A stretch of 64,000 bases of DNA. Origin: Gluconobacter roseus NBRC 3990 (GTDB lineage: Bacteria > Pseudomonadota > Alphaproteobacteria > Acetobacterales > Acetobacteraceae). The translations under genes were made by a program, and so were the position numbers. The notes under the pieces were generated by a model, which saw nothing but the letters and a program-made list of their open reading frames with translations, had not been told where the DNA came from and ran no database searches. Of this stretch, positions 1-64,000 are shown one piece after another. The stretch lies in the NCBI RefSeq assembly GCF_006538885.1, contig NZ_BJLY01000003.1:62001-126000 (forward strand), in the 5' to 3' direction. How positions within the stretch are numbered: the stretch's first letter is position 1; every line of letters starts with the position of its first letter.

Positions 1-315
1 CATGACAGCCTTCTCGACCGTGTCATGCTGCAGGACGCGACGCAGGACGCCACCGTCACCCGCACCGATGATCAGCACGCGCTTCGCACAGGGATGCGCC
101 AGCAGTGGCACATGCGTCAGCATTTCCTGATAGACGAACTCGTCACGCTCGGTGATCTGGATGACACCGTCCAGAACCAGCACGCGGCCGTGGCTGGAGC
201 TTTCAAACACCACCACATCCTGGAAGTCGGATTTTACCCGTGCGAGCTCACGCGTAACGAGAAAGCGCTGTCCCCAGTCCGGGTACAGGGTCTCGTTGAG
301 CCATGTTTCAGCCAT
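1..315 (-). CDS. speE: Spermidine synthase, N-terminal part (cut by window start)
   Basis: This would transfer an aminopropyl group from decarboxylated SAM to putrescine in the cytoplasm. Only the first 105 codons are inside the window; the rest lies beyond base 1. The visible protein has the family's N-terminal strands (LVLDGVIQITERDEF, then YQEMLTHVPL) and the SAM-binding glycine motif IGAGDGG followed by a leucine/arginine-rich helix, in the expected order. It lies 66 bases downstream of speD on the same strand, so the two probably form one polyamine operon in which SpeD makes the aminopropyl donor for SpeE. The start is the ATG at 313-315. The assignment is firm although partial. Confidence 0.93.
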   Translation of the reverse strand, partial: MAETWLNETLYPDWGQRFLVTRELARVKSDFQDVVVFESSSHGRVLVLDGVIQITERDEFVYQEMLTHVPLLAHPCAKRVLIIGAGDGGVLRRVLQHDTVEKAVM

Positions 316-381
316 GGATCATCGTTTCCTTGTCGGATTGTATTGGAAAAGGACCGGTTTTTGCCCGGTCCTTTCGTCAGT

Positions 382-861
382 TCAGGCCGCCTTGACAGCC
401 TTGTCCTGCACGCGGCCACGCCGCACGGCGTCGACCTCGATCCGGCCGACCTGAAACAGGCGCTGCATCACCGGGATCGACAGGTTCGGATCACATGCAC
501 CGCACATGAACACGTCCACAGCCGCATAATTCCGTTCCGGCCACGTATGGATCGAGATATGGCTTTCAGCCAGCACGATCACGCCGGACACGCCACCATT
601 GGGCGTGAAGTGGTGAAAATGGCTGTGCAGGATCGTTGCGCCAGCCGCCACCGCAGCTTCGCACAGCGTTTCATCGATCCGCATGGGATCATCGAGATTC
701 CGGGCGTCCCAGAAATCGATCAGCAGGTGATTGCCAGCAAAACGCTCGCCATCACGCTCAATGAAGTAGTCCTTGCGCTCTTCCTCAACGAGGTGAGCTG
801 CGCTGTTCTGGATATCTCTCGGGAGTTCCGATACCATCCCCAGTTGAGCAAGTGCGTTCAT
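382..861 (-). CDS. speD: S-adenosylmethionine decarboxylase proenzyme
   Basis: Pyruvoyl-dependent enzyme that decarboxylates SAM to supply the aminopropyl donor for spermidine. About 159 residues. The self-processing site is visible as LAESHISIHTWPE near residue 85: cleavage before the serine would generate the pyruvoyl group, and the H-x-H-H stretch (HSHFHHF) and the CGACDP motif also match the prokaryotic class. I chose the ATG at 859-861 because a GGGGG stretch lies about 7 bases upstream; a GTG one codon earlier is also possible. It is followed by speE on the same strand. Confidence 0.93.
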   Translation of the reverse strand: MNALAQLGMVSELPRDIQNSAAHLVEEERKDYFIERDGERFAGNHLLIDFWDARNLDDPMRIDETLCEAAVAAGATILHSHFHHFTPNGGVSGVIVLAESHISIHTWPERNYAAVDVFMCGACDPNLSIPVMQRLFQVGRIEVDAVRRGRVQDKAVKAA

Positions 862-864
862 CAC

Positions 865-1203
865 GTACCCCCAAACCAGTAGACAGCCTGTTGGGCAAAA
901 TTGCCCCCTTGGGCCAGGAAGCGCGCTAGTTAGCGGCCCCTCCCCCCTGATGCAAGCACTTTATGGGGTGATTCCCCAATATGTCACATATCTCTGCCAG
1001 CCCATGTCCCCACTGCATGAGAAAGCGGTTTTCCCTTTCCTGCACACAGGGCTGACGTTCGAAAATACCTTGAATATCCCATGGCAAATACAGTTCGGGC
1101 GCCGGATCTCCAGGGAACGAATCCCCCGAAAATCCCGACGCCCGACAGAAGCTGAGGCTTCTCCGTTCCAGAGGACCGAATCCGGCCCTCCAGATCCGTC
1201 CGA
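865..1203. other. Intergenic region between ilvC and speD
   Basis: No credible gene is seen in these 339 bases. The part next to speD holds the candidate promoter. The part after ilvC holds two short hairpins: AGAAGC/GCTTCT with a 4-base loop at 1147-1162, and a GAGG-CCG/CGG-CCTC stem near 1171-1190. Neither is followed by a T-run, so an ordinary intrinsic terminator for ilvC is not obvious. I see no riboswitch I can name. Confidence 0.5.
927..955 (-). promoter_or_regulatory. Candidate sigma-70 promoter for speD-speE
   Basis: Reading the minus strand, TTGCAT (950-955) and TAACTA (927-932) are separated by exactly 17 bases and lie about 65 bases before the speD start. Both hexamers are reasonable matches to TTGACA and TATAAT. 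Inferred from sequence only. Confidence 0.35.
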
Positions 1204-2749
<1,546 letters not shown>

Positions 2750-2750
<1 letters not shown>

Positions 2751-4543
2751 CAGACCAGCATCTTTCCTTCTTCGGTCAGTCCCGCCGCTTCGGAATCCTG
2801 ATCTGGACCCAGCAGCATCTGGTTATGGGCCGCACCCGACGGGATCATCGGATAGCAGTTCTCGCCTTCCGCCACGCAGATATCAGCCACGACCGGACCG
2901 TCATGCTCCAGCATCCGGCGGATCACGTCATCCAGCTCACCCACATGCGTCGCCCGCATCCCGGTTGCATGGAAGGCTTCAGCGAGCTTTACGAAGTCCG
3001 GCAGCGCCTCGCTGTAGGACTGCGAATAGCGCGACCCGTGAAGCAGTTCCTGCCACTGACGGACCATGCCCATGTAGTGGTTGTTCAGGATGAAGATTTT
3101 CACCGGCAGGCGATACTGCGCAATCGTCCCCAGTTCCTGGATATTCATGAGCGTGGACGCCTCACCGGCGATATCGATCACCAGTGCATCCGGATGGGCC
3201 ACCTGCGCACCCACAGCCGCCGGCAGACCGTAGCCCATCGTCCCCAGACCACCCGACGTCAGCCAGCGGTTCGGCTTGTCGAACTGGAAGTGCTGGGCCG
3301 CCCACATCTGGTGCTGCCCGACCTCGGTGGATACGAACGTGTCACGCCCCGTCTCCTTCGCAAGCTCGTACAGACGGCGGATGGCATGCTGCGGACGGAT
3401 AATGGCCGACGGGTCCATGTCCTGCGTGAAGCCGAAGCCATCCACACTGCGCCAGGACGCGATCTGGTTCCACCAGGTGGACAGATCCGGCGCCGGCGTA
3501 TCGCCCCAGGCTTCCAGCAGTGCTTTGAGCGTATCGCGCACATCGCCTTCGATCCGCACATCCACCGGCACGATCTTGTCGATCTGGCTCGGGTCGATAT
3601 CGGCGTGAACCTTGAACGAATTGGGCGAGAACGCATCCACACGCCCCGTCACACGGTCATCGAAGCGCGAACCCAGTGCGATCAGCAGGTCACAGCCATG
3701 CGTGGCCATGTTGGCCTCGACCGAGCCATGCATTCCCAGCATGCCGAGGAACTGCGGATCGGGAGACGGAAACGCCCCCAGCCCCATCAGCGTGGACGTG
3801 ACCGGGAAACCGGTCTTGCGCGCCAGACGACGCAGCAGCTCCGACGCTTCCGGCCCGGAATTGATGATGCCACCACCCGTATAGAGCAGCGGACGCTTGG
3901 CCGTTTTCATCGCCTCGACGGTCCGCGCGATCGCCTCTGCATCCGGGCCACCTTGATGACTCAGACGCTGCAGGCGAGACAGCGCAGGCTTCGTCAGCGG
4001 TGCCTTGCCGACCGTGATGTCCTTGGGCAGATCCACCAGAACCGGCCCCGGACGGCCCGAACGCGCAACTTCGAACGCCTCGCGCACGGTCTGCGCCAGC
4101 GTGCCCGGCTCCCGCACGAGATAGTTGTGCTTCGTGGCAGGTCGCGTGATGCCCGTTGTATCAGCTTCCTGGAACGCATCATTGCCGATCAGCTTGGTCG
4201 GCACCTGACCCGACAGGCAGACGAGCGGAATGGAATCCATCAGCGCATCCACCAGCCCGGTCACGGCATTGGTTGCCCCCGGACCCGATGTCACCAGCAC
4301 CACACCGACCTTGCCCGTCGAACGCGCATAGGCCTCGGCAGCGTGAACGGCAGCCTGTTCATGGCGGACAAGCACATGGCGGATACGGTCCTGCTTGAAG
4401 AGAGCATCGTAAATCGGAAGGACAGCCCCACCCGGATATCCGAATATGACCTCCACACCCTCTTCATCGAGAACGCGCAGAAGCACCTCCGCGCCATTCA
4501 GCGCCTCATTGCCTGTTCCTGCGTCTCTTTCAGCAGCCGTCAC
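2750..4543 (-). CDS. ilvB: Acetolactate synthase large (catalytic) subunit
   Basis: ThDP-dependent enzyme that condenses two pyruvates, or pyruvate and 2-oxobutyrate, as the first common step to valine, leucine and isoleucine. 597 residues. Visible are the N-terminal GYPGGAVLPIYDAL segment, the catalytic glutamate within VRHEQAAVHAAEAYAR near residue 60, the central FAD-type domain, and a C-terminal ThDP domain (TSGGLGTMGYGLPAAVGA, then DIAGEASTLMNIQEL and the NNHYMGMVRQWQ metal/ThDP segment). In the usual GDG-type ThDP motif, the position corresponds to IAGEAS here. The start lies 30 bases after the miaA stop, so transcription may run in from miaA. Confidence 0.96.
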
Positions 4544-4573
4544 CGTTTCCTCCCAAGGTATGAGCGGCGGGAT

Positions 4574-5572
4574 TTAGGACGCCCGCGCAGCGGCGTCAAC
4601 TCGTTCAGATATAAAGTTCTCTATTTTTTCATACTGACTTTCCGATTCTTGCGCAGAATGGGTATATCTGCGCAACGAAATCATCCCATCATCCCCCTTT
4701 CCCAGCGCATGATGCCGGAACCAGGTCGCCTGCCGCCGCGTATAGCGCCCGATGGCAAGGACGGCGGATTTCCGCGCTTCCTCAAGCGGGACCTCCCCCC
4801 GCAGAACGGCCGCCAGTTCGGGCACCCCATGCGCACGCATGGCAGGCAGAACCGGATCGAGCCCCCGCTCCAGCAGAGCGGACACTTCTTCAAGAGCCCC
4901 GGCCTCCAGCATCTGCCCGAATCTGGAATCGATCGCCCGGCGCAGCCCCTCCCGCTCCGGGTCCAGTCGCACGGACACAAACCGGCAGGGCGCAGGCGGA
5001 AGACCCGGCTGCGATCGCCACCAGGCCAGCCCATGCCCCGTCCCCGTCCAGACCTCCCAGGCCCGCGAAATCCGCTGCGTATCATTCGGACGCAGACCCG
5101 ATGCTGTCTCCGGATCAACCTGCATCAGCCGCGCATGCAGCGCCTCCGGCCCGATTTCCTCCGCCAGCCTCCGCGCTTCGGTCCGCGCCGCATCGCCAGG
5201 GTCCGGCACTTCCACCAGACCATCTGTCAGCGCCCGCAGATACATCCCCGTCCCGCCACACAGGATCGGCATGCGTCCCTCAGCCCAGGCCGCGTCCATC
5301 TCCCGCAGCGCCTCGGACCGCCACCAGGCCACACTCCCCGGCACGGCCGCGTCCAGAACGCCGTAAAGCCGGTGCGGCACAGCGGCTTCGTCGGCCGCGT
5401 CAGGCCTGGCTGTGAGGATGTGCAGATCACGATAGACCTGCATGGAATCCGCATTGATGACCGTGCCGCCAAAGGTCCGGGCAAGGTCGAGCGCCAGTGC
5501 CGACTTGCCGGAGCACGTCGGTCCAGCCACAATGATCGCAGTTTTTGCTTCTGTCGTCTTCGGGACGTTCAT
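4574..5572 (-). CDS. miaA: tRNA dimethylallyltransferase
   Basis: Adds the dimethylallyl group to A37 of tRNAs that read codons starting with U. 332 residues. The P-loop GPTCSGKS is near residue 17, followed by NADSMQVYRDLHILTARP, the DSxQ-Y-x-x-L signature, and the GGTGMYLRAL motif around residue 105. The C-terminal half has the family's QATWFRHH helix. It is divergent from serB with a 42-base gap and lies just upstream of ilvB on the same strand. In E. coli miaA has no link with ilv, so the adjacency here may only be shared transcription. Confidence 0.95.
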   Translation of the reverse strand: MNVPKTTEAKTAIIVAGPTCSGKSALALDLARTFGGTVINADSMQVYRDLHILTARPDAADEAAVPHRLYGVLDAAVPGSVAWWRSEALREMDAAWAEGRMPILCGGTGMYLRALTDGLVEVPDPGDAARTEARRLAEEIGPEALHARLMQVDPETASGLRPNDTQRISRAWEVWTGTGHGLAWWRSQPGLPPAPCRFVSVRLDPEREGLRRAIDSRFGQMLEAGALEEVSALLERGLDPVLPAMRAHGVPELAAVLRGEVPLEEARKSAVLAIGRYTRRQATWFRHHALGKGDDGMISLRRYTHSAQESESQYEKIENFISERVDAAARAS

Positions 5573-5614
5573 TCCTCCCCTCCTGCCACACGTGCCGGAC
5601 CGTTACGAGATCCC

Positions 5615-6508
5615 ATGTCCCTTCCTGCCGTCCTGACCCTTATCGCTGACCGGAAATCCGGCCCCCTCAAACCCGAGGCCATCGACGTGGCCCGCACGCT
5701 CGTCAAGGGTAATGCCCCGATCGTCCTGTCGCCGGGCGAAGCGGTGGACATTCCCTGCCCGCCGCCGCGTCCCGGCTCGGCCAGCGCCGCCACCATCCGC
5801 GCAACCCTCGCGCCCTATCGCGTCGATGCCCTGCTTCTGAAAACGCGCGGCCGCCGCCGGGCCGTCCTCGTCGCCGACATGGACAGCACCATCGTCACGG
5901 GCGAGACGCTCGACGAACTGGCGGATCTGCTGGGTTGTGGCGAAGACGTCGCCGCCATTACCCGTGCCTCGATGAACGGTGAGCTGGATTTCGAAACAGC
6001 CCTTGAGCAGCGCGTGGCGCTTCTGGCCGGAAAACCGGCCTCCGTCCTTGAAGACGTCTGGGCTTCCGTCACACTGACCGAAGGCGCGCGCGAACTCGTG
6101 CAGACCATGCGCAAACACAACGGCCGCACGGCCCTCGTGTCCGGCGGTTTCACATGGTTCACCCAGCGCGTGGCCGAACTCTGCGGCTTCGATGAGAATT
6201 ACGGCAATGCGCTGGAAATCGAGGACGGCAAGATCACCGGCCGCCTCGCCGGCCCGATCCTCGGCCCCGACGCCAAGCGCGACCACCTCGAACGTCTGAC
6301 CGCAGAGCGCGGCGTGCAGCTTCGTGCAGCCCTGACCACCGGCGATGGTGCCAACGACATTCCGATGCTCGCCAGCGCCGGGCTCGGTCTGGCCTTCCAT
6401 GCCAAACCCAATGTCCGCCGCATCATTTCCACGCAGATCAACTTCGCCAGCCTGCGCGCGCATCTCTTTGCGCAGGGTTATCACGCGAAGGATTTCGTGA
6501 CGGGCTGA
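5615..6508 (+). CDS. serB: Phosphoserine phosphatase
   Basis: Last step of serine biosynthesis, hydrolysing O-phosphoserine. 297 residues, HAD superfamily. HAD motif I is VADMDSTIVTGETLDEL near residue 87, with D-x-D nucleophile and acid/base; motif II is the serine in ALVSGGFTWFTQ; motif III/IV is TTGDGANDIPML. About 80 residues precede motif I, an N-terminal extension common in SerB proteins (ACT-like region not clearly recognisable here). The start is the ATG at 5615, since the frame stays open far upstream across antisense sequence without start evidence. Confidence 0.95.
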   Translation: MSLPAVLTLIADRKSGPLKPEAIDVARTLVKGNAPIVLSPGEAVDIPCPPPRPGSASAATIRATLAPYRVDALLLKTRGRRRAVLVADMDSTIVTGETLDELADLLGCGEDVAAITRASMNGELDFETALEQRVALLAGKPASVLEDVWASVTLTEGARELVQTMRKHNGRTALVSGGFTWFTQRVAELCGFDENYGNALEIEDGKITGRLAGPILGPDAKRDHLERLTAERGVQLRAALTTGDGANDIPMLASAGLGLAFHAKPNVRRIISTQINFASLRAHLFAQGYHAKDFVTG

Positions 6509-6533
6509 CCGGAACGTCAAAGCTCCGGATATG

Positions 6534-6572
6534 AAAAAGCCGCCGAAGTCCCGGACTCCGGCGGCTTTTTTT
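6534..6572. terminator. Bidirectional intrinsic terminator between serB and the glycine-rich gene
   Basis: A GC stem GCCGCCG...CGGCGGC is flanked by AAAAA on the left and a run of seven T on the right, so it can end transcription from both convergent genes. Confidence 0.85.
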
Positions 6573-6575
6573 CGA

Positions 6576-7163
6576 TCAGTATCCCCAGGTGTAAGGCGGC
6601 ACACCCGAATAGGACGGTGCGGCGTAATAACCGGGAGCATAGCCCGGCGCATATCCATAACCGCTGTAGCCGCCATAGCCATAAGGCGAGGCCACAGCCA
6701 TTCCGGCCGCCATGCCAAGACCGACGCCAAGGCCCCATCCGCCCCAGCCCCAGCCGCCGCCCCAGCCCGGCATACCCCAGCCATAACCGAACCAGCCCGG
6801 ACCGCCCCAGCCGTTCCAGCCACCCCAGCCCGGATAACCCCAGCCACCAAAGCGCGGGCCACCCCAGCCGCCGCCACGGAAACCCCAGCCTGGACGTCCA
6901 CCGCCCCAGCCACCGCGATAGCCGCCACCAGGACCACCACGGAATCCGCCGCCACCCATGCCGCCGCGGAAACCACCGCCCATTCCACCGGGGCCCATGC
7001 CCCCACCGTGGAAACCGCCACCTCCCATGCCACCGCCGCCATGGAAGCCACCGCCTCCACCACCGCCGGGTCCACCGCCATGCTGGGCGAAGGCAGGAAG
7101 GGAAATCGTGGACGCCAGCAGGGTCAGCATCAGCGCTGCGGCCGGTCTGTGTGCAAAGGTCAT
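6576..7163 (-). CDS. Glycine-rich exported protein of unknown function
   Basis: About 195 residues. An N-terminal signal peptide is visible (positively charged start, hydrophobic ALMLTLLASTISLPAFA, likely cleavage before QHGG). The mature part is almost entirely glycine with H, F, R, W, P and Y in short repeats such as GGGFHGG, GGFRGG and GGWGWGG, ending in a tyrosine-rich tail (GYGYAPGYAPGYY). No catalytic motif is present. It is low-complexity, so homology calls will be unreliable; a surface or periplasmic structural role is only a guess. I chose the ATG at 7161-7163 because CAGGAG lies about 8 bases before it; an ATG 30 bases upstream lacks such a site. Confidence 0.75.
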   Translation of the reverse strand: MTFAHRPAAALMLTLLASTISLPAFAQHGGGPGGGGGGGFHGGGGMGGGGFHGGGMGPGGMGGGFRGGMGGGGFRGGPGGGYRGGWGGGRPGWGFRGGGWGGPRFGGWGYPGWGGWNGWGGPGWFGYGWGMPGWGGGWGWGGWGLGVGLGMAAGMAVASPYGYGGYSGYGYAPGYAPGYYAAPSYSGVPPYTWGY

Positions 7164-7253
7164 GGCAAGTCTCCTGTGGGAAAGCCTGATCATTTTCCCA
7201 TATCGGCATTATCAGATCGCGTGGGAAGGTGGCTTTCCCATGACGAAACAACT

Positions 7254-7269
7254 TGTTTCACGTGAAACA
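7254..7269. other. parS: parS centromere-like site 1
   Basis: TGTTTCACGTGAAACA is a perfect 16-base palindrome and a full match to the canonical ParB-binding parS consensus. It lies between the DUF721 gene and the glycine-rich gene, outside coding sequence. parA and parB are encoded about 28 kb away in the same window. Confidence 0.92.
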
Positions 7270-7275
7270 CTTCCG

Positions 7276-7806
7276 TCACCTTCGCTTGCGCCGTGCCCCC
7301 AGATGTCCACCCAGGTTTTCAAGCGCCAGACGAAGCTCCTCGTCTTCAATATCCGGCACTTCGATCTGTACTGGTTTCGGGCGCTTCGGTGTCGGCCGTT
7401 CGAACGCCACCAGATCCTGAACAATCTTCAGCCGCTCGATTTCGTATTCCCCCCGTAGCCCGCAGGCTACATTGATGCGTTCGATGATCTGGGGCGCCAG
7501 ATGCTGCAATTCCATGGCGATCGGCCCCGAACACGCCAGGGTCAGCGTCCCCGCAGAAAGACGTCGCGGCTCGGTCTGCTTGGCCAGACGCGGTCCCACG
7601 AAGTCCACCCAGTCCATCATCAGACGTGCCAGCACGGGCGGCTTCTTTTTGAAAACAGGCTGAGTCAGGCCCTGAACGAACGTCCCGATCTGCTTCGTCC
7701 CCGAGCGCCGCGGCGTCCAGTTCCGGTTTGACGGCACCCAGCCATCGGGCTCCGATACGGGTTTCTTTCTTGAGGGGCGCTTGTCCGAACCGCGATCCTT
7801 CGTCAT
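7276..7806 (-). CDS. DUF721 family protein
   Basis: About 176 residues. The recognisable DUF721 core runs from the middle to the C-terminus: LARLMMDWVDFVGPRLAKQTEPRRLSAGTLTLACSGPIAMELQHLAPQIIERIN, the pattern W-x(4)-G-x(5)-T-x-P and the strand ending in the QHLAP helix. A basic N-terminal 60 residues precede it. The family includes DciA-like proteins that act with the replicative helicase, but that role cannot be claimed for this alphaproteobacterial member from sequence alone. The ATG at 7804-7806 has GGGGACGG just upstream. It is divergent from mutY with overlapping 5' ends. DUF721 genes commonly neighbour mutY in this class. Confidence 0.8.
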   Translation of the reverse strand: MTKDRGSDKRPSRKKPVSEPDGWVPSNRNWTPRRSGTKQIGTFVQGLTQPVFKKKPPVLARLMMDWVDFVGPRLAKQTEPRRLSAGTLTLACSGPIAMELQHLAPQIIERINVACGLRGEYEIERLKIVQDLVAFERPTPKRPKPVQIEVPDIEDEELRLALENLGGHLGARRKRR

Positions 7807-8875
7807 ATCCGTCCCCGTGACTCCTGATGCATCCGCCCTGCTGCGCTGGTACGACCACCACCGCCGCGTCCTGCCATGGCGCAGCCTCCCCGGCCATCGC
7901 CCGGACCCGTACGCCATCTGGCTGAGCGAGATCATGCTCCAGCAGACAACCGTCAAGGCCGTCATAGCCTATTACGAGCGCTTTCTCACGCATTACCCGA
8001 CGGTTCAGGACCTTGCAGCCGCACCGCTCGAAGACGTCCTGCGCCTCTGGGCCGGCCTTGGCTACTACGCCCGCGCCCGCAATCTCCATTCCTGTGCAAA
8101 ACGCGTCTCCGAACGTGGCGGTTTCCCCGATACGGTCGAAGAGCTGCTAACGCTTCCCGGAATCGGCGCCTACACGGCCCGCGCCATCGCCGCCATCGCC
8201 TTCGGACGCCCCGTCGTCCCCGTTGATGGCAATGTCGAGCGCGTCACAGCCCGCCTGAATGCCACAGAAGATCCTCTGCCAGCCTCACGCCCGCTCCTTG
8301 CCCGACAGGCTGCGCTCCTGAACAACGATCCTGTCGCCCAGAGCCGTCCGTCCGATTTCGCACAGGCCCTGTTCGACCTTGGCGCCACGATCTGCACCCC
8401 GCGCAACCCCGCCTGCCTGACCTGCCCCTGGCAGACATCCTGCATCGCCCATGCCCGCGGTATCGCAGCACAGCTTCCGGCCAAACAGCCCAAACAGGCC
8501 CGCCCCACCCGTTACGGCGCGCATTTTCTTCTTCATGACCAAAACGGCCAGATCCTCCTGCGCACACGCCCGCCAACCGGTTTGCTGGGCAGCATGGACG
8601 AGCTTCCCGGGACCGAGTGGCGCAGCAGGCCCTGGACCGAAGAGGAAGCCCTTGCCCACGCTCCCTGCCTGACCGACTGGGTCGGTAGGGGCGAGATCCG
8701 TCACGTCTTTACCCATTTCACCCTGTACCTCACGGTCTACGAGGCTTGTCTTCCGCAGGGCCATAATGCAGGGATCGATTCCTCTTTCGGCACGTTCCGT
8801 TCAGGCAAACGCGCCGCACTGCCCGGCGTCATGAAGAAATGCCTGGCTCTCACCAAGCACCCTTCGGAGACATGA
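7781..8875 (+). CDS. mutY: A/G-specific adenine DNA glycosylase
   Basis: Removes adenine mispaired with 8-oxoguanine. About 364 residues. The N-terminal catalytic domain begins with RRVLPWR and LSEIMLQQTTV, then the helix-hairpin-helix LPGIGAYTARAIAAIAFG and the catalytic aspartate in VPVDGNVERV. The iron-sulfur cluster ligands follow as C-x6-C-x2-C-x5-C (CTPRNPACLTCPWQTSC). The C-terminal Nudix-like domain follows. The best start is TTG at 7781 with GAGGGGCG upstream; GTG at 7817 is the alternative. With the TTG start the gene overlaps the divergent DUF721 gene by 26 bases. Its stop overlaps the next ATG (ATGA). Confidence 0.93.
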   Translation: MSEPRSFVISVPVTPDASALLRWYDHHRRVLPWRSLPGHRPDPYAIWLSEIMLQQTTVKAVIAYYERFLTHYPTVQDLAAAPLEDVLRLWAGLGYYARARNLHSCAKRVSERGGFPDTVEELLTLPGIGAYTARAIAAIAFGRPVVPVDGNVERVTARLNATEDPLPASRPLLARQAALLNNDPVAQSRPSDFAQALFDLGATICTPRNPACLTCPWQTSCIAHARGIAAQLPAKQPKQARPTRYGAHFLLHDQNGQILLRTRPPTGLLGSMDELPGTEWRSRPWTEEEALAHAPCLTDWVGRGEIRHVFTHFTLYLTVYEACLPQGHNAGIDSSFGTFRSGKRAALPGVMKKCLALTKHPSET

Positions 8876-9516
8876 TGACTGAGACCATTCCGACACTTCG
8901 CCTGTGGTTCATGGACTGGCACGGCTGGATGCTAGACCATAACCCCCTAACGGACACTTTCTCACACAACCCGTTCCAGCCCGGCCGCCTTCCCGGTCTC
9001 AACGCCGTTGTTCCTGTCCCTTTCCAGCTTCCCTGTCATCCGGTTATGGAAAAACGCATCTCCATGCCCCGCCCTTTTCCTGAGCTGGAAATGCAGGAGC
9101 TTTCCCATAACCAGGTCATCTTTCTCGTTCCAAAAACCGGAACCTATCTGAGAAGCGTACCTTCAGGACAAAACAGGGTAGACTATGCTGCCCCTGCCCC
9201 TCAGGCATGGGAAACCTTCTTCCCCATGACGATAGAAATGCTGCGTGGACTGTCCCTGATCCTTACGGCACATCATGCCATAAGGCTGGAAAACGAGGCA
9301 CAGGATCTCCTTCCGCTGCCAACACTCCATGAAGGTTTCATCCTCCGTTTCGAAGACAAAGATCTTCCCCTGTTCCTGAACACGGCCGCCCTGAAACAGA
9401 TCGGTCAACTCATGCCTGGAAATTCCGCCCCGGTTTCCCTGACATGGCAGATCGACACTCCACCTGTTTCTTTCGTCGCTCATCGCGAGGCCGCAACCGA
9501 ACCCGCAACGGTGTGA
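8872..9516 (+). CDS. Uncharacterised protein sharing an N-terminal motif with the AlgX-like gene
   Basis: 214 residues, not recognised. No signal peptide, membrane segment or catalytic motif is obvious. It starts within the mutY stop (ATGA overlap), so it is probably co-translated with mutY. Around residues 82-113 it reads VIFLVPKTGTYLRSVPSG, then VD and AWETFF. The AT-rich AlgX-like protein at 45746-47353 carries QFLETGTYLRCIPSS, VD and GWEELI at almost the same residue positions (88-111), which suggests a shared N-terminal domain. The remaining C-terminal 100 residues have strand-like LHEGFILRFEDKDLPLFLN. Function unknown. Confidence 0.75.
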   Translation: MMTETIPTLRLWFMDWHGWMLDHNPLTDTFSHNPFQPGRLPGLNAVVPVPFQLPCHPVMEKRISMPRPFPELEMQELSHNQVIFLVPKTGTYLRSVPSGQNRVDYAAPAPQAWETFFPMTIEMLRGLSLILTAHHAIRLENEAQDLLPLPTLHEGFILRFEDKDLPLFLNTAALKQIGQLMPGNSAPVSLTWQIDTPPVSFVAHREAATEPATV

Positions 9517-9611
9517 AAGATTTTTCACATTTCTGATGGCAGCGCGCCCCTTGCGAAGCCGTTTGCCCGACCCGGCGTTCATGACAGACAGCCAGACCAC
9601 AAGGACCTGTC

Positions 9612-10787
9612 ATGCCGCGAGACCTGCCCGCCAGCAGCCACCCTGCCTCACCCTCCGAGGCAGATACCGGACGCCTTGAAAACGGAAAGGTGGTCTTCGG
9701 CAGCGGAAGCGGTAACACGGAACACACGGATACCGGTTCCTCCCCGGTTCTGCCGCCTGATGAACGGGTTGGCTTTGCCGTCATGGGGCTGGGCCGACTG
9801 AGCGTAGGGCAGATCCTTCCCGCTCTTGTGGAAAGCCGCACGGCCCGACCCGTCGCTCTCATTTCCGGCCGGAAGGAAAAGGCCCAGACCATCGCGCAGG
9901 AATACGGCATCCCGTCCTCGTCCATTTTTACCTATGACGAAATCCATCGCCTTGCAGACCGTCCGGACATCCAGGCCGTCTATGTGGCCACGCCAAACGC
10001 CATGCATGTCGATCAGGTGGAAGCCCTGGCTGCCGCTGGAAAACATATCCTGTGTGAAAAGCCGATGAGCAATACGGTGCAGGAAGCCGAGCGCATGATT
10101 GCTGCCTGCAAACAGGCCGGCGTGAAGCTGATGATTGCCTATCGCTGCCATTTCGAGCCCTTCAACCGCGCCGTCATCAAACTCGTCCGCAGCGGAGAGC
10201 TGGGCAAACCCAAGCTCGTCGAGGCGGTCAACACACAGGTGGAAACCGATGCCTCCCACTGGCGGCTGAAAGCGCCTGTCGCCGGCGGAGGCGCCCTGCC
10301 CGATATCGGTCTCTACTGCCTGAACGGCACACGCAATCTTCTGGGCGAAGAACCTGTCGAGCTTTTTGCCCGGATGGTCAGTCCGGCGGATGATCCCCGC
10401 TTTGCCAATGTAGACGAGACCTTCTCCTTCATGATGCGCTTTCCTTCCGGAGTGATCGCCAACTGCGCCACCAGCTATGGCGCTTCCATCGTCCGCAAAC
10501 TCAGCATCCGGCTGGAAAAGGGTGCGATCGAACTGGAAAACGCCTTCGCCTATCAGGGCCACAGACTCCGCATCTCGCGCGAAAACGAAGGGCACCCCGC
10601 CGTCACCGAGTGGCATATTCCCCCGGCTAACCAGTTCACCCTTGAAATCGATCATTTTGCCCAGTGCATTCTGAAGGATGAGACCCCCCTGACATCTGGC
10701 GAAGAAGGCCTGCGCGACCAGAAACTGATGGAAGCGCTTTATTGTTCAGCCCGAGAAGACCGCATGATCCGGCTTCCTCAGGAATGA
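9612..10787 (+). CDS. Gfo/Idh/MocA family oxidoreductase, glucose-fructose oxidoreductase-like
   Basis: NAD(P)-dependent sugar oxidoreductase, 391 residues. The Rossmann motif is VMGLGRLSVGQILPAL near residue 57, followed by VATPNAMHVDQV and the family catalytic lysine motif CEKPM near residue 150. The C-terminal domain contains GGGALPDIGLYCLNG and a long beta-sheet region. The overall pattern resembles Zymomonas glucose-fructose oxidoreductase. Unlike that periplasmic enzyme, the first 50 residues are polar (SGSGNTEHTDTGSS) and show no twin-arginine signal, so it is probably cytoplasmic. Its substrate cannot be read from sequence. Its stop overlaps the start of the next gene. Confidence 0.85.
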   Translation: MPRDLPASSHPASPSEADTGRLENGKVVFGSGSGNTEHTDTGSSPVLPPDERVGFAVMGLGRLSVGQILPALVESRTARPVALISGRKEKAQTIAQEYGIPSSSIFTYDEIHRLADRPDIQAVYVATPNAMHVDQVEALAAAGKHILCEKPMSNTVQEAERMIAACKQAGVKLMIAYRCHFEPFNRAVIKLVRSGELGKPKLVEAVNTQVETDASHWRLKAPVAGGGALPDIGLYCLNGTRNLLGEEPVELFARMVSPADDPRFANVDETFSFMMRFPSGVIANCATSYGASIVRKLSIRLEKGAIELENAFAYQGHRLRISRENEGHPAVTEWHIPPANQFTLEIDHFAQCILKDETPLTSGEEGLRDQKLMEALYCSAREDRMIRLPQE

Positions 10788-11239
10788 AAATCCTGATCTG
10801 GCTCCTGCCTGTTTTTGCAGGCCTCAGCAATCCGCTTCAATCCGCTGCCAATACCGGGCTCAACAAGGCTCTCGGGCCCGGCCTGACCATCCTGACCGTC
10901 TACGCCGTCGCCCTGAGCGGACTGGCCTGCCTCTTCGCCTTCCTGCCGACCGACAGCACAACCGCTGCCCAGCCCCTCATGACGCGACTCCAGCATGTCC
11001 CCTGGTGGGCATGGACCGGCGGTCTGTGCAATCTGATGTTCGTCGTCGCCGGATCGATTGCCACCCGGCAGACGGGTTCGGCCGCCTTCACGGTCATTAC
11101 CCTGACCTGCGCCGTCTGCCTGTCCCTTATTCTGGACCATTACGGCCTGCTCGGCCTGAAACAGCACGCCCTGTCCCTTCCCCGTCTTCTGGGAGCCGCC
11201 ATGGCCATCGGGGGTGTTCTGCTGGTTTCCTTCACCTGA
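10784..11239 (+). CDS. Small DMT-superfamily membrane protein (DUF606/YdcZ-like)
   Basis: 151 residues with about five hydrophobic segments: residues 1-20, 30-55, 70-90, 95-115 and 130-150. The start NPLQSAANTGLNKALG and the pattern GGLCNLMFVVAGSIATRQTGSAAFTVI match the DUF606 group of the drug/metabolite transporter superfamily, which contains half-size proteins that would act as dimers. The gene overlaps the preceding oxidoreductase by ATGA, so it may carry that enzyme's substrate or product. The substrate is unknown. Confidence 0.75.
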   Translation: MKILIWLLPVFAGLSNPLQSAANTGLNKALGPGLTILTVYAVALSGLACLFAFLPTDSTTAAQPLMTRLQHVPWWAWTGGLCNLMFVVAGSIATRQTGSAAFTVITLTCAVCLSLILDHYGLLGLKQHALSLPRLLGAAMAIGGVLLVSFT

Positions 11240-11903
11240 AATAGCGCAACAAGACCTTTGTGGTCCTCATCCGGTTTGCGGAACTGTTCAGGCTGTATTC
11301 AATTCCCCTTCATGAGAAAGGGTTTTTTCAATTAATTGTAATGTTTGATCGATGTCCTTCACAGACAGGATTTTTGTTCTAAACATTCCTGTGTCTGGAA
11401 CAGGCAGTTATTTCATACGAAGCCGGTCTGTTTTCCGGCTGTGATGGGAAGATATGTCACCAAGGGGTTATTTTCTTGCCGTTTCTGGGGTCCGTCATGA
11501 CGGAACGGGCCGTTTATTCTGTTATACTACCCGTTATTTAACGACAGAAAATCGCTATCCTGAAAATCCCGGTTTTTCACGGTCCCCTGACGGTACGTTA
11601 CCTTTAAAAGCCCTGTTCCAGACACCCACCCGCAAACTCCGGATGGGCTCAGACGCTTTTCCGGACATGCAGGTCGGTCAGGTTCCTTCTCCACATCGCT
11701 GTTTTCCCCACTGGCTGCGAAGGTCCGCCGGACCCACCGGAGGCTGCGCGCCCGGATTTTCCAATCCCGGCAAACGGTCAGACGGTTCCGTATCCCGTAA
11801 CCTGTCATCCGCCTCCTTTCGGTCGGATGACTGCATGGTCCTGTCTGCACGGCAGATCATCCAGTCATCTGATCGTCCCTATGGCTCCTGAGGTACTGAA
11901 ACC
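11240..11903. other. Long non-coding region upstream of pdc, probable promoter and leader
   Basis: No convincing gene is seen in these 664 bases; the open frame at 11454-11891 has unbiased codon use and no recognisable domain. The region is richer in AT than its surroundings at 11310-11440. It holds perfect palindromes TCCGTCATGACGGA (11491-11504) and CGTTATTTAACG (11532-11543) on either side of a TATACT hexamer (11523-11528), an arrangement that could be an operator-flanked promoter. If so, pdc mRNA has a leader of about 370 bases. GAGG precedes the pdc start. Confidence 0.4.
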
Positions 11904-13595
11904 ATGACTTATACTGTCGGACATTATCTTGCCGAACGACTCACACAGATCGGCCTGAAGCATCATTTCGCCGTCGCAGGTGACTACAACCTCGTTCTGC
12001 TCGACCAACTGATCGAACAGGGCGGCACGAAGCAGATCTATGACTGCAACGAGCTGAATTGCAGCTTCGCCGCCGAAGGCTATGCCCGTGCCAACGGTGC
12101 GGCTGCTGCCGTCATCACCTTCAGTGTCGGTGCCATCTCCGCCATGAACGGCCTCGGCGGAGCCTATGCCGAGAACCTGCCGATCCTCGTGATTTCGGGT
12201 GCTCCGAACTCCAACGATCACGGTTCGGGCCACGTCCTGCACCACACGATCGGCACGACGGAATACAGCTACCAGATGGAAATGGCGAAGCACGTCACCT
12301 GTGCCGCCGAAAGCATCACCTCTGCCGAGACCGCCCCGGCCAAGATCGACCACGTCATCCGCACGATGCTGCGCGAGAAGAAGCCGGCCTATCTTGAAAT
12401 CGCCTGTAACGTCTCGGCCGCTCCCTGCGTCCGTCCGGGTCCGGTCTCGTCTCTGCACGCCTATCCGCGTCCTGACGAAGCCAGCCTGAAGGCCGCTCTG
12501 GACGAGAGCCTGAGCTTCCTCAACAAGGCCAACAAGGTCGCCATTCTGGTCGGCACCAAGCTGCGCGCTTCGGAAGCCCTCACGGAAACGGTCGAACTGG
12601 CTGACAAGCTCGGCTGCCCCGTTACGGTTATGGCCGCTGCAAAGAGCTACTTTCCCGAAACGCACCCCGGCTTCCGTGGCGTGTACTGGGGTGACGTCAG
12701 CAGCCCGGGCGCACAGGAAATCATCGAAGGCGCCGATGCGGTCATCTGCCTGGCACCGGTCTGGAACGACTACTCCTCGGGCGGCTGGAAGAGCATTGTC
12801 CGTGGCGAAAAGGTTCTCGAAGTTGATCCCGAGCGCGTCACCGTCAACGGCAAGACCTTCGACGGCTTCCGTCTCAAGGAATTCGTCAAGGCCCTGACCG
12901 AGAAGGCTCCGAAGAAGTCTGCAGCCCTGGCCGGCGAATACAAGCCCGTCATGCTGCCGAAGGCCGACCCGGCAAAGCCGCTGTCCAACGACGAAATGAC
13001 CCGCCAGATCAACGAACTGGTCGACGGCAACACCACCCTCTTCGCCGAGACCGGCGACTCATGGTTCAACGCCATGCGCATGCATCTTCCCGAAGGTGCA
13101 AAAGTCGAGACGGAAATGCAGTGGGGTCACATCGGCTGGTCCGTTCCGTCCATGTTTGGCAATGCAACCGGTTCGCCGGATCGCAAGCACGTTCTCATGG
13201 TCGGTGACGGTTCCTTCCAGCTGACGGCGCAGGAAGTGGCCCAGATGGTCCGCTACGAACTGCCGGTCATCATCTTCCTGGTGAACAACCACGGCTACGT
13301 CATCGAAATCGCCATCCATGACGGCCCGTACAACTACATCCAGAACTGGGATTACGCAGCTCTGATGCAGTGCTTCAACCAGGGTGTCCCGGGCGAAGAA
13401 AGCGGCAAGTACGGTCTCGGCCTGCATGCCACGACGGGTGCAGAACTGGCCGATGCCATCGCCAAGGCCAAGAAGAACACCCGTGGCCCGACGCTCATCG
13501 AGTGCAAGCTCGATCGCACGGACTGCACCAAGACCCTCGTGGAGTGGGGCAAGGCTGTTGCCGCCGCAAACTCCCGCAAGCCGCAGAACGTCTGA
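11904..13595 (+). CDS. pdc: Pyruvate decarboxylase
   Basis: ThDP-dependent cytoplasmic enzyme that decarboxylates pyruvate to acetaldehyde, which acetic acid bacteria oxidise further to acetate. 563 residues, as expected. The N-terminal [25 protein letters not shown] is characteristic; the catalytic glutamate lies in [18 protein letters not shown] near residue 50, and the paired histidines in [13 protein letters not shown] near residue 113. The C-terminal ThDP motif is [18 protein letters not shown] followed by NNHGYVIE. Together these separate it from acetolactate synthases and indolepyruvate decarboxylases. It stands alone, with a strong terminator after it. Confidence 0.97.
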
Positions 13596-13624
13596 TCCTT
13601 CCCGGATCAGTCCCTGTGACACAG

Positions 13625-13660
13625 AAAACCCCCCGTGCCTCGCACGGGGGGTTTTTCTTT
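13625..13660. terminator. Strong bidirectional terminator after pdc
   Basis: Hairpin ACCCCCCGTGC/GCACGGGGGGT with a three-base loop, preceded by AAAA and followed by TTTTT-C-TTT. It lies between convergent pdc and the CorA-like gene. Confidence 0.9.
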
Positions 13661-13683
13661 TGGAGCAGCTCTTAGCCGAAAAA

Positions 13684-14748
13684 TCAGAGCAGACGCGCAA
13701 TCTTCATGAACAGAAACGTCACGGTCATGAAGACGAAACAGACAATGCCCGCTTCCACGGTCCCCATCTGTCCCTGCGCCAGAAACATCCCGCCAGTATT
13801 CATGCCGAAGAATCCGGTCACGAATGTCGCGGGCAGCATCAACGTGGTCCCGACCGAGACGATATACAGACGCCGGTTGGTCTCTTCCGCCTGATTGGAC
13901 CCAAGCTCGTCCTGCAAGGACCGCGCACGGTCCTGAAGCGCGATCAGATCGTCCAGCGCCGCATGAACCTGCCGCTCGGCCCGATCCCGCAATTCGTCCT
14001 CGGCCCAGTCCGGAAGATCCAGATCCTCGTCTTTCAGAACACGGTCAATCGGCGTCACCACCCGGCGCAGCTCGGTCGCACGACGGCGCACCTTACCGAC
14101 AATGCTACCCAGATGTCCCAGATCGGAGCGATGCTCGATCAGCAGCAGGACATCTTCCGCCCGGTCCAGCTCGTCATCCAGATGCCCGAGTTGCCGCCGC
14201 ACCGTTCCCGTAAACTCACGCAAAGCGCGATCAATAATCCCCGCAGGCGTCCGGGGAATCTGGTCCGGCTTGAGCGAACGATAGGCCGCGCCCAGAACCG
14301 GAATGGGATTGCGCCGCGTCGTGATCAGCAGATCCGGCCGCATCGCAAACCGCCAGGCGCAGATGTCCCGGTCCTCTTCGGACAACGCATCGTCAAAAGC
14401 TGGCAGTGCGCCCCAGATCAGATCGCCGAACGCCTCGAGTGCAATGCCATATTCCGTCTCGGCCAACATCGCACAGACATCTTCAGGCAGATCCGGCAGA
14501 TGCGCGACATAACCGCGCGCCGAACTGTGCACCGTATCGAAATGCAGCCAGTACCAGCCATCACTCTCGACAGGACGCTCCGGCGCCAGAAGCGCCTCGA
14601 CCTCAGCCGATCCGAGCGTACGCAGCTCCTGCCCCGGGACAGCATGAACCGCCCAGACCAGCCCGTTTGCGAATGCGGGTGCCCCTGTTTCCTGATGGTC
14701 AGGATCCAGAACCGTGAAGGGGAAGTTGTAGGCAGTGCTCTCTGACAC
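13684..14748 (-). CDS. CorA/ZntB-type divalent cation transporter
   Basis: 354 residues. The long N-terminal cytoplasmic domain (about 285 residues) is charged and helical, with the willow-helix pattern RRRATELRRVVTPIDRVL and ALDDLIALQDRARSLQDEL. Two C-terminal membrane segments follow: YIVSVGTTLMLPATFVTGFFGMN and GIVCFVFMTVTFLFMKI. The signature GMN sits at the end of the first (FFGMNTGG). The acidic N-terminus and the TRRNPI segment resemble the ZntB branch, so zinc efflux or uptake is possible as well as magnesium. The ion cannot be fixed from sequence. Confidence 0.88.
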   Translation of the reverse strand: MSESTAYNFPFTVLDPDHQETGAPAFANGLVWAVHAVPGQELRTLGSAEVEALLAPERPVESDGWYWLHFDTVHSSARGYVAHLPDLPEDVCAMLAETEYGIALEAFGDLIWGALPAFDDALSEEDRDICAWRFAMRPDLLITTRRNPIPVLGAAYRSLKPDQIPRTPAGIIDRALREFTGTVRRQLGHLDDELDRAEDVLLLIEHRSDLGHLGSIVGKVRRRATELRRVVTPIDRVLKDEDLDLPDWAEDELRDRAERQVHAALDDLIALQDRARSLQDELGSNQAEETNRRLYIVSVGTTLMLPATFVTGFFGMNTGGMFLAQGQMGTVEAGIVCFVFMTVTFLFMKIARLL

Positions 14749-14951
14749 GACATCCTCCTGCTCTCAGGGGGTTCAGGACCGGCAGAACCGGCATGCAGCT
14801 TCGACAGAAACGACTGGGGACAAACTCAGTCCGGCTTCTCGCACGCCCGGCGCAGTGACGCAATATACCCCTGCTTGCGTAAATGTGAGCGCTCTTCAAT
14901 GCAACTTCACCCGTAATCAAGGGTTATCTGCCTTACTCCGCAATGAGTGAG

Positions 14952-14966
14952 CCCCTGTCACAGGGG
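14952..14966. promoter_or_regulatory. 15-base palindrome before the exported protein gene
   Basis: CCCCTGTCACAGGGG is a perfect inverted repeat with a single central base, 25 bases before the start at 14992. The loop is too short for an RNA hairpin of full length, so a protein-binding site is more likely. Function unknown. Confidence 0.3.
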
Positions 14967-14991
14967 ACCTCCCCTCAGGGAAGGAACGTTC

Positions 14992-15375
14992 ATGTCCATT
15001 CGTCTCCGCACATCATTCTTCGCCGCCAGCCTCCTGCTCGGCACCGCAGTCGCCGCTCCGTCCGTGAGGGCCCAGGCCGTCAGCGCGCCCAGCAATGACC
15101 AGACGCAGACCTCGACCTCGGCTGTGCAGAAGGCACAGAACTCTACCATCGACCAGCCGAACAACCGTCTGCCGACCAACCCGCACACCATTATGGAACA
15201 GCCGGACCAGCCCCCGCCGAACGCACCGGGCACCATGAGCCGCACGACAAGCGAAACCGGCCCGGTCCCGTCGAACCAGAAGGACGTGCACAAGCTTTCC
15301 GGCAAGCATCAGCACACGCACAAGAAGACATCTGCTGCGACTGACGCGACACCGCAGACCTCGTCGCCGGAATAA
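14992..15375 (+). CDS. Small exported protein of unknown function
   Basis: 127 residues. A signal peptide is clear ([29 protein letters not shown], cleavage likely after the second alanine-rich stretch). The mature part is hydrophilic and disordered in appearance: Q/T/S-rich, then proline-rich (DQPPPNAPG), then a His/Lys stretch (KHQHTHKKT) that might bind metal. No family recognised. The start has GGGAAGGA upstream. Such short, low-complexity periplasmic proteins are common in acetic acid bacteria. Confidence 0.7.
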
Positions 15376-15469
15376 GACGTACAGGCCTATTGCCGGGCCC
15401 GCCCTTTCCGCGGGTCCGCCAAGCCTTTATACAGGCAACCATCCAAAGATGGGCAGCAAGGGCCATTTC

Positions 15470-16765
15470 ATGACGACGCAGGATTACAAGGTTCGCGACA
15501 TTACTCTGGCAGACTGGGGCCGCAAGGAAATCTCCATCGCCGAAGGCGAAATGCCGGGCCTGATGGCTCTTCGCGAAGAGTACAAGGACACACAGCCGCT
15601 CAAGGGTGCACGCATCGCCGGCTGTCTGCACATGACCATCCAGACCGCCGTGCTGATCGAGACGCTGCCGGCTCTCGGCGCAACGGTCCGCTGGTCCTCA
15701 TGCAACATTTTCTCCACACAGGATCACGCCGCAGCCGCCATCGCCGCAGCGAACATCCCCGTCTTCGCCTGGAAGGGCCTGACGGAAGAGGAGTTCAACT
15801 GGTGCATCGAGCAGACCATCCATGGTCCCGATGGCTGGACGCCGAACATGATCCTCGATGATGGTGGCGACCTCACCATCATGATGCATGACAAGTACCC
15901 CGAGCTTCTCAAGGATGTCCGTGGACTGTCCGAAGAGACGACGACGGGCGTGCATCGTCTGTGGGAAATGTCCAAGAAGGGCACGCTGAAGGTTCCGGCC
16001 ATTAACGTGAACGACAGCGTCACCAAGTCCAAGTTCGACAACCTGTATGGCTGCCGTGAGAGCCTCGTGGACGCGATCCGTCGCGGCACGGACGTCATGA
16101 TGGCTGGCAAGGTCGCCGTGGTCGCCGGTTACGGTGACGTCGGCAAGGGTTCCGCCGCTTCCCTGCGCAACGCAGGCTGCCGCGTGCTCGTGACCGAAGT
16201 CGATCCGATCTGTGCCCTTCAGGCCGCCATGGAAGGCTATGAAGTCGTCACGATGGAAAACGCAGCACCGCGCGGCGACATTTTCGTCACCTGCACGGGC
16301 AACGTGGACATCATCACGATCGACCACATGCGTGAGATGAAGGACCGTGCGATCGTCTGCAACATCGGTCACTTCGACAGCGAAATTCAGGTCGAAGCCC
16401 TGCGCAACTATCGCTGGAACAACATCAAGCCGCAGGTCGACGAGATCGAGCTGGCTCCGAACCGCCGCATCATCCTTCTGTCCGAAGGCCGTCTGGTGAA
16501 CCTGGGTAACGCAACGGGCCACCCGTCCTTTGTGATGTCCGCATCCTTCACCAACCAGACCCTGGCACAGATCGAACTGTGGACGGCAAAGCCGGGCCAG
16601 TACGAAGTCAAGGTCTACACCCTACCGAAGGCCCTGGACGAAAAGGTCGCTGCCCTGCACCTCGCAAAGGTCGGCGCAGAACTTTCCAAAATGTCACAGA
16701 AACAGGCGGACTACATCGACGTTCCAGTCAATGGTCCGTTCAAGCACGAAGAATACCGCTACTAA
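15470..16765 (+). CDS. ahcY: S-adenosylhomocysteinase
   Basis: Hydrolyses S-adenosylhomocysteine to homocysteine and adenosine, removing the product of methyltransferases. 431 residues. Characteristic features: [16 protein letters not shown] near residue 50, [17 protein letters not shown], the substrate-site [21 protein letters not shown], and the NAD-binding [17 protein letters not shown] near residue 220. The C-terminus ends in KHEEYRY, which in this family supplies residues to the neighbouring subunit's NAD site. I chose ATG 15470 (AAGGG 8 bases upstream, standard MTTQDYKV start); an ATG 21 bases earlier is weaker. Confidence 0.97.
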
Positions 16766-16841
16766 GACGAGGCGGATCAGGAAGGGCGATACTCCAGTGC
16801 CGCCCCCTTCCGGATTTCCTTAATCAACAGGAGTTACACTC

Positions 16842-17240
16842 ATGGGTCTTTTCAGCACGATCATGTCCAAGATCTTTGGCCATGCCGAAGCAGCCACCCC
16901 GGCCACCTCCGCAGCTCCGGCCGCGGCAGATGCAGCCGCACCGGCCGCTCCTGCAGCAGCCGCTGCCTCCCAGACAGCTGCACCGGTGGACGTCGATGTC
17001 GTTCTGTCCGGTCTGGCAGCCAAGGCTGGTCAGCCGCTGAACTACAAGACCTCCATCGTGGATCTCCTGAAGCTGCTCGGTCTCGACAGCTCGCTCCAGT
17101 CCCGCAAGGAACTGGCCGGTGAGCTGCATTATTCGGGCAGCACGGACGACACCGCGACGATGAACGTCTGGCTCATCAAGCAGGTCTATGCCGAGCTGGC
17201 CAAGAATGGTGGCAAGGTTCCGGCTGACTGGACGCACTGA
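16842..17240 (+). CDS. DUF3597 family protein
   Basis: 132 residues. The start MGLFSTIMSKIFGHA and the C-terminal half (DVDVVLSGLAAKAGQPLNYKTSIVDLLKLLGLDSSLQSRKELAGEL, then NVWLIKQVYAELAKNGGKVP) match the DUF3597 pattern; between them is an Ala/Pro linker of about 30 residues. The C-terminal helical domain looks LysM-adjacent in style but no enzyme motif is present. It follows ahcY by 76 bases with AACAGGAG upstream of the start. Function unknown. Confidence 0.8.
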   Translation: MGLFSTIMSKIFGHAEAATPATSAAPAAADAAAPAAPAAAAASQTAAPVDVDVVLSGLAAKAGQPLNYKTSIVDLLKLLGLDSSLQSRKELAGELHYSGSTDDTATMNVWLIKQVYAELAKNGGKVPADWTH

Positions 17241-17268
17241 TCCGCGCCACGTCCGCACGGACAACATG

Positions 17269-17302
17269 AAAAAGCCCGGCTGGTAACAGTCGGGCTTTTT
17301 TT
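17269..17302. terminator. Bidirectional intrinsic terminator after the DUF3597 gene
   Basis: AAAAAGCCCG, a short loop, CGGGCTTTTTTT. It separates the convergent DUF3597 and phosphatase genes. Confidence 0.88.
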
Positions 17303-17316
17303 ATAAAATGCTGGCC

Positions 17317-18492
17317 TCAGGGAAGGATCGGATTGTGCGGCTCAAGTGTCTGCATCGAACGCTCCACCCCAGACGCCTGCCCTGCCCGCAGTTCCTCCAG
17401 CGACTGATGGAAAATCCGCACTTTGACCTCCACATGACGGTCCGGATAACGCCACCGCTCGAACGCCAGAACCGTATCCGGTGCCGTACTGTCCGGCTGA
17501 TCGGCAAACGCCCAGGACAGCCCGAAAATCGCCGCCATGGCATCCTGATTCGTATCATGACCCGCCAGCACCAGCAGCCGAGTGGACGCCGTCACACCGG
17601 GAATATCCGCAACCGGACGATCCGCCAGAAACGCCCGGATGCCCTGCGCCATAACGCCATTCCGCGCCTGCGCCACAACCGGCAGACGCCGCAGGAGCAG
17701 ACTTTCAGCCTCATGAACCGGCATGACGGTCTTCAGCAGCCCCGGCACATCCGCTTTCGCAGAACCGAACACATCCACCGGAAAGCCTTCGGAATACAGC
17801 AACAGCAGACTTTCCGCTGACATACCCCCCGTCGCAACGCCGCCGGAAAGATGCGGCGCAGTTTTCTTCCAGTCCAGAACCGCAGCATCGCGCAGACAGC
17901 GCGATGTGTGCGTCGCCCCGTCACACGCTCCAGGCGCCATCAGCATCTGCAACGCCTGCAATCCATGCTGCACATCCGGAGTGTGGGAGACAGGCAGCGC
18001 CGACGCAAACGCCTGTTCCGTTTCCTGTCGCGGCGGCACAGTCCGACCTGCCGCAATGGCGTTGTAGACAGGATCCGGCCCCTGCGCCTGCCACTGCGCC
18101 GTAACGTGACAGTCCGGCGCCACATCCCGCGCCCAGACCTGCCCGGTCTGCTGCGTCCTGTGATCCGCACCATCCGCCCAGACACGGATCTGATCGGAAC
18201 AGTTCTGCAACGGTCCAAAACCTAGATGCCGATAATGCGACCGGACAGCCTGAACCATGGCCCCCAGCGCCACCGCACCATGCGACGTCATCTCGCCGGG
18301 CGCCACGGACCATTCCGGCCAGTCAAACCCGGTTTTCGCTTTTAAAGATACCGGAGACGCCGTCGGACTCCGGATCCCGTGCCGGGACAGGAGCATGACT
18401 TTTTCCAGAACAGGCCCGGACGGCGCAGAGGCTTCGCCCGAACAACTCGTTAGAGACAGCACAAACAGAAAGATACAGCCGGTCTTTTTCAC
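17317..18492 (-). CDS. Histidine acid phosphatase (phytase / glucose-1-phosphatase type), probable lipoprotein
   Basis: 391 residues. The N-terminus is a lipoprotein signal (KKTGCIFLFVLSLTSC with lipobox LTSC near residue 17). The catalytic RHGxRxP motif is LLSRHGIRSPT near residue 36, and the second catalytic motif HD is in LVLAGHDTNQDAM, so both are intact. The family hydrolyses phosphomonoesters such as phytate or sugar phosphates in the periplasm. The start codon is GTG and overlaps the stop of the upstream TonB-dependent receptor (GTGA), indicating coupled translation and a shared substrate. Which phosphate ester is used is not known. Confidence 0.9.
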   Translation of the reverse strand: MKKTGCIFLFVLSLTSCSGEASAPSGPVLEKVMLLSRHGIRSPTASPVSLKAKTGFDWPEWSVAPGEMTSHGAVALGAMVQAVRSHYRHLGFGPLQNCSDQIRVWADGADHRTQQTGQVWARDVAPDCHVTAQWQAQGPDPVYNAIAAGRTVPPRQETEQAFASALPVSHTPDVQHGLQALQMLMAPGACDGATHTSRCLRDAAVLDWKKTAPHLSGGVATGGMSAESLLLLYSEGFPVDVFGSAKADVPGLLKTVMPVHEAESLLLRRLPVVAQARNGVMAQGIRAFLADRPVADIPGVTASTRLLVLAGHDTNQDAMAAIFGLSWAFADQPDSTAPDTVLAFERWRYPDRHVEVKVRIFHQSLEELRAGQASGVERSMQTLEPHNPILP

Positions 18493-20753
18493 GGGAAGGT
18501 CGCCGTCATGTTGAAGAACACACTCCGTCCGGCCAGCCGCCAGTAAAGCGGCGCATCACCATAAGACTGGTTGCCCGCAAAATCGCTGATGGAGCGGTTA
18601 TTAAAGAGGTTGGAAATCTTGAGGCTCGGCGTCACATCGCGCATGAAGCCACCGATGTTGTGAATACGCCAGCCCAGAGCCAGATCAGCCGTCACATTGC
18701 CGTGGATCCTGTACTGGTTTTCAAACACCGTATGACCAGCCGAATTGGTGGTGCTGTCCAAACCCCAGTGATGCCCGACATATTTCCCCATCAACGAGAA
18801 ATACGGACCCTTCGCATTTTCATAAAGCAGCCCGAACGATGCCAGTGAATCCGGCGTCGTCGCCACACGCACGCTGCTGTGTTTGTAGCGTGCGTCATTC
18901 ACGCTGTAATTGCCGTAAAGCGAAAAGCCGTATCCGATGACATACTGCCCTTCGAGTTCGATCCCGCGATAAATCGCGCCACCGCTGTTCACATAGGTCG
19001 AGGTCGTGCCGATGTTCTCAACATTGATCTGTGCGGAAGCGATATAATTGGAAAAATCGATGTAATATCCATCCAGCGACAGCATCCAGTTCTTGCCGTG
19101 ATAAACCGATCCAACCTGATAATTCAGGGTCGTTTCCGGCTTCACATTCCCAACAGACTGAACCTGAAAAACCGACATCGGAGGGGCCAGGAACCCGCGC
19201 GCAACCTGCGCATACGCGCTCCAGTTTTTCATAATCCGTTGATTAATCGCAATGGACGGCTGCCAGGATCCATAATACTGGGTGTCCTTCATCGGCACCT
19301 TTGTCGACTTGTTTATCGTTGCATCATAGTCCCTTGTGAACATGGAATATTTCACACCCGGCTTGATAACCACCCCTTTCCAGGGATGAATATCGAACTC
19401 GAGATAGGGCTGCACCGTCGTGTTCAGATCGGAAATATCATAGCTGTAAGCCGAACCTGTTTTGGACGGAACCGGGATCGCATTTTTGCTCAGATCCAGC
19501 GCATAGGTGTAGCGACGATCCTTCTGCACATCCGCCCACACACCAAACAGAATATCCGCATAGGATGTATGCGCCTTGAACCGTAACGTATCGCCATAAG
19601 AACGGAATTTGGCGTCCGCATATTTTCCGGGAATGTCATTGGCATAGGTCGCCACTTTCTTCCCGGCCGAATTATAGAACGTCACACCATTCGCAGCCGT
19701 GCTCGTCTGGCTGGCATCCGTGCTTTCCGTATAATCATGCTCGAACCCGCTCGTATAAAGCTGGTTTTCCATCGTCAGCCATGATGCAAGGCGGCTTTTG
19801 AGGCTCACATAATCAAAATCGGACGTGTAGGTGCTGGGGTTATATCCGTAATAACACTGCTTGGACGGGTCGTTGCACAGCCCGTAATTCTTGCCGTATT
19901 TCGCATATTCGGCGAGCGTCGCACCCTGCGTCGTGTACTGCCATTCCTTGTTGTATGTCGTCTCGAATGTCAGCGTCGTCTCGGGCGCAAGATCGATCAC
20001 GTCCTTGAACATCAGATTGCTCCGGCGCTCAGCCGAATTGGTCAGATAACCGTTCGTCTCTTCATGCTGCATGTCGAGAAACGCACGCCCAAAACGTGTC
20101 TTGCCACTGTCGAATTCGATGCCACCGGCGCGCGTGTTGAAACTGCCATAAGTCCCGTACAGCGACACGCCCCTTTTGGCCGACGGCGTCTTGGACATGA
20201 ATCCCATCGTTCCACCGAACGTGGCATTTCCGATCGTGGAGCCCGTTCCGGGACCGCGATCAATCTGCGCTTCTCCCAGAAAGTGCGAAATGAACAGGGA
20301 CGATGTCGTGTGGTGCAAATCGCTGGCATCACCGAACGGAATGCCGTCGAACGTCATGTTGTATTGTCCATCCTGAAAGCCGCGCAGGCTCATCGCCTCG
20401 GCCTTACCCATTCCGGGACCGTTAGGATTTTGCGAATAAACACTCGGCTGGAAACGGATGATATCGTCGATGCTGGCAAGCGGAATGATATTGTTACTCA
20501 GAAAGCCAGACTGAATTTTTGATGTCGGTTCCGTAATATCCAGCGGCACCGTCGCAGGTGCAATCCGCGCGGCATGACCAAGAACGGTCAGATTTTCCAC
20601 GCCAGGCGTCGCCGCTTTTTCCTTTTTGGCTTTGTGCTCCTCATGCTTCTTCTGTTTTGAATCAGAAACATCTGCGTGGGCGCTTCCTCCCAGCAACAAG
20701 GCACCGGCGAAGCACCCGGAAAGCAGGATATGGTTACGCATCTTGAACGTCAT
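18489..20753 (-). CDS. TonB-dependent outer-membrane receptor
   Basis: About 754 residues. Signal peptide (RNHILLSGCFAGALLLGGSAHA), then a short KKHEEHKAKKEK stretch, a plug domain (IIPLASIDDIIRFQPSV, MSLRGFQDGQYNMTFDGIPFGD, and GPGTGSTIGNATFGGTMGF) and a long beta-barrel ending in the aromatic-containing FFNMTATFP. The barrel keeps family signatures such as PETTLNYQVGSVY and ISNLFNNRSI. It is translationally coupled to a periplasmic phosphatase, so it may import the phosphorylated substrate or its product rather than iron. I chose ATG at 20753 (GGAG about 10 bases upstream); an in-frame GTG lies 30 bases earlier. Confidence 0.9.
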   Translation of the reverse strand: MTFKMRNHILLSGCFAGALLLGGSAHADVSDSKQKKHEEHKAKKEKAATPGVENLTVLGHAARIAPATVPLDITEPTSKIQSGFLSNNIIPLASIDDIIRFQPSVYSQNPNGPGMGKAEAMSLRGFQDGQYNMTFDGIPFGDASDLHHTTSSLFISHFLGEAQIDRGPGTGSTIGNATFGGTMGFMSKTPSAKRGVSLYGTYGSFNTRAGGIEFDSGKTRFGRAFLDMQHEETNGYLTNSAERRSNLMFKDVIDLAPETTLTFETTYNKEWQYTTQGATLAEYAKYGKNYGLCNDPSKQCYYGYNPSTYTSDFDYVSLKSRLASWLTMENQLYTSGFEHDYTESTDASQTSTAANGVTFYNSAGKKVATYANDIPGKYADAKFRSYGDTLRFKAHTSYADILFGVWADVQKDRRYTYALDLSKNAIPVPSKTGSAYSYDISDLNTTVQPYLEFDIHPWKGVVIKPGVKYSMFTRDYDATINKSTKVPMKDTQYYGSWQPSIAINQRIMKNWSAYAQVARGFLAPPMSVFQVQSVGNVKPETTLNYQVGSVYHGKNWMLSLDGYYIDFSNYIASAQINVENIGTTSTYVNSGGAIYRGIELEGQYVIGYGFSLYGNYSVNDARYKHSSVRVATTPDSLASFGLLYENAKGPYFSLMGKYVGHHWGLDSTTNSAGHTVFENQYRIHGNVTADLALGWRIHNIGGFMRDVTPSLKISNLFNNRSISDFAGNQSYGDAPLYWRLAGRSVFFNMTATFP

Positions 20754-20896
20754 GAGGAATGGGCTCCAGTGAATGGCGCGCACTCCATACGGAAGGCTTC
20801 AGCTCAGGAAAACCGCTTTACCGTTCCTGAAATAAAACATTCACACGTTTTACTTCAAACCTTCATACTTATTTTGAAATATTTCTTATTCTATAC

Positions 20897-21907
20897 TTAA
20901 GGTAACGGTCTTTTATCCGCAATGGGGTCGATCTTCGGTTCCGTCAGCGGTCCTGAGTCGATCACAACCACCAGATCGCCTGCAATCTGCGTCGGCTGAC
21001 GATCCTTCGGAAGCAGCGCCTGAAAGCGCGGGTCATAACTCGCGGCCTGCTCATACAGCGCATCGATCAGCCCGTAATGATCCATGAATTTATTCATGGT
21101 CGCCGGAATACGAATACAGCCTTCCGACGCCGGATGCCCCAGACGCCATTCCAGAAACTGCGGATCCGTCGCATGGATTTCCAGCCGGATCTGCCCGGTT
21201 TCATGACGCGGCAACCAGCCCTTCATCGCCGTCTGCCACCCCATGTCCCATACGCGCGAGCCCTTGGCGCCAATCCCGCGGATCCCATATTTGTTCTTTG
21301 TACCTTCCGCCCGATAGCCCAGACGGTCCGCCGTGTTCTGAAAAACCCCGGTCGGTGTGATGTAGTAATATTTACGCCCCGTCGTCCCGGTCGAAACCGG
21401 AGTCCCTCCAAGGGATTCCCAGGGCGCATCCGGCAGCGCCAGAATATAATCCAGATGCTGGATATGCTCGTTGCGGTCCACAACCATGACAAGCTGCGGC
21501 CGGGACACTGGCATCCCCGACTGCGTCACCGCATCCTTCGCAAGCATCAGGAATGCCTTGCGACGTTCCGGCGTGTAGGTGCTGAATCCTTTGACATTAT
21601 GCTTCATCAGCACCGCCAGACGGGATGCCTCTTCCCGCGCGGCTTCATCGGACACGACCGGCAGATCCGGGATATCGATCGGCGGCGGCGCAAGATCAGG
21701 CTGCGGCGGCGTATCCGTTGGCGGATTGCTGGCGGGCGGTGGTACCGAAGCGCCCAGCGATGGCGTCGTGTCCGGCTGATGCGTTGACAGTTCCGGCCCC
21801 GCACTGTCTGGCCGGGCACAGGCCGCCAGCGGTGCCGCCCCCACAACCATCGTCGTGGACACACATAACAGGGTAGCAAACCGCGTCAGACTGGAAACAT
21901 CACGCAT
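20897..21907 (-). CDS. L,D-transpeptidase (YkuD domain), exported
   Basis: 336 residues. N-terminal signal sequence (FATLLCVSTTMVVGAAPLAAC; the cysteine could be lipidated), then a Pro-rich linker to about residue 85 (PPPASNPPTDTPPQPDLAPPP). The YkuD domain contains VVDRNEHIQHLDY, ITPTGVFQNT and the catalytic block IHATDPQFLEW with ASEGCIRIP, so the His and Cys are present. It would make 3-3 cross-links in peptidoglycan or attach proteins to it. The region upstream of the start (21908-22023) has no gene. Confidence 0.88.
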   Translation of the reverse strand: MRDVSSLTRFATLLCVSTTMVVGAAPLAACARPDSAGPELSTHQPDTTPSLGASVPPPASNPPTDTPPQPDLAPPPIDIPDLPVVSDEAAREEASRLAVLMKHNVKGFSTYTPERRKAFLMLAKDAVTQSGMPVSRPQLVMVVDRNEHIQHLDYILALPDAPWESLGGTPVSTGTTGRKYYYITPTGVFQNTADRLGYRAEGTKNKYGIRGIGAKGSRVWDMGWQTAMKGWLPRHETGQIRLEIHATDPQFLEWRLGHPASEGCIRIPATMNKFMDHYGLIDALYEQAASYDPRFQALLPKDRQPTQIAGDLVVVIDSGPLTEPKIDPIADKRPLP

Positions 21908-22023
21908 CTTCAGGACACCATCCTCGGGTTCAGAACAACAAACAGAACGCGAGGGAACAGAAACCTGTCCGGCGTTCAGCGCAGCAGAGACGTCTTTTCA
22001 ACGCCCCGGCCACGCAAAAGGCA

Positions 22024-23133
22024 TCACAGATCCAGAAGCAGGCGCCGCGGATCTTCAACAAGCTGCTTGATCCGGACGAGGAAGCTCACCGCCTCCCGCC
22101 CGTCCACGATCCGGTGATCATAAGACAGCGCCACATACATCATCGGCCGGATCACGATCTGCCCGTCCCGCACGACCGGGCGATCCTGAATGGCATGCAT
22201 CCCCAGTATCCCCGACTGCGGCGTGTTCAGGATCGGCGTGGACAGCAGCGATCCGAAAATTCCGCCATTGGTGATGGAGAACGTCCCATGCGACAGCTCT
22301 TCCAGCTTCAGCCCGCCCGTCCGCGCCCGCTTGCCATAATCGGCAATGCGACGCTCCAGCTCGGCAAAGCTCATCTGGTCGGCATCATGCAGCACCGGCA
22401 CAACCAGTCCGCGCTCCGTCCCGACCGCAATGCCGAGATTGACGAAATCACGATAGACGATCTCATCGCCTTCGATTTGCGCGTTGATCGCCGGATAATC
22501 TTTCAGCGCCCCGACCACAGCGCGCGCGAAGAAGGACATGAAGCCCAGTCGGGCTCCGTCATGCTTCTTCTCGAACTCTTCCTTATACTGTGCCCGCAGC
22601 GCCTTGGCGGCGGACATGTCGATCTCGTTGAACGTCGTGAGAATGGCCGCCGTGTTCTGCGCGGCCTTCAGATTGCGGGCGATCGTCTGACGCAGACGGC
22701 TCATCGGCACACGACGTTCCCGCGCTTCATGCGAAGACAATTTGGGGGCTGGAGCAACAGCAGCAGGCTTCGGCGCTTCCGGTGCGGGCGGCGCCACGCG
22801 CGCAGGCTGTGCAACAGGCTCGGGTGACAGCGGCGGAGTGGTCGGTGCAGCAGGCGCTTCAGCCACCGGAGCAGGCTCAGGCGCAGCCGGTGCCTCCGCC
22901 GTCTCGTCTACAGCACCCAGCAGCCCACCGATCTCGACTTCCGTCCCCACCGCCACACAGTCTTCCAGACGCCCGGCGGACGGCGCCGTCACCTCGACGC
23001 TGACCTTGTCGGTCTCCAGCTCCACGATGGTTTCGTCATGCTGCACATAGTCGCCGGATTTTTTAAGCCACCGCGCGACAGTCGCAGTCGTCAGGCTTTC
23101 TCCAAGCGCCGGAACCCTGATCTCGACCGTCAT
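22024..23133 (-). CDS. odhB: Dihydrolipoyl succinyltransferase (E2 of 2-oxoglutarate dehydrogenase), lacking the peripheral subunit-binding domain
   Basis: 369 residues. Residues 1-77 form a lipoyl domain with the modified lysine in ETDKVSVEV; residues 80-128 are an Ala/Pro linker; the catalytic domain follows directly from [20 protein letters not shown], with [22 protein letters not shown] and the active-site [10 protein letters not shown]. The central family members have about 35 residues of E3/E1-binding domain between linker and core, and none is visible here. That explains the short length compared with about 400. No E1 or E3 gene is adjacent. The catalytic domain is clearly of the succinyltransferase type. 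Confidence 0.9.
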
Positions 23134-23336
23134 GCTGTTTCCCTGTCTTGCGTCCCGCCCCGAAGCGGGGAAATGTCTGTCTGTCCTGCGGCCCGTTCCA
23201 AAAACTGGCTCCCAGAATCACGCCCGGCACCATACCGGAAAAGGTTCGGTCATGCAGGATACTGCATCTTTGCCGCCAGCGGGAGGCGGAACCATCACCG
23301 TCGCCGGACTTTGAAACCAAAACACAGGAGGCCGCA

Positions 23337-23985
23337 ATGTCCCCCCCCGCCCGACCGTCCTGAAATTCTGGACTCCGACCACCTCTCCGCCCGCACCCGC
23401 GACATCCTGACATCCCGGCTTTCAGCCCCTGAAACACAGCCCCGCACCCTGTCGCTTCAGGCCTATGCCGTCCTCGATGCGCTCCTCCCCGTCCTGCTTC
23501 CCCTCGACGAAATCCTGCCACCCGGCACCGACATCAACATGACAGCCCGGATCGACGCTGCACTCTCCGGCCCCCGTGACGGCTGGCGCTTTGCGGACCT
23601 CCCGCCCGATGCGGAAGCCTGGGAAGCGGCCCTCCTCACACTCGACGATGTCGCAGCCGAACAGCACGGCATCCGCTTTATTCATCTGGCTCCGGAGCTG
23701 CGCGGCACCCTGCTCGATGCCATGATGACCGGCCAGCTCGGCCTCGACCGCGACGGCCGCCTCTCCATTCCCCAGATGGCACGCTGGGCCGGCGATCTGC
23801 GCGGCGAAGTCGTGGACTGCGTCATGAGCGATCCGCGCGTGCAGCAGGCACTGGGCATTTCTTCCAGCCTCACCGGCGGCGACACCGTCTTCCAGGGCTT
23901 CACCGAAGTCGGCCCGGACAGCCGCGAAGATTTCGAGCCCAAAGCCACCGCACCCCTCGCCCAGATGGCAGACTCCAGGGAATGA
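23337..23985 (+). CDS. GMC dehydrogenase small subunit (gluconate 2-dehydrogenase subunit 3-like), start out of frame at a poly-C tract
   Basis: About 215 residues. The body, after the tract, matches the small helical subunit that precedes many membrane or periplasmic GMC dehydrogenases (SARTRDILTSRL, QAYAVLDALLPVLLPL, PELRGTLLDAMM, ending in FQGFTEVGP). The start ATG at 23337 has an excellent AGGAGG site, but eight C follow at 23341-23348. Read from that ATG the frame closes after 8 codons. Seven C would join start and body as MSPPPDRPEIL. This is either a sequencing error, a real frameshift, or slippage-based switching. It overlaps the GMC subunit by ATGA. No signal peptide is visible. Confidence 0.75.
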
Positions 23986-25529
23986 ACAGCACGACCGTCA
24001 TGAAGACATTCGCAGAAACAAACATCGTCGATGCCGTCGTTATCGGCAGCGGTGCCGGTGGCGCACCTCTGGCCGCAGAACTCGCCCGCAATGGCAAAAC
24101 CGTCGTGGTGCTCGAAGCCGGCCCCGCCTTCACCGCCATGGGCCACACACCCGACGAAATCGCGGCGCGCGAACTGTACTGGCTGCACGAACGCCTCTCC
24201 GCCGGCACGAACCCGCAGGCTTTCGGCGGCAATAACAGCGGCACCGGCCTCGGAGGCTCCCTGCTGCATTATGGCGCCTTCATGCCCCGCATGGACGCCC
24301 GCGACTTCCACCTGCACACCGAAACCGGCAAGGGGGTGGACTGGCCCTTCGGTCTGGACGAACTGCTCCCCTATATCGAGCGCGTGGAATCCTTCATCGG
24401 CGTCTCCGGCCCCACCCATTACCCGTGGGACCCGGAGCGGCGCTACGCCTACGCGCCCCCGCTCGCCAACTCCGCCGCGCTGAAAATGCGTGAAGGCTGT
24501 GACGCGCTCGGCCTGCGCCACGCAGACGGCCCCGCCGCCCTCATCACCCGCGATATCGAACAGCCGCATTTCGGCACCCGCCATGGCTGCGCGAACTGCG
24601 GTGCCTGCCATCAAGGCTGCCGCAACGGCGCCAAATCCGGCGCGGACAATACCTGGCTTCCCATGGCCGTCGCTTATGGCGCGGAACTCCGCCCCGGCTG
24701 CTTCGCCCATACAATCGAACGTGACAGTTCCGGCCGCGTGACCGGCGTGGTCTATCGCCAGAACGGCGTCGAACACCGCCAGAAATGCGCAACCCTCGTC
24801 CTGGCTGCCGGTGCCGTCGAAACCCCGCGCCTGCTCCTGACCAACGACCTCGCCAACAGCTCCGGTCAGGTCGGCCAGAACTACATGACGCATGTCTCCA
24901 CACAGGTCTGGGGTGAATTCGACGAGGACATCCGCCCCAATCGCGGCTATCCCTCCCTGACCATCACCGAAGACATGATGCGCCCCAAAGACGCGGATTT
25001 CGTCGGGGGCTACCTGATCCAGTCACTGGGCATGATGCCCGCGACCTGGGGCCAGAACCTCGCCCGCAGCACCACGACACGCGGGCCGGCCTTTGCCCGC
25101 GCGCTTGCCGGATATAACCGCTCCGCCGGCATGGGCATCAACGGTGAATGTCTCCCCCGCCCCGAAAACCGCGTGACCCTCTCCAATGAGAAAGACGCCT
25201 TCGGCATCCCCAAACCCCTGATCGAGCACTCTTACGGCCCCAACGAATGGGCCATGCACAATCACGCCGCCAACCTGCTAAGCCGGATGTGGGAGGCCAT
25301 CGGCGCAAAAGATATCCGCGTCATCGACCGCGCCGCTCACATGATCGGCACCTGCCGCATGGGCACGGATGCGGGCAGCAATGTCGTCAATCCGGAAGGC
25401 CGCAGTTTCGATATCGACAATCTGTGGATCTCGGATCACTCGATCTTCCCCAGCGCCGCCGCCGCCAACCCGGCTCTGGCCATCATGGCCCTGTCCCTGC
25501 GCACGGCGGACGCCATGCTGAAAACCTGA
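23982..25529 (+). CDS. GMC family FAD-dependent oxidoreductase, large subunit
   Basis: 515 residues. The FAD-binding motif VVIGSGAGGAPLAAELARNGKTVVVLEAG is near residue 19, followed by the GMC N-terminal signature region (NNSGTGLGGSLLHYGAF). A cysteine-rich CANCGACHQGCRNG stretch near residue 200 is typical of the gluconate/sorbitol-dehydrogenase branch and may carry an iron-sulfur centre. The C-terminal GMC signature is MIGTCRMGTDAGSNVVNPEGRS with the catalytic region following (LWISDHSIFPSAAAANPALAIMAL). It pairs with the small subunit immediately upstream. No cytochrome c subunit is adjacent. The substrate, probably a polyol or sugar acid, is unknown. Confidence 0.9.
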   Translation: MNSTTVMKTFAETNIVDAVVIGSGAGGAPLAAELARNGKTVVVLEAGPAFTAMGHTPDEIAARELYWLHERLSAGTNPQAFGGNNSGTGLGGSLLHYGAFMPRMDARDFHLHTETGKGVDWPFGLDELLPYIERVESFIGVSGPTHYPWDPERRYAYAPPLANSAALKMREGCDALGLRHADGPAALITRDIEQPHFGTRHGCANCGACHQGCRNGAKSGADNTWLPMAVAYGAELRPGCFAHTIERDSSGRVTGVVYRQNGVEHRQKCATLVLAAGAVETPRLLLTNDLANSSGQVGQNYMTHVSTQVWGEFDEDIRPNRGYPSLTITEDMMRPKDADFVGGYLIQSLGMMPATWGQNLARSTTTRGPAFARALAGYNRSAGMGINGECLPRPENRVTLSNEKDAFGIPKPLIEHSYGPNEWAMHNHAANLLSRMWEAIGAKDIRVIDRAAHMIGTCRMGTDAGSNVVNPEGRSFDIDNLWISDHSIFPSAAAANPALAIMALSLRTADAMLKT

Positions 25530-25559
25530 TCCCAAAAAACTGACATGGATCAAAGTGTT

Positions 25560-25603
25560 CCGGAGCACGCGCACCAGCCTTGACACCGGTTCGCGCGCTC
25601 CGG
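25560..25603 (+). promoter_or_regulatory. Stem-loop in the GMC-rho spacer
   Basis: CCGGAGC-CGCGC pairs with GCGCGCTCCGG across a 20-base loop. There is no T-run, so it is not a clear intrinsic terminator. It lies about 200 bases before rho, in a 276-base gap otherwise without a gene, and could belong to a rho leader. Confidence 0.35.
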
Positions 25604-25805
25604 TAATCGAAGGACGACTTTCCGGTGACGTCCTGTCACCCGGTCTCCCTTTCCATCCGGATGACGCCCGCTTCACTGTCCTGCGAAATCTTTACGGATC
25701 CCCGCCTGACACCCGAAGCCCCCGCCCAGTCGCCCTGTCTTCTGTGTGGTCGCGCATCCTCCCCTATCAGGTCTGCCCCCTACGGCACATCAAGGCGCGT
25801 CTTTC

Positions 25806-27107
<1,302 letters not shown>

Positions 27108-27131
27108 TCCACGATCAGCACGGCCGACATG

Positions 27132-27162
27132 AAAAAGGGGAGCTTCGGCTCCCCTTTTTTTG
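27132..27162. terminator. Bidirectional intrinsic terminator after rho
   Basis: AAAAAGGGGAGC-TTCG-GCTCCCCTTTTTTTT, a perfect stem with a UUCG tetraloop. It separates the convergent rho and ogt genes. Confidence 0.92.
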
Positions 27163-27197
27163 GTCCGGTGTGCCGGAATGAAAGGGAGGCGTACCCC

Positions 27198-27719
27198 TTA
27201 AAGAACGCCTTCCAGATGCAGCATGGCATGCTTGTCCGCCACGCCACCAAGTCCTGAATATCCCCCAAGACCCGAACGCCCGACAACACGGTGACAGGGG
27301 ATCAGGATGGGGATCGGATTCGCCCCCACGGCCCCGCCGACAGACCGGGCAGAGCCTCCGACTTCGGCGGCAATATCCGCGTAAGTCCGTGTTTTCCCAT
27401 AGGGAATCCGGCGCAGCGCATCCCACACCTTCTGGCGGTACGGAGTCCCGTAAGGACGGTACGGCAGGGTGTCGAAATCGACCGACTCCCCGTCGAAATA
27501 GCGCTCCAGAAGGTCGCGGGCCTTCAGAAGGAGTGGAGTCTCCTCCTGATCGCGCCCCCAACCCCAGTCCAGAGCGACGATCTGGCCCTCATCTTCACTG
27601 ATGGTAAGGGCCCCGAAAGGTGAATGGCAGGATAGCTGTGGCATGAACGACACGGTGCCCGAGCCGCCCGAAACCGTCAATCCGGCAGTGTTGCCAACCA
27701 AGCGAGACTTTTTAGCCAT
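27198..27719 (-). CDS. ogt: Methylated-DNA--protein-cysteine methyltransferase
   Basis: Suicide repair of O6-methylguanine. Up to 173 residues. The DNA-binding and active-site region is intact: [24 protein letters not shown], then [23 protein letters not shown] with the acceptor cysteine in PCHRV. The start is uncertain. The first in-frame ATG gives an unusual 25-residue N-terminus, and an internal ATG at 27644 ([11 protein letters not shown]) is the usual family start; neither has a strong ribosome site. The assignment itself is firm. It belongs to the Ogt rather than the Ada branch because no N-terminal Ada domain is present. Confidence 0.9.
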
Positions 27720-28107
27720 GCTCTGTGCGCATATCGAGACATAGCAACATGCTTATCAAGCATATCGTACCGCTTCTGTAGGCTTTTTAGCAATATTCTG
27801 TAATGTGTTGGAAAACTGCCATTTTTTGTATCTGAAAAGTGGCACGGGGTTTTCCGGAACGCCAGTGTAATTATTCGGTGAGCAACCTCATAGCCCGTTT
27901 CGGCACCGTCGCTCCCAATTCCTCACGGAAACGTCAGAAGCCGTGTTTGTCTTAAGCAATAAAATAGGCTCAGTAAGTTCTCATGCTGCCGGTGTCCGGT
28001 ACTGATCGTCGGCTTGAGAGGAACAGGATTGCCCCTGCCCCTTTCAAGACTTCACAGGTCCAGAATATCACAGCGGAAACAGTCTTTACAAAAAGGACAG
28101 TTGGATC
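27720..28107. other. Promoter-bearing gap upstream of adhA
   Basis: No gene is seen in these 388 bases. It contains a palindrome ATGCTT-ATC-AAGCAT (27749-27763) and a direct repeat: a 19-base unit at 27708-27726, overlapping the ogt start, recurs at 27783-27801 with 16 identities and a 75-base period. GCATATCG also occurs twice. These could be operator sites for the heavily expressed adhAB. The exact promoter is not identifiable to me. Confidence 0.4.
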
Positions 28108-30381
28108 ATGACTTCTGGTCTACTGACGCCGATCAAGGTTACGAAAAAGCGCCTTCTCAGCTGCGCCGCCGCACTGGCGATTTCTGCAGCTGTCCCTGTC
28201 GCTTTTGCGCAGGAAGATACTGGCGCAGCAATCACAAGCTCCGATAACGGTGGCCATGCCGGGGACTGGATGTCCTATGGCCGCTCCTATTCCGAGCAGC
28301 GCTACAGCCCGCTCGACCAGATCACCACGGACAATGTCGGCAAGCTCAAGCTCGCCTGGCACTTCGATCTGGACACGAACCGCGGCCAGGAAGGCACGCC
28401 CCTGATCGTCAACGGCGTCATGTACGCCACGACCAACTGGAGCAAGATGAAGGCGCTGGATGCAGCGACCGGCAAGCTCCTGTGGTCCTACGATCCCAAG
28501 GTCCCGGGCAACATCGCCGACCGCGGCTGCTGTGACTCCGTGAACCGTGGCGCGGCCTACTGGAACGGCAAGGTCTATTTCGGCACGTTCGACGGACGCC
28601 TGATCGCCCTCGATGCCAAAACCGGCAAGCTGGTCTGGAGCGTCTACACGATCCCCAAGGAAGCCCAGCTCGGCCACCAGCGCTCCTACACGGTTGACGG
28701 TGCCCCCCGTATCGCCAAGGGCAAGGTCCTGATCGGTAACGGTGGTGCAGAATTCGGTGCCCGCGGCTTCGTCTCTGCCTTCGACGCGGAAACCGGCAAG
28801 CTCGACTGGCGCTTCTTCACCGTTCCGAACCCCGAGAACAAGCCGGACGGCGCAGCCTCCGACGACATCCTGATGTCCAAGGCCTACCCGACCTGGGGCA
28901 AGAACGGCGCCTGGAAGCAGCAGGGCGGCGGCGGTACCGTCTGGGATTCGCTCGTCTATGACCCGGTGACGGACCTCGTCTACCTGGCCGTCGGCAACGG
29001 CTCGCCGTGGAACTACAAGTTCCGCTCCGAAGGCAAGGGCGACAACCTCTTCCTCGGCAGCATCGTCGCGATCAATCCTGACACCGGCAAGTATGTCTGG
29101 CACTTCCAGGAAACGCCGATGGACGAATGGGATTACACCTCCGTCCAGCAGATCATGACGCTCGATATGCCGGTCAACGGCGAGATGCGCCATGTGATCG
29201 TTCATGCTCCGAAGAACGGCTTCTTCTACATCATCGATGCGAAGACGGGTAAGTTCATCACCGGCAAGCCCTACACCTACGAGAACTGGGCCACTGGCCT
29301 GGATCCGGTCACGGGTCGCCCGAACTATGTACCTGACGCCCTGTGGACGCTGACGGGCAAGCCCTGGATCGGTATCCCGGGTGAGCTTGGTGGCCATAAC
29401 TTCGCTGCCATGGCCTACAGCCCGAAGACGAAGCTGGTCTACATCCCGGCACAGCAGATTCCGCTCATGTATGATGGCCAGAAAGGCGGCTTCAAGGCGT
29501 ATCACGACGCCTGGAACCTCGGTCTCGACATGAACAAGATTGGCCTCTTCGACGACACCAATCCGGAACACGTCGCCGCCAAGAAGGACTTCCTGAAGGT
29601 TCTGAAGGGCTGGACGGTGGCCTGGGATCCGGAGAAGATGGCACCTGCCTTCACGATCAACCACAAGGGTCCGTGGAACGGCGGTATTCTGGCCACGGCC
29701 GGTAACGTGATCTTCCAGGGTCTGGCAAACGGCGAGTTCCACGCCTACGACGCCACGAACGGCAACGATCTCTATTCCTTCCCTGCACAGAGCGCGATCA
29801 TCGCTCCGCCGGTGACCTATACGGCCAATGGCAAGCAGTATGTCGCAGTTGAAGTGGGCTGGGGTGGTATCTATCCGTTCCTGTACGGCGGCGTTGCCCG
29901 CACCTCGGGCTGGACGGTCAACCATTCCCGCGTGATTGCCTTCTCGCTTGACGGCAAGGACAGCCTGCCGCCGAAGAACGAGCTGGGCTTCACCCCGGTC
30001 AAGCCGGTTCCGACCTATGACGAGGCCCGTCAGAAGAACGGATACTTCCTGTATCAGACGTTCTGCTCGGCCTGCCATGGCGATAACGGCATCTCCGGTG
30101 GCGTTCTGCCTGACCTTCGCTGGTCCGGTGCTCCGCGTGGCAAGGAAAGCTTCTACAAGCTCGTTGGTCGCGGTGCTCTGACGGCTTACGGCATGGATCG
30201 TTTCGACACGTCCATGACGCCTGACCAGATCGAGGATATCCGTAACTTCATCGTCAAGCGTGCCAACGAGTCCTACGAGGACGAAGTCAAGGCGCGTCAG
30301 AACTCCACAGGCGTTCCGAACGATCAGTTCCTCAATGTCCCGCAGTCCACGGCCGATGTTCCGACCGCGGATCACCCCTGA
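28108..30381 (+). CDS. adhA: PQQ-dependent alcohol dehydrogenase, quinohemoprotein subunit I
   Basis: Periplasmic, membrane-associated enzyme that oxidises ethanol to acetaldehyde and feeds electrons to ubiquinone through subunit II. 757 residues. Signal peptide with likely cleavage at AFA-Q (about residue 34). An eight-bladed PQQ propeller follows, with repeated tryptophan docking motifs (such as DAATGKLLWSYD, DAKTGKLVWSV, NPDTGKYVWHF). The vicinal disulfide RGCCDS near residue 140 and the DEWDYTSVQ segment supply PQQ/calcium ligands. A C-terminal cytochrome c domain has CSACHG near residue 652 and a GMDRF ligand region. The third small subunit gene seen in some acetic acid bacteria is not here. 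Confidence 0.96.
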   Translation: MTSGLLTPIKVTKKRLLSCAAALAISAAVPVAFAQEDTGAAITSSDNGGHAGDWMSYGRSYSEQRYSPLDQITTDNVGKLKLAWHFDLDTNRGQEGTPLIVNGVMYATTNWSKMKALDAATGKLLWSYDPKVPGNIADRGCCDSVNRGAAYWNGKVYFGTFDGRLIALDAKTGKLVWSVYTIPKEAQLGHQRSYTVDGAPRIAKGKVLIGNGGAEFGARGFVSAFDAETGKLDWRFFTVPNPENKPDGAASDDILMSKAYPTWGKNGAWKQQGGGGTVWDSLVYDPVTDLVYLAVGNGSPWNYKFRSEGKGDNLFLGSIVAINPDTGKYVWHFQETPMDEWDYTSVQQIMTLDMPVNGEMRHVIVHAPKNGFFYIIDAKTGKFITGKPYTYENWATGLDPVTGRPNYVPDALWTLTGKPWIGIPGELGGHNFAAMAYSPKTKLVYIPAQQIPLMYDGQKGGFKAYHDAWNLGLDMNKIGLFDDTNPEHVAAKKDFLKVLKGWTVAWDPEKMAPAFTINHKGPWNGGILATAGNVIFQGLANGEFHAYDATNGNDLYSFPAQSAIIAPPVTYTANGKQYVAVEVGWGGIYPFLYGGVARTSGWTVNHSRVIAFSLDGKDSLPPKNELGFTPVKPVPTYDEARQKNGYFLYQTFCSACHGDNGISGGVLPDLRWSGAPRGKESFYKLVGRGALTAYGMDRFDTSMTPDQIEDIRNFIVKRANESYEDEVKARQNSTGVPNDQFLNVPQSTADVPTADHP

Positions 30382-30410
30382 GATAGCGGTACGCATAAGG
30401 AGCACGTGAC

Positions 30411-31847
30411 ATGCTGAACGCATTAACTCGGGACAGGCTGGTATCTGAGATGAAACAGGGATGGAAACTCGCGGCCGCTATTGGCCTTATGGCGGTGTCT
30501 TTCGGCGCCGCCCATGCCCAGGACGCCGATGACGCCCTGATCAAGCGTGGCGAATATGTCGCCCGCCTGTCGGACTGCATTGCCTGCCATACGGCCCTGC
30601 ACGGACAGCCCTATGCGGGCGGTCTGGAGATCAAGAGCCCGATCGGCACGATCTATTCGACCAACATCACGCCGGACCCGGAACACGGTATCGGCAACTA
30701 CACCCTGGAGGACTTCACGAAAGCCCTCCGCAAGGGCATCCGCAAGGATGGTGCAACGGTCTATCCGGCCATGCCCTATCCTGAATTCGCCCGTCTGTCT
30801 GATGAAGACATCCGTGCGATGTATGCCTTTTTCATGCATGGCGTGAAGCCGGTTGCCCAGCAGAACAAGGCACCGGACATCAGCTGGCCGCTCTCCATGC
30901 GCTGGCCGCTGGGCATGTGGCGCGCCATGTTCGTCCCGAGCATGACGCCGGGCGTGGACAAGAGCATCAGTGATCCGGAAGTCGCCCGCGGCGAATATCT
31001 CGTCAACGGCCCGGGCCATTGCGGCGAATGTCATACGCCCCGTGGCTTCGGGATGCAGGTCAAGGCTTACGGTACGGCTGGCGGCAACGCCTACCTCGCC
31101 GGTGGTGCACCGATCGACAACTGGATCGCACCGAGCCTGCGCAGCAACAGCGACACGGGTCTGGGCCGCTGGTCCGAAGATGACCTCGTGACCTTCCTCA
31201 AGAGCGGCCGTATCGACCACTCCGCCGTCTTTGGTGGCATGGCCGATGTGGTGGCCTACAGCACGCAGCACTGGTCCGACGACGATCTGCGCGCCACGGC
31301 CAAGTACCTCAAGAGCATGCCGGCGGTGCCGGAAGGCAAGAACCTCGGTCAGGATGACGGTCAGACGACCGCTCTGCTGAACAAGGGTGGCCAGGGCAAT
31401 GCCGGTGCGGAAGTCTATCTGCACAACTGCGCCATCTGCCACATGAACGATGGTTCGGGCGTCAACCGCATGTTCCCGCCGCTGGCTGGCAACCCGGTCG
31501 TCCTGACGGATGATCCGACGTCGCTCGCCAATGTCGTGGCCTTCGGTGGCATCCTGCCCCCGACCAACAGCGCACCGTCCGCTGTTGCCATGCCCGGGTT
31601 CAAGAATCACCTCTCCGATCAGGAGATGGCTGATGTCGTGAACTTCATGCGCAAGGGCTGGGGCAACAACGCACCGGGAACCGTGTCCGCTTCCGACATC
31701 CAGAAGCTGCGCACGACAGGTGCACCGGTCTCCACCGCTGGCTGGAATGTCTCCAGCAAGGGCTGGATGGCTTACATGCCGCAGCCTTACGGCGAAGGCT
31801 GGACCTTCTCCCCACAGACCCACAGCGGTGTGGACGAAGCTCAATAA
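30411..31847 (+). CDS. adhB: Alcohol dehydrogenase cytochrome c subunit II (three hemes)
   Basis: Triheme cytochrome c that anchors subunit I to the membrane and reduces ubiquinone. 478 residues. Signal peptide ends near AHAQ (about residue 37). Three CxxCH sites are visible: CIACH near residue 56, CGECH near residue 205 and CAICH near residue 342, each in its own cytochrome module. An amphipathic C-terminal stretch (GWMAYMPQPYGEGWTFSPQ) may contact the membrane. It lies 29 bases downstream of adhA with AAGGAG before the start, and its terminator follows. Confidence 0.96.
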   Translation: MLNALTRDRLVSEMKQGWKLAAAIGLMAVSFGAAHAQDADDALIKRGEYVARLSDCIACHTALHGQPYAGGLEIKSPIGTIYSTNITPDPEHGIGNYTLEDFTKALRKGIRKDGATVYPAMPYPEFARLSDEDIRAMYAFFMHGVKPVAQQNKAPDISWPLSMRWPLGMWRAMFVPSMTPGVDKSISDPEVARGEYLVNGPGHCGECHTPRGFGMQVKAYGTAGGNAYLAGGAPIDNWIAPSLRSNSDTGLGRWSEDDLVTFLKSGRIDHSAVFGGMADVVAYSTQHWSDDDLRATAKYLKSMPAVPEGKNLGQDDGQTTALLNKGGQGNAGAEVYLHNCAICHMNDGSGVNRMFPPLAGNPVVLTDDPTSLANVVAFGGILPPTNSAPSAVAMPGFKNHLSDQEMADVVNFMRKGWGNNAPGTVSASDIQKLRTTGAPVSTAGWNVSSKGWMAYMPQPYGEGWTFSPQTHSGVDEAQ

Positions 31848-31876
31848 GCTTCCCACACTTCCTGTCAGTCTGACAG

Positions 31877-31909
31877 AAAGGGCGGATCGGAAACGGTCCG
31901 CCTTTTTTT
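31877..31909 (+). terminator. Intrinsic terminator after adhB
   Basis: GGCGGA...TCCGCC stem followed by seven T, about 30 bases after the adhB stop. Confidence 0.9.
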
Positions 31910-31978
31910 GTGTCTGCGCTTTTCATGTCTGCGCTCAGGGCATTTCACCGCAGAGCCACCTGCACTACATAGAACCCC

Positions 31979-33292
31979 ATGACGCGCTCACCCCTCCCGG
32001 ACGCCCCTGACAATACGCCGCAGGTCATTTTTGCACTGGCCACGGGTCCGTCCCGTGCGGCCATCGCGATCATGCGCGCCAGCGGACCGGGCAGCGATAC
32101 GATCCTGAAAGCACTCTGCAACGGACGCCTGCCCGAACCCCGCCGGGTTAGCCTGCGCACCCTGCGCCATGACGGAGAGGTGCTCGATCACGCAGTCGCC
32201 CTCTGGCTCCCCGGCCCCAATTCCTACACCGGCGAAGATGGCTTCGAGCTGCATCTCCACGCAGGCCCCGCCATCATCGCCCGCGTCGCCGACGCCTTGA
32301 CCGATCTGGGCGCGCGTCCCGCCGAACCGGGCGAATTCACCCGCCGCGCCGTGCAGAAAGGACGACTGGACCTGCTGCAGGCCGAAGCCATTGCCGACCT
32401 CGTGGACGCCGAAACCGAAAGCCAGCGCAAACAGGCGCTGCGTCAGGCCGACGGCGCCCTGAGCCGCCTGTATGATGACTGGGCCCAACGCCTGCGTCTC
32501 GTCCTCGCCCATCAGGAAGCCCTGATCGACTTCCCGGACGAAGAGCTGCCACAGGACGTGGAAGATGGCCTGATCGAGGAACTGTCTAAGCTCCAGACCG
32601 AGATGTCCGCCCATCTTCAGGACAATCGCGGCGAACTCATGCGTCAGGGCCTGACGGTCGTGATCGCGGGCTCGCCAAATGTCGGAAAGTCCAGCCTTCT
32701 CAATGCCTTATCCGGAACTGATGCCGCCATTGTCACCCATCGCGCCGGTACCACACGCGACGCCATTGCGCTCGACTGGGTTCTGGATGGTGTGCGCCTG
32801 CGCCTGATCGACACGGCTGGCCTGCGCGAAACCAAAGACGAGATCGAAGCCGAGGGCATCCGCCGCGCCCTGTTTCACGTGAAACAGGCTGATGTCGTGC
32901 TGCATCTGATCGGCCCGGATGAAAGCCTCGAATCCCTTTCCGGACAGGAAATTCCCATCCGGACGAAAATCGACATCGCGCCCGCCCCGCCCGGCATGTT
33001 AGGGATCAGCACGCAGTCCGGCGAAGGCCTCGCTGCATTGCGTCAGATCCTGTCCGAACGGGTGGCAGAACTTATGGCAGGTTCCGCCGCGCCGCCGCTG
33101 ACCCGCGCCAGACACCGCGCCGGAATCCAGGAGGCCGCAACCCATCTGGACCGCGCGCGAACCGCGACATGGCCGGAGCTTCGGGGCGAAGAACTCCGCC
33201 TGTCCATGCTGGCTCTGGGGCGTCTGACGGGACGTGTTGATGTTGAATCCCTGCTCGATGCAATTTTCGGGCAGTTCTGTATCGGGAAGTAG
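31979..33292 (+). CDS. mnmE: tRNA uridine-34 modification GTPase
   Basis: Works with MnmG to add the carboxymethylaminomethyl group to wobble uridine. 437 residues. N-terminal folate-binding domain ([21 protein letters not shown]), helical domain, and the G domain: G1 [12 protein letters not shown] near residue 226, G2 TTRD, G3 [17 protein letters not shown]. The G4 motif (normally N-K-x-D) reads RTKID, a small variation. The C-terminus is the conserved CIGK. A parS sequence lies within the coding region at 32871-32886. It is followed after 3 bases by mnmG. Confidence 0.95.
32871..32886. other. parS: parS site 2, inside mnmE
   Basis: TGTTTCACGTGAAACA, identical to site 1, encoded within the mnmE coding region. 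A second element of the site cluster close to parAB. Confidence 0.9.
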
Positions 33293-33295
33293 GTT

Positions 33296-35152
33296 TTGAG
33301 CGATTTCGATGTCATCGTAATCGGCGGCGGTCATGCCGGATGTGAAGCCGCAGCGGCATCGGCCCGCTTCGGCGCACGCACCCTGCTGCTCACCCATCGG
33401 CTTGAAACGATCGGCGCCATGTCCTGCAATCCGGCCATCGGCGGGATCGGCAAGGGCCATCTCGTGCGCGAAATCGACGCGCTCGACGGCCTGATGGGCA
33501 AAGCCGCAGACCGCGCAGGCATCCATTTCAAACTTCTCAACCGCTCCAAGGGACCAGCCGTTCACGGCCCGCGTGCACAGGCCGACCGCTCGCTCTATCG
33601 CGCCGCCATTCAGGATCTTCTGGCTGCTACGCCGAACCTGACAATCCTCGAAGACGCCGCCGGAGACCTGATCGAAGAAAACGGCCGCATCACCGGAATC
33701 ATCTGCGAAGATGGCCGCGAGTTCCGCTGCTGTGCCGTCGTGCTGACCACCGGAACCTTCTTGCGCGGTGTCATCCATGTCGGCCACACCCAGACGGAAG
33801 CCGGACGCATCGGCGAAGCTCCGGCAAAGCGTCTGGGCGAACGGCTCTATGCGCTCGGCCTCCAGATGGGCCGCCTTAAAACTGGCACACCGCCCCGTCT
33901 GGCCAGAGACAGTATCGACTGGGACAACCTTCCAGCCGATCCTGGCGATGCCGAGCCCGAGGCCTTCAGCCCCATGACGGCGGCCATCACCAACCCGCAG
34001 CTCTCCTGCCGCATCAGCCACACGACTGCCGAGACCCACAGGATCATCAACGAGAACCTGCACCGCTCGGCCATGTATGGGGGCGCCATCGCCGGACGCG
34101 GCCCGCGCTACTGCCCGTCCATCGAGGACAAGGTCGTCCGCTTCGCCGAGCGCACGTCGCATCAGGTCTTTCTGGAACCCGAAGCCCTGCCCGGCAATCC
34201 GGGCGGCGATCTGGTCTATCCCAACGGCATCAGCACCAGCCTGCCCGCCGATGTACAGGCCGCGATGATCGCCACCATGCCCGGTCTGGAAAAGGCCCGT
34301 ATCGTCACGGCAGGCTATGCTGTCGAATATGATTATGTAGACCCGCGGGAGCTTCTGCCGTCTCTGCAACTCCGCCGCCTGCCGGGTCTGTACCTTGCTG
34401 GACAGATCAACGGCACGACCGGTTACGAAGAAGCCGGCGCACAGGGTCTGCTCGCCGGCCTGAACGCTGCCCGCGCCACAGCAGGCAATGAACCGCTCAC
34501 ACTGGATCGCAGCGACGCCTATCTCGGCGTCATGATCGACGATCTGACCCTGCACGGCATCAGCGAACCTTATCGCATGTTCACCTCGCGCGCCGAGTAC
34601 CGCCTGACCCTGCGCGCCGACAACGCCGACCTGCGCCTGACGCCAAAAGGCATCGCCGCAGGCTGCGTCCTGTCCGAACGCGAAGCCGCTTTCACCGCCC
34701 AGAAAGCGGAACTCGACGCCGCCATGGCCCGAGCAGCCGAGACGACTTTCCTGCCGCAAACCCTGCGCGATGTCGGTTTTGAGGTTTCGCTGGACGGTCG
34801 CAGGCGCACGGTTCTCGATGTCCTCGCCAGTAATGGCGACCATACGAAGCTGGACACACTGGCCCCATGGTTCGCCGAACTTCCCCTGCGCGTGCGTCGC
34901 CATGTCGAGACCGAAGCGCGTTATGGCGGCTATCTTCACCGGCAGGATCGTGAAATTCGACAGCTCGCATCCGAAAGTGCCATCGCCCTTCCGGCCGATC
35001 TGGATTACACTGCCATTGGCGGCCTGAGCAGCGAAATGCGCGAGCGCTTTTCCCAGGCCCGCCCGACCAGTTTCGCCGCAGCACAGCGCGTGCGCGGGGT
35101 CACACCTGCCGCGCTGGTCGCCCTGCTGGCCCATGTAAGGACCCTGTCATGA
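33296..35152 (+). CDS. mnmG: tRNA uridine 5-carboxymethylaminomethyl modification enzyme
   Basis: FAD- and NADH-dependent partner of MnmE. 618 residues. FAD motif [19 protein letters not shown] near residue 8, then [27 protein letters not shown], the [15 protein letters not shown] block, and [17 protein letters not shown]. All are diagnostic for GidA/MnmG. The start is TTG with GGGAAG upstream; no ATG is better placed. The last bases overlap the rsmG ATG (ATGA). Confidence 0.96.
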
Positions 35153-35730
35153 CCACCGTTTCACGTGAAACACATGAGAGGCTGGAGCACTTTGCCGACC
35201 TGCTCGTGCAGTGGAACGCAAAGATCAATCTCGTCAGCCCGCGTGACATCGGCCAGCTTTGGCCCCGCCATATCGAGGACAGCCTCCAGCTCGCGGAACT
35301 GATCCCCGAAGGCGCGACCATCACCGATCTGGGTTCGGGGGGCGGTTTCCCGGGCATTATTCTGGCCATCGCCACCGGAAATCCTGTCACCCTGATCGAA
35401 TCGGACCAGCGCAAATGTGCCTTCCTGCGGGAAGCCGGACGCATCTGCGAGGCAAAGGTCACGGTCATCGCCAAGCGTATCGAAGCCGCCAGCCCTCCTC
35501 CGGCCGACATCATCACGGCCCGGGCGCTGGCTCCTCTCAACAGGCTCCTCGAATGGGCGCGGCCATTGCTGAAAGAAGACGGGTTCTGCCTGTTCCTGAA
35601 AGGTCAGAAGGCGCAGGCCGAGTTGACCGAGGCAAGCGCCGACTGGCACATGAGCCACAGTATTATTCCCAGCCGCACCGACCCCGGCGGAGCCATCATC
35701 AAGGTCAGTGATTTCAAGCGTGTCGTCTAA
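35149..35730 (+). CDS. rsmG: 16S rRNA (guanine-527-N7)-methyltransferase
   Basis: SAM-dependent methylation of G527. 193 residues. The family signature is [21 protein letters not shown] near residue 26, then the SAM motif [17 protein letters not shown] near residue 60 and the [13 protein letters not shown] adenine-site acidic residue. It sits in the classic mnmG-rsmG-parA-parB order. The first codons coincide with a near-perfect parS site. Confidence 0.95.
35157..35172. other. parS: parS site 3, near-perfect, at the start of rsmG
   Basis: CGTTTCACGTGAAACA differs from sites 1 and 2 only in its first base. It covers codons 3-8 of rsmG, about 540 bases before parA. Confidence 0.8.
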
Positions 35731-36523
35731 AACCGAATCTCCCACCACCCGGATCATTGCCGTCACCAACCAAAAGGGAGGCGTCGGCAAGACCACCACC
35801 ACCATCAATCTGGCAGCCGGTCTGGCCCGTCAGGGACAGCGCGTCCTGCTCGTGGATCTGGACCCGCAGGGCAATGCCTCCACCGGTCTGGGCATCGACT
35901 ACGACCAGCGCAACACCGGCACCTATGCCGCGCTGATGGTGGAAGCCGAACCCCATGCCCTGCCCCAGCCAACCGAATTCGACAATCTGGCGATCATCAC
36001 CGCCAATAACGAACTGGCGGGTGCAGAGCTGGAAATGATCGGCGATGAGCGCCGCGAATACCGTCTGCGCGACGCCCTGCGCGCGCTCGAAGGCGATTAC
36101 GACACCATCCTGATCGACTGCCCCCCGAGCCTGGGCCTGCTGACGCTGAACGCGCTGGTCGCCTCTGACAGTGTGATCGTGCCGCTGCAATGCGAGTTCT
36201 TTGCGCTCGAAGGCATCAGCCAGCTCGTTCGCACCATCGATCGCGTGCGCCGCGCCTTCAATGCCGATCTGCATCTCGAAGGCATCGTCCTGACGATGTA
36301 TGACCGGCGCAACAACCTGTCCGAGCTCGTGGCGCAGGACGCGCGGGGCTTCTTTGGCGATCAGGTGTTCGAGACGCTCATTCCGCGCAACATCCGCATT
36401 TCCGAAGCCCAGAGCCACGGTAGCCCCGTACTCGACTATGACGCCCGCTCCACGGGTGCCATCGCGTATCTGGCGCTGGCGGACGAACTGATCAAACGCA
36501 ACAAGAACAAGGCAAAGGCGTAA
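35708..36523 (+). CDS. parA: Chromosome partitioning ATPase ParA
   Basis: Deviant Walker-type ATPase that moves ParB-parS complexes. 271 residues. The deviant Walker A motif NQKGGVGKTTTTINLAAGLA is near residue 22, with the signature lysine; Walker A' is LLVDLDPQGNASTGLG; Walker B DTILIDCPPSLGLLTLNAL. Lacks a long N-terminal DNA-binding domain, as expected for chromosomal type Ib-like ParA. The GTG start at 35708 overlaps the end of rsmG; an alternative GTG lies 12 bases later. parB follows after 6 bases. Confidence 0.96.
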   Translation: MISSVSSKTESPTTRIIAVTNQKGGVGKTTTTINLAAGLARQGQRVLLVDLDPQGNASTGLGIDYDQRNTGTYAALMVEAEPHALPQPTEFDNLAIITANNELAGAELEMIGDERREYRLRDALRALEGDYDTILIDCPPSLGLLTLNALVASDSVIVPLQCEFFALEGISQLVRTIDRVRRAFNADLHLEGIVLTMYDRRNNLSELVAQDARGFFGDQVFETLIPRNIRISEAQSHGSPVLDYDARSTGAIAYLALADELIKRNKNKAKA

Positions 36524-36529
36524 CCTGCG

Positions 36530-37405
36530 ATGGCCAAAAAGGACAGTTCCCCGCGGCTTGGTCGCGGCCTCGCGGCTCTTCTGGGCGATCAGGCCCCGCA
36601 GCTCGCCCGTGCCACACGCGTGAATGCACAGCCGCAGCAGCTTTCATCCCTGCCGGTGGATGTTCTGGCTCCGAGCCCCTTCCAGCCGCGACAGGACATG
36701 AACCCCGAGCTCCTGTCCGAACTGGCCGATTCCATCCGCTCACGCGGCGTCCTGCAACCCCTGCTCGTCCGTCCTGATCCGGAAAAGCCGGGCCACTACC
36801 AGATCATCGCCGGCGAACGCCGCTGGCGCGCCTCACAGCTCGCAGGCCTGCACAGCATCCCCGTCCATATCCGCGAACTGGACGACACGGACGCCATGGC
36901 GGCCGCTCTGGTGGAGAACCTCCAGCGTGCGGACCTCAACCCGATCGAGGAAGCCGAAGGCCTGCAACGTCTCGTCACGGACTACACCCTGACGCAGGAA
37001 GAACTGGCCGGTGCCGTGGGCAAGTCCCGCCCCCACATCACCAATACCATGCGCCTGCTTAACCTGCCGCCGGAAGTCCGCGCGCATGTCCGCAACGGCG
37101 AACTCACAGCCGGTCACGCCCGCGCCCTGCTGACCCATCCCGATCCGGTCGCCGCAGCAAAAATCGTCATCGCCCGTGGCCTCAACGTGCGCCAGACCGA
37201 AGCTCTGACCGGCGGTAAAAATACCCTGACACCGGCCAAAAAGGCACGGGACGCGGAAATCCTGCAGATCGAAAATGACCTCTCTTCCCGCCTCGGCTTA
37301 AAAGTCCATATTTCCTATAATGGGAAAAAAGGCGGCTCCCTGAAAATCGACTACACGTCCCTAGAGCAGTTCGAGAGCGTCATGCGCCTGCTCAACCGGA
37401 CATAA
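36530..37405 (+). CDS. parB: Chromosome partitioning protein ParB
   Basis: CTP-dependent clamp that loads at parS and spreads. 291 residues. N-terminal RLGRGLAALLGDQ (the ParA-interacting region), then the ParB/Srx domain (VDVLAPSPFQPRQDMN, then IIAGERRWRASQLAGL with the GERRxRA CTP-binding motif), a helix-turn-helix (LTQEELAGAVGKSRPHITNTMRLLNLP) and a dimerisation C-terminus (LKIDYTSLEQFESVMRLLN). Three candidate parS sites are in the window, two of them within 4 kb upstream. Confidence 0.96.
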   Translation: MAKKDSSPRLGRGLAALLGDQAPQLARATRVNAQPQQLSSLPVDVLAPSPFQPRQDMNPELLSELADSIRSRGVLQPLLVRPDPEKPGHYQIIAGERRWRASQLAGLHSIPVHIRELDDTDAMAAALVENLQRADLNPIEEAEGLQRLVTDYTLTQEELAGAVGKSRPHITNTMRLLNLPPEVRAHVRNGELTAGHARALLTHPDPVAAAKIVIARGLNVRQTEALTGGKNTLTPAKKARDAEILQIENDLSSRLGLKVHISYNGKKGGSLKIDYTSLEQFESVMRLLNRT

Positions 37406-37423
37406 ACTACTGAAATATAAGGA

Positions 37424-37464
37424 TTTTCATCTTTTTAAGACCAAACTTGAAGAAAAGATGAAAA
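37424..37464. terminator. AT-rich inverted repeat after parB
   Basis: TTTTCATCTTTT and AAAAGATGAAAA form a perfect 12-base inverted repeat with a 17-base spacer, starting 19 bases after the parB stop. The right arm ends in a run of A, so it is not a standard forward terminator; a weak terminator or a binding site are both possible. Confidence 0.35.
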
Positions 37465-37470
37465 AAACCC

Positions 37471-37500
37471 TTGCAGACTGCGGCAAAATTTCGCTATAAG
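37471..37500 (+). promoter_or_regulatory. Promoter of tRNA-Lys
   Basis: TTGCAG (37471-37476) and TATAAG (37495-37500) with an 18-base spacer (17 if CTATAA is used), ending 24 bases before the tRNA 5' end. Strong resemblance to alphaproteobacterial stable-RNA promoters. Confidence 0.55.
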
Positions 37501-37507
37501 CCGCTCC

Positions 37508-37614
<107 letters not shown>

Positions 37615-37710
37615 TATTTCCCAAAAATTCCATAGTGATCTGACAAAGCCCCTTCCGGGTCTTTTCGTGCTTCCGGACAGCCCCTGAAATCCAGAGACTG
37701 CCCTTGGCTT

Positions 37711-38397
37711 TCAGCCCCGGAAATCAGGCAGTTCGTTGACCGTCACGACACGCCACAGGCAGTCGATACGTTCCAGAATGGTGATGGACAGATTCTGGAT
37801 CGAAAAGCGCAGCGCCGTATCGGGATGAACGCTCAGCGCATGTGCTAGAGCCGCGCGGATGGCGCCACCATGGCTGACGACAACCATATCCTGCCCTTCA
37901 TGCGCATTCGCCAGATCCTCAAGCCCGTGCCCCACGCGCGCGCAGACATCCAGCATGCTCTCCCCGCCCGGCGGAAGCTCACACGCGGAAATGGACCAGA
38001 ACGGATTGGGCGGAAGACGCAGCAGGGACATGAACTCCGAATGCGGCGTGCCATGCCACTCCCCGATCGACTGCTCGATGAAGCGCCCGTCAATCGTCAC
38101 ATCCTGCGAAAACGCACCGGCCTTGCGGATTTCAGCCGCAGTGTCCTGCGCCCGCTGAAGCGGCGAACTGTACCACAGCGCATCTTTCGGCAGACGCCGG
38201 GCCAGCGTGGCATAACCGCCCTGCTGGCTCGCCATCGCTTCACGGCATAGGGGCACATCGAGTGCGCCATACATCGTCTTGCGCGCACTGGCTTCCACGA
38301 CCGCATGACGGATCAGCCAGAACCGGGTGACGCCCTTCGGCAGCTCCGGCGTATCGAGAAAATGCCCGTGCGGGACCGCTTTGTCTGTCTGGGTCAT
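37711..38397 (-). CDS. Histidine phosphatase family protein (phosphoglycerate-mutase-like)
   Basis: 228 residues. The phosphohistidine motif is in FWLIRHAVVEASARKTMYGALDVPL near residue 28 (RHA in place of the usual RHG), followed by YSSPLQRAQDTAAEI, FIEQSIGEWHG and the second histidine in VVVSHGGAIRAALAHAL, so the catalytic set is complete. The pattern resembles CobC/alpha-ribazole phosphatase and GpmB-like proteins, but no cobalamin genes are nearby. It overlaps the upstream PLP-fold gene by ATGA, so the two are coupled. I chose the ATG at 38395-38397. Substrate unknown. Confidence 0.82.
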   Translation of the reverse strand: MTQTDKAVPHGHFLDTPELPKGVTRFWLIRHAVVEASARKTMYGALDVPLCREAMASQQGGYATLARRLPKDALWYSSPLQRAQDTAAEIRKAGAFSQDVTIDGRFIEQSIGEWHGTPHSEFMSLLRLPPNPFWSISACELPPGGESMLDVCARVGHGLEDLANAHEGQDMVVVSHGGAIRAALAHALSVHPDTALRFSIQNLSITILERIDCLWRVVTVNELPDFRG

Positions 38398-40442
38398 GAC
38401 AACGGGGCGTAACGGGGGACAGGGTTCGCGTCCAGCAGAACATCCCAGTGCTTCAGGATCAGCTCCAGTTTTCCAAGCACCCGGCGCGCATCCATGCACT
38501 CACGCTGGAGCCGGCGCTCCTCGTCCAGCCCTTCATGCGACGGCTCACCCGACACAAGACGCGCGCCCGCACACAGGCGTAGCGCTCCGGCCGGACCTTC
38601 CACCAGCGGATGAGGCACCGGCACCGGCTGCCCCAGCACACAGAGCAGACTGCCCTCACCTTCCGTCACCCAGGGCGACAGATCAGCATTCAGCCAGCGA
38701 TGCAGCCGCCGCGCATCTTCGAGCGCCAGCGGACGCCCGGGCGCATGGGGATCTTCAACCAGAAAGGACAGAATAGTCGGCACTGCATCCCAGCGACCGT
38801 CATCAAAAGGCGTGCCCATCGGTAGCATGGTCAGCGCCGGACGGGCCTTAACCATGGCCACGGCTTCCGTCATGAAGCGGGTCAGACGTCCACGAATAAC
38901 AGGATCGGGCAGCGCAAACAGCGCATCCATTTCCGCCAGAGCCGCATACCAGCGCAGCGCCAAACCGATATTGTGACCGTTATTAAGCGCCGAAGCATCC
39001 GCGCCTTCCGGCCACTCATCCCGATTGCCATAGGCCCGCAGCCCTTTGGGGAGCGACAGGGACGGTAGGCGACTGCGGATTACGGGAGGAAGAAGAATGG
39101 CCCCGCAGAAAGGCGGCCCCGTGAAGAACTTTGAGCCGGTTATCATGACGATGATCCCCCGCTCCACCCATTCCGCCACACGCGACGGGCTCAGCCGCGC
39201 CTGACAGACATCAACAACAACGCTGAGCTGATCGCTCAGCTCCGTACACAATTCCCAGACCAGATCCATGTCCGGCGCTGCAAGTCCGGTCTTCGACTGG
39301 TCCAGCCGGTGCAGCAGAACATGCCGCCCCTCGGCCACTTCCCGCCGCACGAGTTCCGCACATTGCGCATTGATCTCAGCCACCGGCCGCGCCGTCCCGT
39401 CAGCCGCGCGAATATCCACACCGATCAGCCGCGTCTCGGACGAGAACCCTTCGATCACCTCGCCCTTGCCCACGAGCGTGGCACAGGCACTATCCGTTGC
39501 GAAATGCCGCCCGCAAGCTGCTAGCGGAACCCCGCTGCCCGTTTCATCGGGCGCCAGAAGAATGGACGTGACCGGCCGATCCGTTCCCGCTGCCACAAGC
39601 GCCAGAACCGCAAGTTCGCAATCCGTGCCAGATGCAGACAGCAGCACGGCATCTTCCGGCAGACCGAAATGCGCGCCGATTGCCTCGCGCGCCCGGCGCA
39701 CGACACCTTCCTGCACCAGATCCGGGTCCTGCTTGGCCAGAAGCGCGCTCATCATGCCGCGCCGAGCGGCTTCCGCTCCCCCGAAACCACGCTCGGACAA
39801 CGATGACGCCGTCGATGACCCAAAAGTGATTGCCCAAGGCCGCGGACGATGGGAGCTCGAATACCGGTTCAGCCCCGTATGCGGATCAACCGCCAACCGG
39901 GAATCCCCACCACCGCTCATCAGGCTCTCGGCAGGCGCCAGAACAGGCCACAGACGGGTCAGAACCTTCTGCAGACGTTCGGCTTCATGCTGCGTGAAAA
40001 CAGGCAGATCCGGGAGGAACGCATTCAGCGTCTCCCAGCTCTGAAGAAGCGCGGATGCAGCTGGCACATCATCACTGAATACGGCAAGCCACGCCGGAAG
40101 CGGTGCCACATCGCCCGTATCAAGCGCATGAAACAGCGCAGCCACACGGGCTGCTGCAAAGCTGGCCAGGTACGGATTGGCACCCGGCTCCAGCAGCCGC
40201 ATCAGCTCGATGGCATGTCGCAGATATGTTGGCGCAAGACGCGGCGCTTCAAGACACGGACCACCCAGAGTCAGCGTGGCCATCCGCAGACAGAAAGGTT
40301 TCCCCGGTTCCAGCGCTCCCGCGACCCGGAATGGCAGCGGCAGTGACACATCCAGAATGGGAACAAGCCCGTCCGCAATCACCCGAAGATCGGGCCGCTC
40401 CAGAACATCCGTCAGGGAGCGTGTCAAAGTATCAGCCAGCAT
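38394..40442 (-). CDS. PLP-fold type I enzyme of unknown function with long N-terminal region
   Basis: 682 residues. Residues 1-190 are helical and match nothing I recognise. From about 195 (GLNRYSSSHRPRPWAITFGSSTASSLSERGF) a fold-type I PLP domain follows: VLLSASGTDCELAVLALV (phosphate-binding loop region), VVVDVCQARLSPSRVAEWV (the cofactor-stacking aspartate) and MITGSKFFTGPPFCGAIL, where the lysine in SKF would form the Schiff base. This order resembles class V aminotransferases or desulfurases. The C-terminal 200 residues carry the small domain. Its stop overlaps the downstream phosphatase. No pathway can be read from context. Confidence 0.65.
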   Translation of the reverse strand: MLADTLTRSLTDVLERPDLRVIADGLVPILDVSLPLPFRVAGALEPGKPFCLRMATLTLGGPCLEAPRLAPTYLRHAIELMRLLEPGANPYLASFAAARVAALFHALDTGDVAPLPAWLAVFSDDVPAASALLQSWETLNAFLPDLPVFTQHEAERLQKVLTRLWPVLAPAESLMSGGGDSRLAVDPHTGLNRYSSSHRPRPWAITFGSSTASSLSERGFGGAEAARRGMMSALLAKQDPDLVQEGVVRRAREAIGAHFGLPEDAVLLSASGTDCELAVLALVAAGTDRPVTSILLAPDETGSGVPLAACGRHFATDSACATLVGKGEVIEGFSSETRLIGVDIRAADGTARPVAEINAQCAELVRREVAEGRHVLLHRLDQSKTGLAAPDMDLVWELCTELSDQLSVVVDVCQARLSPSRVAEWVERGIIVMITGSKFFTGPPFCGAILLPPVIRSRLPSLSLPKGLRAYGNRDEWPEGADASALNNGHNIGLALRWYAALAEMDALFALPDPVIRGRLTRFMTEAVAMVKARPALTMLPMGTPFDDGRWDAVPTILSFLVEDPHAPGRPLALEDARRLHRWLNADLSPWVTEGEGSLLCVLGQPVPVPHPLVEGPAGALRLCAGARLVSGEPSHEGLDEERRLQRECMDARRVLGKLELILKHWDVLLDANPVPRYAPLS

Positions 40443-40571
40443 ATCTGCCTCTCCTGCCTCCGCACGACTGTGGGATTAGCCCATCAGTCCGGATAGCGCG
40501 AGAGGTGAAAGCACTTCCCGAGATCCACTCTATGGTGTCTTATGGTGTCATAAGAAATATATCGACGTTAT

Positions 40572-40599
40572 TTGCGCTGTTTCAACAACGCTGTAAGAT
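40572..40599 (+). promoter_or_regulatory. Candidate promoter for rmlB
   Basis: TTGCGC and TAAGAT with a 16-base spacer, about 50 bases before rmlB, in an AT-rich gap that also holds two copies of TATGGTGTC near 40530-40550. Weak -35. Confidence 0.3.
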
Positions 40600-40649
40600 A
40601 AAGTTATTCTGCCAGGGTTCAGACCCTGATCTTAACCAATGAGGTTCAA

Positions 40650-41705
40650 ATGCGGATTTTGCTGACAGGCGGTTGTGGTTTCATAGGATCAGCCGTTGTA
40701 CGCCATCTGATCCGGAACACCGAGCATTCGGTTCTGAACGTTGACTGCATGACCTATGCAGCCTCGGAAGACACTGTCAGCGAGGTCGCAAACGACTCCC
40801 GGTATTCCCATGCCCGCGCGAACATCGTGAACGGCGTGGAAATGCAGCGCCTGTTCGAGGAATACCGCCCGGACGCCGTCATGCATCTTGCAGCAGAAAG
40901 CCATGTGGACCGCTCGATCGACGGCCCTGGCGTCTTCATCCAGACAAATGTCGTCGGCACGTATTCCCTGCTCGAAGCCGCCCGGAAATACTGGAACACG
41001 CTTGGAGATGCCGAAAAGAAAGCCTTCCGCTTCCATCACATTTCCACGGATGAGGTCTTCGGCCATCTTGAGCCGAACGACCCACCGTTTACCGAAACCA
41101 CCCCTTACGACCCACGCAGCCCGTATTCGGCTTCCAAGGCCTCGTCCGACCATCTGGTCCGCGCCTGGTTCCACACCTACGGCCTGCCGACCTTCGTGAC
41201 CAATACCACCAACAATTACGGCATCTGGCACTTCCCCGAGAAGCTGATCCCGCTGGTCACAATCAACGCCATCGAGGGCCGCGAGCTTCCCGTTTATGGC
41301 AAGGGCGAGAACGTCCGCGACTGGCTGTTCGTCGAAGACCATGCCGAAGCACTGGTCAAGGCCGTAGAAACTGGAAAGCCGGGCGAGACCTATGCCATCG
41401 GTGCCCGCCAGCCCCGCACCAATCTTGAAGTCGTCAAAAAGATCTGCGCCGTCCTTGACGAGCTTCAGCCCGATCCGGCTGGCCCGCACGAGCGCCTGAT
41501 TCGCTTCGTGACCGACCGTCCCGGTCATGATTTCCGCTACGAAATCGATCCGTCCCACGCCGAGAAAGAACTCGACTGGAAAGCGGAACACGATTTCGAA
41601 AGCGGCATTCGCAAGACCGTTCAGTGGTATCTCGACAACCGCGCATGGTGGGAAGGCATCCGTTCCAAGCGCTACACCGGCCAGAGACTGGGAGCCAGCA
41701 AGTGA
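40650..41705 (+). CDS. rmlB: dTDP-glucose 4,6-dehydratase
   Basis: Second step of dTDP-L-rhamnose synthesis. 351 residues, extended SDR fold. NAD motif [17 protein letters not shown] near residue 4, [16 protein letters not shown], the HISTDEVFG motif, and catalytic [12 protein letters not shown]. The NTTNNYG and [15 protein letters not shown] blocks are also typical. Its stop overlaps the GTG start of rmlA. The product is a nucleotide sugar for LPS O-antigen or another surface glycan. Confidence 0.96.
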
Positions 41706-42592
41706 GCACCATCGAAACAAAGCCCATGAAGGGCATCATCCTCGCCGGCGGTTCGGGCACGCGCCTGTATCCGATGACGCTCGCAGCCTCCAAGCAGCTG
41801 CTGCCGGTCTATGATAAGCCGATGATCTACTATCCGCTTTCCACGCTGATGCTGGCGGGAATTCGGGACATCATGATCATCACAACCCCGCATGACATGC
41901 CCCAATTCCAGCGCCTGCTGGGCGATGGCTCGCAGTTCGGTGTCAAATTCGAATACCGCATCCAGCCGTCACCGGACGGTCTGGCACAGGCTTTCCTGAT
42001 CGCCGAAGACTGGATTCAGGGCGCTCCGTGTGCCCTGGCACTGGGCGACAACCTGATCTTCTCCGAACATCTCGGTGTCCTTCTGCGTGCAGCGTCGAAC
42101 CGGCCGCAGGGTGCCACGGTCTTCGCCTATCAGGTCCGCGATCCAGAGCGTTACGGCGTGGTCTCCTTCGATGAGAGCGGCAGGGCCCTGAAGGTCGAGG
42201 AAAAGCCGACCCATCCGGAATCCCACTGGGCCATCACTGGTCTGTATTTCTACGACAACCGCGTCGTGGACTTCGCCAAGAAGGTGCAGCCCAGCCCCCG
42301 TGGTGAGCTAGAAATCACCGACCTCAACCGCATGTATCTCGAAGAGGGCACCCTTCAGGTGGATCGCTTGGGCCGCGGCTGCGCCTGGCTTGATGCCGGG
42401 ATGCCCGACAGCCTGATGCAGGCCGGAACCTTCGTGCAGACCATCCAGTCCCGTCAGGGCATGCTGGTCGGCTCCCCGGCCGAAGTCGCATTCCGCAACA
42501 AATTCATCACCGCCGACCAGCTTCGCGAACATGCGAAGAAAATGGGCAAGACCGAACTCGGCCGCCTGCTTCTGGAACTGGCTGACAGCTGA
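41702..42592 (+). CDS. rmlA: Glucose-1-phosphate thymidylyltransferase
   Basis: First step of dTDP-L-rhamnose synthesis. About 296 residues from the GTG start at 41702 (GGGAG upstream, overlapping the rmlB stop); the internal ATG at 41726 starts [18 protein letters not shown]. Nucleotidyltransferase motif [34 protein letters not shown], then GDNLIF and [21 protein letters not shown]. All match RmlA closely. A strong terminator follows, before rmlC. Confidence 0.96.
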
Positions 42593-42603
42593 TTTTTTCT
42601 ACC

Positions 42604-42650
42604 ACGGTTCCGGTTTTATGCCTCTCCCTGCAGCCGGAACCGTTTTTTTT
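42604..42650 (+). terminator. Strong intrinsic terminator between rmlA and rmlC
   Basis: ACGGTTCCGG and CCGGAACCGT form a perfect 10-base stem followed by eight T. It sits inside what would otherwise be one rml operon. Confidence 0.9.
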
Positions 42651-42682
42651 CATAACATCTTTTCACAGCAGGAATTCAGAGC

Positions 42683-43246
42683 ATGAAGGTCGAACGTCTT
42701 TCCATTCCAGAGGTCATTCTCGTCACGCCTCCCCGTTTTGGTGACAATCGCGGCTTCTTCTCCGAAACCTACAATGTGGAGCGCATGGGCGAAGCCGGTA
42801 TCGACCTGCCCTTCGTTCAGGACAACCAGAGCCTGTCGCGCCAGAAAGGCGTTGTCCGTGGCCTGCACTGCCAGCTTGCCCCTTACGAACAGGGCAAGCT
42901 TGTCCGTGTCACCCGCGGCGCCATCTGGGACGTGGCCGTCGATGCCCGCACCGGCTCGCCGACTTACGGCAAGTGGTGCGCCGCCGAACTCTCCGCCAAA
43001 AACTGGTCCCAGCTCTGGATTCCGCCCGGCTTTCTGCATGGCTTTGTCACGCTCGAAGAGAACACCGAAGTGCAGTACAAATGCACCTCGCTCTACAGCA
43101 AGGTCTCCGAGCGTGCAGTCATCTGGAACTGCCCCGAACTGAAGATCGACTGGCCCGTTTCCGAAGCTGACGCTGTCCTGTCCGACAAGGATCTGGTCGC
43201 GCCGCATTTCTCGGAAGCCAAGGGCTGGTTCCAGTACGAAAAGTGA
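42683..43246 (+). CDS. rmlC: dTDP-4-dehydrorhamnose 3,5-epimerase
   Basis: Third step of dTDP-L-rhamnose synthesis. 187 residues, cupin fold. PPRFGDNRGFFSETYN near residue 18, DNQSLSRQKGVVRGLHCQ with the catalytic histidine, VDARTGSPTYGKW, and IPPGFLHGFVTLEE. It begins 33 bases after the terminator, so expression is by read-through or by a promoter I cannot place. It overlaps the GTG of rmlD. Confidence 0.96.
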   Translation: MKVERLSIPEVILVTPPRFGDNRGFFSETYNVERMGEAGIDLPFVQDNQSLSRQKGVVRGLHCQLAPYEQGKLVRVTRGAIWDVAVDARTGSPTYGKWCAAELSAKNWSQLWIPPGFLHGFVTLEENTEVQYKCTSLYSKVSERAVIWNCPELKIDWPVSEADAVLSDKDLVAPHFSEAKGWFQYEK

Positions 43247-44148
43247 GCATGACGATGTCCAGCAGCACAGGCCCCATTCTCGTCACGGGCGGCAACGGCC
43301 AGCTCGCGACGTCCCTTCAGAACCTCGGCAACGAGCGGATCATCCGTGTCGGACGTCCGGAGTTCGATTTCGACCGCCCAGAAACCATTACCGCCACGGT
43401 CGAGAAATATAAGCCTTCCGTAGTTGTGAACGCGGCCGCCTGGACAGCCGTCGATCTGGCCGAGACGGAAAAGGACGGCGCCGAACGCGCCAACAATTCC
43501 GGCCCGGCAGCACTGGCCGCAGCCTGCGCCAAGGCAGACATCCCGTTCATCCATGTCTCGACGGATTACGTTTTCTCCGGTGACAAGGGCACGCCCTATA
43601 CTGAAGAGGACGCCACCTCTCCCGAGACGGTCTATGGCAGCACCAAGGCCGAAGGCGAGCAGGCCGTCCTGACTGCCAACATCAAGAGCATCATCCTGCG
43701 CACATCTTGGGTCTATTCGGCCCACGGCAAGAACTTCGTGCGCACGATGATCAATGCGGGTGCCAAGAACCCCGTGCTCAAGGTCGTCGGCGACCAGAAA
43801 GGCAACCCGACCAGCTCGGACGATCTGGCCGAAGCCATTCTCGCCATCATCGCCCTGATCGAGCGCGATGGGTGGAAGCCGGAATACCGTGGCATTTTCC
43901 ATGCCAGCGGAACCGGCGAGACCACATGGCACGGCCTTGCGGTCGCTGCACTGGAAGACGCCGCAAAGCATGGCCGGACCATGCCACAGGTCAACGCCAT
44001 CCGCACCGAAGACTGGCCAACGCCTGCCAAACGTCCGCAGGACTCCCGGATGGATAATTCAAAGCTCCATCGTATTTTTGGCGTAAAGATGCCAGACTGG
44101 CGCCACAGCGTGACACGCATCGTTCACAAGCTGTTTTCCGAAGCCTGA
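43243..44148 (+). CDS. rmlD: dTDP-4-dehydrorhamnose reductase
   Basis: Last step of dTDP-L-rhamnose synthesis. 301 residues from the GTG at 43243 that overlaps the rmlC stop; ATGs at 43249 and 43255 are alternatives. NADPH motif LVTGGNGQLATSLQNLG, VVNAAAWTAVDLAE, HVSTDYVFSG, and the catalytic YGSTKAEGEQAV. The four-gene order is rmlB-A-C-D. Confidence 0.95.
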   Translation: MSMTMSSSTGPILVTGGNGQLATSLQNLGNERIIRVGRPEFDFDRPETITATVEKYKPSVVVNAAAWTAVDLAETEKDGAERANNSGPAALAAACAKADIPFIHVSTDYVFSGDKGTPYTEEDATSPETVYGSTKAEGEQAVLTANIKSIILRTSWVYSAHGKNFVRTMINAGAKNPVLKVVGDQKGNPTSSDDLAEAILAIIALIERDGWKPEYRGIFHASGTGETTWHGLAVAALEDAAKHGRTMPQVNAIRTEDWPTPAKRPQDSRMDNSKLHRIFGVKMPDWRHSVTRIVHKLFSEA

Positions 44149-44260
44149 TCAGTCGGCTGCCCTTTCCTGGCGAGAGGGCGGCCACCTGTCATCATCTTTA
44201 CCGTTGCGTCCGAATGATTCCCTTTTCCCCTCTTTCGGCCTTAAGACCAGGTGCCGAAAC

Positions 44261-45214
44261 ATGACACAGAAAAGGGCCGACTCTCCCCGCCAGATCGCCA
44301 TTCTTCTGTCGCTCTATAATGGCGAGGCTTATCTGGATGGCCAGCTGGCCAGCATTCTGGCCCAGACTCATCCGGACTGGATCCTCTATTGGCGTGATGA
44401 TGCTTCAAGTGATTCCTCACCTGAAAAAATGCGCGTCTTTGCCGCTGGCCCCGGACAGGGACGCTGCGTCGAGATCACCACCCGTCACGAACGGCTGGGC
44501 GTAGCCGGCTCTTATGCCCATTTGCTCGACGCCATCCCCGACACACCCTATGTCGCCTTCGCCGATCAGGATGACATCTGGGAACCACAGAAACTGGAAT
44601 GGGCCATAGACGCCGTCAGCCGGCGCCCGGCTGAAAGGCCGACCCTGTATTGCGCCAGACAATATCTGACGAACGCGGATCTCACAGTCTGTCAGGAATC
44701 CGCTCCCCTGCGCCGCAGACCCGATTTCCCGGCCTCCCTGACGCAGAACATCGCAACGGGTCACACCGTTCTTCTGAACGCCGCAACACACAGACTGATG
44801 CGGAACAACCCGCCGCCGCCCTCAGTCCTGCATGACTGGTGGGCCTATCTCCTGACAGCCGCGATCGAAGGGGACATCATTTTCGACAATCGTTGCGTCA
44901 GTTACTACCGCCAGCACGCCCATAACACGGTCGGCGCAACCGGTTCCTTTATCAGACGTGCCTGGGCCGCCTGCCGCCGCGGCCCCAAAGTTTTCATGAC
45001 GATTTTCCGCGCCAACGTAACACGTCTTCTGGAGCAACCAGAAAACCTGTCTCCACCGTCCTTGTGTCTCCTGCAGGATCTTGCTGCGGCGCAGAATTTT
45101 CCTGCCCGCCTGCGTATCCTCATCCGATACCCGTCTCTCAGACGCCAGCGCTTTTCCGAGACCATAGTCTTCCAACTCTGGTATCTGTTTGCAGACCAGC
45201 ACCCGTTGGAATGA
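44261..45214 (+). CDS. Glycosyltransferase family 2, rhamnosyltransferase-like
   Basis: 317 residues. GT-A start IAILLSLYNGEAYLDGQLASILAQTHPDWILYWRDDASSD, then FADQDDIWEPQKLEWA, where DQDD is the metal-binding motif. The later part (GHTVLLNAATHRLM, LHDWWAYLLTAAI) resembles alpha-1,3-rhamnosyltransferases that use dTDP-rhamnose, in keeping with the rml genes just upstream. I chose ATG 44261. Its 3' end abuts a truncated insertion sequence, so the last residues could be altered. Acceptor unknown. Confidence 0.82.
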   Translation: MTQKRADSPRQIAILLSLYNGEAYLDGQLASILAQTHPDWILYWRDDASSDSSPEKMRVFAAGPGQGRCVEITTRHERLGVAGSYAHLLDAIPDTPYVAFADQDDIWEPQKLEWAIDAVSRRPAERPTLYCARQYLTNADLTVCQESAPLRRRPDFPASLTQNIATGHTVLLNAATHRLMRNNPPPPSVLHDWWAYLLTAAIEGDIIFDNRCVSYYRQHAHNTVGATGSFIRRAWAACRRGPKVFMTIFRANVTRLLEQPENLSPPSLCLLQDLAAAQNFPARLRILIRYPSLRRQRFSETIVFQLWYLFADQHPLE

Positions 45215-45750
45215 AACTGCCAACCGGATGACAATGAATGCTGATGGGGACGAGCATACCCCGTATCTCAAGGCGCACCGCACGGCTTCGAGCCTGCGGC
45301 TCAAAAAGGGGATCCAGGCCGCCTGATCGGTCGCACCAAAGGCGGTATGAATACCAAGCTCCATGCGATCACCGATCAGAACGGACGACCGCTGAGCTTT
45401 TTCATGACAGCGGGGCAGATCAGCGATTATACCGGTGCCGCTGCTTTGCTGGACAGTCTTCCTGCAGCACAATGGATGCTGGGAGATCGCGGGTATGACG
45501 CCGACTGGTTCAGGGACGCCCTGGAAGAGAAAGGGATAAAGCCCTGCATTCCAGGACGGAAATCCCGCGGAAAACCGGTCAAATACAATAAGAGAAAATA
45601 TAAACGCCGCAACCGCATCGAAATCATGTTCGGAAGACTCAAGGACTGGCGGCGGGTCGCAACCCGCTACGACAGATGCCCGACCGTCTTCTTCTCAGCC
45701 ATCTGCCTCGCCGCAACCGTCATCTTCTGGCTATGAATCCTGAGCCTAAG
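45215..45750 (+). mobile_element. Truncated IS5-family (IS427-like) insertion sequence
   Basis: The right part of an IS5/IS427-type element: end of orfA (HTPYLKAHRTASSLRLKK), a C-AAA-AAG slippery site at 45302-45308, all of orfB, and a probable right end after the orfB stop. The left end, N-terminal orfA and left inverted repeat are missing because the glycosyltransferase stop comes at 45214. So this is a remnant unable to transpose on its own. Confidence 0.8.
45347..45736 (+). pseudogene. IS5-family transposase, orfB part of a truncated element
   Basis: About 129 residues from the internal ATG (MNTKLHAITDQNGRPLSFFMTAGQ), with LGDRGYDADWFRDAL carrying the second catalytic aspartate, and NRIEIMFGRLKDWRRVATRYDR carrying the glutamate and the Y-R-K-like motif of IS5 transposases. 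In intact elements orfB is fused to orfA by a -1 frameshift at AAAAAG. The upstream orfA is only its last third, so the first catalytic aspartate is absent and the protein is probably inactive. Confidence 0.8.
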
Positions 45751-47353
45751 ACTGTGGCACTATATTCATGAACCGTTCTGCTGTCTGACAAATAACCAGA
45801 TCAGGCTTTTCTTTTTCTACAAGGGAAAAATCAACATCGGGCGACCAAACGCCATAGAAATTCTCAAAATAGTTCGAGAACCACCATCCGAGACATCCTT
45901 GGTCTAAACAATTCCCAAAAAACGAGTTTCCAAAAGCCAATACCTTTTTCTTAATTGGTGCTGATGGATTATTCCAGATCGAGTACTGACCTGTATGCTT
46001 CCCCGGAGCACCGTGGAAGGTTTCTACGTTGACCCTACTAGACATGAAGTCATCATTTTCAGTATCATAAAATTTATCGAAAATAAAATCCCCTAAAATT
46101 CGATCAGTTAAATCACCTTTGCAAATTATTTCCTTGTTGAATTCTCTATCTTTGGTAATAAAATTAAACACTGAGAATATTATATGAGAGAACACCTCGT
46201 AACTTCCAGTCGGCTGAAGGTGCGTATCTAGTTTTTTATATAATTTTTCTTTATTTTCTTGTGTCTTTTTAGAAAAAAGGTCAATTACAGATATGTAGAA
46301 ATTTTCCCCTCTAAGCTTTTTTTCAAGATTAGACAAATTATTCGTTGGTGTTTCAATTTCAAATGGAAGAAGCTCAGGATAAACTGACATCTTTTCCGGA
46401 ATTATTATCTGAACAAATTTTGCATTTAATGAAGATATTTTTTTATTTCTTGTTTTAATCAGGGAATACCAAGAGTTAGATGTCAGCGTTTCCTCGTTTT
46501 CCTTGCCATACTGCCTGATCAGATCGTTCGATCCCCCAGTCAAAAATGCCTGACCGTTTCTCCCCATCAACGCATCTCTGTACGTCGCCATAAACCCAAC
46601 CGGGATTTCAACAGAAGTTGTCTCCATTACTTTGGAATGTTCATTCCTTTCAATGTGATTTCTTAAGGATGAAGATAAGATTCCAACACCAACATCCGGA
46701 ACAATATCAAAAGAGGATGATTTTTCATCTTTTAAAATATATACTGATTTTTTTATTGATTCTCCAAGATTTTGTTTTAATGTTGCTAAATAGTTTCTAT
46801 TTCTATTTTTATATTTTCCCATTTCTATATCATGAATATTCAAACCCAATTTATTAAAATCCTTTATTATTTTCAAATCTTTTATAATATTTAAGAATCC
46901 CAAATCTGATTCTATAATAAATTTTTCATCAAGATGAGTTGTTTTTATAATTTCTTTGCAAACCAACTTAACATTTTCATCAGCCGTATCTTCATCGAAA
47001 TATACTTCGATTAATTCTTCCCACCCTGAATAGTGCAAACCGGATGTATCGACTGTGTCACTAGACGGAATGCATCTCAAATAAGTCCCTGTTTCCAGAA
47101 ACTGTATTCCAATATTTTCCCTGAGATAGACCTCGTTTATGGAAACAACTTTCTGAAAACAGTTTGAAAAACTTTCAATTCCGATATCAGGATTGAAATT
47201 ATCCAAGGAAAATAGAATTCCTAATGCAGGAAATTTTTCAAATTTGAGAAGTATTATTTTATGTAATGGATTTTCCGGATTTTTACTTTTTGATAGATTC
47301 CCATTTTGATTAGTAATGAATTCATTTTCAACTGATTTTATATAATATGCCAT
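45746..47353 (-). CDS. AlgX/AlgJ-like SGNH-hydrolase-type protein, AT-rich and probably acquired
   Basis: 535 residues from ATG at 47353 (GGGGGAAG upstream). The C-terminal 320 residues follow the alginate O-acetyltransferase AlgX/AlgJ pattern: NGQAFLTGGSNDLIRQY, IIPEKMSVYPELLPF, LYKKLDTHLQPTGSYEVF (the D-x-H element), FGNSFFGNCLDQG (catalytic Ser motif, GNS instead of GDS), and PDLVICQTAERFMNI. No signal peptide is visible. The N-terminal 180 residues are different and share a TGTYLR motif with the protein at 8872-9516. Base composition is far richer in AT than any neighbour, and IS remnants flank it. Probable role: O-acetylation of a surface glycan. Substrate unknown. Confidence 0.7.
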   Translation of the reverse strand: MAYYIKSVENEFITNQNGNLSKSKNPENPLHKIILLKFEKFPALGILFSLDNFNPDIGIESFSNCFQKVVSINEVYLRENIGIQFLETGTYLRCIPSSDTVDTSGLHYSGWEELIEVYFDEDTADENVKLVCKEIIKTTHLDEKFIIESDLGFLNIIKDLKIIKDFNKLGLNIHDIEMGKYKNRNRNYLATLKQNLGESIKKSVYILKDEKSSSFDIVPDVGVGILSSSLRNHIERNEHSKVMETTSVEIPVGFMATYRDALMGRNGQAFLTGGSNDLIRQYGKENEETLTSNSWYSLIKTRNKKISSLNAKFVQIIIPEKMSVYPELLPFEIETPTNNLSNLEKKLRGENFYISVIDLFSKKTQENKEKLYKKLDTHLQPTGSYEVFSHIIFSVFNFITKDREFNKEIICKGDLTDRILGDFIFDKFYDTENDDFMSSRVNVETFHGAPGKHTGQYSIWNNPSAPIKKKVLAFGNSFFGNCLDQGCLGWWFSNYFENFYGVWSPDVDFSLVEKEKPDLVICQTAERFMNIVPQS

Positions 47354-47606
47354 AATAACTTCCCCCGGAAGTGGAACACATTTTTTTATTAAGTAGATCA
47401 GATCTATGTATAAATCTACTCTATGGGCCATACTAGGATCGATAATCGTTGCCTGAACCTTGGGACAGAAATTTCATCATGTATAGCTACATGCGCATAA
47501 ACGCGGTTTGTAACATTAATGATACCTCGTCTGAAGAACTCAAGCTGGTGATACACCGGCCATGCGCTACGACAGAGGCCTAACAAATCATCGGTCTTAC
47601 AGCCCC
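47354..47606. other. AT-rich flank of the AlgX-like gene
   Basis: No gene seen. At 47565-47576 it contains CGCTACGACAGA, identical to 12 bases of the IS5 orfB at 45665-45676 and in the same orientation, perhaps a second IS scrap. Composition returns to normal near 47600. Confidence 0.35.
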
Positions 47607-48047
47607 CTATGCTCGAAACAGAAACCGCCGCATGGCTTCTATGAACGGCCCGTCCTGCTCCAGACTGAATGGTCGCGCAGCATCATAATCATAGACCGTT
47701 GCCGCCGGGCGTGTGGCCTTCTCCGGATCTTCGGAGGCATAGCGCGGGACAATGTGCGTGTGCAGGGATGGCGCCAGATTGCACCATGTCTCGTAATTGA
47801 TCCGCACGGCATCGGTGACGGCCAGCAGCGCATCCCCGACTGCCGCCATATCCGCCAGATACTGCGCGCGGGCCTCACCCTGAAGATCATTGATTGTCGG
47901 CACGACCGGATCTGCCAGAAGCTGGCAGTATCCCGGCAGAGGCTGCGTCTGACCGATCACCAGCCAGCCCGATTTCATACGCCCGATAACAGAAGGGTTG
48001 CTGCCACATCGTGCGGCAGCAACCCTCTGAGCGATAACATCCGTCAT
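47607..48047 (-). CDS. HIT family protein
   Basis: 146 residues. The histidine triad is in LHTHIVPRYAS near residue 100 (H-x-H-x-x, without the full HxHxHxx), with the N-terminal RMKSGWLVIGQTQPLPGYCQLLADPVV and the helix AQYLADMAAVGDALLAVTDAVRINYETW typical of the Fhit/HIT-like branch. The third histidine of the triad is replaced by valine (HTHIV), so activity is uncertain. ATG at 48045-48047 with AGGGGA upstream. It follows the MFS porter on the same strand after 34 bases. Confidence 0.78.
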   Translation of the reverse strand: MTDVIAQRVAAARCGSNPSVIGRMKSGWLVIGQTQPLPGYCQLLADPVVPTINDLQGEARAQYLADMAAVGDALLAVTDAVRINYETWCNLAPSLHTHIVPRYASEDPEKATRPAATVYDYDAARPFSLEQDGPFIEAMRRFLFRA

Positions 48048-48081
48048 GGTCAGTCCCCTTCTGCGTGAAGGGGAAAGCGTA

Positions 48082-49566
48082 TCATGCAGCGGCTTCGGCG
48101 TCCTCGTCATCACTCTGCACGATCCGGGTATTTCCCGGCGTGGGACGGAAACGCTTCTCGATCAGCGCTTCCTCAATATCCTCCAGCGATGCACCAGCCG
48201 TTTCCGGCACGAAGAAGAACACGAAAATCACGGACGCCAGGTTCACGAACGCATAGAACCACATCGTCCAGCTCAGCCCGATGGCTTCGGCCATGCTCAG
48301 CGCCGTGCTGGTCACCAGCAGATCGGCCCCCCACAGCGTCGCGGCATGCAGCGACGTTGCCTGCCCGCGCATGGAGAGCGGGAACATCTCAGCCCCCAGC
48401 AGCCAGCCACAGACCTGAATACCGCCGGAATTGAACATCATGAACAGCAGCAGGAACGCAACAATCATGTAAGCGCCCACACTTCCCGGTGCCGGATGGC
48501 TCATGAACATCACGCCCAGCCCGACCAGCGACAGAGCCGCACCCGGCCCCATGATGAGCATCAGGCGCCGACGGCCAATCCGGTCCACGAACATGCAGCC
48601 CAGGAACGTCATAATGCAGTAGATCACGGCCACACCCAGCGACGCCAGAAGCGCCGACGACGTGCCAAAACCTGCATCATTCAGGAAGGTCGGGGTGTAG
48701 TAGATCATCATTTCCAGACCGCCGCACTGCGTGAAGAACGCAACGCCAAGAGCAGCCACAAGCGCCGGGCGGACCCAGGGCTGGAACAGACCGCGCCAGC
48801 CACGGTTCTTCGGCTCGATCCCTTCCGCATTCTCGCGGATGGTCTGGACCTCGCGGCGAATGGCCCGCTTGGTCGTCCGGATCCGGCCAAGCTGGATGAT
48901 GGCACTTTTCATGCCTTCATTTTCAGCGGCCCAGCGTGGGCTCTTGGGCATGAAGAACATGGAGACGAACACAATGGCTGCCGGAATGGCGGCAATACCC
49001 ACCATCGGGCGCCAGCCCCAGTTCACGCGCTCCGTAAAGCCAATGATGTTGGCGATCAGGATGCCCAGACCGATGGCCACGTTGAACATTGTGACCAGCG
49101 TGCCACGACGCTCCTGCGGCGCCAGCTCGGAAATATACATTGGCACGACCTGCGTCGAACCACCTACGGCCAGACCCAGCACGAAACGCGCACCGATCAG
49201 GCTCCAGACATCCGGTGACAATGAACAGGCCGTAGCACCGACCACGAACAGACCACTCACCATGCAGGTGGTGTTCCGGCGTCCGAATTTCTCCGACAGG
49301 CTGCCAGCCGCGAAGGCGCCGAAAATTGCACCCAGCAGAATGGCGGATGCAACCCATTCCTTCATGGTGGCATTGAGACCGAAATTATCGCCGATCAGCG
49401 GCAGCGTTCCGGAGATGATGCCCGTATCATAGCCATACAGGCCACCGCAGATCGCAGCGACAACTGCCGCCAGGATCAGCATCAGCTTTGCATTAGGGGA
49501 AACTTCGATGGACGCGGGATCAATCTGCTCCCGTCCGCTTTGGACTGTTTTCGTATCGTTTTCCAT
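48082..49566 (-). CDS. MFS sugar porter
   Basis: 494 residues with twelve predicted membrane segments. Sugar-porter motifs: GGLYGYDTGIISGTLP in helix 1, GSLSEKFGRRNT after helix 2, PKSPRWAAENEG after helix 6 (the usual PESPRW), and FFVPETAGASLEDIEE after helix 12. A hexose or pentose symporter such as GalP or XylE is the closest type. The ATG at 49566 is the likely start; a GTG 18 bases earlier is possible. Substrate is not determinable from sequence. Confidence 0.9.
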   Translation of the reverse strand: MENDTKTVQSGREQIDPASIEVSPNAKLMLILAAVVAAICGGLYGYDTGIISGTLPLIGDNFGLNATMKEWVASAILLGAIFGAFAAGSLSEKFGRRNTTCMVSGLFVVGATACSLSPDVWSLIGARFVLGLAVGGSTQVVPMYISELAPQERRGTLVTMFNVAIGLGILIANIIGFTERVNWGWRPMVGIAAIPAAIVFVSMFFMPKSPRWAAENEGMKSAIIQLGRIRTTKRAIRREVQTIRENAEGIEPKNRGWRGLFQPWVRPALVAALGVAFFTQCGGLEMMIYYTPTFLNDAGFGTSSALLASLGVAVIYCIMTFLGCMFVDRIGRRRLMLIMGPGAALSLVGLGVMFMSHPAPGSVGAYMIVAFLLLFMMFNSGGIQVCGWLLGAEMFPLSMRGQATSLHAATLWGADLLVTSTALSMAEAIGLSWTMWFYAFVNLASVIFVFFFVPETAGASLEDIEEALIEKRFRPTPGNTRIVQSDDEDAEAAA

Positions 49567-49684
49567 AGAAACATAACATATCACAAAACGAATGGTTTTT
49601 CAGGCCCGGCAGAAAACCCCCATAAATCCGCGCGAAATACGTTCAGGATTGACTATCCAGCCATAAGCCCGTCAGGATACGACC

Positions 49685-49813
49685 ATGCAGACACCCGATA
49701 CCACCAGAGACGTCCCGGTCATTGGCACAAAAGCGCTGATTATCATGCATGTAATGCTCGTCGCATTCATCCTGCTGATCCATTTCAAGCTGTCGGGCCT
49801 TACCGACTTCTGA
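49685..49813 (+). CDS. Possible 42-residue single-span membrane protein
   Basis: MQTPDTTRDVPVIGTKAL, then a hydrophobic segment IIMHVMLVAFILLIHF, then KLSGLTDF. AGGA lies about 9 bases before the ATG. The last 14 bases overlap the end of convergent znuB. Such size and layout fit a small membrane protein, but nothing independently proves translation. Confidence 0.4.
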   Translation: MQTPDTTRDVPVIGTKALIIMHVMLVAFILLIHFKLSGLTDF

Positions 49814-50606
49814 CCCGTCGCCACAGATCAGCCAGGGCATAGGACAGGGCAGCCCCAAGCCCGATCCAGAACGGGACAGGCGCGTCCGTCACCCAGGACA
49901 GCATCAGCCCGCCCCATGACAGTGCGAGCGCAAGCCCGACGGAGAGCGCGATCCCGGCCAGCGGCCCAAGCCCGAGTTTCAGTGCCGTCGCAGCCGGCCC
50001 GATCATCAGGCTGAACGCCAGAAGCGCGCCAGCCACTTCCGCACACGCCGCACAGGCCAGCGCCGCCACAGCCATAAACACGACCGAAACCAGACGTGCC
50101 GGCACACCCCGCGCCCGCGCCACTTCCGGCGCCAAACTGGCAAACAGCAGTCGGCGTCCCAGAAACGCCAGCAGCCCCAGACACAGCACCGCGACGCCAC
50201 ACAGCGCCTTAAGCGTCGGCATATCGATGCCCAGAACGTCGCCAAACAGCAGCGTAGTCGCCAGACTGGAGCCCCGGTTGCTCATATGCAGGAACCAGGC
50301 GCCAAGCCCCAGACTGGCCGCGAGCACAAGCCCGATCGTGCTGTCCCGCTGGGCCGGAATGCCGCGCTCCCCTTCCCGCTCGGCCCCTATGACAAATCCG
50401 GCCATCAGGCTGAACACCACCATTCCTGACAGCGGCGGAAAACCAAGCCACACCGCCCCGGCCGCACCGCTGAACCCGATATGCGACAGCGCATGGGCCG
50501 CAAACGCCTGACGCCGCAGCATCAGGAACCAGCCGACCGTCCCCGCCAGAACCGATACGACTGCCGCGCCCATGAAGGCATGGCGCATGAAATCAAACTC
50601 GAACAT
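49800..50606 (-). CDS. znuB: Zinc/manganese-type ABC transporter permease
   Basis: 268 residues with about eight membrane helices. ABC-3 family features: AFAAHALSHIGFSGAAGAVWLG near residue 33, GDVLGIDMPTLKAL near the middle, and AEVAGALLAFSLMIGPAATA. ATG at 50604-50606 lies within the end of znuC. Together with znuC and znuA it forms a complete metal importer. Confidence 0.88.
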   Translation of the reverse strand: MFEFDFMRHAFMGAAVVSVLAGTVGWFLMLRRQAFAAHALSHIGFSGAAGAVWLGFPPLSGMVVFSLMAGFVIGAEREGERGIPAQRDSTIGLVLAASLGLGAWFLHMSNRGSSLATTLLFGDVLGIDMPTLKALCGVAVLCLGLLAFLGRRLLFASLAPEVARARGVPARLVSVVFMAVAALACAACAEVAGALLAFSLMIGPAATALKLGLGPLAGIALSVGLALALSWGGLMLSWVTDAPVPFWIGLGAALSYALADLWRRVRSR

Positions 50607-51282
50607 GCAGCCCCCCATCCGCAAGCTGCACGACCCGCGTGACGACACCCGACAGCGCCTCGGTTTCATGGGACGTCAGGACAATCCCGATCCCCAGACG
50701 GTCCGTCAGATCCTCCAGCAGACGCACTGTCTGCTCCTGCCCCGCATGATCAAGCGCCGCCAGAGGCTCATCCAGCAGCAGCAGATCCGGATTTCCCGCC
50801 AGAGCCTGCGCCAGACCCACCCGCTGCCGCTCTCCGCCGGAGAGCAGTCCCAGTGGACGATGCGCAAAGGCCGACGCCCCGGTCAGCGCCAGAAGCCGGT
50901 CCGCTTCCTCCCGACGTGGCCGCAGATGCAGCGGCAGTCCCCAGCGCAACCCGTCCACCGCCGCCCGGACATGACTGACCGCCGGAAGCAGCAGCGCCGC
51001 ATCAGTCACACTCTGTGGCATGTAACCGATATGCTGCCGTGCCTGCGCCGGTGGCAGACCATGGGTCAGGATCTCGCCTTCCTGAAGCGGCACCAGCCCC
51101 AGCATCGCCCGCAGCAGCGTGGATTTCCCGGCTCCGTTCCGCCCGGACAGAAGCGTCATTCCCGAAAGCAGCACCGTCAGGGATGCATCCCGCAAGACGC
51201 AGGTCGATCCTGCCGTCAGCGTCACATCCCGGAGGACAAGGCCCCGCTCCGGCTGACAGCAGACCTTTTCAGTGTCCGCCAT
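50593..51282 (-). CDS. znuC: Zinc/manganese-type ABC transporter ATP-binding protein
   Basis: 229 residues. Walker A GRNGAGKSTLLRA near residue 45, Q-loop GYMPQ, signature LSGGERQR, Walker B LLLLDEPLAALD, and the switch His in VLTSHETEAL. I chose the ATG at 51280-51282; the frame stays open upstream but lies within znuA. It overlaps znuA by 14 bases and znuB by 14 bases. Confidence 0.9.
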   Translation of the reverse strand: MADTEKVCCQPERGLVLRDVTLTAGSTCVLRDASLTVLLSGMTLLSGRNGAGKSTLLRAMLGLVPLQEGEILTHGLPPAQARQHIGYMPQSVTDAALLLPAVSHVRAAVDGLRWGLPLHLRPRREEADRLLALTGASAFAHRPLGLLSGGERQRVGLAQALAGNPDLLLLDEPLAALDHAGQEQTVRLLEDLTDRLGIGIVLTSHETEALSGVVTRVVQLADGGLHVRV

Positions 51283-52156
51283 CACCCAGCGCCTGCCCGA
51301 CCGTCTGAAGGATCCCGTAAACCCAGCCCTGCCAGGACTGACCAGGCGGCAGCGTCTCGCCAATCGCCACAATCGGCAGGCCGGCCGCATGCGCCCGATC
51401 CACCAGCCGGTCGATCTGCGGAGAATGAATGGCCGGATTGGTAATCAGCATCCGCACCTTCCGTCCATCGATCATGGTATCGACCTGCGCCACATCCCGT
51501 GGCGACGGCTCCGCATGGTTCATGATCGCCAGCGCAAAGTTTTCGTCCACGACATCCAGCCCCGCATCCCGAAGCAGCGTCTCGCCTACCGGCTCCACCG
51601 CCGCCACGGGCACGGTTGCATGTTGTGCCTTCATCGCGGCCAGACGGGCTTTCACACCGTCAAGTTCCTTCAGGAACGCCTCCAGCCGCCCAGTCACGGC
51701 GGAGGCCGAAATCCCCGGCTGATGCGACAGCATGTCGGCAAAGACATGCGCGACTTTTCCAACCGCCTCGGGATCGAGAAAGAGATGCGGATTATCGCCA
51801 GGCTGCCAGCCGGCAACACCCGCCACCACGATCTTTCCGGGCGCGGATGCCGCAAATGGCAGCGCCCAGTCGTCATAGGTCGCCCCGTTCACCACCGCGA
51901 TCGTCGCCCCCGCCATGGCCCGCGCCATCGAAGGCGAAGGCGTCAGATCATGCGGATCAACGCCCGGTGTGGCGAGAAGCGCCTGCGTCTGCACATCCGC
52001 CCCGCCGATCTGCGCCGCCACATTACACCAGGCTGCTTCCGCACAGACCACGCGCACCGGGATTGGGGAAGGCTCGGCCTGAGCGACATCAGAAATGCCC
52101 AGAATACTGCCCAGACTCAGGCCAGCCAGCAGAAAAGCCGGGAAAGAACGCATCAT
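51269..52156 (-). CDS. znuA: Periplasmic zinc/manganese-binding protein of ABC importer
   Basis: 295 residues. Signal peptide (SFPAFLLAGLSLGSILGISDVAQA). Cluster A-1 features: PGVDPHDLTPSPSMARAM with a metal-ligand histidine, GDNPHLFLDPEAV with the second, and later NHAEPSPRDV and TNPAIHSPQIDRLVDRA. It lacks the long His-rich loop of E. coli ZnuA. Zinc is favoured because of a Zur-like box 31 bases upstream of the start. Confidence 0.88.
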   Translation of the reverse strand: MMRSFPAFLLAGLSLGSILGISDVAQAEPSPIPVRVVCAEAAWCNVAAQIGGADVQTQALLATPGVDPHDLTPSPSMARAMAGATIAVVNGATYDDWALPFAASAPGKIVVAGVAGWQPGDNPHLFLDPEAVGKVAHVFADMLSHQPGISASAVTGRLEAFLKELDGVKARLAAMKAQHATVPVAAVEPVGETLLRDAGLDVVDENFALAIMNHAEPSPRDVAQVDTMIDGRKVRMLITNPAIHSPQIDRLVDRAHAAGLPIVAIGETLPPGQSWQGWVYGILQTVGQALGDGGH

Positions 52157-52187
52157 TTTCCTCGGGGAAGGGATCTAAGGCTCAGGC

Positions 52188-52200
52188 GTTATAAAGTAAC
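52188..52200. promoter_or_regulatory. Zur-like operator before znuA
   Basis: GTTATAAAGTAAC matches 11 of 13 positions of the znu-type inverted repeat GTTATAATATAAC and lies 31 bases upstream of znuA. It would repress znuABC when zinc is sufficient. Inferred from a motif only. Confidence 0.5.
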
Positions 52201-52228
52201 ACATACAACCTGACCACCCTGCCCGGCT

Positions 52229-52636
52229 TTATCCCCGACGCAGATAAAGCGCATCGGCGGCCGCCACGACCTTACGCTGATAATCCAGATTAAGCGGCAG
52301 GGTCCGGGAATGATAATCTCCGATCGCCTTCATCAGATTCCCCCGCTCGTCATCCAGTGCCCTGCGCAGGATCATGGCCGCCGCCGCCACGTTGAAACAC
52401 GGATCAAGCGCCAGTCGCGCCGCAACCTGCGACGCCGGCTGATGAAGCATGGAGGCAATCGGCAGGATCCAGCGCGAATTGATCTGCATAAGCCCGATAT
52501 CGACCGACCCGTCCGTATTCGTGCTGACATGACCCATCACGCCGCCTTCGACCCGCTGGATCGCAGGTAGAATGCGCGGCGGCAGCCGGTAATGCAGGGC
52601 CGAAGCCAGCATGCAGGCCAGCACACTAGCAGCCAT
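52229..52636 (-). CDS. Small lytic-transglycosylase-like protein (SLT domain)
   Basis: 135 residues. PRILPAIQRVEGGVMGHVSTNTDGSVDIGLMQINSRW contains the catalytic glutamate (VEGG) and the GLMQIN motif of SLT/VirB1-like transglycosylases; LDPCFNVAAAAMILRRAL follows as in family 1F. The N-terminus (AASVLACMLASA) is weakly hydrophobic, perhaps a signal or anchor. No type IV secretion genes are nearby. Stand-alone cell-wall cleaving enzyme. Confidence 0.8.
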   Translation of the reverse strand: MAASVLACMLASALHYRLPPRILPAIQRVEGGVMGHVSTNTDGSVDIGLMQINSRWILPIASMLHQPASQVAARLALDPCFNVAAAAMILRRALDDERGNLMKAIGDYHSRTLPLNLDYQRKVVAAADALYLRRG

Positions 52637-52737
52637 GGTTATGGGCGGAGCGCTGTTGGATCATGAGTCCGACCCTAGCATCAGCCGTCCCCGCCTGCCA
52701 TCCTGAACACCTCGTGATGATGGCAAAGGACATGAGG

Positions 52738-53220
52738 ATGAGTGTTCCGGATACTTCCGCAACCCTGACGCTGGATGCCCTCGGCATTTCCTATGAGCGC
52801 CATGTCTATGACTACGATCCCTCGGCCGGAAAACTCGGCGTAGCCGCTGCGGCCGCGCTGGGCCTGTCGCCGGATCATGTCCTCAAGACCCTGATGGTGC
52901 AGATCGACGGACGCCCCGCCTGTGTGGTGCTACCTGCGGACCGCGAACTCGATTTCGCCCGCGTGGCCCAGGCCTTTGGAGGCCGCAAAGCCAAGATGCT
53001 GTCCCGCCCCGACGCCGAACAGCGCACCGGCTATCGCATCGGCGGCGTCAGCCCCTTCGGCCAACGCAGCACTGTCCCGACCGCCTTCGAGCAGTGCGGT
53101 ATGGATGGCCCACCCGTCGTCATCAATGGTGGAAGTCAGGGCTTCCTGATCGAACTCTCTCCCCAGGACGCCCTGACGGCCACGAACGGAATCGTGGCCG
53201 ATCTGGTCAAGCCGCTTTAG
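52738..53220 (+). CDS. ybaK: Cys-tRNA(Pro)/Cys-tRNA(Cys) deacylase, YbaK/EbsC family
   Basis: 160 residues from ATG 52738 (AAGGA upstream). YbaK features: YDYDPSAGKLGVAAAAALGL, VLKTLMVQIDGRPACVVLPADRELD with the catalytic lysine, and GYRIGGVSPFGQR followed by VVINGGSQGFLIELSP. It clears mischarged Cys-tRNA(Pro). Its stop overlaps convergent galE by 4 bases. Confidence 0.9.
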   Translation: MSVPDTSATLTLDALGISYERHVYDYDPSAGKLGVAAAAALGLSPDHVLKTLMVQIDGRPACVVLPADRELDFARVAQAFGGRKAKMLSRPDAEQRTGYRIGGVSPFGQRSTVPTAFEQCGMDGPPVVINGGSQGFLIELSPQDALTATNGIVADLVKPL

Positions 53221-54206
53221 GCCGCGCCATACCCGTTCGGATGGTCCACGCGCCAGCGCAGAGCCGTTTCGACGATATCATCCAGCTGGCTGAAACGTGG
53301 GTCCCACCCCGTTTCTCGGCGGATCTCCGTGGAATCCGCCACCAGAACAGCCGGATCGCCCCCACGCCGCGGTGCCCATTCCCAGGGCACTTTCCGGCCG
53401 CTGACGCGCTCGACGCTCTGGACAACTTCCAGATTGGTAAAGCCTAAGCCGTTGCCAAGATTATAGGTCACCGACCGCTCATCAAGCTGGCTCATGGCGC
53501 GGATATGCGCGTCCGCCAGATCGCTCACATGGATATAATCGCGCACACAGGTGCCATCGCGGGTCGGATAATCATTTCCGAACAGCTTCAGCCCGGCCCG
53601 GCGCCCCAGAGCCGCATCGATCGTCAATGGAATCAGATGCGTCTCCGGCCGGTGATCCTCGCCCAGACGTCCCTTCGCATCCGCACCCGCCGCATTGAAA
53701 TAGCGCAGGCATGCGCTCTTCATACCGCAGATCCGGTCCGCCCAGACCAGCGCGCGCTCGATCAGGTATTTGCTCTCGCCATAAGGCGATCCCGGATCAA
53801 CAGGCGCATCTGCCGCAATCAGCGGTGGCCGGTCATCCCCGCCAAACAGCGCTGCCGTCGAGGAAAAGACAAAGCGTTTTACGCCATGTCGCGTGCAGGC
53901 CTCGATCAAGTTCAGCGCCGTGATGTAATTGCGCCGCAGATAGAGAAAGGGCTGGCTCATACTCTCGCCGACAAGCGACAGCGCGGCAAAATGCAGAACC
54001 GCATCCCACTGCCCCGACGCCACCGCCCGGTCCGTTGCGTCCGCATCTGCCAGATCGACCTGCAGGAACTGCGCACCCTGCGGCACAGCCGCCCGATGGC
54101 CCGTGCTCAGATTGTCCAGAACGACAACGTCATGCCCGGCATCAACCAGAGCCTGTGCCAGATGACTTCCGACAAACCCGGCCCCACCCGTAACGAGATA
54201 CTTCAC
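53217..54206 (-). CDS. galE: UDP-glucose 4-epimerase
   Basis: Interconverts UDP-glucose and UDP-galactose. 329 residues, extended SDR. NAD motif LVTGGAGFVGSHLAQAL near residue 4, VLDNLSTGHRAAV, FAALSLVGESMSQP, FSSTAALFG, and catalytic YGESKYLIE. C-terminal GTCVRDYIHVSDLADAH is also diagnostic. Useful for galactose supply to surface polysaccharide. Confidence 0.94.
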   Translation of the reverse strand: MKYLVTGGAGFVGSHLAQALVDAGHDVVVLDNLSTGHRAAVPQGAQFLQVDLADADATDRAVASGQWDAVLHFAALSLVGESMSQPFLYLRRNYITALNLIEACTRHGVKRFVFSSTAALFGGDDRPPLIAADAPVDPGSPYGESKYLIERALVWADRICGMKSACLRYFNAAGADAKGRLGEDHRPETHLIPLTIDAALGRRAGLKLFGNDYPTRDGTCVRDYIHVSDLADAHIRAMSQLDERSVTYNLGNGLGFTNLEVVQSVERVSGRKVPWEWAPRRGGDPAVLVADSTEIRRETGWDPRFSQLDDIVETALRWRVDHPNGYGAA

Positions 54207-54286
54207 TGATCCAACAGTCCTTTTTTCCGAAAGAGACTCTGGCCCGCCACGGCCGCGCCGCGACAGGCCGAAAATTTACGCTGAGA

Positions 54287-54724
54287 TCAGAGCAGATTCT
54301 GCGCGCGGTTGAGGATCATGCTGCAGACCTTCTGCTTCATCTGCCCCTTGAGGCTCGACAGCGAGAGCGGATTGGTGCTTCCCGTCAGAAGCTGGCCCTG
54401 CTGGCCGGCCTTGTAATCACTGGAAGATGTCACGTCCTGCTTACCCGTCAGGCTGCTCAGAGCCGATGTCGCACCGCTGCCGCTCAGATAGTTGTTCTGC
54501 ACACAGTAGCTCAGAACACCCGCCACATTGCCCGTGCTTGCGGAAGAAACATTCGGCAGCATGCTGCCCATCATGCCGGTGCCACCAGTCATGCCACTCA
54601 TACCCGACATGCCGCTCATGGCATTGCCTGCACCGCCGACGCCAGGAATGGACTGGGCATGAGCCGAGGAAACAACGAGACCAGCTGCTGCAAGAACTGC
54701 AAATATACCGTGTGAATAACGCAC
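54287..54724 (-). CDS. DUF2501 family exported protein
   Basis: 145 residues. Signal peptide (GIFAVLAAAGLVVSSAHAQ), a Gly/Met/Ser-rich middle with repeated MSG (AMSGMSGMSGMTGGTGMMG), and the DUF2501 core (GNVAGVLSYCVQNNYLSG, then LSSLKGQMKQKVCSMILNRAQNLL) with two cysteines. E. coli YjjA is a member. Function unknown. The start is the ATG at 54724, next to AGGAG. Confidence 0.8.
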   Translation of the reverse strand: MRYSHGIFAVLAAAGLVVSSAHAQSIPGVGGAGNAMSGMSGMSGMTGGTGMMGSMLPNVSSASTGNVAGVLSYCVQNNYLSGSGATSALSSLTGKQDVTSSSDYKAGQQGQLLTGSTNPLSLSSLKGQMKQKVCSMILNRAQNLL

Positions 54725-54909
54725 TGTATTTCTCCTTCAGAGAACGTTCAGGGCAGCATCTGTCAGAAGTTGGAAACCGTCGCTGCCAAAGTCACGCTAA
54801 ACATAGCTGGCCCGAAGGTCCACCCTGGTCCAGCCGCAGAACAGCACAACGCACCAACCCTGCAACAGAGCCTGAACGAAACATCTCGATCTTTTGGAGA
54901 AAGAGAAAC

Positions 54910-54985
54910 TGGTGGAGCCAATCGGGATCGAACCGACGACCTCCTGAATGCCATTCAGGCGCTCTCCCAACTGAGCTATGGCCCC
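54910..54985 (-). tRNA. tRNA-Ala (anticodon GGC)
   Basis: 76 bases on the minus strand. Acceptor GGGGCCA/TGGCTCC (one G-U), D-arm AGCTCAGTTGGGAGAGC, anticodon arm CCTGA-ATGGCAT-TCAGG with GGC at 34-36, T-arm GGTTCGATCCC and encoded CCA. Reads GCC and GCU alanine codons. Confidence 0.97.
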
Positions 54986-55028
54986 ACATGTTTCAAGCGG
55001 CCCCTTTGGGACGGAGCCGGATGAGGGC

Positions 55029-55057
55029 GGTATATCGTCATGATTTCGCCCTGACAA
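55029..55057 (-). promoter_or_regulatory. Promoter of tRNA-Ala
   Basis: On the minus strand TTGTCA (55052-55057) and TATACC (55029-55034) with a 17-base spacer, 44 bases before the tRNA 5' end. Confidence 0.55.
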
Positions 55058-55075
55058 GCCTGAAAAACAGATTTT

Positions 55076-55687
55076 TTAGGCCGCAAGGACCTTCAGTTCC
55101 CGCAGTTCCTCCAGGAGTGGCAACAGCGGCAGTCCCATCACGGCATCCTGCGCCCCCTCGACAACTGAAAAAAGCTGTATCCCAAGCCCTTCAAGCCGAT
55201 ACGCTCCCACACAGGACAGGATCGCCGCCCCTTCCCGCTCCAGATAGGCCTTCAGAAAGTCGTCGGAGAAATCCCGCATCGTCAGACGCGGCGACGCCAG
55301 ATGCTCCCAGATTTTCTCGCCCCCCTTATAGAGAACGACAGCCGTGCGCAGGATATGCGTCCGCCCCCGCAGCCGGCGCAGATGCTCCGCTGCCTCGGCT
55401 ACAGAGTCCGGCTTGGCAAACGCCATCCCGTCCAGATCGAGGATCTGGTCCGCTGCAACCGTCAGTTCATCAAAGCCTACATCCCGCGTCGCAAGGTTCG
55501 CTTTTGCATCCGCCAGAGCGATGGCCGTTTGGGACAGCGTGTGCCCCTGCTCTTCGCAGGATCGCCGCAACGCTTCCTCGTCGAGATCAACGGGGCGGGC
55601 CTGCACCGTAAGCCCCGCATTTTCGAGAAGCATCCGCCGGGCCGAAGAGCCGCTGGCAAGAATGAGGGAAGTACTGAAAGACATCAT
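55076..55687 (-). CDS. maf: Maf/YhdE-type nucleotide pyrophosphatase
   Basis: 203 residues. Start LILASGSSARRMLLENAGL near residue 8, the Maf signature, followed by ADAKANLA, VAADQILDLDG (the E/D catalytic region) and the GAYRLEGLGIQLFSVVEG motif. Hydrolyses noncanonical nucleoside triphosphates. In alphaproteobacteria maf lies near the origin and hemE, as here. ATG at 55687 or 55684. Confidence 0.9.
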   Translation of the reverse strand: MMSFSTSLILASGSSARRMLLENAGLTVQARPVDLDEEALRRSCEEQGHTLSQTAIALADAKANLATRDVGFDELTVAADQILDLDGMAFAKPDSVAEAAEHLRRLRGRTHILRTAVVLYKGGEKIWEHLASPRLTMRDFSDDFLKAYLEREGAAILSCVGAYRLEGLGIQLFSVVEGAQDAVMGLPLLPLLEELRELKVLAA

Positions 55688-56040
55688 GAAGTACGACTCC
55701 GTACTATCGACTGTTGGAACAGGGACGAGTACTGCGGATCACCCGGTGAAGAGATTGCGTCAGTACTGGGGTACATGGGGATAGTACCTGCCCTTGCGAA
55801 AGGAGTACCGAGTACCGTGGATTGTACGGTACACCAGCCGGAACTGGGGGTTGTACACAGGCTCTCTGTGGGCAATTCGGGATTGAATCAACGACTCCCT
55901 TGCAGACTGCGGCTTCCGGAGTTGTACACAGTGTGAGTAAGACGGGGTACATTTTCAGAAAGCCGGGTACCCCGGTATCCACAGGGATCATCTTAACCTC
56001 CAGCATTTCTTTCTTTTTTCTTTTATGATTAGTGGGCGGC
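55688..56040. other. oriC: Candidate chromosomal replication origin (oriC) between maf and hemE
   Basis: No gene in this 353-base region. It has 14 GTAC within 55691-55970, DnaA-box-like nonamers TTGTACACA (55851-55859, 55922-55930), GTATCCACA (55975-55983) and TTGCCCACA on the minus strand (55867-55875), three GANTC sites, and an AT-rich, T-rich tract at about 55985-56035 that could be the unwinding element. It adjoins hemE, as Caulobacter oriC does. The hemE promoter must also be here. Confidence 0.6.
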
Positions 56041-57102
56041 ATGATTTCGGAAAACGCACCTTCCTCACCCTCGTCGAAACCGCTTCTGCGGGCCCTCCGT
56101 GGTGAAGCCGTCTGGCCCCCTCCGGTGTGGCTCATGCGTCAGGCAGGCCGCTATCTCCCGGAATTCCGCGCCATGCGTGATAAGGCCGACTTCCTGACCC
56201 GGTGCATGACCCCGGACATGGCCACCGAGCTGACGATCCAGCCGATCCGCCGCTACGGCATGGACGGAGCCATCCTGTTTTCCGACATCCTGATCCTGCC
56301 CTGGGCCATGGGTCAGTCCCTTGAATTTATTGACGGACGCGGTCCCGTGCTCGGCGCCATCCGCTCCGAAGCCGACCTCGCCAGACTGGACCCGAAACGC
56401 GTACAGGATGCCGTCGCACCGGTGCGTGAGACCTTGTCCCGCCTCACAAAAGAGCTTCCGGACGTCACGACACTTCTGGGCTTCGCTGGCAGTCCGTTTA
56501 CGGTGTCCTGCTACATGGTCGAGGGCGGCGGATCGCGGGATTTCGCCGAAACCCGCCGCATGATGCAGACCAATCCGGCCCTGTTCGATCGCCTGATCGA
56601 CACCCTGACTTCGAGTACTGCCGAGATGCTCTGCGGCCAGATCGAAGCCGGTGCGGAAGCCGTGATGCTGTTCGATTCCTGGGCCGGAATCCTGCCGCCC
56701 TCCGCTTTCCGCCGCTACGTGATCGAGCCGACGCGCCAGATCGTCGATTACATCCGCGCCCGTCACCCCAAGACCCCGATCATCGGTTTCCCGCGCCTTG
56801 GCGGCATCATGGTCCGCGAATATGCGCAGAAAACCGGCATCAACACGCTCGCCCTCGACACCGTCGCCGACCCGGCCCAGATCTCCGAACTGGTTTCCAA
56901 GGTCACGCCAGGCCTGACGCTTCAGGGCAATATGGATCCGATGATCCTGTTCTCCGGCGGTGAGAAAATGATCCGCGAAGCCCAAGCCATTCGTGACGCG
57001 ATGCGCGGAAAACCGCATGTTTTCAACCTTGGCCACGGTGTCATGCAGCACACGCCCCCCGAGAATGTGGCGGCCCTCGTTGAAGCGGTACGCTCGGTAT
57101 GA
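56041..57102 (+). CDS. hemE: Uroporphyrinogen decarboxylase
   Basis: Converts uroporphyrinogen III to coproporphyrinogen III. 353 residues. Diagnostic N-terminal PPVWLMRQAGRYLPEFRAMR near residue 22, FSDILILPWAMGQSLEF, GFAGSPFTVSCYMVEGGGS, and FDSWAGILPPSAFRRYV; the C-terminus ends NLGHGVMQHTPPENV. ATG at 56041; a GTG 9 bases earlier is possible. Overlaps the next gene by ATGA. Confidence 0.96.
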   Translation: MISENAPSSPSSKPLLRALRGEAVWPPPVWLMRQAGRYLPEFRAMRDKADFLTRCMTPDMATELTIQPIRRYGMDGAILFSDILILPWAMGQSLEFIDGRGPVLGAIRSEADLARLDPKRVQDAVAPVRETLSRLTKELPDVTTLLGFAGSPFTVSCYMVEGGGSRDFAETRRMMQTNPALFDRLIDTLTSSTAEMLCGQIEAGAEAVMLFDSWAGILPPSAFRRYVIEPTRQIVDYIRARHPKTPIIGFPRLGGIMVREYAQKTGINTLALDTVADPAQISELVSKVTPGLTLQGNMDPMILFSGGEKMIREAQAIRDAMRGKPHVFNLGHGVMQHTPPENVAALVEAVRSV

Positions 57103-57803
57103 CAACCGCCCTAGACCCGGCCGGCCAGCTGAAACTGGTCATTTTCGACTGCGACGGCGTTCTCGTGGACAGCGAAGGCCCGTCCTGCCAGGCCACGGCG
57201 GAATTTGCCCGCTCCAAGGGGCTGTCCATTTCGGACGATGAGGCGCATAAGCGTTTCGCAGGCATGGCCCTGCCGCAGGTTGTGACGGAACTCGAGCATG
57301 AACTCGGGCATTCCCTGCCGGAAGAAACGGCATTCAAACTGCGCGAAAATCTCGTACAGATAATGCAAAAAAGCGCAGAACCTGTAAGCGGAGCGCTCGA
57401 AATGCTGGCAGGCGTGCGGGCTTTGGGAATGCCGGTTCGTGTTGGCTCGAATTCTTCCGTCCGCGAGATGGAAGCCAAGTTCGAGCGTACCGGAATGTCG
57501 CAGTATTTCCCCGAAAACCGCGTCCATTCCGCCAATGACATGGGCTGCCCCAAACCCGCTCCGGACGTCTATCTGTACGCCGCAAAGGCCGAGGGCGTCC
57601 TGCCAGAAAATTGTGTCGTCATCGAAGACAGTAATACTGGAGCAGAGGCTGCCTGGAAGGCCGGCATGGCCTGTGTGCTTCTTCGCCCCGAGGATGCGCC
57701 CCTGCCCCCGTTCTGGCCCGTCGAAGGCTCCGTCCGCATCACGCATCTGGACGAGCTGGTACCCCTGCTGCGCCGGACGCTGGAAAGCCAGAAACACGCA
57801 TGA
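57099..57803 (+). CDS. HAD-superfamily phosphatase, beta-phosphoglucomutase/phosphoglycolate type
   Basis: 234 residues. HAD motif I VIFDCDGVLVDSEG near residue 14, a helical cap, motif II VRVGSNSSVREMEAKF, motif III GCPKPAPDVYLYA, and motif IV CVVIEDSNTGAEAA. This is a subfamily IA protein that could act on phosphoglycolate, sugar phosphates or a hydrolysed nucleotide; substrate cannot be fixed. It sits between hemE and hemJ with ATGA overlaps on both sides. Confidence 0.85.
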   Translation: MTTALDPAGQLKLVIFDCDGVLVDSEGPSCQATAEFARSKGLSISDDEAHKRFAGMALPQVVTELEHELGHSLPEETAFKLRENLVQIMQKSAEPVSGALEMLAGVRALGMPVRVGSNSSVREMEAKFERTGMSQYFPENRVHSANDMGCPKPAPDVYLYAAKAEGVLPENCVVIEDSNTGAEAAWKAGMACVLLRPEDAPLPPFWPVEGSVRITHLDELVPLLRRTLESQKHA

Positions 57804-58246
57804 CCGACTTTCTCGCGACCTATCAGAGCTGGATCCTGTCCCTGCATATCATGGCGTTCATCGCCTGGATGGCCGGGACGTTCTATCTGCCGCGCCTGTA
57901 TGTCTATCACTGCCAGGTGGTACCGGGTTCGGCCGAGAGCGAGCGGTTCAAGGTCATGGAGCGCAAGCTCCTGCGCCAGATCATGACCCCGGCCATGATC
58001 GTGACCTTCCTCGCTGGCGGCGCACTGGCTTCCATTCCTGGTCTGATCGACTGGAATGCCGGCTGGTGGTGGACGAAGCTGATCTGCGTTCTGGGGCTCG
58101 CCGGATTTCATGGTGCCTGCGGGGCCTGGCGTCGCGCCTTCGCCGAAGACCGCAACCAGCACCCGGAAAAATTCTACCGGATCGCCAACGAGGTCCCCAC
58201 GATCCTGATGATGGTCATCGTCATCATGATCATCGTCCGCCCCTGA
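57800..58246 (+). CDS. hemJ: Protoporphyrinogen IX oxidase HemJ
   Basis: 148 residues, four to five membrane helices. HemJ features: SLHIMAFIAWMAGTFYLPRLYVYH near residue 14 with the heme-ligand histidine, RKLLRQIMTPAMIVTFLAGG, GWWWTKLICVLGLAGFHG, and FYRIANEVPTILMMVIVIMIIVRP. Oxidises protoporphyrinogen IX in heme synthesis. It shares an operon with hemE. Confidence 0.93.
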   Translation: MTDFLATYQSWILSLHIMAFIAWMAGTFYLPRLYVYHCQVVPGSAESERFKVMERKLLRQIMTPAMIVTFLAGGALASIPGLIDWNAGWWWTKLICVLGLAGFHGACGAWRRAFAEDRNQHPEKFYRIANEVPTILMMVIVIMIIVRP

Positions 58247-58257
58247 TAAGCAGCCGG

Positions 58258-58341
58258 ATAAAAGTTTTTGGGTGTCGCCTTTTTTTAAAAAGGTGACGTT
58301 CTTTGAAGCTTTTTGGAAAAAGCTTCACCAAAAACTTTTAT
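58258..58341. repeat. Three-armed palindromic repeat element, also a terminator
   Basis: The outer arms ATAAAAGTTTTTGGGTG (58258-58274) and CACCAAAAACTTTTAT (58326-58341) pair. Inside are two hairpins: GTCGCCTTTTT/AAAAAGGTGAC (58274-58297) and GAAGCTTTTT/AAAAAGCTTC (58305-58326). The fold is a three-way junction. It lies between convergent hemJ and the SDR gene. Elements of this shape are, from memory, common in acetic acid bacteria. Confidence 0.75.
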
Positions 58342-58346
58342 TCGTC

Positions 58347-59318
58347 TCAGAGCAGTCCGTATTTTACGCCCGTCATCTGTTCGGAGACGGTCCACAGACG
58401 CTCCGCCAGTTCGGGTACATGCGCCAGAGCGGGCAGCCCGGCGATCCCCGGCACGCCCCGACGTTCTCCCGGACCCTGTGGCCCGTAATAACCGCCGTCA
58501 CGCGCTTCCGGACTGGCCAGCGCATAGAGCAGCGGCCAGGCGCCTTCTTCGACCGTCTGGCCCATGGCGTGAAAGACCGGCCCGGCTACACGCCGCGCCA
58601 GCCCCCGCATGAACCGCGCCGCCTTGTTGGCGGACTGATCGAGACTGCCGTTATTGGCCACGATATCACTCGCAGCCCAGCCCGGATGCGCGGCCCGCGA
58701 ATGGATGGGCCAGGGCGCCTTGAGCGCCCGCCGGTTCAGTTCCAGCGCAAACAGCAGGTTGCACAGCTTGCTCTGCCGGTAACGGACCATCGGATTATAC
58801 GAATGCCGTGCATTCAGATCGCCGAACGGGATTTCCCCTTTCAGCGCCGCCAGAGACGCCACTGTCATGACCGTCGCATTCCCCGCCGCCAGCAGCGGGA
58901 GAAGTCGCCCTGTCAGTGCAAAATGCCCGAGATGATTGGTCCCGAACTGAAGCTCGAACCCGTCCTTCGTCGTCAGCCTTGTCGCCGGCCCCATGACCCC
59001 GGCATTGTTTGCCAGAAGGTGGATCGGCTCGCCCCGGCTGCGCATGGCAGACGCAAAGGCCTCGATCCCGGCCAGAGACGCCAGATCCAGAAGCTCGAAG
59101 CGTGCCTTCACGAACGGCACCCGCTCATGCAGCCGCGCCAGAGCCGCCTGCCCCTTGTCATGATTGCGCCCGCTCAGAAGGATCGCGGCGCCCTGCTTCG
59201 CCAGCCCGCAGGCGACCTCAAAGCCCAGACCCCCCGTCGAGCCGGTAATGAGCGCCGTCTTCCCGTCCAGACGCTCAAGGGAATCCGTGGACCATGCGGG
59301 TGCGGCGGTCTGTGTCAT
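58347..59318 (-). CDS. Short-chain dehydrogenase/reductase
   Basis: 323 residues. Cofactor motif ALITGSTGGLGFEVACGLAKQG near residue 22, NNAG in LLANNAGVMGP, and the catalytic tyrosine/lysine RYRQSK, with serine in TVASLAAL. The size and order resemble retinol-dehydrogenase-like or WW-domain oxidoreductase-type SDRs. The substrate is unknown. Confidence 0.85.
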   Translation of the reverse strand: MTQTAAPAWSTDSLERLDGKTALITGSTGGLGFEVACGLAKQGAAILLSGRNHDKGQAALARLHERVPFVKARFELLDLASLAGIEAFASAMRSRGEPIHLLANNAGVMGPATRLTTKDGFELQFGTNHLGHFALTGRLLPLLAAGNATVMTVASLAALKGEIPFGDLNARHSYNPMVRYRQSKLCNLLFALELNRRALKAPWPIHSRAAHPGWAASDIVANNGSLDQSANKAARFMRGLARRVAGPVFHAMGQTVEEGAWPLLYALASPEARDGGYYGPQGPGERRGVPGIAGLPALAHVPELAERLWTVSEQMTGVKYGLL

Positions 59319-59341
59319 CGGGTCTGTCCTTCCAGTGTGGG

Positions 59342-60106
59342 TCAGCTCGGTTTCGTCTCTGTGCGGGCCTCGTCGCGTTTCTCATCCGCTTCGGCTTCCT
59401 TGAGGGCCTCTTCCGTCAGGCGCTTCTCGTTCTTCTTGAGGAAGATGAGCCCTCCGATCAGACAGCTCACCCCCAGAATGGCCATGACCACACCCACGGG
59501 GCCTGAGATCTTCTCGATCTGCTTGCCCAGTTCATAGGTCACGAAGGCATAGCCCCCCGCCCAGCAGATGCCGCCCAGCGCATTGAAGAACAGAAACGAA
59601 TGCCAGGGCATCCGGTTCGCTCCGGCCAGCAACGCCACGAACACGCGCAGCACCGCGATGAAACGGCCGAGGAACACGACGATCCCACCATGCTTGCGGA
59701 ACAGATACCGCCCCAGCATCAGCCGCTCTTCCGTCATGCCGACCTTGTGGCCGTGCTTTTTCAGAATGCCGTAACCGAAGTGATGGCCGATCAGATACCC
59801 GATATTGTCGCCCATGATGGCGCCAAGCACGGCTGCCAGAGCGATCCAGCGGATTTCCAGATGATGGGTGCTGCCCGCGTAGAGCGAAGCGGCGATAATG
59901 ACGCTCTCCGCCGGAAGAGGAAGGCCCATGCTCTCGAACATGACGATGATGCCAACGACGCCATAGCCGTAATGCACCAGCATGTGGTCGAGAAAATGAC
60001 TGAGATGAAACAGTGTCCTGGTCCCGTTCAAGCTGTGGCGGAAGAGAGTGCCGCCGGTTACGATACTACGGCATCGGAGACAGGATGAAAAATGACGACA
60101 TCGCAT
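59342..60106 (-). CDS. DedA family membrane protein
   Basis: Up to 254 residues, five to six membrane segments. DedA/SNARE-associated features: FESMGLPLPAESVIIAASLYAG, GDNIGYLIGHHFGY, and FLGRFIAVLRVFVALLAGANRMPWHSFLFFNALGG, with the F-GR-x-x-P/I-x-x-R pattern. These proteins act in lipid recycling and membrane homeostasis. The start is uncertain: the ATG at 60106 would overlap divergent S9 peptidase start by 15 bases; a TTG at 60031 and an ATG at 59983 are shorter options. C-terminus is charged (KRLTEEALKEAEADEKRDE). Confidence 0.85.
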   Translation of the reverse strand: MRCRHFSSCLRCRSIVTGGTLFRHSLNGTRTLFHLSHFLDHMLVHYGYGVVGIIVMFESMGLPLPAESVIIAASLYAGSTHHLEIRWIALAAVLGAIMGDNIGYLIGHHFGYGILKKHGHKVGMTEERLMLGRYLFRKHGGIVVFLGRFIAVLRVFVALLAGANRMPWHSFLFFNALGGICWAGGYAFVTYELGKQIEKISGPVGVVMAILGVSCLIGGLIFLKKNEKRLTEEALKEAEADEKRDEARTETKPS

Positions 60107-62002
60107 TCCCCCACCGTTTTCCCGTCCACATCCGGAAATTGGCCGTCCTGGGTCACGCCCGAACTCGTGGCCGGCCGCACCCTGTCCTTTTCCGAACTGC
60201 GCACGGCTGGAAACTGGATCGTCTGGCTCGAAAGCCGCCCGGATGAACAGGGCCGCTCCGTCATCACCGCCCGCGACCCCGAAGGCCAGATCCGCGATCT
60301 GATCCCGGCCGGATATTCGGTCGGCACCCGCGTGCACGAATATGGCGGCGGCGCATGGGATGTCCGCCTGAAGAACGGTGCTCCGCAGGCCGTCTTCAGC
60401 GACCGCAAACTCGGCGGACTATGGTTCAGCGACGGCGCTACCGCCACGCAATGGGCACAGGCGGGCGAAAACCCCGAACACCGCTACGCCGACCTGACCT
60501 TCGACCCTGTTTCCGATGCCGTCTTCTGCGTGCGCGAAAGCCATGGTGAAGGCACGCCCGTCGCAGCCCTCGTCCATGTGCAGGCCGACGGCCGCGAAAC
60601 CGTGCTGGTTAAAGGCGCAGATTTCTACGCCGCCCCCCGCCCCTCACCCGACGGACGTTTCCTGGCCTGGTTCAGCTGGAACGATCCCGCCATGCCCTGG
60701 ACCGTCACAAAACTCTCCGTCGCCCCCTTCGATCGCACAATCGGCACACTCGGCCCCGTCAACGATCTGACCGGCCCGGAACAGTGCAGCATCATCGAAC
60801 CCTGCTGGTCCCCCGACGGCACGCTTTACGCCACGTCCGACGCCTCGGGCCGCTGGACCCCCATCCGCTTTTCCCATGACGACACTGACTGGCACCCGCA
60901 CAGCCTCGAGGGCGCCAACGCCGAAATCGGCCTGCCGCACTGGGTTTTCGGCCAGCGCACCATGGCCCCGCTGCCCGGAAACAGACTGCTGGCCCTCGGC
61001 ATCCGCCACGGCCTCAATCATGTCCTGCTAGAAGACAACGGGACTTGGACAGACGTCTCGCTCGGCACTCCCGTCAACGTCCCGCAACCACTCGAAGACG
61101 GACGCTTCGCTTGGATCGACGCCCCGTCCGACGCGCCCGCCGCCATCGCCATCGGCCGTCCCGGCGAGCCCTGTGACCGCTTCCGCACCAGCGTCATCCT
61201 CCCGCCCGGCGTGACGAAAGCCGACATCGCAACCCCCACCCCCCTGACCTTCCCGACCGCCAACGGCGCCGAAGCCCACGCGCTTTTCTACGCTCCCGCC
61301 AGTAGCACCAGCGCGTTGCAGGATGGCGAAAAACCCCCGCTCGTCGTCATGGCCCATGGCGGCCCGACCGGCCGTGCCAACCCGTCCTTCGCTTTCAAGG
61401 TGCAGTGGTGGACATCGCGCGGTTTCGCTGTCCTCGATGTCAATTATCGCGGCTCAACCGGCTTCGGTCGCGCCTATCGCGAAGCACTGGACGGACAGTG
61501 GGGCGTTGCGGATATTGAAGACTGCCTTGCCGGCGTGTGGGCCGTGCTCGACCGCGGCCTCGCCGATCCCGCCCGCTGCGTCATCCGCGGCAGCAGCGCC
61601 GGCGGCCTGACCGTCCTCGGTGCCCTGGCCCAGTCGGACCTCTTCGCTGCCGGAACCTCCCTCTACGGTGTCACGGACCTGCGAGCCCTGGCTGAAGAAA
61701 CCCATAAGTTCGAAGCCCGCTATCTGGACGGCCTGATCGGCCCCTACCCCGAAGACGAGGCCGTGTATCTGAAACGTTCTCCCATCACGCAGGCCGAGGG
61801 CATTACCGTTCCCGTCCTGTTCCTGCATGGCGGCGCAGATAGGGTCGTCCCCCTCTCACAGGCGGAGTCCATGCGCACAAAACTCGAACATTCCGCCCTG
61901 CATGTCTATCCGGAGGAAGCCCACGGTTTCCGTGCTCGCGACACCATAGAAGACGCCCTGCAAAGAGAGCTCACCTTCTATCAGCAAGTTTTCAGTCACT
62001 GA
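60092..62002 (+). CDS. S9 family prolyl-oligopeptidase-like serine peptidase
   Basis: 636 residues. An N-terminal beta-propeller of about 380 residues (HEYGGGAWDV near residue 85, repeated WSPDG/SPDGRF signatures) precedes an alpha/beta hydrolase domain: VVMAHGGPTGRANPSF oxyanion region near residue 420, nucleophile GSSAGGLTVLG near residue 502, aspartate in LHGGADRVVPLSQA, and histidine in EEAHGFR. No signal peptide. Cytoplasmic dipeptidyl or acylaminoacyl peptidase is most likely. AGGAT precedes the ATG. Confidence 0.9.
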   Translation: MTTSHSPTVFPSTSGNWPSWVTPELVAGRTLSFSELRTAGNWIVWLESRPDEQGRSVITARDPEGQIRDLIPAGYSVGTRVHEYGGGAWDVRLKNGAPQAVFSDRKLGGLWFSDGATATQWAQAGENPEHRYADLTFDPVSDAVFCVRESHGEGTPVAALVHVQADGRETVLVKGADFYAAPRPSPDGRFLAWFSWNDPAMPWTVTKLSVAPFDRTIGTLGPVNDLTGPEQCSIIEPCWSPDGTLYATSDASGRWTPIRFSHDDTDWHPHSLEGANAEIGLPHWVFGQRTMAPLPGNRLLALGIRHGLNHVLLEDNGTWTDVSLGTPVNVPQPLEDGRFAWIDAPSDAPAAIAIGRPGEPCDRFRTSVILPPGVTKADIATPTPLTFPTANGAEAHALFYAPASSTSALQDGEKPPLVVMAHGGPTGRANPSFAFKVQWWTSRGFAVLDVNYRGSTGFGRAYREALDGQWGVADIEDCLAGVWAVLDRGLADPARCVIRGSSAGGLTVLGALAQSDLFAAGTSLYGVTDLRALAEETHKFEARYLDGLIGPYPEDEAVYLKRSPITQAEGITVPVLFLHGGADRVVPLSQAESMRTKLEHSALHVYPEEAHGFRARDTIEDALQRELTFYQQVFSH

Positions 62003-62011
62003 CTTCGACAG

Positions 62012-62043
62012 GCCGGGAATTACAGGATGAATTCCCGGCCTGC
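62012..62043. terminator. Perfect hairpin between the S9 peptidase and AGE genes
   Basis: AGGCCGGGAATT and AATTCCCGGCCT form a perfect 12-base stem with an 8-base loop, 10 bases after the S9 stop, and it includes the end of the AGE gene. There is no long T-run. Probably a shared 3' structure for convergent genes. Confidence 0.5.
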
Positions 62044-63153
62044 ATTGTAGATGTGATAAAGCGAACTGGCCGGCATGTAATCGACCAGAGCCGCGCCACT
62101 GGCATCCAGACGGTCAACCCAGCCACCATTCAGACGGTCCGGCGCATATCCGGATAGGACACGCTCTCCAAGCCGGACCGCCTCGTCCAGCGCCCCGTCA
62201 TGCTGCTTCGCCCGCTGGCATAGCAGGCGGATCAGTTCGGTCTGCGGCCAGAGTCTGGTCGAATGTTCAAACACATCGCCATCCTCGGTCATGGCGTCGA
62301 ACACCAGACCCGTGGCGCGATCCCGCCCTTTTGCCGCTCCGACCTGATACAGATGTTCTGCCGCGTCCCTGAAACGCCGCGTCCCAGTGGCGTCAGGAGA
62401 TGCAAGACGGAGATACTCTCCAAGAAGCCAGGACCATTCAAAAAGATGCCCCGGCTCGACGCGATTGCAGCCCGGCTCCGCAGACGGTTTCCAGTCAGCA
62501 TCGAAAAACTCAAGCAGAAGTCCCGAACGAGGCTCGATCAGGTGCCTGAGCGCCAGCTCCGCCATTTCCCGGGCTTCAGCAAGATAGAACTCGTCCTGTG
62601 TCGCCTCGAAAAGAGCCAGATAGGCTTCCAGAAGATGCATGTGCGGGTTCTGGCGACGCAGACTGTCCACAGGGGGCACGGCATCCAGAAAGCCATCATT
62701 ATGCGCTGCGAAAATGGTCCGGACTTCATCGGCCGTTTCCCGCGCCAGCCGGGCGGGTCCACCTGCATGGATGGACCACGCATAGGCATAGAGCACAAAG
62801 GCATGCGCATAGAGGTCACGCCTGCAATCCGCGGGCCTGTCATCAGGACCGATCGAAAAGACCCATCCGGGCGCGCCGTCCCTGCGATGATAAAGCCGCT
62901 CCATCGTCTCTAGGCAGGCCTCTGCCTTGGACGTTGCGTCATAAAGCCCGTCAAGCGACGCACGGTAACAGGTCGCAACCTGACGCGCCTGCACCATAAG
63001 GCGGAGCGCATCCATGCGGATCGGTGCGCCATCCCAAGCCAGGCGCTCATGGAACAGGTTCCGTCGCGGATCAAAGCCGCTGGTCGTCCACAGGGGAAGC
63101 GCCTTCGACGCCAGCCAGTCCCGCCAGTCAGGCGCCGACACGGCAATATTCAT
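62020..63153 (-). CDS. AGE-family epimerase/isomerase
   Basis: About 377 residues from ATG at 63153. N-acylglucosamine 2-epimerase/mannose isomerase features: GFDPRRNLFHERLAWDGAP, QARQVATCYRASL near residue 60, HAFVLYAYAW, RRQNPHMHLLEAYLALFEAT with the catalytic-region HMH, RVEPGHLFEWSWLL (H-L-F-E-W), and LWPQTELIRLL. It lies 34 bases downstream of hldE on the same strand, suggesting an isomerase acting on an LPS-core sugar or its phosphate precursor. Confidence 0.85.
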   Translation of the reverse strand: MNIAVSAPDWRDWLASKALPLWTTSGFDPRRNLFHERLAWDGAPIRMDALRLMVQARQVATCYRASLDGLYDATSKAEACLETMERLYHRRDGAPGWVFSIGPDDRPADCRRDLYAHAFVLYAYAWSIHAGGPARLARETADEVRTIFAAHNDGFLDAVPPVDSLRRQNPHMHLLEAYLALFEATQDEFYLAEAREMAELALRHLIEPRSGLLLEFFDADWKPSAEPGCNRVEPGHLFEWSWLLGEYLRLASPDATGTRRFRDAAEHLYQVGAAKGRDRATGLVFDAMTEDGDVFEHSTRLWPQTELIRLLCQRAKQHDGALDEAVRLGERVLSGYAPDRLNGGWVDRLDASGAALVDYMPASSLYHIYNAGREFIL

Positions 63154-63186
63154 GCGACTGTCTTTCTGCACGATGATCTGTTGTTT

Positions 63187-64000
63187 TCAGGAGTCTGTGG
63201 ATGCCGGACCGTCAGCCGCTGGCAGCATCTTCCGCACGATGGATGTGGTGGAGCGTCCGGAAACAAGATCCACCAGCACCACCGAGCCGCCATAGGATTT
63301 GACAAAATCCCCCCCTACGACCTCGTTTTCCTGATAATCCGCGCCCTTTACGATCACATCCGGCCGCAGGGCCGTGATCGTCTCAAGCGGCGTATCCTCA
63401 TCAAAAATCACGACAAGATCGACATAACGAAGCGCACCGATAACGGTAGCGCGCGCCTGTTCGTCCTGAAGCGGCCGTGTCGGTCCTTTGAGGCGGGAGA
63501 CCGAGGCATCGCTGTTGATGGCGACCACAAGCCTGTCACCCTGCTGGGCCGCCGAGCGAAGCAGCGAGATATGCCCCGGATGGATCAGGTCAAAGCACCC
63601 ATTGGTGAACACGACCCGCGCCCCGTGATGATGCCATTCCTCAACAATGAGTGCAGCACGCTCAACGTCTACGAGAGCGCCGTTTTCGCGCATGTTCGCC
63701 AGCAGGACCGCACTGAGTTCCGATCGTGACACCGTCGCCGTTCCCAGTTTGGAAACGACGATGGACGCGGCATTCGTGGCGATGACGATGGCGGTTTCGA
63801 GATCCTGCCCGGCGGAAAGCACGCTGGCGATCGTCGCAACTACGGTATCGCCCGCTCCGGACACGTCATAGACTTCCGACCTGCGGGCCTGCGAATGAAC
63901 GATTTCGCCATTCGTCCGAAACAGCGTCATGCCTTCTTCCGAACGGGTGACGAGCACATCACCACCGAACTGCCGGGCAATGCAGTGGGCTGCCTCCGTG
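63187..64000 (-). CDS. hldE: Bifunctional heptose-7-phosphate kinase / heptose-1-phosphate adenylyltransferase, C-terminal part
   Basis: The N-terminal codons lie beyond the window end; the frame remains open to base 64000. The last part of a PfkB/ribokinase domain is visible (VYDVSGAGDTVVATIAS, with the GAGD anion hole and catalytic aspartate), then a nucleotidyltransferase domain: FTNGCFDLIHPGHISLLRSA with the HxGH motif, INSDASVSRLKGPTRPL. This order is diagnostic for RfaE/HldE, which makes ADP-heptose for LPS inner core. Confidence 0.92.
   Translation of the reverse strand, partial: TEAAHCIARQFGGDVLVTRSEEGMTLFRTNGEIVHSQARRSEVYDVSGAGDTVVATIASVLSAGQDLETAIVIATNAASIVVSKLGTATVSRSELSAVLLANMRENGALVDVERAALIVEEWHHHGARVVFTNGCFDLIHPGHISLLRSAAQQGDRLVVAINSDASVSRLKGPTRPLQDEQARATVIGALRYVDLVVIFDEDTPLETITALRPDVIVKGADYQENEVVGGDFVKSYGGSVVLVDLVSGRSTTSIVRKMLPAADGPASTDS

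Follow-up and report, generated by a model that had tools for sequence, protein, structure and literature searches.

A dense GTAC array in the very probable hemE-linked replication origin of acetic acid bacteria

The spacer between a maf-like gene and hemE in the window (the whole stretch of DNA analysed, 64 kb in length) is very probably an oriC of the hemE-linked alphaproteobacterial kind. It is held with high confidence that this spacer is the chromosomal replication origin and that a dense array of GTAC sites forms part of it, a grading that leaves any methylation of the sites aside. The array is the most striking feature of the spacer and was overlooked in the preliminary description of this DNA, which had proposed an origin on the basis of other features. 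The window's own genome is designated G000 (the window being G000:C3:62001-126000), and other G numbers denote the genomes of relatives. The closest named matches to the HemE protein of the window come from Gluconobacter. The features are as follows.

55076..55687, minus strand: maf-like gene, open reading frame flanking the proposed origin
55688..56031, no strand: maf-hemE spacer, 344 bases, proposed oriC
56032..57102, plus strand: hemE, GTG start (ATG at 56041), flanking the proposed origin
55671..55970, no strand: GTAC array of 15 sites, the first inside maf, at 55671, 55691, 55701, 55729, 55763, 55771, 55784, 55805, 55812, 55824, 55829, 55853, 55924, 55947 and 55967
55851..55859, plus strand: DnaA box TTGTACACA with GTAC inside, this GTAC column kept in 38/38 loci
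55922..55930, plus strand: DnaA box TTGTACACA with GTAC inside, this GTAC column kept in 37/38 loci
55975..55983, plus strand: DnaA-box-like GTATCCACA, adjoining the T-rich tract and directly after a palindrome around GGGTACCCC
55867..55875, minus strand: weak DnaA-box-like TTGCCCACA, two mismatches
55932..55940, minus strand: weak DnaA-box-like TTACTCACA, one mismatch
55695..55897, no strand: three GANTC (CcrM-type) sites, at 55695, 55885 and 55893
55993..56032, no strand: T-rich, least stable tract, candidate DNA unwinding element
35708..37405, plus strand: parA-parB, origin-region partition genes

The 344-base spacer contains 14 GTAC sites against 0.42 expected, the 15th (55671) being located inside the start of maf; the densest 300 bases elsewhere on the contig, in seven 20-kb stretches, contain 5. 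GTAC triples within short reach occur at 20 forward-strand places in G000, 11 in the array and 9 outside. One of the outside places, C3:504254, falls within a long ORF which presumably encodes a protein resembling a TonB receptor. All four DnaA-box-like nonamers of the preliminary description (TTGTACACA twice, GTATCCACA and TTGCCCACA on the minus strand) were recovered, and the weak TTACTCACA was found in addition. Matches to TTATNCACA with one mismatch number 4 in the spacer versus 0.11 expected from the window's own rate, a count from which TTGCCCACA, with its two mismatches, is excluded. Comparison of the loci places TTATCCACA at the position of GTATCCACA in many basal relatives. The three GANTC sites described earlier exceed the 0.53 expected (rate from 98 in 64 kb), and over 38 array-bearing loci the density of GANTC amounts to 2.34 per 400 bases upstream of hemE versus 0.52 within the gene and downstream of it. 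The T-rich tract beside hemE also proved real, the 40-mer at 55993 being the least stable in 52-60 kb and among the least stable 1% of the window. Adjacency to hemE, a DnaA-box cluster above chance and an easily opened AT-rich tract, three of the marks of a hemE-linked oriC, were found in G000.

The par block noted previously corresponds to mnmG-rsmG-parA-parB at 33.3-37.4 kb of the window. Three parS sites had also been claimed and are present, perfect at 7254 and 32871 and with one mismatch at 35157, when scored against what we take to be the parS consensus. The presence of parAB and parS in the window speaks for the origin. No RNA family matched positions 55000-57200 at gathering score, and the spacer had no match in plasmid and phage collections. 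The G+C content decreases to 47-49% within positions 44001-50000 of this 60% window, perhaps reflecting acquired DNA.

The absence of a CtrA motif, presumably TTAA-N7-TTAA, from the 400 bases upstream of hemE in all 38 array-bearing loci means that the spacer is not classed as a CtrA-controlled Cori. According to an excerpt of PMC1914354, oriC is linked to hemE in Caulobacter crescentus (Cori) and Rickettsia prowazekii. Like the origins portrayed in that excerpt, the spacer is intergenic, lies beside hemE and combines DnaA boxes with an AT-rich tract; unlike them, it has maf instead of COG1806 as its neighbor and carries a dense GTAC array and GTAC-bearing boxes.

A locus was counted as array-bearing when at least six GTAC were present in the 650 bases upstream of hemE. 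Among the best 80 listed hemE loci the array is present in 38 and absent in 42. The array-bearing loci belong to Gluconobacter, Acetobacter, Komagataeibacter, Gluconacetobacter, Novacetimonas, Acidomonas, Commensalibacter, Endobacter and some MAGs, and the array is retained at GC contents from 32% to 71%. In the alignment of the 38 loci, eight columns retain GTAC, in 37, 34, 36, 35, 38, 37, 38 and 38 loci, respectively, and the remaining sites occupy lineage-specific places. Enrichment was determined for 37 of the 38 loci, one locus without the core being omitted. GTAC occurs 509 times in these versus 73.2 times in dinucleotide shuffles (7.0×) and is the only palindromic 4-mer strongly enriched, the runner-up being CATG (1.4×). 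The core pattern, with one mismatch allowed, has a single occurrence in each of 8 genomes. Exact TTRTNCACA boxes are TTGTACACA in 50/56 cases at array loci versus 1/25 at the others, a comparison that is partly circular as the loci were sorted by GTAC. Neither GTAC at an origin nor acetic acid bacterial methylomes with GTAC were found in the top-ranked literature, where absence is unproven; within these matches the GTAC array at oriC is apparently undescribed.

The origin reading is supported by the conserved spacer, by the position of skew minima in relatives and by the ranking of DnaA-box clusters. Cumulative GC skew was calculated for 20 stretches of 20-184 kb, chosen around arrays. The minimum lies no more than 1.6 kb from the array in 11 of the 20 (G182, G184, G181, G171, G169, G172, G062, G012, G006, G011 and G005, the last with a stretch of only 20 kb), at 3.2 kb in G118, and 8-37 kb off in eight (G108, G010, G180, G095, G015, G089, G074 and G000). 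The combined probability is 5e-10, a rough figure that ignores relatedness.

The preliminary description had named a skew minimum elsewhere as an argument against an origin here, and elsewhere is where it was found in G000: the cumulative skew falls steadily through the spacer without a turn inside the window, GC skew stays negative from 56032 through the window end to C3:154518, and the cumulative minimum is reached on the hemE side, 36.7 kb away from the array. The minima of G010 and G015 are displaced likewise, by 13.5 and 23.3 kb. These three displacements to the same side would be expected if the working origin of this clade had shifted 13-37 kb towards hemE and left the array as a relic, which is considered very unlikely: the array is equally well kept in all three genomes (15 GTAC in 300 bases in each), and the stretch scan detected no DnaA-box cluster at the displaced minima comparable to that of the array. 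The proposed search for DnaA boxes favored the spacer, the array being the top cluster in 184 kb of G000; the cluster at the array also ranks first in the stretches of G010, G015, G012 and G171. The gene order of G000 is collinear with that of G012, whose skew minimum sits at the array. A recent inversion as the cause of the offset in G000 was rejected, the right side being collinear with G012, and no other explanation for the offset was found. A search for dif in 15 genomes with what we presume to be its pattern gave two one-mismatch matches and was uninformative.

The position of the spacer between two divergent genes would also suit a mere regulatory region of maf and hemE. This reading is scarcely credible in view of Bombella intestini (G171), Parasaccharibacter apium (G169) and Bombella dulcis (G172), which keep maf and hemE paired without the array. 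Their array is located 21-26 kb away, beyond the ORF preceding mnmG, which is probably mnmE.

L188-L205 (G171:C5, G169:C2, G172:C21): loci of the moved array

The skew minimum lies 0.3 kb (G171), 0.4 kb (G169) and 0.8 kb (G172) from the moved array. Being within 0.8 kb in 3/3 genomes, the skew tracks the element and not the maf-hemE genes. The element is adjacent to hemE in G000 and away from it in the Bombella clade, which, as the origin element has moved there on its own, constitutes a natural experiment. Arrays off the hemE spacer also occur in G168, G170 and partly in G173.

The preliminary description noted correctly that the window contains no dnaA; this absence is expected, since in the relatives dnaA lies away from the origin. 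The distance between dnaA and hemE was determined in 16 chromosomes or main contigs, the length of the main contig being used for the several unclosed ones. In 12 of 13 chromosomes which carry or have lost the array (including G011, G005, G118, G062 and G174), dnaA is separated from hemE by 0.69-1.0 of the half-circle, with G148 (0.14) as the exception. In three basal chromosomes without the array the values are 0.02, 0.69 and 0.37.

An origin near dnaA has been predicted in two genome papers: excerpts of these place the oriC of A. pasteurianus 386B at dnaA (PMC3751514) and that of A. cerevisiae KSO5 at dnaA, at the skew maximum (PMC13209655). Such a location is regarded as highly improbable. 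The minimum lies less than 1 kb from the array in three of four Acetobacter stretches (14.1 kb off in the fourth, G180), the sampled skew of G011 switches sign at the array (negative to positive), at a distance of about 1.05 Mb from dnaA, and the KSO5 origin was, in the excerpt, called at a maximum; the skew evidence derives from genomes other than 386B and KSO5. The location of dnaA towards the opposite pole may explain these placements, and we think, judging from the other genomes, that both are wrong. The spacer offers a testable origin for industrial Gluconobacter, Acetobacter and Komagataeibacter, a group whose oriC has been assigned to dnaA in at least two genome papers.

The palindromic form of the 4-mer hints at a methyltransferase. 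Family PF01555, present in 120/120 family genomes, became informative only once CcrM had been separated from a second class. The second-class gene of G000 is the candidate GTAC enzyme.

G000:C1:666059-666745 (L327:1411-2229): orphan PF01555 methyltransferase, second class, behind mltA

The second-class enzyme of G000 has 272 residues and is 59-85% identical to 12 orthologues. Its gene overlaps the end of mltA, and mltA is found alongside in 10/12 orthologue loci, the other two being G148 and a short stretch of G026. The enzyme is present in all 12 array-bearing genomes classed (11/11 in one survey, plus G026). The three array-lost genomes G114, G078 and G164 have no second-class orthologue (0/3); all 10 of their PF01555 matches were aligned, of which four are CcrM or CcrM-like and the others short stretches only. 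The association of enzyme and array has a Fisher's exact p of 3e-4, uncorrected for relatedness, and the joint losses may represent just two events, G078 and G164 being one genus. The basal genomes G150, G094 and G136 lack the enzyme. None was found in G029, which has 3 GTAC; G029 and G032 gave one PF01555 match each and are 90% and 86% complete. True orthologues, 61-65% identical, occur in the basal genomes G035, G027 and G031, which nevertheless have 1-2 GTAC; an order in which the enzyme arose first and the array later fits best. A Dam-type PF02086 protein was rejected as the GTAC enzyme, being patchy (12/30 genomes) and not found in G000.

By analogy with oriCs in general, DnaA would bind the two TTGTACACA boxes and the (G/T)TATCCACA box and open the T-rich tract beside hemE. 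The lineage-specific GTAC array would overlie this layout, with two GTAC built into the DnaA boxes. The orphan mltA-linked methyltransferase would methylate GTAC, and a passing fork would leave a hemimethylated array that delays re-initiation or changes DnaA loading, similar to Dam/GATC at the E. coli oriC. It is tentatively proposed, at a little under an even chance, that acetic acid bacteria control initiation via putative GTAC methylation by an orphan RsaI-like methyltransferase, an independent counterpart of Dam/GATC/SeqA. The part of this proposal by which a few lineages lost array and enzyme jointly, one such lineage carrying 14 perfect DnaA boxes at its hemE spacer instead, is put forward just as guardedly. 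The tie of the enzyme to GTAC is an association, not proof, and its specificity is putative.

The role of Dam and SeqA at the E. coli oriC is treated in an excerpt of PMC6471742. The arrangement described here resembles the GATC/Dam/SeqA system in combining a dense palindromic 4-mer at oriC with a candidate orphan methyltransferase; it differs in that the 4-mer is GTAC and not GATC, the enzyme belongs to PF01555 and not PF02086, and both methylation and a protein binding hemimethylated sites are putative. The CcrM/GANTC system is represented as well: G000 encodes CcrM, and the spacer is enriched in GANTC; the second methyltransferase is, however, separate and about 26% identical to CcrM. The 4-mer is shared with RsaI/PabI/HpyAXII-type restriction-modification, the recognition site of RsaI being GTAC in the portion of PMC4357717 at hand. 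A difference from that type is that M.Hpy99XII is listed as a gamma-class enzyme in an excerpt of PMC3936762. Cyanophage homologues of the enzyme lie beside an R.RsaI-like gene, whereas no nuclease was seen beside the enzyme in G000, where the locus consists of mltA, the enzyme and an unrelated ORF. Among phages, an unannotated uncultured phage gave the best match to the enzyme, ahead of cyanophages. No relative of R.RsaI was found beside the homologue in cyanophage ACG-2014f or on a Paracoccus alcaliphilus plasmid (homologue 50% identical), and none is annotated on a P. pantotrophus plasmid. In cyanophage ACG-2014j the gene that overlaps the homologue (43% identical) was annotated R.RsaI by the depositors, and cyanophage Syn2 carries a gene related to it at the corresponding position (40% over 131 residues); the type II restriction enzyme scores are 0.0014 for the ACG-2014j gene and 1.6e-11 for the Syn2 gene. 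If GTAC is methylated, there would be a second, independent example of an origin with a methylated 4-mer array, and the function of such arrays could be studied beyond the Dam/SeqA lineage.

The spacer could also be an oriC in which GTAC forms the core of sites bound by an as yet undescribed origin-binding protein, or of weak DnaA sites, with no role for methylation. This reading is a serious possibility, though on balance we incline against it. Eight GTAC sites keep both their positions and their flanks, a constraint not required of a signal based on density alone, and the methyltransferase occurs without the array in G035, G027 and G031. Against a binding-site core, the flanks vary from site to site with GTAC alone in common, and GTAC is also enriched at the less conserved places upstream of the core (113 versus 18.6 expected, 37 loci). 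DnaA domain IV is nearly identical between array-bearing and basal no-array genomes, so that the specificity of DnaA was probably unchanged when the array arose. Array and enzyme are, moreover, jointly missing in G114 and in G078/G164.

The array is absent from G078 and G164 as well as from G114, which has no GTAC triple by the tighter pattern. The hemE spacer of G114 contains 14 perfect TTATCCACA upstream of hemE and no GTAC (L177:1000-1300), and the skew minimum is located about 3 kb from the hemE start (20 kb examined). With its array replaced by 14 perfect DnaA boxes, G114 constitutes another natural experiment. DnaA domain IV is altered in G114, G078 and G164 (L272, L277 and L278).
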